A stretch of 24,153 nucleotides of DNA from a virus, in the IMG/VR virus record IMGVR_UViG_3300020416_000065, positions 1-24,153 of that record. One strand, 5' to 3'. The translations under genes were made by a program, and so were the position numbers. Position 1 is the stretch's first letter; the number at the start of each line of letters is the position of its first letter. This document shows positions 1 through 24,153 of the stretch, piece by piece. Below the pieces are notes generated by a model that ran no database searches, was not told the origin of the DNA, and worked only from the letters and a program-made list of their open reading frames with translations.

Positions 1-389
1 GGTCCCTGTGGTCCTGGAGGTCCTTGAGTACCTTGATTACCTTGTGGTCCTGGAGGTCCTTGAGCACCTTGAGATCCTTGTGAACCTTGATTTCCTTGTG
101 GTCCTGGAGGTCCTGCCGATCCATCATCACCATCCGATCCTGCTGAACCTGGAGGTCCTGCTGAACCTGGAGGTCCTGCTGGTCCTGGAGGTCCTGCTGA
201 TCCATCACCACCTGCAGGTCCTGGAGGTCCTTGAGTACCTTGATTACCTTGTGGTCCTGGAGGTCCTTGAGTTCCTTGACCGCCTTGTGATCCTGGAGGT
301 CCTGCATTACCTTGTGGTCCTGGAGGTCCTGCAGGTCCAGTTCCACCAGGTCCTGGAGGTCCTTGTGGTCCTGGAGAACCAGCAGGTCC
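1..389 (-). repeat. Collagen-like Gly-X-Y repeat block 2
   Basis: About 129 codons of Gly-X-Y, mostly GPPGPQG, GNQGTQG and GSAGPPG, in frame with the fibre gene and running off the left edge. Gly is nearly always GGA or GGT, Pro CCT/CCA, Gln CAA, giving a near-periodic 9- and 18-nt DNA repeat. Confidence 0.95.
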
Positions 390-2987
390 TGCTGATACTG
401 TTACCCATTGACTGCTATTACCATCATTATAATAAACATGCAAATCTCCATCATCACTATCCCACCAAAGATCTCCAGCAGTAGGACTACTTGGTGGAGC
501 AGTAGATATATCTAATCCAGCAACACCAGCTGGTCCTGGAGGTCCTGCTGGTCCACCAGTTCCTAAATTACCAGTTCTTGAAAAATTAAGTATACATTGC
601 TCATTATTTGAAGGTATTGTCCCTGCAACAGGACTCACAGAAATGTTTAACCAACCTCCATTATCTGTTACACTAGTAACTGTAAATACACTATAAGTAT
701 CATCTGAATTTTCATTTGACTGTACAACTAATGTTCCTTTATGAGATGTGTTTGTAGAATCATCCCATGTTGCTATGAAATCTGATAAATCTGTAGATTG
801 GGTTGTTAAACTATCAAGTACAATATTACTAATAGAACCAAATGATCCACTACTATACCTAAAATTACCAGTTCCAGGATCAGAAATAAGATTACTGGAT
901 AAGAACTTATATCTTAATCCACCCTTATCACCTTGAATTCCTTGAGGTCCAACATTACCTTGTGGTCCTGGAGGTCCTTGCCCACCTTGATTTCCTTGCG
1001 GTCCTTGTGATCCAGGAGGTCCTGCAGGTCCTTGTGGTCCAACATTACCCTGTGGTCCAGTAGCACCTTGAGTACCTTGATTTCCTTGTGGTCCAGGAGG
1101 TCCTGCTGGACCATCTGCTCCATCATCCCCATCAGGTCCAGCAGGTCCTGGAGGTCCTGCATTACCTTGTGGTCCTGGAGGTCCTGATGCACCTGCAGAT
1201 CCTGGAGGTCCTTGTGGTCCAGTAGCACCCCTACCACCAGCATTTGTCTGAACCCATTGTCCTGAATTAGGATCATCATAATAAATGTATAATTCACCAG
1301 TATCACTTTCCCACCATAATTCACCCATTCTAGGTGCAGGTATATTTGGTGGATTATCAGCAACTGTTACGGGGTTAATAGAAATAGTAGCAGCAATACC
1401 CATTGGTTGTGCTGTTGCTGTTACAGCAGCACCAACAAAATCTAATTGAGTAATACTAGAAGCAGTACCTACAAGAACACTCTCATTAAATACACTAATC
1501 GCACCTGGAATTAAACCACCACCAATAGGAACCCAATATCTTTGTCCTGGATGTGTTGGTAAAGATACCATCTGATATTGTTGCCCAGCTGGTACTGAAG
1601 AATTATCATTTCCACTCTGTGCTGCACCAGTAGTTGCAGTTACAAATGTATGTGCATAATCACCACCAGAAGTTACAGAATTTGGTAAAGCAGATTGAAA
1701 TTGGTGAGTTGTTGTATTAGAGGATTCACCAACAAAAAGACTAATTGAAGATGCAGTTGTTGCTACAATAGGAACTGCAGTATCATATGCTCTATCACGT
1801 TTTTGCTTAATACCACCAGAAGTTCCAGATACAAATGTATGAGTTGTGGTATTAGTTGAAGGAGCATTAGTAAGAACTTGAATATCAAAAGTACTTGAAG
1901 TTACATTTCTAACTCTGACCCACTTATTAGCAATTGGATCGGTTGCTCTTGGATAATCATGGTTACTAGCATTACTATCCTGTGCACAAGTAAATCTAAG
2001 GGTTCCAGTATCCAACTTAACCCAATCACCATTACGCATTCCATGACCAGCAACAACGATTCTTGCTAGTCCTGTTTGAGGATTATATGTTGTACCACTT
2101 GCAGCAGTATGTGTATCAATAGTACTTCTTGGATAAGCATGATCTGAACCATTACTATCCTGTGCACAACGGAAGGTTACAGCACCCTCACTCAACCTAA
2201 CACTCTGTTTTACTTTTTTAAGACCGTTATTTGCAGCAGTTATGAATGTATGTGATGTTGTATTAGTTGATGGAAAAGCATCAAGAACCTGTATATCAAA
2301 TGTATTTGTTGTTGGATTTACTACCTGTATCCATCTTCCACTAATAGGATCACTTGATCTTGGATAAGTCTTATTACCAGATCCATGAGTACAACTAAAT
2401 GTTAACGAATCATCTGCAAGTTGAACAAGTTCTCCTTCACCAAATCCATGTCCTGCAACTGTTAAAGTTAATTTACCACTACCTGGTGTATATGCAGCAT
2501 TAGTTACTGTATGAGTAGATGGAGCTTCTAATTGATGATTTGTTGCAAGATCAAGTACTAAAACTCCAGTTGCAGGTGTGTATGTTGCATCTGAAGGAGT
2601 AAAAGATTTACTAGGAGTTGTACCTACATTGACTGTAACTGTTGTATTCGTCCTATCTTTAATAGAAAGTTCTGGATTACCACCAGCAGGGTCAGTTGAA
2701 CGTGGATACTTATGTTGAGAAAAATGATTATCTTGTGCACACGTAAAAGTTATGGATTCTTCAAATATTCTAATCTTATCGTTAACAGAAAGATTATGTG
2801 AACCTATTGTTATTGTTAAATCACCTGAAGATGGATTATATGTTGCTGCACTTATATTATAGTTTATAGTCGCATTGGGATCTCCAAGATTGGGTTCTGT
2901 CTGCTCCAATCCAAGGAAATCATACCTGTCATCCGTTAATTTATATTGAGGGGTTCTTTTTACCCTACCACTAAGATACTTCGGCAT
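1..2987 (-). CDS. Collagen-like tail fibre / virion protein, C-terminus beyond window
   Basis: I translated this frame by hand. It is open from ATG 2985-2987 to the left edge with no stop (994 full codons visible), so the C-terminus is missing. Residues 48-122 hold a beta-rich module with the motif FTCAQDN...YPRSTDP. Two further tandem units of about 135 residues follow (from Y at 2492 and Y at 2087). Residues about 553-575 and 835-858 are two copies of a G-(E/D)-L-W-W-(E/D)-S...YY(D/N)D module, each followed by collagen-like Gly-X-Y repeats (residues about 587-689 and 867 to the edge, rich in GPPGPQG and GNQGTQG). Gly-X-Y repeats in phage fibres are known to form trimeric triple helices, so this is probably a long trimeric receptor-binding or whisker fibre. 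The start lies 1 nt after the stop of the upstream virion gene, at the end of the baseplate operon. The fibre role is inferred; receptor and specificity cannot be read. Confidence 0.85.
921..1229 (-). repeat. Collagen-like Gly-X-Y repeat block 1
   Basis: About 103 codons of Gly-X-Y ([10 protein letters not shown] at the start, [10 protein letters not shown] at the end), uninterrupted. It follows the first LWWES module of the fibre protein. Confidence 0.95.
1683..2492 (-). repeat. Tandem pair of about 405-nt coding units in the fibre gene
   Basis: Two adjacent units of about 135 codons (2088-2492 and 1683-2087) encode parallel series: YTPGSG / YNPQTG, VAGHG(F/M), FTC or FSC, YPR(S/A)(S/T)DP, TFDIQVL and PSTNTT(S/T)HTF. 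Internal half-copies of the FxCAQDSN...YPR motif also occur. Similarity is visible at nucleotide level, suggesting duplication. Confidence 0.75.
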
Positions 2988-2988
2988 A

Positions 2989-3978
2989 TCACGTTGTACT
3001 ATTTTCTAATATGCTGCCAACAAATTCCATTTCTAATGGTGCAACAAATCCACCATTCATACTTTGTCCTACATTGACTCTAATTGTTGTTGCATTAACT
3101 CTAGCAACATTCAAATTCTGTCCAGAAGCTGGATCTGTTGAACGTGGATATGAGTGTTCGGTTGCTCTATTATCCATAGAACATGTGAATATGAAAGAAT
3201 TATCTGCCAATTTCACTTTATCATTATTTTGAAGATTCATTGAAGGAAGAGTAATTGTCATTTCACCCGAAGTTGGATTATATGATGCATTTGAAGGAAG
3301 ATACTTTGTACCTACTGTTACTGTACTACTTACCATAACTTCAACAGCATTAGGTTTACACCTTTCAAAGTAATGAATAGCAGGTTGATATATGTGAGGA
3401 TATCCTTTAGATACACCAACTTCAGCAGTAAATGTTTTTGAAGTACCTACAGTACCTTGAATACTATCAATTATAAATGATTGTTGTGGATCTGGGAAAA
3501 TTGTAGTGGTAATACCAGTACTTCCAGTACATGAAAAACTAATTCCACTCAAACATATAGGATCACCAGCATTTAAGTTATGAGCAGCTGCAGTAGTAAC
3601 TGTAGCTATTCCAGATGGTTCATGATATGTGACATTAGTTATGATACCAACATTCTGTTGTGTTCCTTTTATAAAAATCTTATCTAAAACTAAAGGTGTT
3701 TTCTCTAACACCATTCTACCATCAACTATAATTACAGCATCATTTGGTGGTATTTCAACATCTTCTATAACTTTAATATCTCTTGTATTACCAGTACTTC
3801 TTGATTCCCTTCTTTGTATAAAAGTAACAGTTGGGTATGTATTTCCAGCACCAACATGTGCTACTTGTGCATACAGCAAAAGAGCAGAAGTTCCTGTAGG
3901 TACTTCATAAAGTTCTTGCATTCCTGGTGCAACAGGAACTGCTAATGATATAAACTTATTGACTGGTGCTATTGCCAT
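2989..3978 (-). CDS. Virion structural protein with fibre-type beta module
   Basis: A 329-residue protein I cannot assign to a named T4 gene. Residues 1-110 look like a compact beta domain (it includes the stretch [17 protein letters not shown]). Residues 231-304 contain the same module as the neighbouring fibre: [11 protein letters not shown], then FTCSMDN...HSYPRSTDP, then VNVG. This shared module, and its place between the 1146-residue structural protein (stop 4 nt upstream) and the collagen-like fibre (start 1 nt downstream), suggest an adaptor or short fibre subunit at the baseplate periphery. It has no signal peptide or membrane segment. The function is inferred from context and the shared module only. 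Confidence 0.75.
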
Positions 3979-3981
3979 ATT

Positions 3982-6900
3982 TTATCTCAAAGCTAGTATT
4001 AATGGGGTTAATTGTGCCTGAATTGCTCTGTTAAAGTCTCTTCCTCGGATTGTTGATGTAGTTTGGTCAATTGTCAAACCATCACCAATTCTAAAGTTAC
4101 CTTTTTGATCGGTACTAGTGAATGGAACTTGTCCTCCATTCTTGGCAATAACTTCATTTTCAGGTCTAGGTTTTCCACCTTGGAAGGGGTTAGCTGTATT
4201 TAGGTCTGTACCAGCACCAATATATTCAAATGAATGTGAACTGGTTATAATCCTACTTAACCTTACAAAATCAACTCTTGTTGAAGCATTGAGATTATAA
4301 GGAATAAATTCATTAAAAGTTACTGAAGATATTCCAGTTGGATGATTTGCACCATCTGTTGCATCACTCACAGTATATAGAATTGGATCAGTATCAACTT
4401 CTGCAGTTGCTGCTCCACCACCAGAAATTGATACTACCAAATTCTGTGTAGGTAAGAAATTCCTTCCACTATTAATAACATCAATAGAAGTAATTGTTCC
4501 TGCAGCACTCACATTAGCAGAAAATTCTGGAAGAATACCTTCAGGTCCTAATGGATCTGGAAGATTATTATTACCACTATCAAGAACCGTAATAATTGGA
4601 GGTGCTCCAGCATTATAATCACCAGGATTACCACCATTAGTAATTTCCAATGATCTAATTTGTTGTAATGGTTCAGTTATTGTATTTGTGGCAGGAGTAT
4701 CATTATATTGACTTAAATTCAAATGGAAATAAGCACCTTGACCATCAAATGGTGTCCTATTATTATTACCCTGATCTTGAGTATTATTAACAACTACGGT
4801 ATCAGTTTCAGCTTCAGTTGTAGTTAATATTGTACCATCAAATTCAACAGAACCAAAACCATCTGCTACAAGACCTTTATTACCAAATGAACTGTTAGAG
4901 TTTGTTAGATCACATTGTCCACCTGAAGAACAGAATATACCAATATCACATCCAATAGTGAATATAGAAACCAACTGTGCATATCCATTATTTGTAAGTG
5001 ATACTCCAATACCATTTTCATTATATTGTGTAAATGAATCACAAACAAAACTCTTAATATCCTGTCCTAAATTATTTGTTCCACTGAAAGCAGCATCACA
5101 ATGATTACCATCAATTCTCATACCAATGCTACCAGTCATAAAGTTAGTACAGTTTCTAATATAAGGACTCTTATATCTACCAGATGCACCTTCATTAGCA
5201 GGTCCTAATATTGCATATCCACTAACTGCTTGGAAATTTTTTCCAGCATTAACATCTGCTAATGTTGGTGGAAATGCAGCAGCAGCACATCCAGGATGAT
5301 TCACTGCAACACTAGAACCAGCAAAACTCAAATTTTCTACTAAACATCCTCTTCTAACATGGAATACATCTCTATTTGCATTATTTGGAACTATAGTAAC
5401 TAATCTTAAATCTTCACCACTAATTGCAACATCAGTTCTTAATCCAATTGGATTATTCTCATTATAAACACCAGAACGAACTTTAACAGTATCACCCTCT
5501 TGTGCTATTGCAGCTGCTGCAGCAATAGTATGTTTTGCATCACCTTCTAATAATCCACTATTAGTATCACATCCATTCTTTGTAACCCAAATAGTTCTCT
5601 TTGTTTGAACACCAGAAGGTCTCCAAGATACACCAGCACCAACTCCACCTACGTTAAATGATGATAATCTATAATCAGTCTTACATGCACCAACACCTTC
5701 ACTATTAAAGAAGTCGGTTAACTGACTTTCTAGTTCTAAATCACCAAATATTGTTGCTTTTTGACCTACATTTAGATTCTTCTCAATACCAACACCACCT
5801 TCTACAATTAATGCACCATTATCTTTAGTAGTTGATTGTGTACCATCTTCAACTTTTGTAATTCCACCAACAAATAATTTCTTGGCAATACCAACACCAC
5901 CATCAAATACTGCTGCTGCATTCCCAATACCAGATGCATCTGTTGTGTCATTAGCAGTAATAAGTCCATCTACATCAAGTGCAGCATTTAAAGAAGTATC
6001 AGCATCTACATTTAACGTTGAATCAAAATCAACAGCACCACCTACATTTAATCTCTTAACAATACCAACACCACCATCAATTTGAACTGAACTTGATGAA
6101 GTGGGACTTGTTGAATCTGTTTGATCATTAAATGTTGTCTTACCATCAACATCAAGTAAAGCATTAAAAGTAACATTACCATCTACATTTAATGTTGAAT
6201 CAAAATCAACATCACTAGTCGCATGAACGGTTCCAGTTATATCTAAAGTAGTAGATGGATTATTATTATTAATACCAACCTTAGTCATCCTATAGATTGG
6301 AGAATCATTATCAGTATTAGTGTGTCCCCAATAATCTTGAGTTTGTATCCTAGCAATCGCTGTAGGATTATTTGGATCAGGTATAGGAATTAATGTATCA
6401 GTTCCTAGACCAGCACTATTTTTCTGTGTAAAGTTTAGAGTTGAAAAGAGTTGAGCAGAACCACCAATGGGTAATGTTACATGCTCATCTTGTACAAAGA
6501 ATCCATCTTGATTAACAGGAGATGCTACTACCCATCTAACACCATTACCATCTCTCTTTAAGTAATTACCATTAGCACCATAAGAATCAGCAGAGTCTAT
6601 TATATGACGATCAATCTTTACACTACCATCTACATTTAATCTTATTTTGCCATCAGCAGAAGGATTGTATCCAGAAACTGTAATACCAGTAGGATCTGTA
6701 CTTCCAATTCCAACACTACCACCTTCAGTAACTACAAATACATCATCACCAGTATTAATTTTAAATTGAGTTGGATCAGTATAAGTCTCAAATCCTGTAG
6801 TTCCTATGCCAACTTTCCCTGCAGTAGTAACAACAAAGGATGACTCTCCACTTTCTCCAATTTCAAACCTACCTGCAGGTGTAGTAGTTCCTAATCCAAC

Positions 6901-7422
6901 TTTACATTCATCCGTAACAACTAAACAATTATTACCAACTTCAAGTATACCATCGGGTTCTGTGGTTCCAATACCAACAGCACCTTCATCGGTAACTATA
7001 AAAGAAGATTTAAATGGATTAATTGGTTGTGTAGGATCAAGAGTAACACCACCAATACCAACTTCAAATCTACCTTTTGGTTGTGTCGATCCAATACCAA
7101 CTCGACCACCTATTTGCCCTTCCCCACCTATACCATTAGTAGTGGATATTGCAGTAAAAACAGTTCCAGCAACACCAACATCAAGTCTTTGTTTTACTGT
7201 TAAATAATCAAAATCAACAGGTCCGATAAATGTTGCTATTCCACTTACATAAAGATTATTAACAGTTACATCACCAAGATTAATATCATCACCATCACCC
7301 CATCTAATATCTGTAGCATCTATATCAGCATATAACTTACCATAAATGTATACGTCATCATAAAATTCCGATACATTACCGTGCCTATTTTCTGGGGTTT
7401 GCGGTGATTCGTTATGTGCCAT
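3982..7422 (-). CDS. Large baseplate wedge / fibre-connector protein (gp10-like), beta-helix containing
   Basis: A 1146-residue protein. Residues 105-250 carry five degenerate copies of the motif VGIGTT-x-P-x-G-x-x-EVG. Residues 404-560 hold tandem units built on DFDSTLNVDG and GGVGI-x-K-x-LNVGG. Residues about 608-880 look like a right-handed parallel beta-helix of the pectate-lyase type (IWVTKNGCDTNSG, then EGDTVKVRSGVYNE, then successive short beta rungs). Around 950-1040 is a GG-NPGDYNAGAPPI type repeat, and the tail reads RIGDGLTIDQTTSTIRG. Large proteins of this build occupy the gp10 / short-fibre position in marine T4-like phages. The ATG overlaps the stop of the needle gene (TAATG), implying translational coupling. 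The gp10 name is an inference from position; 'tail fibre' would be equally safe. Beta-helix domains in such proteins sometimes act as depolymerases, but I identified no catalytic site. Confidence 0.8.
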   Translation of the reverse strand: MAHNESPQTPENRHGNVSEFYDDVYIYGKLYADIDATDIRWGDGDDINLGDVTVNNLYVSGIATFIGPVDFDYLTVKQRLDVGVAGTVFTAISTTNGIGGEGQIGGRVGIGSTQPKGRFEVGIGGVTLDPTQPINPFKSSFIVTDEGAVGIGTTEPDGILEVGNNCLVVTDECKVGLGTTTPAGRFEIGESGESSFVVTTAGKVGIGTTGFETYTDPTQFKINTGDDVFVVTEGGSVGIGSTDPTGITVSGYNPSADGKIRLNVDGSVKIDRHIIDSADSYGANGNYLKRDGNGVRWVVASPVNQDGFFVQDEHVTLPIGGSAQLFSTLNFTQKNSAGLGTDTLIPIPDPNNPTAIARIQTQDYWGHTNTDNDSPIYRMTKVGINNNNPSTTLDITGTVHATSDVDFDSTLNVDGNVTFNALLDVDGKTTFNDQTDSTSPTSSSSVQIDGGVGIVKRLNVGGAVDFDSTLNVDADTSLNAALDVDGLITANDTTDASGIGNAAAVFDGGVGIAKKLFVGGITKVEDGTQSTTKDNGALIVEGGVGIEKNLNVGQKATIFGDLELESQLTDFFNSEGVGACKTDYRLSSFNVGGVGAGVSWRPSGVQTKRTIWVTKNGCDTNSGLLEGDAKHTIAAAAAIAQEGDTVKVRSGVYNENNPIGLRTDVAISGEDLRLVTIVPNNANRDVFHVRRGCLVENLSFAGSSVAVNHPGCAAAAFPPTLADVNAGKNFQAVSGYAILGPANEGASGRYKSPYIRNCTNFMTGSIGMRIDGNHCDAAFSGTNNLGQDIKSFVCDSFTQYNENGIGVSLTNNGYAQLVSIFTIGCDIGIFCSSGGQCDLTNSNSSFGNKGLVADGFGSVEFDGTILTTTEAETDTVVVNNTQDQGNNNRTPFDGQGAYFHLNLSQYNDTPATNTITEPLQQIRSLEITNGGNPGDYNAGAPPIITVLDSGNNNLPDPLGPEGILPEFSANVSAAGTITSIDVINSGRNFLPTQNLVVSISGGGAATAEVDTDPILYTVSDATDGANHPTGISSVTFNEFIPYNLNASTRVDFVRLSRIITSSHSFEYIGAGTDLNTANPFQGGKPRPENEVIAKNGGQVPFTSTDQKGNFRIGDGLTIDQTTSTIRGRDFNRAIQAQLTPLILALR
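6004..6211 (-). repeat. Duplicated segment in the gp10-like gene
   Basis: A 31-nt stretch at 6004-6034 recurs at 6181-6211 with one mismatch, in the same frame. It encodes VDFDSTLNVD both times, and the flanking units (LDVDG, GGVGI-x-K) repeat too, indicating recent duplication of a unit of about 177 nt. Confidence 0.8.
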
Positions 7423-7964
7423 TACCCTAACCCACTCTTAATACTAGAAAGTGTATCACCAGAAATTTGTGTACCAGCAGCACACCATCCAGCAAATGTC
7501 AATTCACGTGGTGCTAAATTTCCATGTAAAGCATCACAGTTTGCAACATTACTATTAAGATCTATTCTATTTCCTGCCTTTAATTGTATATCCTTACCTG
7601 CATCTAACATAATATTTTCATCAGAATCAATTACAATATTTTTAGCAGTTATTTTAACAGCACCATTGGATTGAGCAGTAATGGTAATATCACCACTTCT
7701 TCCAATAAGATTAATACTACATCCACCTCCAGCTTTTTCTCCTCCAATAATCTCTATAGCTTGGTCATTCATAATATGGAAATCTCCACCATTATTCATA
7801 CCAACAGCACTAGTATTATTATCTGCAGCTAGACCAATTAAATTATAAACAACAGACCCATTCTCACCCATTTCTGGGTTTCCTGACTCTATTCTAAAGT
7901 GTGGTCCAAAGGAATCGTATTGCCTTTGTTGCCAATTTTGTTTATCAGCTGGTCTTTCTGCCAT
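7422..7964 (-). CDS. Baseplate central spike / needle protein with beta-helix repeats
   Basis: A 180-residue protein. Residues about 60-140 consist of short alternating hydrophobic/polar rungs (INLIGRSGDITITAQ, VKITAKNIVIDSDENI, IQLKAGNRIDLNSN). This is the pattern of the triple-stranded beta-helix that forms the C-terminal needle of T4 gp5 and of VgrG proteins. It follows the gp5-like OB-fold gene, with 28 nt between them. The T4 gp5 spike therefore appears to be divided into two polypeptides here. The C-terminus has two Cys (residues 143 and 161) and a His (147) that could bind a metal near a tip, but that is speculative. Its own GATAAATA late-type box lies 20 nt before the ATG. Its stop overlaps the ATG of the 1146-residue protein. 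Confidence 0.75.
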   Translation of the reverse strand: MAERPADKQNWQQRQYDSFGPHFRIESGNPEMGENGSVVYNLIGLAADNNTSAVGMNNGGDFHIMNDQAIEIIGGEKAGGGCSINLIGRSGDITITAQSNGAVKITAKNIVIDSDENIMLDAGKDIQLKAGNRIDLNSNVANCDALHGNLAPRELTFAGWCAAGTQISGDTLSSIKSGLG

Positions 7965-7984
7965 CTTTTACAGTCCTATGTTAA

Positions 7985-7992
7985 TATTTATC
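7985..7992 (-). promoter_or_regulatory. Putative T4-type late promoter (GATAAATA) for the needle gene
   Basis: The minus strand reads GATAAATA immediately after the TAA of the gp5-like gene and 20 nt before the ATG at 7964. The T4 late consensus is TATAAATA, read by gp55 with gp33 and the clamp. The placement in one of the few intergenic gaps supports the call; no -35 is expected. Confidence 0.55.
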
Positions 7993-10056
7993 TTAACTGA
8001 CACAATCAATAACTTCCTTAACATCACCCTGATATGGAGGTCTAGGTTTCAATTGTGGTTTTAATATAGCACCATATCCAGTTTGAGTTTTAATTATCAA
8101 TTCTGGCAATTCAGTGATCTCATTAACATTTGCAACTGAAGAATCAGATGGAATAACATTTAAAATACCACCCGTATTATCATCAATATACACAGTATAT
8201 TCATTATCAAAGGAATCAGTAACTATATCACCTTTAACATAATCAGTACCAGGAGAAACAACCACAACATGATCAATAATTTTTGGTGTTGTATCTTGTG
8301 GATCCTTAATTGGATAATTTTCACCTTCAGAAATAATATAAACATCAACTATTTGTTGATAGGTAGGTGATTTTTCATCATAATCCACTACTGCTTTTGC
8401 AACAGCACCATATCCTTGCTTACAGGTGTCAACAATTTCAACAGATGGTTGTGAAGTATATCCAGATCCACCACTTTCCATATCAATACCAATAAGACTT
8501 CCAGTTGCTGCAGCACCTTCACCCACAATAGCACCTAAAATTGCCTTACCAATTGCACCTTTACCACCTCCACCAAAGATATTAATCTTTAGTCCAGCAC
8601 ACTCTAAAGGAGGACCAGCATAACATTTACCTAATGGACTACTAAATCCAGGATTAGATACACTTGGATTCAAGAAATCAAACATTCCCAAAGATCCAGA
8701 TGCAATACTTAAATCTTGAATAGCACCTACTCCAGCATTAGATGATGCTTCAGCAGCATTAGCAACTTCTAATATTTTATCAACTGCAACTCCAACAATA
8801 TTTTTAGGTCCCTTACCAATTACCCATGCTCTTACATTCTCTTTAGATTCATCAAATACTGGAGTTGGGCAATCTATTACATTTGCAATACCTGATAATC
8901 CTTCTGCTGTAGAACGAAGAGTATCTGCAAGACTAAACCCACCTAATATTTTTCCAACACCGCCCATAAGTGGTCCCAACCCTTTCATAAGTCCACTAAC
9001 TATATGATTAAATATTCCACCTATAAACTGATCACCAATACAACTCACAAAATTACTGACATTGTCTACAATTCCCTGCAATAGACCTTTGACAGTATCT
9101 AACATATTTTTTGCAACATTCTGAATAGCACAAGGTAAGAACTTCTGTATTGCACCAATACCTGGAACCATTGCATTTTGTGCTGCTGCTCCTGCTCTCT
9201 TCGCAGCACTTCTACTTTTAGTTGCTGCAAATACCATAGAATAAACTGAATCATATAGTTTTTTCAATCCACCATTTAATGCAGGTCCTAACTTCTTATA
9301 AGTAGAATTTACCATTGTTCCAACAATACCAGAAGTTAATCCAGTAATTTTAGGAGCAGCAGAACTTACCATAGCAGCAAGTTGTGATGGATTTGCACTC
9401 TGAACTCTGGTGACTAGATTACTAACTTCAGAACTTATCTTATCAATAGCAGCAGTTGTCTGTGTACTACCAAATACAACTTCAGCACCAATTGCTTGAT
9501 TTAATGCTCTATTTGCTTTTCCAGTTGCATCTTCAATCTTTTTCGCCAATTCAACAGAAACTGGTCTAGGTGATCTCTGATTACTACTACCAGATTGTTC
9601 ATTCGTTTCTGTTTTTGCAATTAAATAACCATCATTCTTTATCTTTTTAGTATATCCAGTATATGGTTGGAATGGTCCTGAATATTCTTCACTAGGAGAA
9701 TAACTAGTATTTCCAAAAACACCTGTAACTACAGGTAATTGTGCATCGTCACCATCTAAAAAGAATCCTAATACACTATCACCAGGAGATAAACGAAGTG
9801 ATTTTGCTCTATTTGCTTTACCAGATCCATCAGTAGGTGATAATAAAACTTGTGCCCAAGGTAAATCTTCATCTGGTAATTCAACAACATTTTGAGGATG
9901 ATACCCCATAATACGAACTTTAACCCTATTACCCCAAGCATCACCAATCTCGTTTAATTGATCACCCTGCGAATCTTCAGGTGCAACTTGACCGATCCAC
10001 CATTTGAATCCGTCTCTTCCTATAAAATTACTTTGTACTAGTGATTCTCCAATCAT
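7993..10056 (-). CDS. 5: Baseplate hub OB-fold protein, gp5-like, no lysozyme domain
   Basis: A 687-residue protein. Residues about 15-120 match the N-terminal OB-fold of T4 gp5: FKWWIGQVAPEDSQ..., GNRVKVRIMGYHP, LPWAQVLLSP, then GDSVLGFFLDGDD...PVVTGVFG. In T4 gp5 a lysozyme domain follows. Here residues about 170-400 are instead Ala/Gly-rich and probably helical, and I see no T4-lysozyme-like catalytic motif. The C-terminal part (about 500-687) has beta repeats such as GGSGYTSQPSVEI and GYGAILKPQLKPRPP. The ATG overlaps the stop of the gp27-like gene (ATGA), consistent with 1:1 assembly of the gp27-gp5 hub. The beta-helical needle normally fused to gp5 is encoded by the next gene. The hub role is well supported by the OB-fold and context; the function of the long insert is unknown. 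Confidence 0.85.
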   Translation of the reverse strand: MIGESLVQSNFIGRDGFKWWIGQVAPEDSQGDQLNEIGDAWGNRVKVRIMGYHPQNVVELPDEDLPWAQVLLSPTDGSGKANRAKSLRLSPGDSVLGFFLDGDDAQLPVVTGVFGNTSYSPSEEYSGPFQPYTGYTKKIKNDGYLIAKTETNEQSGSSNQRSPRPVSVELAKKIEDATGKANRALNQAIGAEVVFGSTQTTAAIDKISSEVSNLVTRVQSANPSQLAAMVSSAAPKITGLTSGIVGTMVNSTYKKLGPALNGGLKKLYDSVYSMVFAATKSRSAAKRAGAAAQNAMVPGIGAIQKFLPCAIQNVAKNMLDTVKGLLQGIVDNVSNFVSCIGDQFIGGIFNHIVSGLMKGLGPLMGGVGKILGGFSLADTLRSTAEGLSGIANVIDCPTPVFDESKENVRAWVIGKGPKNIVGVAVDKILEVANAAEASSNAGVGAIQDLSIASGSLGMFDFLNPSVSNPGFSSPLGKCYAGPPLECAGLKINIFGGGGKGAIGKAILGAIVGEGAAATGSLIGIDMESGGSGYTSQPSVEIVDTCKQGYGAVAKAVVDYDEKSPTYQQIVDVYIISEGENYPIKDPQDTTPKIIDHVVVVSPGTDYVKGDIVTDSFDNEYTVYIDDNTGGILNVIPSDSSVANVNEITELPELIIKTQTGYGAILKPQLKPRPPYQGDVKEVIDCVS

Positions 10057-11369
10057 TTTGCTTTACGTCCTAAAGTGTCTCTGAATAAAGTTAATTTGGT
10101 ATAAGATCCTGAAGTGTCAAATTGATGGCATAATTCTTTAATCATATATGAACCACTTTGATCTTCACTAACATCAGATCTATCTTCCATATCAATTTTA
10201 GGGAACTTACATTTAATAAGACCACCTGCCCTTAAACTAGTATTTAACGGAATTAACATACTTGCAGTATGAGTCATCAATAAATTATATCTCATCATAG
10301 ATTGAGAATGTATTTTAGTCGGATCTGCATTTTCTGCTATTGAAGCACCTCTTTCCATTGTTCCAATATCCATAACAGCAGTTATATTTCTACTTGGTAT
10401 GTCACCCAAAGTTTTATCATCATTCTCACTTAATGAAGGCAAAGTAATTTTTGCACCCATATTTTTAGTCTTTCCAGCATAATTTTCTAGTTTAAACAAA
10501 CCCTTTTCAGGATTAGTATATGTAAAATTCAATGGATTAAAATATATTCTATGACTACAATATGCACCACGTTTTAATTGCTGCATTAAATCTTGATTCT
10601 TACTAGCTTGGAAACTAAGTACCTTAAAATCATTACCATCGTCATTAGCAACAACACCAGATGAATATTCATATTCATTCTCATGTGGTTCTTCTTCAAT
10701 CAACTGATCAATAGATTTGAATTTATATCCATCTTGAGTTTCGTAAAAGAAATATCCAGCAGTAGCATCTTCTCCTGATACTGTTCCTGGAACACCTTTT
10801 GATGCTAACCACATAAGAACAGTAAATGGTTTTCTCAAATTACCAAGAAATCCATAAGGATTTTGAGTTTTATCACATTCAATTTCCTTTTCAGTTTTTA
10901 AATACTTTTTAACTATATCTTTTACACTATCTGATATAGAGGAAGATGCTGGATATTTTTTACCAACTCTAGAAGTCTCATTAGTAATTGCTTCTCTGGG
11001 AACTAAATTCAATATAAAAGATTCCTGCTGCTCATCTATTAAAACATTATTAACACTTTTAACATGCCAGTATAATGATGATTTGGAGAAATCCAATCCT
11101 TCATTTAAATCACTATTTCCAGCAATCTTCATAACTACCCTTTCACCACCCCTTAATGGTAAACCATCATATATGGTAGTCATCTTACCATCCTTACCTT
11201 CAATGGTATCACCAGTATTAACTACCATTATCGAAGCAGTTATATTAGGAGAAAAAATATCCTCATAATACCTAATTTGTGTGACACCAGCAGATATATC
11301 AACAGTTTTACTACCGTCTGCTGATTCTATTACAATCTCTTCGTATTTTGATGGATCTATTGCTGCCAT
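10053..11369 (-). CDS. 27: Baseplate hub protein, gp27-like
   Basis: A 438-residue protein (T4 gp27 is 391). In T4, gp27 forms the trimeric ring joining the tail tube to the gp5 spike. Features typical of this family are an N-terminal beta domain (VDISAGVTQIRYYEDIFSP, SIMVVNTGDTIEG) followed by a second tube-like domain (GYFFYETQDGYKFKSID, and TASMLIPLNTSLRAGGLIKC near the C-terminus). The gene is coupled on both sides: its start shares TAATG with the preceding gene's stop, and its stop overlaps the gp5-like start. The order tape measure - gp27 - gp5 fits hub assembly. I am confident of the hub assignment, less so of one-to-one orthology. Confidence 0.82.
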   Translation of the reverse strand: MAAIDPSKYEEIVIESADGSKTVDISAGVTQIRYYEDIFSPNITASIMVVNTGDTIEGKDGKMTTIYDGLPLRGGERVVMKIAGNSDLNEGLDFSKSSLYWHVKSVNNVLIDEQQESFILNLVPREAITNETSRVGKKYPASSSISDSVKDIVKKYLKTEKEIECDKTQNPYGFLGNLRKPFTVLMWLASKGVPGTVSGEDATAGYFFYETQDGYKFKSIDQLIEEEPHENEYEYSSGVVANDDGNDFKVLSFQASKNQDLMQQLKRGAYCSHRIYFNPLNFTYTNPEKGLFKLENYAGKTKNMGAKITLPSLSENDDKTLGDIPSRNITAVMDIGTMERGASIAENADPTKIHSQSMMRYNLLMTHTASMLIPLNTSLRAGGLIKCKFPKIDMEDRSDVSEDQSGSYMIKELCHQFDTSGSYTKLTLFRDTLGRKAK

Positions 11370-12895
11370 TATATGAATGCGGATTCTAGTTCTTGAAGGG
11401 TCTTTATAGTACTATTTACACTAGATTGACTGACCCCCATTGCCTTTACAGATTTTGGTACTTGTACAGTTGTCGACCCAGAATTTATAGATTTAGTAAT
11501 AGTTTTAATTATCATCGTTGTTTTAGGTTTTCTTGACGTTGTAAATTTACCTATTTGAGAATTTATTTGTTTCATCATTGGTTGAATATTCATTTCTTCA
11601 GATACAGATTCAATATCTTTAGTAAATTCACCAATAGGGAAATCACCTAATTTATCAAAAGGCAATTTACTAATTTGATTCATAGCAGAATTTATACCAC
11701 CCATCATCTCTTCTTCATTAAAATTCTTCTTAACTTGACTCATAGCCTGCATTGGAGAGAATTTACCACTATTAAACATTTTTAAAAATTCTTTATTTTT
11801 CTCTGCTATTTGTTTCTGTACAACAAATTCACCTTTAGTTAATTTTGCTGCAATCTGATCTATTCCTCCTCGACCTTTAACTTCACCACCTTTATTAAAC
11901 TTCTGAACCTCATTTTCATCTTTTACTGCATCATTAATCTCATTTTGGGAAATTCCCTTAACATCAATTTCTTTAGCATCAGGTCCTTCTTTTATAGATT
12001 CTTCATCTACATTAGTCTGTTCTCCTTTAACCTCTTCATTATTTTCCTCACTCTTTGTATCTTCATCACCTTTATTATCCTTCTTTTTATTCGGAACTAT
12101 ATCTAAAAAATCCCACCACTGATTTTTTTCTTCTTCAGGAGGGTTAAGTTCATCTTCACCAGATTCTGGTGTTGTTTCTTCACCTTCACCTTCTCCCTGT
12201 TGATCATCCTCCTCTGTACCATCTACCTCATCAGGAAACTTTTGCCAAGAATCATCATTATATGCCTGTTTAGGGTCATTAAATTGATTTAAAGAATCAA
12301 CAAGATCAGTTTCAAATTTTAGAAAACCTTCCTGAATCTTTTCAGTGTTCCTAGCAATATCTTCTTGAGGTTCCCTCCAATTATATCCCCTAAGAGTATT
12401 AATAGACTTGAACAAAAATCCACCAATACCAACAACTACTTTCGTTAATATATTAATAAATCCCCCCATAATATTTGCAACAAATTGCATCTTGCTCATC
12501 AACCCTTGTATTGTTTTAATTATTTGGGGTAATCTAGTAACCATCCACCCAATTAAAATAATACCAAAGAAATCTAATATTCTACCAAGAAATCCCTTGG
12601 TACTTTTACCTAAAACACTTCCTTGTCTTTTAATAACACCACCTACTGTTGATGCTTCAATTTCATCCTCTCTTTGTCTTCTACGAACTGCTTCTCTTCT
12701 TTTTCTAAAAAATGATCTATCTTTACTAATCAAAGATCTTTTAAATTTATTGTCTTCATCTGTTTGTCTAACGATTTTAGTTGCTGTTTTTTGAGCACCT
12801 TTCATCCCTTTAGTGAAATTTGAAACAGATTTCCTCAAACTATCAATACTGATAGATGATTTAAGTAAAGCGTTTCTAAGTATTTGCTTTGACAT
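11369..12895 (-). CDS. Tape-measure-like protein 2 (hub-associated)
   Basis: A 508-residue protein. Residues 1-85 are basic and probably helical. A hydrophobic segment at about 100-165 begins LDFFGIILIGWM. Residues about 220-330 are a strongly acidic, low-complexity region. Residues 333-360 contain FNKGGEVKGRGG...LTKGEFVV, which resembles the GG-x-V-x-G...LT/SPGEFVM signature common near the C-termini of phage tape-measure proteins. The second hydrophobic stretch and the 'GW' motif resemble the gene directly upstream (start 1 nt after that gene's stop), so the two look like divergent tandem paralogues. T4 has a single tape measure, gp29. Either this is the tape measure and the upstream protein is a companion, or both are placed inside the tube. 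A gp29-like name is plausible but unproven. Confidence 0.7.
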   Translation of the reverse strand: MSKQILRNALLKSSISIDSLRKSVSNFTKGMKGAQKTATKIVRQTDEDNKFKRSLISKDRSFFRKRREAVRRRQREDEIEASTVGGVIKRQGSVLGKSTKGFLGRILDFFGIILIGWMVTRLPQIIKTIQGLMSKMQFVANIMGGFINILTKVVVGIGGFLFKSINTLRGYNWREPQEDIARNTEKIQEGFLKFETDLVDSLNQFNDPKQAYNDDSWQKFPDEVDGTEEDDQQGEGEGEETTPESGEDELNPPEEEKNQWWDFLDIVPNKKKDNKGDEDTKSEENNEEVKGEQTNVDEESIKEGPDAKEIDVKGISQNEINDAVKDENEVQKFNKGGEVKGRGGIDQIAAKLTKGEFVVQKQIAEKNKEFLKMFNSGKFSPMQAMSQVKKNFNEEEMMGGINSAMNQISKLPFDKLGDFPIGEFTKDIESVSEEMNIQPMMKQINSQIGKFTTSRKPKTTMIIKTITKSINSGSTTVQVPKSVKAMGVSQSSVNSTIKTLQELESAFI

Positions 12896-12896
12896 C

Positions 12897-14486
12897 TTAT
12901 GCTAATGCCACCCCATAGAATTTTGCTGCAAGAAGTTTAGGATTCTCTGAATCTGATGCAGGTATTATAGGAAGAGTATTCCCTTTACCACCCGATTTAC
13001 CACTTCTACCAGGTGAAGGTGAAGGTGAACCACCGTCACCAATATTAATCAAAGCTGGAGGTGGTTCCTGTAAAGAAGAAATATTATCTGCAACATTCAC
13101 ATCCCTTTTCTTTGGTTCTAATATACTACCTCTTTTATCAAGATCAAATGCATTACCAGTTATAAAATCACCAACTCCAGCAAGACCTCTCATAAACCCT
13201 TGGGGTTTCTTTGATTCATTTGCTAATTCTCTTTCTCTAATAAGATCTTCATCTGATATTGGAGTCATCATTGCTGGCATAATATTTCCACTACCACCTT
13301 CAGACTCTAGGATTTCATCAATAGTTCTATCATCCGATACACCTGATGTATTTCCATCTTCACTGGAACCAATCATTTCAATTCCTTGCTGATTTGGTGT
13401 TCCAATCATATATCCAGTATTACGAAGAGTTTCAAAAGTAAGGAACTGTCCTAATATCCTTTTCCATCCCGACAGATTTTTTCCAACAATAAATGCACCA
13501 CCCATAGACATTAAATTGACTAGAGCAGCAGAAACAGGATCTCTACCTGATGCAACATCAAGACCAGTAGAAATTAAACCAGTAGTCATTAATCCACCAC
13601 CACCAGTAACTTTTGGATCTCCTGATATACCTCCTTTGGTCATTCCTGGTTTTTTACCACCACCCATGAATGCACCTTTAACCCAATTCATAGGTTTCTG
13701 CAACCATTTCACAATACCAGGTGCCTGTCTTGCAGCAGTTGTTGCTACTGATCCACCAACAGCTTTTGTTATAATACTATATGCTAAATTAGCAGCTTTA
13801 CCAAATAAACCCATTAAGGCTTTCATTGGTCTTAATATCATTCCACTTCCAACAGCTCTAAAAATACTGCCTGATATAGAGACTAATAACCTTGTTAAAC
13901 CCTTTAATGCTAAATTTATTCCAAGAAATATTCCACCAATAGTCAATAAACCACTAACAATATTGTCACGAATCTGATTCATTAAATCAATATTTCCTTC
14001 AGACTTCGCCCTCAAAAATTGAATAACTTTACTACCCAACCATCCAGCTAATATTACACCAAAGAATTGACCCAACCTACCCAATGTAAATTGTGCTTTT
14101 TGTGATATTGCTTGAACTGGTTTTAATAAAGCACTCTGTATTCTCTGCTCTACTGCTCCTTCTTTTCCTTCTCTTAATCCTTGTTCTGCTAATTGTGCCT
14201 CTCTTGCTTGTTCAGCAGCAGCTCTTTGTCTCTCTAACTGTGCTTGAACTCCTAAATTGCTTTGTATATTAGATAATGAAAAATTTAATTGACCAATTTG
14301 TTGGGATATTGATGCAAGTTGTCCTGAAACTGAAGATAAAGCAAATGAATTTTGAGACAGCAAATTCGTCGTAACTGGATCTGGTTGTGCAGGTGCAGCA
14401 GGTGCAGCACCAGTAAAAGCACTAGAAGAAACTGTTCTTCTAACTGCTTGTATTCCTCCTGATATTGGTGATTGTATCTCAGCCAT
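12897..14486 (-). CDS. Tape-measure-like protein 1 (possible gp29 counterpart)
   Basis: A 529-residue protein (T4 gp29 is 590). Residues about 40-120 form a heptad-like, Gln/Ala-rich coiled coil (SGQLASISQQIGQL, LERQRAAAEQAREAQLAEQ). Residues about 136-215 are hydrophobic, starting LGQFFGVILAGWL, with further Gly-rich hydrophobic stretches to about 350. The C-terminal 150 residues are polar and Gly/Ser/Pro-rich. Coiled coil plus hydrophobic membrane-inserting stretches is the usual tape-measure build. It lies immediately after gp26 and the gp51-like gene, whose stop overlaps this ATG by 8 nt; this is the position of lambda H after G/GT. It resembles the next gene in its first hydrophobic segment. 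Which of the two sets tail length cannot be decided from sequence alone. Confidence 0.7.
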   Translation of the reverse strand: MAEIQSPISGGIQAVRRTVSSSAFTGAAPAAPAQPDPVTTNLLSQNSFALSSVSGQLASISQQIGQLNFSLSNIQSNLGVQAQLERQRAAAEQAREAQLAEQGLREGKEGAVEQRIQSALLKPVQAISQKAQFTLGRLGQFFGVILAGWLGSKVIQFLRAKSEGNIDLMNQIRDNIVSGLLTIGGIFLGINLALKGLTRLLVSISGSIFRAVGSGMILRPMKALMGLFGKAANLAYSIITKAVGGSVATTAARQAPGIVKWLQKPMNWVKGAFMGGGKKPGMTKGGISGDPKVTGGGGLMTTGLISTGLDVASGRDPVSAALVNLMSMGGAFIVGKNLSGWKRILGQFLTFETLRNTGYMIGTPNQQGIEMIGSSEDGNTSGVSDDRTIDEILESEGGSGNIMPAMMTPISDEDLIRERELANESKKPQGFMRGLAGVGDFITGNAFDLDKRGSILEPKKRDVNVADNISSLQEPPPALINIGDGGSPSPSPGRSGKSGGKGNTLPIIPASDSENPKLLAAKFYGVALA

Positions 14487-14661
14487 TGTTGTTTGCTTGT
14501 TGTGCCTTCAGATTTTCCTCCTCAACATACTGTTGTAAAAGAGAAAGATAGATCTCTCTTTCCCACGGAATCATATTTTCTAGCTCTGTCAAGCTATATT
14601 TATGATGTTGCATCAAGGCAAAATTTATCTTATAGTATGACTCAAGATCTTCATGAGCCAT
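14479..14661 (-). CDS. 51: Small tail/hub assembly protein, gp51-like; likely also the -1 frameshift extension of gp26
   Basis: A 60-residue acidic helical protein (MAHEDLESYYKINFALMQHH; then LTELENMIPWEREIYLSLL). Small proteins of this type are annotated as gp51 in marine T4-like phages, as best I recall. The L-x-x-M-x-x-W-E pattern also recalls the T or E' segments of tail-assembly chaperones in other phages. The ATG is 2 nt after the gp26 TAA (TAAGTATG), so reinitiation could make the free protein. The reading frame continues open upstream of the ATG into the slippery site of gp26. A -1 slip would append R-V-S plus this whole protein to gp26, giving a fusion of about 301 residues. The stop overlaps the ATG of tape-measure-like protein 1. 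Confidence 0.7.
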   Translation of the reverse strand: MAHEDLESYYKINFALMQHHKYSLTELENMIPWEREIYLSLLQQYVEEENLKAQQANNNG

Positions 14662-14663
14662 AC

Positions 14664-15383
14664 TTACCCGAAAAAACTCTGTAACCCCTCTAGAACAACC
14701 TCATTTTCCTTTTTAGTATTTGGATTAATTACCTTAACAGTATGTGATAATTTAGGCATGGTATCAAAGAATTTTTCAATTTCTTTGAATTGTGATGAAT
14801 TTAATTGTTCAACGAATTGAGACAATTCTTTCTTTGTACAGTCAGATGCTGCCCAAGATTCCTCTTCAGAATAAACTTGTTCAATACAAGAAGAAATCAA
14901 ATCAAAAGTATCATCGACATTAATATCACCAGAAGCATTAAAATTGTTTTTGATAAATTCATCCAATGAAGGATACTTCATTCTTAAAGTATATTCATCA
15001 TCCAATTTAATATCCTGACTGTGCTCATCACTAATTTGAATTTTTATATCATCCAGCATAATGCGAGTAGGAACTTGTGTTTTACCATCATCAGGACAAG
15101 TAACCATAACTTCAACATCCTCACCAATAGACTTTCCTCTAATATTGAGGAAAAGAAATTCAATATCAAAGGTTGATAATTTATCGACTTTAATTCCTCT
15201 ACTTAAAATACAGTTTGAAATAACATCTTTTACTGCACTAGCAATTTGAGAGTTATCTTGACTCTCCATTGCTAATATTAAAATCTTTTCTTCTTTTACA
15301 AGAAATGGTCTAAATTTAACTTTCTTTTTAGATGAAGGAATTACTAATTCATACGACGGAGTCGCTATCTTGGGTAAAGGCAT
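14664..15383 (-). CDS. 26: Baseplate hub / tail-assembly protein gp26
   Basis: A 239-residue protein. Its N-terminal signature, YELVIPSSKKKVKFRPFLVK followed by EEKILILAMES, is that of the T4 base-plate protein family to which gp26 belongs in marine T4-like phages. The middle has a MVTCPDDGK segment (the corresponding CP-x-x-C pattern is reduced to a single Cys) and helical C-terminal acidic regions. In T4, gp26 is needed for hub assembly. Its position directly before a small gp51-like gene and tape-measure-like genes, and the slippery site at its last codons, argue that it plays the part of lambda G in tail assembly. A CTAAATA late-type box lies 26 nt before the ATG; no strong ribosome-binding site is visible. 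Confidence 0.82.
   Translation of the reverse strand: MPLPKIATPSYELVIPSSKKKVKFRPFLVKEEKILILAMESQDNSQIASAVKDVISNCILSRGIKVDKLSTFDIEFLFLNIRGKSIGEDVEVMVTCPDDGKTQVPTRIMLDDIKIQISDEHSQDIKLDDEYTLRMKYPSLDEFIKNNFNASGDINVDDTFDLISSCIEQVYSEEESWAASDCTKKELSQFVEQLNSSQFKEIEKFFDTMPKLSHTVKVINPNTKKENEVVLEGLQSFFG
14670..14676 (-). other. Programmed -1 frameshift site (slippery heptamer T TTT TTC)
   Basis: In the gp26 frame the codons read AGT TTT TTC GGG TAA. The last T of AGT plus TTT TTC is a canonical X-XXY-YYZ heptamer. After a -1 slip the frame reads CGG GTA AGT ATG GCT, entering the gp51-like ORF without a stop. GAGGGG (14685-14690) lies 8 nt upstream, in the position of the stimulatory Shine-Dalgarno of E. 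coli dnaX. A weak 6-bp stem (GGCTCA/TGAGTC, 9-nt loop) starts 11 nt downstream. The frame relationship was checked by coordinates: gp26 codons begin at positions equal to 2 mod 3 and the downstream ORF at 0 mod 3, which is -1 on this strand. Confidence 0.7.
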
Positions 15384-15409
15384 AATATTCTTTACAATTC
15401 AGTGTGAAT

Positions 15410-15416
15410 TATTTAG
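15410..15416 (-). promoter_or_regulatory. Putative late promoter (CTAAATA) for gp26
   Basis: The minus strand reads CTAAATA in the 41-nt gap between the tube-fold gene and gp26, 26 nt before the gp26 ATG. The same box and spacing recur at other starts in the window. Confidence 0.6.
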
Positions 15417-15424
15417 CAGGGATT

Positions 15425-16294
15425 TTAAATTTTTCTGGCAGTACCAATTACATCACCAATAATTGGTATATCTCCAAATAAATTTCTGGTTGCTCTACTG
15501 TGAATAGAATTTGTAATATTCAGACCACCATCACTATTCTTATATGGATTTATTTTTGGTTGATAATTACCAGTATAATCAAACTTCCTTACACCACTAT
15601 TCTCTGTCCAATAAGCTTTATCTTTTTTATAAACATCATAACCTTCATGAAGAGCAGTTCCTCTATCTCTTTCTAATGAAGTAGTTCCACCTGCAATATA
15701 CCTATCATAACTAAATGAACAAGTTGCTTTTAAAACTTGAGAGTTTTCATACTGAACTCTAGTTGAACTTAAGTTTATTGGGAATAAACCAATAAATTTA
15801 TATTCCATATATTGTCTATAATTCTTTTCAAATTTAACTATTCTCGTCTCATCTGATTTATATTCTTTTGGATATCTCATCCTAAAAAAGTAATTAGGAT
15901 CTGCAGGAAATGAACCTCCTGTTGGGGAAAAACTTGCACCATCACCAACATATTCCATCCAATGCTCTAAAAATTTAAGTGTTTTATACTCATTATCAAC
16001 ATAAAAATCTAAACTCATTTGGGTAAAGATTCTAGTATGTGCCATCTGTTCAACAACACCTTGATAATCACCTTGAGTCTGAACATTTGCCAAACTACTT
16101 CCAGGCAATGCTGCACCAGCACAAAGTAATCCTATCTTCTCAAGAGTAAATCTTGTATCAACACCCTTCGCTTTTAAATGATCTTTTAAACTACTATTTG
16201 GTAATGAAAATTGAACAGAATAGTGTGATGTTTGAGCAACATTTTGAAATGTTGGTAGAATCTGCGATATTCTTTTCGGTATCGGTCTACGCAC
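15425..16294 (-). CDS. 54: Tail tube-fold protein, gp54-like baseplate tube initiator
   Basis: A 289-residue protein starting with GTG (16292-16294); the next Met is about 80 residues in, so GTG is the only sensible start. It has the gp19/gp54 tube-fold pattern: SHYSVQFSLP near the N-terminus, LLCAGAALPGSSLANVQTQG, then a long strand-rich core with FTQMSLDFYVDNEYKTLKFL, and ATCSFSYDRYIAGG as the closing strands. T4 gp19 (163 residues) and gp54 (320) share a tube fold; the length and the baseplate context favour gp54, which starts tube polymerisation on the hub. The gene is divergent from gp4, with only 35 nt between start codons. It opens the long minus-strand structural operon. A plain tail tube protein is the alternative. 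Confidence 0.65.
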   Translation of the reverse strand: MRRPIPKRISQILPTFQNVAQTSHYSVQFSLPNSSLKDHLKAKGVDTRFTLEKIGLLCAGAALPGSSLANVQTQGDYQGVVEQMAHTRIFTQMSLDFYVDNEYKTLKFLEHWMEYVGDGASFSPTGGSFPADPNYFFRMRYPKEYKSDETRIVKFEKNYRQYMEYKFIGLFPINLSSTRVQYENSQVLKATCSFSYDRYIAGGTTSLERDRGTALHEGYDVYKKDKAYWTENSGVRKFDYTGNYQPKINPYKNSDGGLNITNSIHSRATRNLFGDIPIIGDVIGTARKI

Positions 16295-16295
16295 T

Positions 16296-16302
16296 CTAAA
16301 TA
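16296..16302 (+). promoter_or_regulatory. Putative late promoter (CTAAATA) for gp4, firing rightward
   Basis: CTAAATA on the plus strand starts 2 nt beyond the GTG of the divergent gene and ends 27 nt before the gp4 ATG. With the minus-strand copy it forms an inverted pair enclosing 20 nt. Confidence 0.55.
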
Positions 16303-16322
16303 TTTAATATGATTAACATAGT

Positions 16323-16329
16323 TATTTAG
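16323..16329 (-). promoter_or_regulatory. Putative late promoter (CTAAATA) firing leftward
   Basis: CTAAATA on the minus strand directly abuts the gp4 ATG and lies 28 nt before the GTG of the gp54-like gene. It faces the plus-strand copy at 16296-16302. Confidence 0.55.
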
Positions 16330-16767
16330 ATGGCTTACAAAGGAAAGTATTATCCATCATTCCCACGAAAATATAAAGGTGACCCCACTAATATCATATT
16401 TCGATCATTATGGGAAAGAAAGTTCATGGTCTACTGTGATAAAAATGCCAATGTTTTAGAATGGAACAGTGAAGAAATTGCAATACCATACCGTTCACCT
16501 CTTGACAATCGTGTGCATAGATACTTTCCAGACTTCTATATGAAAGTAAAAGAATCTAACGGTATCATTAAAAATTATATTGTTGAAGTTAAACCACTAA
16601 AACAAACTACTCCTCCAAAGAAACCAAAGAAACAAACAAGAGGTTATATCCGTGAAGCATATGAGTATGCAAGAAATCAAGCAAAATGGAAAGTTGCAAA
16701 AGAATTCTGCAAAGATAGAAGATGGGAATTTAAAGTGATAACCGAAAAAGAACTAGGTATCAAATAA
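16330..16767 (+). CDS. 4: Head completion protein gp4 (PD-(D/E)XK-type fold)
   Basis: A 145-residue protein (T4 gp4 is about 150), matching the gp4 head-completion family from end to end. Residues 28-30 are WER, 67-69 PDF, and 84-89 VEVKPL, with Q117 downstream. This E...PD...ExK...Q arrangement is that of a PD-(D/E)XK nuclease, and nuclease activity has been reported for T4 gp4-family proteins. In T4, gp4 is needed to finish filled heads before tails join. It is the first gene of a short plus-strand structural operon. Its stop shares TAATG with the next start. No clear ribosome-binding site precedes it. Confidence 0.88.
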   Translation: MAYKGKYYPSFPRKYKGDPTNIIFRSLWERKFMVYCDKNANVLEWNSEEIAIPYRSPLDNRVHRYFPDFYMKVKESNGIIKNYIVEVKPLKQTTPPKKPKKQTRGYIREAYEYARNQAKWKVAKEFCKDRRWEFKVITEKELGIK

Positions 16768-17171
16768 TGGCAGAAAGAGAAACTTTTCTACAAGGTCAGA
16801 GAAGAAAACTAGCAGAACAAAGAGGAAATAGAATTACCCCAATTCTAGATGAATTGATAGGTACTGAAAATCCTGATGATCTAGCAGTAGAAATTCTTAA
16901 TGTATTATCAGAAGGTCCTAAAGTTCCCGAAACAGGAAATTATTATGTATTTGTTTATAAACCCAAAACACCTCTAATACAATATGATGCACATCCACTA
17001 GTTGCTGTATTTGAAGTTCTTGAATGGGGATTTCGTGGATTGAACTATCATTGGGGTGAAGTTAGAAATTATACATGGAATGAAGTAGTTGGTGGACTGT
17101 ATAAAGTAACTGAAATGGAATTAAGATCCTTAAGAACAATTCCTTTCGCAAGATTTCGTCTAAATAGTTGA
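16767..17171 (+). CDS. Uncharacterised protein in the baseplate operon
   Basis: A 134-residue protein I cannot name. The N-terminal 35 residues are polar and helical (FLQGQRRKLAEQRGNRITP). The C-terminal 75 residues are aromatic-rich and probably beta: YYVFVYKPKTPLIQYDAHPL, then WGFRGLNYHWGEVRNYTWNE, ending RTIPFARFRLNS. I recall proteins of this look in other marine T4-like genomes next to gp4/gp48/gp53, without a tested function. Translational coupling to gp4 (TAATG) and to baseplate genes suggests a virion or neck/baseplate assembly role. T4 has gp4-gp53-gp5 here and no obvious equivalent. Its last codons contain the CTAAATA box before gp48. Confidence 0.7.
   Translation: MAERETFLQGQRRKLAEQRGNRITPILDELIGTENPDDLAVEILNVLSEGPKVPETGNYYVFVYKPKTPLIQYDAHPLVAVFEVLEWGFRGLNYHWGEVRNYTWNEVVGGLYKVTEMELRSLRTIPFARFRLNS
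17160..17166 (+). promoter_or_regulatory. Putative late promoter (CTAAATA) for gp48
   Basis: CTAAATA overlaps the last codons of the upstream gene and lies 28 nt before the gp48 ATG. A TAAGGT ribosome-binding site follows at 17183-17188. Confidence 0.45.
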
Positions 17172-17194
17172 TAATCACAAAATAAGGTCGATAA

Positions 17195-18400
17195 ATGGGT
17201 TTCGCCAATAGAGATAGTGTAGGATGGGATTCTAGAGAAGGATATAGAAATCAAAAATGGGATGTTTTTGGATGGGTGCCTGATGACTGGAGTGGTAATA
17301 AAAATGATAAAGTAACAAAAGAAGAACCTAAACAGAACAAAGTTACAGGTACTACTGAACTAAATAAACCGAAACCAGATCTTAGAAGAAATAAAGGTAC
17401 TATAAATTATCCTGCTAATGCACCACAGAATAGAGATTCTTTATGCATTAAATGTATAAAATTAATTAAACCACCTAGAGGGACAGGAAAAGGAGATAAG
17501 TTAAAAAGTCTCATGGGAGGTTCTGGAATACAATATGGTATGGAGACAAGAATAACTGATAAAGGAGAAGTAGTTGGTATTGAAGGGTCTAAAGGTTTAC
17601 GATGGAAATTTGGAAAAGGAGCAAGTCAAAGATCTAAAAAAGCTAAAAAAACTTTATATACAGTAAATCTACCAATACCACAACAAGTAAGTGATAATAT
17701 AGGTGTTACTTGGGGTGAAAGTACAATGAATATGTTTGAATTGGCAGGTTTACAGGTTGCACAAGATTTTATGGAGAAACCTGGTGAAGCAGTATCCCAA
17801 TATGCTGATGCACTTAAAAACACCAATTTTAGTGAACTAGGTATAAATCCAGAAGTTGAAAAAGGTATGAGAGCCGCATTATCTGGAACAGCTCTTAATG
17901 CATTAAGTTCAAATGTAACACCAAACCAAGTTATAGGTAGATCTACTGGTCAAATACTTAATAGTAATAGAGAATTAGTATTTGAAGGTGTACAATTAAG
18001 AACTTTCCCATTTAATATACAATTCTCACCAAGAGATTCTGCAGAAGCAGCAATCGTTTTAGAAATTATTAGAAACTTTAAGCAATCAATGTCACCTAAA
18101 AAAGGTGAAGGTGCTGGTGCGATAGGTGGAAAGGGAACTGGAAGTTCAGGTGGTCTGTTTATAAAATCACCAGATGTTTTTCTACTTGAATATAGAAAAG
18201 GTAGTCAAAAACATCCATTTTTAAATAGTTTTAAAGTATGTGCTCTAACATCAATGGCAGTTAATTATACTGGAGCAGGAACTTGGACAACATATTCCGA
18301 TTCCACACCAATAAAAATTACAGTTGATTTATCATTTAAAGAACTTGAACCAATTTACTATGAAGATTATACAGAAGAAAAAACTGGAGTAGGATACTAA
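17195..18400 (+). CDS. 48: Baseplate tail-tube cap, gp48-like
   Basis: A 401-residue protein (T4 gp48 is about 364). Residues 1-170 are polar and variable, with a CIKC motif at 84-87. The conserved part is C-terminal: LVFEGVQLRTFPFNIQFSPR (261-280) followed by SAEAAIVLEIIRNFKQSMSP, then FIKSPDVFLLEY and ITVDLSFKELEPIYYEDY. The pattern 'R-x-F-x-W/F-x-x-x-x-x-PRS/D...I-x-x-I-x-x-F' is that of the gp48 family, which caps the hub and starts the tail tube together with gp54. It follows the 134-residue gene by 23 nt, with a good AAGG ribosome-binding site about 7 nt before the ATG. Its stop shares TAATG with gp53. Confidence 0.8.
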   Translation: MGFANRDSVGWDSREGYRNQKWDVFGWVPDDWSGNKNDKVTKEEPKQNKVTGTTELNKPKPDLRRNKGTINYPANAPQNRDSLCIKCIKLIKPPRGTGKGDKLKSLMGGSGIQYGMETRITDKGEVVGIEGSKGLRWKFGKGASQRSKKAKKTLYTVNLPIPQQVSDNIGVTWGESTMNMFELAGLQVAQDFMEKPGEAVSQYADALKNTNFSELGINPEVEKGMRAALSGTALNALSSNVTPNQVIGRSTGQILNSNRELVFEGVQLRTFPFNIQFSPRDSAEAAIVLEIIRNFKQSMSPKKGEGAGAIGGKGTGSSGGLFIKSPDVFLLEYRKGSQKHPFLNSFKVCALTSMAVNYTGAGTWTTYSDSTPIKITVDLSFKELEPIYYEDYTEEKTGVGY

Positions 18401-19137
18401 TGGGTTATTTTAGAGAACTGCCTAATGTAGCATATCAATCTCCATTAGGACATAAAATATCTTCTACAGAATATACTATTATAAAGAATCTATTCAGAAG
18501 AACAAAGTTATTAGATTATCTTTCAGATAAAGCAACCTTATTTAATAAGTTTATAATTGGTCAAGGTGATAGACCAGATACCATAGCAGATTTTTATTAC
18601 GGTGATCCTGAATTAGATTTTGTAGTTTTATTGACTGCAGGAATTACAAATATAGTTAATGATTGGCCTCTAGGAGATCATGATCTATATGAACATACTC
18701 TTCATAAGTATGGAACAACTGCAAAAATGAATGAAGTTCATCATTATGAAACTAAAGAAATAAGAGATGAGAACAACAGACTAATCTTACCAGAAGGTTT
18801 AATAGTTGATTCTGGTTTTAAAATAGATGGTCCTGGCAAGAAATATAGAGCAAGTGGTGCAGCACCTATTGTATGGACAATGGTTGCTGATGAAGGTAAT
18901 ATTACATTAACTAATGATGAATTATCTGTTGCAACTAATAATATTGCATATCCTGTAACTAACTTTGATTATGAAATTGGAGAAAATGAAAAGAAAAGGA
19001 AAATTGATTTATTAAGACCTGAATATGTGCAGCAATTCTTATTAGACTTTAGAGAAATAATGAGATATGATCGAAACTCACAATATATTAGTGACAAACT
19101 TATAGGAACGGAAAATACCAGAATAGTTGGGCAATAA
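18400..19137 (+). CDS. 53: Baseplate wedge protein gp53
   Basis: A 245-residue protein (T4 gp53 is 196). The N-terminal half matches gp53: MGYFRELPNVAYQSPLGH; then ADFYYGDPELDFVVLLTAGI and NIVNDWPLGDHDLYEHTLHK, equivalent to the T4 pattern of NAIYGNPQLYWVLL followed by YDPYYGWITS. The C-terminus has INxLRPEY-like residues (IDLLRPEYVQQFLLDFREIM). In T4 gp53 joins wedges around the hub. The extra 50 residues at about 140-190 (SGFKIDGPGKKYRASGAAP onward) look like an inserted beta domain. It is the last gene of the plus-strand operon; its TAA runs into the bidirectional terminator. Confidence 0.85.
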   Translation: MGYFRELPNVAYQSPLGHKISSTEYTIIKNLFRRTKLLDYLSDKATLFNKFIIGQGDRPDTIADFYYGDPELDFVVLLTAGITNIVNDWPLGDHDLYEHTLHKYGTTAKMNEVHHYETKEIRDENNRLILPEGLIVDSGFKIDGPGKKYRASGAAPIVWTMVADEGNITLTNDELSVATNNIAYPVTNFDYEIGENEKKRKIDLLRPEYVQQFLLDFREIMRYDRNSQYISDKLIGTENTRIVGQ

Positions 19138-19168
19138 AAAAGGGGGTGGTTAACCCCCTTTTCTTTTT
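19138..19168. terminator. Bidirectional rho-independent terminator
   Basis: A 10-bp stem (AAAAGGGGGT / ACCCCCTTTT, 19138-19147 with 19153-19162) encloses a GGTTA loop. It is followed by CTTTTT on the plus strand and by a run of Ts on the minus strand. It lies between the converging gp53 and gp32 stop codons and can serve both. Confidence 0.9.
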
Positions 19169-20066
19169 ATTGTTCTGCTAGTTTAGCAAAATAGGATAAC
19201 GTATCATCCTCATCATCGGTTGCAGTAACCTTTGCTGATGTTCGGGATGCAGCAGCAGTTACTAATTCCTCTGCTGAACCTCTATCGTTGTCTTCATCAA
19301 CAACTTCAGGATCTTGGCGAACTTGTGTTCTATTGCCAAGAACAGAATTTAAACGAGTCTTAAGTTCATCATAGGACTTAAACTGATCAGCAGCGACAAG
19401 TTCTGCAAGAGAAAATTGCTTTTTCCAAACTGCTTCTAGAGCATCATCGTCATCTAGTAAAGCACTAGTGGATGCAAACTCGGAAGAGTCATAATTACGA
19501 TAACCAGCAACATTCTTTGCTTTCAATTTGAAATTGGCACCTTGCCAAAAATCAAATGGATCAATTGCTTCCTCATCCTCAAATTCAGGTTGCATTGCTG
19601 CAGTTAGTTTGTCAAAGATTTTCTTGCCATACTTGTACAAGAATACTTTACCTTCATTTTCAGGATTTGCTGGATCCTTAACGACATAGATGTTACTGAT
19701 GTATGTAAGTTTACGTTTCTGCTTACGAGCAGTATCTTTACCAGCATCAGTGCCGTTATTCCAGAGTTCAGAATTGTGCTCTGAAACAGGATCCTTCTGA
19801 CCTAAAGTAGTCAGAGAATTCTCGATGTACCAACCGCCAGGTCCTTGGAAGGCGTGGGAGTACAGTTTTACGAATGGTAGATCCTCACCATCGGGAGCAG
19901 GAAGGAAGCGGATAACGGCATAACCATTGCCACCTTTATCTACTTCTAGTTTCCATAGACGATCATCACCTTGACCGCCATTGTTATTCATTTTTTCAAC
20001 CTCTTTTACCAGTTTTTGGGTAAGAGAGCCTAATTTAGATTGCTTCTTTAAAGATGCAAAAGACAT
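19167..20066 (-). CDS. 32: Single-stranded DNA-binding protein gp32
   Basis: A 299-residue protein (T4 gp32 is 301). It coats ssDNA during replication and recombination. The basic N-terminal segment (SLKKQSKLGSLTQKL) corresponds to the cooperativity domain. The core has DRLWKLEVDKGGNGYAVIRF, then PFVKLYSHAFQGPGGWYIEN (residues 64-83). The C-terminus is acidic (TATDDEDDTLSYFAKLAEQ), as in proteins that recruit replication partners. T4 gp32 binds zinc through one His and three Cys just after this core motif. Here H71 is present but the Cys positions are replaced (Ser84 and no CPVC), so the zinc site appears lost. It has its own sigma70-type promoter and a GAGG ribosome-binding site. The T4 order 33-59-32 is kept with two small genes inserted. 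Confidence 0.93.
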   Translation of the reverse strand: MSFASLKKQSKLGSLTQKLVKEVEKMNNNGGQGDDRLWKLEVDKGGNGYAVIRFLPAPDGEDLPFVKLYSHAFQGPGGWYIENSLTTLGQKDPVSEHNSELWNNGTDAGKDTARKQKRKLTYISNIYVVKDPANPENEGKVFLYKYGKKIFDKLTAAMQPEFEDEEAIDPFDFWQGANFKLKAKNVAGYRNYDSSEFASTSALLDDDDALEAVWKKQFSLAELVAADQFKSYDELKTRLNSVLGNRTQVRQDPEVVDEDNDRGSAEELVTAAASRTSAKVTATDDEDDTLSYFAKLAEQ

Positions 20067-20100
20067 TTGGATACCTCGGATTAATTTGGATTCGTTGGAT
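20067..20100 (-). repeat. Four phased ATCCRA repeats in the gp32 leader (possible operator)
   Basis: On the minus strand ATCC(A/G)A begins at 20100, 20091, 20081 and 20072, a spacing of 9, 10 and 9 nt. The repeats run from the predicted transcription start to the ATG, with the GAGG ribosome-binding site (20074-20077) inside the array. T4 gp32 represses its own translation by binding an unstructured repeat-containing leader, so this may be its counterpart; that link is inference. Confidence 0.5.
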
Positions 20101-20106
20101 GTTTAG

Positions 20107-20135
20107 ATTATAACAGAAAATCTATCAAGCGTCAA
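20107..20135 (-). promoter_or_regulatory. Sigma70-type promoter for gp32
   Basis: The minus strand has TTGACG (20130-20135), a 17-nt spacer and a perfect TATAAT (20107-20112). The -35 lies over the last codons of the DUF1825 gene. Transcription should start near 20100, giving a leader of about 34 nt. This is a host-type promoter, as expected for early/middle expression. Confidence 0.8.
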
Positions 20136-20457
20136 TCTTTTCTTTAAGTGCTTTGATAGTTTGTTCCATACCATGAAATAATATGCTCATATCGGTTCCT
20201 TTTGGGAAACCCATAATCTCTATTGACTGTTGCAATTGAGATTTCATTTTTTTAGCTTCTGGATCATCAGATAAACTTAAACGAGTAAACATGACTCGTT
20301 GCTTCTCTAATAATTCAACCAATTCATCAATGTGTTCTAATTGATCTTCACGTTCCATTTTTTCAAATGAAAGTGCGTTCTGATATACATGAGTTTGTAG
20401 TTCGTTGATTTCCATCAACTCTTCTTGAATAATTTCAGAATTAAAAAAATTACCCAT
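20125..20457 (-). CDS. DUF1825-type protein
   Basis: A 110-residue all-helical acidic protein: MGNFFNSEIIQEELMEINEL, then REDQLEHIDELVELLEKQRV, then FTRLSLSDDPEAKKMKSQL and a C-terminal helix. I recognise the 'F-x-S-x-I-x-Q-EE...EKQR-x-x-x-TRLSLSDDPEA' pattern as the DUF1825 family known from cyanobacteria and their phages, with no established function as far as I know. It overlaps the gp59 stop by 8 nt and sits 58 nt ahead of gp32, between the helicase loader and the ssDNA-binding protein. This suggests co-expression with replication genes, perhaps as a host-derived modulator. Presence of this family is one reason to suspect a cyanobacterial host. Confidence 0.75.
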   Translation of the reverse strand: MGNFFNSEIIQEELMEINELQTHVYQNALSFEKMEREDQLEHIDELVELLEKQRVMFTRLSLSDDPEAKKMKSQLQQSIEIMGFPKGTDMSILFHGMEQTIKALKEKIDA

Positions 20458-21052
20458 TTACAATATCCCTTAATACCTGTTTGAATTGGAACACATTAAT
20501 ATTTAGGAAAGGTTTGTACTTGTTTATTTTCATTCCTACGGTTTCCCATACAGGATCTAGAAGTTTTTTATCAAATTCTTTTTTGAAAGAAAAGACTTTT
20601 TCCAGTATCGTAAGCGTTTCTAATGAAACTTCTCCACCCAGATACTTTTTGAGTAATGGGGGATGCCCCTTCGAGCAATTGAACACTTCTTCTAAGTTGT
20701 TCTCCAACAGTAATTCGTTGAGTTGTTCTTTGAACAAGTAGGTCAAACTCTGTTGACGTCTCATCCATTCTGCGTAGGTTCTTTCGCCCGAATTGATTAT
20801 TTCTCCGATCCATAGGTTTTGTGGGTTAGTAGAATTAATAAAATTTGATAATAGGAAATCAACAATCTCTTGATCAGAGTATTTCCTAGAAGTCTTTTCA
20901 AACCAATATTTGTCCTTCCTCTTATTAAAGGAAGTCATAGTTGCACGAGATTTACCACCATACTTTACAAAGTCATACTTCGGGTTAGTGAAATGACTTT
21001 TCATTGAAAGATATGTTCGATAAGTCTCAAACGGTGTCACTTTCGTCTTCAT
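20450..21052 (-). CDS. 59: Helicase loader gp59
   Basis: From the chosen ATG (21050-21052) the protein has 200 residues (T4 gp59 is 217). It matches gp59: VTPFETYRTYLSMKSHFT, then SFNKRKDKYWFEKTSRKYSD (T4 has KRRDKYFFQKLSEKY), then LWIGEIINSGE and a C-terminal half with LLKKYLGGEVSLETLTILEK. gp59 loads the gp41 helicase on gp32-covered forks. The frame is open for 11 more codons upstream to 21085, but that would lengthen overlap with the previous gene. The chosen start still overlaps it by 26 nt, and conservation begins just after it. gp33, gp59 and gp32 neighbour each other as in T4. Confidence 0.88.
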   Translation of the reverse strand: MKTKVTPFETYRTYLSMKSHFTNPKYDFVKYGGKSRATMTSFNKRKDKYWFEKTSRKYSDQEIVDFLLSNFINSTNPQNLWIGEIINSGERTYAEWMRRQQSLTYLFKEQLNELLLENNLEEVFNCSKGHPPLLKKYLGGEVSLETLTILEKVFSFKKEFDKKLLDPVWETVGMKINKYKPFLNINVFQFKQVLRDIVNG

Positions 21053-21236
21053 CCTCTTCAGCTTCAAATTCAGTAATCGCATCAATAGGAACTTCTGCTT
21101 TTCCTATGCGATACCAAGGTACAATTTCATCAGATTTCCAACTTTTACGTTCTCCAATATATTCGAGATCGGGCATGTTGTAATCACGCAATATCGCCTG
21201 TAAACGATAATGCAATAACTCAAGTTTTGTTGGCAT
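21027..21236 (-). CDS. Small conserved-looking protein between gp33 and gp59
   Basis: A 69-residue protein, not in T4 at this place. The N-terminus is helical and amphipathic (KLELLHYRLQAILRDYN). The middle has WYRIGKAEVPIDAITEFEAE, and the last ten residues are nearly all acidic (EEDEDESDTV). Its ATG shares TAATG with the gp33 stop and its end overlaps gp59, so it is locked into the replication operon. I recall similar small ORFs beside gp33/gp59 in marine T4-like phages, but no function. The acidic tail could contact a DNA-binding partner or mimic DNA; that is speculation. Confidence 0.65.
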   Translation of the reverse strand: MPTKLELLHYRLQAILRDYNMPDLEYIGERKSWKSDEIVPWYRIGKAEVPIDAITEFEAEEDEDESDTV

Positions 21237-21496
21237 TATATCGGTAGTTTTGCTCTTGATGTAGGTTTCATAAAATTAAGACGAGTTGCGTCCCATTTTA
21301 ATCTTTCTTTCAAGGGTTTTGAAATGAGTTTAGATACTGATTCTACCTCAATATTATTAGTTTCGCAATAGTAGCATATTGCGTCAATGTAATTAAATTC
21401 TTCTTCTGCAACAATCTTCTCGATTTCCATTGCAAACTTTTGCGGAGTTAAGAACTTGTTCTCTATCGCCTTTTCTAATTCTTTACTTGGTTCCAT
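21236..21496 (-). CDS. 33: Late-transcription coactivator gp33
   Basis: An 86-residue protein from the ATG at 21494-21496. The frame is open 27 codons further, but that part overlaps the exonuclease and is low-complexity Asn/Gln-rich, so I prefer the internal start (GGAAC a few bases upstream). It matches gp33 of marine T4-like phages: ELEKAIENKFLTPQKFAMEI, NYIDAICYYCETNNIE and a conserved end RLNFMKPTSRAKLPI. In T4, gp33 binds RNA polymerase and the sliding clamp to activate late promoters; the hydrophobic/basic C-terminus is the clamp-binding end. Its presence fits the late-type boxes before the structural genes here. It overlaps the exonuclease stop by 14 nt and couples to the next gene by TAATG. 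Confidence 0.8.
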   Translation of the reverse strand: MEPSKELEKAIENKFLTPQKFAMEIEKIVAEEEFNYIDAICYYCETNNIEVESVSKLISKPLKERLKWDATRLNFMKPTSRAKLPI

Positions 21497-22163
21497 AGAG
21501 TTCCAGTTTATCTTGAACAAATTTTGTAATGTATTGTTGGAGCAATTTGATGTATTTTGCTTTGTCATATTCTTCATAAACTACACACTCTCCGTTTTCG
21601 CAGGACATAATAATAACAAGTTTCTTAATGGAGATTCCTGTTAGTTCGTAAAGCATACAACCGTATGCCATACATTGAACAAAATAATGTTCAACCCACT
21701 CTCGTGGTTTAGGTTTTTTAGATGACTTAAAATCTATTATCGCCAACTCACCGTTATACTCTGCAATGCAATCAACGGTTCCAGCAATCCCTAATTGTTT
21801 GCTGTAGAGGGATCCCTCCAGGGCGTAAATACTATTTATAAGATTAAGTTTTCCTTTAGATATCTTAAATAAAAAGTCAGAGATAGGAGGAACTTCAGGA
21901 AGATCCTCATTTTTTAGGTAATGTTCTGTAAGGGTGTGCATATCAGTGCCACGTTTGGTTGCAGCCTTCGTGACTCTGTCTGCTTCTTCATTACCTACTT
22001 TCTTTCTCCATTTAACAAAAATTTCTTTATTAAAATGACTAGTTACCGATGTAATAGAAACTAATTTTAGTAGTTCTTCTTCGTCTGGAACAGAGTAGTA
22101 TCGAACACCATCGATAGTTTCTCTACTTAACTTTGGAAGATCTATATCAACATGATTAAACAT
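21483..22163 (-). CDS. PD-(D/E)XK exonuclease (RecB/Cas4/MGME1-like)
   Basis: A 226-residue nuclease. Motifs in order: GTDMHTLTEHY (residues 72-82, H76), E116 in a helix, GTVDCIAEY (D131), IIDFKSSKK (D144, K146) and FVQCMAY (Q163). This H...E...D...DxK...QxxxY series is complete for the RecB-like / MGME1-like exonuclease family. Many marine T4-like phages carry such a gene beside phoH. It may degrade host DNA or process phage DNA ends or recombination intermediates; the choice cannot be made from sequence. No iron-sulfur Cys cluster of the Cas4/AddB type is seen. Start and stop are coupled to phoH (TAATG) and overlap gp33. Confidence 0.85.
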   Translation of the reverse strand: MFNHVDIDLPKLSRETIDGVRYYSVPDEEELLKLVSITSVTSHFNKEIFVKWRKKVGNEEADRVTKAATKRGTDMHTLTEHYLKNEDLPEVPPISDFLFKISKGKLNLINSIYALEGSLYSKQLGIAGTVDCIAEYNGELAIIDFKSSKKPKPREWVEHYFVQCMAYGCMLYELTGISIKKLVIIMSCENGECVVYEEYDKAKYIKLLQQYITKFVQDKLELYGTK

Positions 22164-22921
22164 TAAAGACCATTTTCAAGTTTTGCAATAATATATTCTT
22201 TAACAAGTCCAGAACGAACTATGTCATTGATATCAAACTCTATTATATCAAAAGATGGCATTTTACGCAAGATGTTCATGAAATCAACAATTCCATTGCG
22301 ATCATTGGTCTTAATTAAATCTGTTTGACTTGCATCACCACAGAACATAATCTTACTATTCTCTCCAATACGAGTGATAATAGAGTCGAGTTCGTGGAAA
22401 TTAAGGTTCTGAAACTCATCCACAATCACGATAGCATTGTCTAAAGTAGTTCCACGAATAAACGAGGTACTCCAGAATTTAATGCTTTCCTGTGCCTTTA
22501 AGTTGCCGTAGAGCATCTCAAAGTCTGCATCAGAAGGCATCTGAAACATATACTTTACCATATTCTTATATGGAATCTGGTAAATATCTGCCTTATCTTC
22601 ATGATCACCAGGTAAGAACCCAATCTCACGAGTTGATACCAATGAACGAACTAGATAGATTCTTTCATATGGTGTCTTATCATCCAATATTTCAGAAAGA
22701 GCATTATAGAGTGTGATAAAGGTTTTACCTGTACCAGCAGTTCCATATGCAACTATATGTTTACCTTCTTTATAAGAATCAAAGAATCGTTTCTGATTAT
22801 CAGTAATTGGTTCTATATTCAGAAGATAATTTGTATTAATTGGTTTCTTTCTTTTTATCTGTCTAGTGGTTAAACCTACACCGATTGGTTGTTCACCATC
22901 GGCTTTCTTTTTTCTAGGCAT
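22163..22921 (-). CDS. phoH: PhoH-like P-loop ATPase
   Basis: A 252-residue protein of the PhoH family, widespread in marine phages. Walker A is GTAGTGKT (residues 60-67), followed by a family-typical RSLVSTREIGFLPGDHEDK segment. Walker B is IVIVDEFQN (163-172), and FCGDASQTDL at 193-202 is the sensor-type motif. The N-terminus is basic (MPRKKKADGE). PhoH is phosphate-starvation-linked in E. coli, but its phage role is unresolved; suggestions include RNA or nucleotide metabolism. It is coupled to both neighbours by TAATG overlaps. Confidence 0.93.
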   Translation of the reverse strand: MPRKKKADGEQPIGVGLTTRQIKRKKPINTNYLLNIEPITDNQKRFFDSYKEGKHIVAYGTAGTGKTFITLYNALSEILDDKTPYERIYLVRSLVSTREIGFLPGDHEDKADIYQIPYKNMVKYMFQMPSDADFEMLYGNLKAQESIKFWSTSFIRGTTLDNAIVIVDEFQNLNFHELDSIITRIGENSKIMFCGDASQTDLIKTNDRNGIVDFMNILRKMPSFDIIEFDINDIVRSGLVKEYIIAKLENGL

Positions 22922-23175
22922 TAGAGTTGCTTAATAGTAGGGTTTCTTGGAGCTGCGTTTTGTGCTTTCTTTAAAATACTATTCCAACCAGGTGCTTTCT
23001 TTCTTAACTTATCTTGCCAATCACCAACTTCACCAACACCAGGCATTGTTGAGGGATCAGACCAATCTCTAGTCCAATCTGGATTATCATCACACCATTT
23101 AGACCATTCATGAATACTCATTGCCACTTCTTTCTGTTCACCAGTCTCTTTGTTAATTACAGGGTATGTTGCCAT
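22921..23175 (-). CDS. Small conserved-looking protein before phoH
   Basis: An 84-residue protein from ATG 23173-23175. An in-frame ATG at 23211 exists but overlaps thyX and adds an unlikely leader. The sequence is MATYPVINKETGEQKEVAMS, then a Trp-rich centre (HEWSKWCDDNPDWTRDWSDP) and GVGEVGDWQDKL...PGWNSILKKAQ. I recall similar proteins near phoH in other marine T4-like phages, some annotated as FmdB-like, but the Cys pairs of an FmdB zinc ribbon are absent (a single Cys). A CTAAATA box starts 23 nt before the ATG, which suggests late expression and perhaps a virion-associated role. The stop couples to phoH by TAATG. Confidence 0.7.
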   Translation of the reverse strand: MATYPVINKETGEQKEVAMSIHEWSKWCDDNPDWTRDWSDPSTMPGVGEVGDWQDKLRKKAPGWNSILKKAQNAAPRNPTIKQL

Positions 23176-23198
23176 TTCAATATAAAGTAGTGTAAATT

Positions 23199-23205
23199 TA
23201 TTTAG
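23199..23205 (-). promoter_or_regulatory. Putative late promoter (CTAAATA) before the 84-residue ORF
   Basis: CTAAATA overlaps the thyX stop codon (TAA at 23202-23204) and ends 23 nt before the next ATG. Transcription from it would run through phoH, the exonuclease and gp33. Confidence 0.5.
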
Positions 23206-23837
23206 ACCCAATCTAGGGCTTCTGATACCGCAGGGAATTGTTCGGTAAATATCTTTCTACACTCCTCTGCAATGTCCATGTGCTCTTTCTGTGTACCGTG
23301 TGCAGATCTCAAATTAATGTAGTGAATCCAAGAACGGCACGAACCAGTCATATACAGACGTGTTGGGGTGGCAAGTGGAAGCACAAACCTTGCACATTCC
23401 TTTGCAACTCCACTTTCGAGCATCTTGTTATATAACTCCATTGCATTTCTGAACTGGATTTCCATCTCTAGTTCAAATCCTTGTACAAGGAACTCGTCCA
23501 AGTCATCCGTAGAATTTTGCCTGTTCTTTGTGTCTTGCTTGCGGAGTTTCGGCAAGGGTATCTTATCGTCTAGGAGTTTTGTATCAGCATATCTCTGCGA
23601 AAACTCCTGATATGTGAAGCTCCTATGCCTCAAAATCTGAGCCGCTAATCCCCTCGTCGTCTCGATCTCCAAAGTCATTGAGGATTGTTCAAATACACTC
23701 CAATGATTATGTTTAATACAGTACTTTAAAAGTCCTGAATAATTTTCATTTTGCTGATTCGCAGGATTTGATACTCTGGCAATATATGCCATCATCTTCT
23801 CTGCATCAGGTGTGACACTAACAAATTTTACGTTCAT
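23202..23837 (-). CDS. thyX: FAD-dependent thymidylate synthase ThyX
   Basis: A 211-residue protein of usual ThyX length. It methylates dUMP to dTMP using methylenetetrahydrofolate, FAD and NAD(P)H. The signature RHRx7S is present as R70-H71-R72 ... S80 (RHRSFTYQEFSQRY). Further family segments are HWSVFEQSSMTLEIET before it and PLATPTRLYMTGSCRSWIHY and INLRSAHGTQKE after it; the latter includes the substrate-binding Arg region. The ATG overlaps the stop of the upstream 56-residue gene (ATGA). It supplies dTTP for phage DNA synthesis and is common in marine T4-like phages. Confidence 0.96.
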   Translation of the reverse strand: MNVKFVSVTPDAEKMMAYIARVSNPANQQNENYSGLLKYCIKHNHWSVFEQSSMTLEIETTRGLAAQILRHRSFTYQEFSQRYADTKLLDDKIPLPKLRKQDTKNRQNSTDDLDEFLVQGFELEMEIQFRNAMELYNKMLESGVAKECARFVLPLATPTRLYMTGSCRSWIHYINLRSAHGTQKEHMDIAEECRKIFTEQFPAVSEALDWV

Positions 23838-24004
23838 TTAAATCCTTTTGAAGTTTTTGATTCTATAAGAGCAAGTTCCTCTTTAATAACTCTTAATTGA
23901 TTTTTCATCAATTTTAATTCCTCATCACTATAAAGATGATCTTGCTTAAGTAACCTTTCAAGCATCTTTATTAATCTTCTTGATCTACTAGTCGGGGTAG
24001 CCAT
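23834..24004 (-). CDS. Small basic helical protein upstream of thyX
   Basis: A 56-residue protein from ATG 24002-24004. The frame is open upstream to 24073, but that part is a Met/Leu-rich shadow of the neighbouring acidic gene. The sequence is MATPTSRSRRLIKMLERLLK followed by QDHLYSDEELKLMKNQLRVI, ending SKTSKGFK: two predicted helices, basic overall. I recall a similar small protein in other cyanophage-like genomes, function unknown. It overlaps the upstream gene by 17 nt and thyX by 4 nt (ATGA). Confidence 0.6.
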   Translation of the reverse strand: MATPTSRSRRLIKMLERLLKQDHLYSDEELKLMKNQLRVIKEELALIESKTSKGFK

Positions 24005-24153
24005 CGTCATCATCATAGAGTTCATCATAATCAGTAATTGGATTTTCAAATGCTTTAGAATGTTTATAAGCATCTACATCAGAATAAACTTCTGCTTTCA
24101 AAGAATCTACTAATAGTTCTAAATTACGAACTATTAATTTTAACTTGTCTTTT
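23988..24153 (-). CDS. Partial CDS, C-terminus of a small acidic protein
   Basis: The start lies beyond the right edge; 54 codons and a TAG (23988-23990) are visible. The visible protein has a helical heptad-like start (KDKLKLIVRNLELLVDSLKAE), then VYSDVDAYKHSK and a very acidic end (DYDELYDDDDGYPD). Translated by hand. It overlaps the 56-residue gene by 17 nt and appears to be in the same operon. I do not recognise a function; it may be a small protein conserved with its neighbour in marine T4-like phages. Confidence 0.55.
   Translation of the reverse strand, partial: KDKLKLIVRNLELLVDSLKAEVYSDVDAYKHSKAFENPITDYDELYDDDDGYPD

Follow-up and report, generated by a model that had tools for sequence, protein, structure and literature searches.

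A gp26-like gene and a small open reading frame (ORF) adjoin one another in different frames in the window analysed here, a 24,153-nt stretch of DNA from a marine T4-like phage (positions 1 to 24,153 of IMG/VR record IMGVR_UViG_3300020416_000065), and the locus raises the question of whether they are two genes or one. A first-pass annotation had proposed that a −1 programmed frameshift joins them, as in the G/GT tail chaperones of lambda. Comparison of the locus with its relatives leads us, with strong confidence and on firmer evidence than the annotation had claimed, to the same reading: the two ORFs would be a single gene that yields two products, TAC-N and TAC-NC, by a predicted −1 frameshift. 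A frameshifted tail chaperone is a known trick of tailed phages, and the sequence and RNA-structure evidence for it is unusually clear here.

Arrangement of the locus

The gp26-like gene (14664..15383, minus strand, as are the features below) encodes the 239-aa short product, TAC-N, and matches PF12322 (T4_baseplate, E = 2.8e-75) and phrog_150 ('baseplate hub', E = 4e-82). Its 3′ end was read correctly in the first-pass annotation as GAG GGG TTA CAG AGT TTT TTC GGG TAA, containing an SD-like GAGGGG (14685..14690) that lies, as had been stated, 8 nt upstream of the slippery heptamer T TTT TTC (14670..14676), and the zero-frame stop TAA that ends the short product (14664..14666). The −1 frame is indeed stop-free from upstream of the heptamer to a TGA at 14481-14479 and contains a 60-aa ORF from 14661, so that the fusion, TAC-NC, would have the proposed length of 301 residues (238 + 3 + 60). 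This 60-codon C-terminal extension (14479..14661) is a conserved protein family, matching phrog_634 (E = 3e-28), the C-terminal end of phrog_150 (positions 239-278, E = 1e-7) and the C-terminus of T4 gp51. The weak stem that had been placed 11 nt downstream of the heptamer needs correction: folding of the window RNA (z = −3.0) gives an 11-bp stem-loop (14634..14664; arms 14664-14654 and 14644-14634) whose first paired base is the final base of the stop codon, leaving 5 nt between stem and heptamer, and that shows covariation.

The next gene, a 529-aa ORF at 12897..14486 (minus strand), is probably a tape-measure-type client, judging by its position and by several relatives, in which the next ORF matches PHROG tape-measure families. 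The window's own 529-aa protein has no PHROG tape-measure match, and no homology was found between it and T4 gp29. It shares a paralogous segment (blastp E = 4e-7) with the product of 11369-12895 (minus strand), and together the two are possibly a split or duplicated tape measure. Among the relatives, S-PM2 has one 1167-aa ORF directly after the C domain. At the far end of the window, a large minus-strand ORF (3-2987) with long collagen-like GPP/GPQ repeats is cut by the window end.

Relationship to T4 gp26 and gp51

The window locus belongs to the same gene family as the TACs of T4-like phages, gp26 and gp51. In T4, each of the two products has its own gene. These genes lie on opposite strands, and the gene after 26 is gene 25. 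The window, by contrast, has one locus with a predicted frameshift. The shorter T4 protein, gp26 (208 aa), consists of just the N domain, and gp51 (249 aa) has an N domain (PF12322, residues 1-201) joined to the C part (phrog_634, residues 147-246). What cyanophage annotations call 'gp51' therefore corresponds to just the C domain of the T4 protein. The second ORF of the window, labelled 'gp51-like' in the first-pass annotation, likewise matches only the C-terminal part of T4 gp51 and is not a whole gp51. At the sequence level, the window locus and T4 gp26/gp51 both have a short and a long product that share the N domain.

T4 gp26 and gp51 are listed as hub assembly chaperones, of which gp51 is needed for assembly and absent from the finished particle, while the status of gp26 is debated (PMC3004832). 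The proposed role as a G/GT-type chaperone gains support from this listing, from the T4 pair being a natural N+C fusion and an N domain alone, and from the position of the gene ahead of a tape-measure-like ORF.

We compared the AlphaFold model of the window's gp26 (pLDDT 87.5) with that of a T4-like gp51, modelled as a natural N+C fusion in place of the window fusion. The order of secondary structure is nearly the same in both, with three more C-terminal helices in gp51. A fold search with the gp26 model ranked HK97 2OB9 9th and 11th (probabilities 0.66 and 0.51, but E about 1.8) and YqbN 3KLU 34th; neither structure was among the 50 matches listed for the T4-like gp51 model, and a sequence search with gp26 against solved structures gave no match. 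These modelled folds are only suggestive of a weak link to solved chaperones.

Conservation of the slippery heptamer

The first-pass annotation had staked its proposal on this boundary in relatives, which do keep the heptamer together with its position and the −1 relation of the frames. Across 136 gp26 loci, a sample that includes the window and leans to close relatives, 127 carry T TTT TTN in frame at a matching place near the stop and have the C-terminal domain in the −1 frame. The heptamer is TTTTTTC at −10 in 120 of these 127; the others have TTT or TTG endings, or positions −7/−13. The pattern NNT TTT TTC GNN stop is kept in all 79 of the closest IMG/VR relatives whose sequence extends to the stop codon, and 19 of 24 rows retain the heptamer after dereplication at 60% aa identity. 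Very distant gp26 proteins have no conserved stretches for an alignment-wide search.

The heptamer and the −1 relation are found together in Aeh1, CC2, KVP40-like, Cr30 (duplicated as L094), pf16, phiM12, RHph_Y68, Yut2, X1, LPCS28, HTVC008M, P-HM2, S-RSM4, S-PM2 and others. The hosts of such phages are Synechococcus, Prochlorococcus, Pelagibacter, Aeromonas, Vibrio, Caulobacter, Pseudomonas, Rhizobium, Sinorhizobium, Stenotrophomonas, Xanthomonas, Cronobacter and Acinetobacter. The exceptions are the T4-type phages T4 and Melville, with split genes; K444, D532, YC (present twice, the duplicate being L098), 207E48.1 and Menlow, which are Ackermannviridae or resemble them; and Thornevirus LIS04.

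Some of the variant junctions have features of their own. In Ackermannviridae and similar loci (L087, L089, L090, L131, L132, L139 and L140), the C domain lies in the −1 frame without a canonical heptamer. All loci of this type carry N NNT TTY at the shift point, and most have a TAATG overlap; Menlow is without the ATG. Downstream of gp26 (3971-4699) in Listeria phage LIS04 (L093), the C-domain-like frame is +1 (or −2), a frame relation hinting at a different shift.

Selection on the flanking RNA elements

Selection at the RNA level is evident on both sides of the heptamer. Downstream, the stem's pairs are kept in 93.9% of pair cells in 69 related sequences, versus 25-47% when the partner is slid. 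One pair covaries (UA in 32, GC in 17 and AU in 16), being paired in 65 of the 69 sequences. A gp26 tree that leaves out the junction requires ~12 changes at this pair, of which about 8-8.5 are independent double changes altering both sides at once. Covariation is confined to this one pair, the other stem pairs being mostly invariant. One of its sides is a silent third base (Ala/Ser), and the facing side sets E, A or V in the C domain.

The hairpin is not universal, because the mean fold z is −3.2 in the window's clade versus −0.8 in the other IMG/VR clade; RNAalifold found no shared hairpin in that second clade. Two loci of the window's own clade (L077 and L078) have CCCTCTCCCAC in place of the ATG of the second ORF, and the 5′ arm of the common hairpin is also broken in them. 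We suggest, tentatively and as something possible rather than probable, that the hairpin of the P-SSM2-like clade dictates part of the chaperone sequence, with E/A/V in step with the silent base, and that the Ackermannviridae use their unusual N NNT TTY site in parallel.

Upstream, the Glu codon of the EGL motif is GAG in 77% of cases versus 30% elsewhere in the gene, and the adjacent Gly codon is GGA or GGG in 81% versus a background of 41%. This codon bias shows synonymous selection on the putative SD-like GAGGR, and is consistent with an SD-like stimulator as in dnaX. The locus accordingly has a heptamer in a conserved position, an open −1 frame with a conserved domain, and candidate stimulatory elements, of which the hairpin is found only in the window's clade.

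Start codons of the second ORF and alternative readings

The two ORFs could instead encode separate proteins, if ribosomes stopped at the TAA and reinitiated at an ATG to give gp26 and a free 60-aa protein, with the T-run a chance product of coding FF. In the window, an ATG for the second ORF follows the stop by 2 nt, and therefore a free C domain could be made by reinitiation there; most close relatives have this ATG as well, and the public records of P-SSM2 and S-PM2 annotate the C part as a separate CDS. However, near the junction, the second ORF is without any ATG, GTG or TTG in 29 of the 136 loci, and in 7 others the choice is limited to GTG or TTG; L077 and L078, inside the window's own clade, are without a start codon. 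Accordingly, public annotation truncates the C part (P-HM2, 30 codons plus stop; HTVC008M; S-RSM4) or omits it (CC2, Aeh1, LPCS28, Menlow, SH-Ab 15599). The ATG also sits within the conserved hairpin, T4 gp51 has its C domain fused to N, and the T TTT of the heptamer is fixed while the preceding amino acid varies. We rejected separate genes as the main route because of the missing start codons, and consider this reading very improbable. Both routes might operate together, with the frameshift fusion accompanied by some free C domain from the ATG where a lineage has it. The ATG is invariant in the 69-sequence set, while the other clade has CTC there, but its pairing with CAT in the stem explains this conservation equally well, and no consistent SD was found close by the ATG; a dual route is unlikely, though not far-fetched.

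A poly-T run could also arise by chance in AT-rich phage DNA, with the frame relation an accident of tight gene packing. TTTTTTC alone is in fact not enriched in the window (10 versus about 12 expected), but the combination of an in-frame heptamer at most 10 codons from the stop and a −1 frame that stays open over 140 nt or more occurred in 0 of the 763 further ORFs of these loci. Phages whose codon usage is less AT-rich, among them Yut2, X1 and pf16, keep the heptamer as well. The codon before TTT is AGT, TCT, AAT, GCT or GAT, so that the amino acid varies (S/N/A/D) and the final T is invariant, and the TTT codon itself is fixed versus a background of 68% (log10 P about −5.7, treating as independent 19 rows that are not). 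Conservation refutes an origin by chance, which we rejected on the control ORFs and the codon data and to which we give a negligible probability.

Discussion

The data favour one frameshifted gene, and from them we infer frameshifting itself, its rate and the client of its products. Most ribosomes would stop at the TAA and release the 239-aa TAC-N, while some would move back by one base at T TTT TTC and produce the 301-aa TAC-NC, aided by the upstream SD-like GAGGGG and the downstream hairpin. By analogy with lambda G/GT, the task of the N domain during assembly may be to coat the tape measure or to hold parts of the hub; the C extension may bring in subunits of the tail tube or baseplate, or else bind the tape measure.

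Xu, Hendrix and Duda reportedly described, in 2004, the lambda gpG/gpGT case as a conserved tail-gene frameshift. The window locus would likewise yield a short and a long product through −1 slippage, just ahead of a probable tape-measure gene, but its heptamer, T TTT TTC, comes with SD-like and hairpin elements. In E. coli dnaX, the heptamer is A AAA AAG and the shift makes the shorter product. Its three-part signal, an SD-like sequence, a heptamer and a hairpin, resembles that of the window, whereas the predicted shift in the window yields the longer product.

The first-pass annotation hinted that the arrangement was undescribed, which is wrong in part. The general idea had already been published, since Vladimirov, Gautam and Davidson are said to have identified the tail assembly chaperones of T4-like phages in 2022 (doi 10.1016/j.virol.2021.11.003). 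The Adele paper credits them for poly-T −1 signals in the TAC-N genes of T4-like phages (PMC12846349), and according to the PRFect paper the short gene of some T4-like phages is complemented by a longer, separate gene for the fusion (PMC10885494). As these citing papers already mention poly-T signals and split genes, novelty is limited to the details and range of the signal. We found no published report of the hairpin, the SD-like selection or the start-codon loss, with Vladimirov et al. represented by its title and the papers citing it. In the TAC locus of the Vandenendeviridae, too, the −1 frame is conserved, a poly-T lies close to where TAC-N ends and the C part is often mis-annotated, but its invariant motif is GTTTTT and the phage family is a different one (PMC12846349).

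In these loci, gp26 and 'gp51' are thus predicted to be one frameshifted chaperone gene. T4 makes both products from two separate genes, which renders the transition from a frameshift to split genes testable. A stem that controlled how much long chaperone is made relative to the short one would give tail assembly a tunable element.
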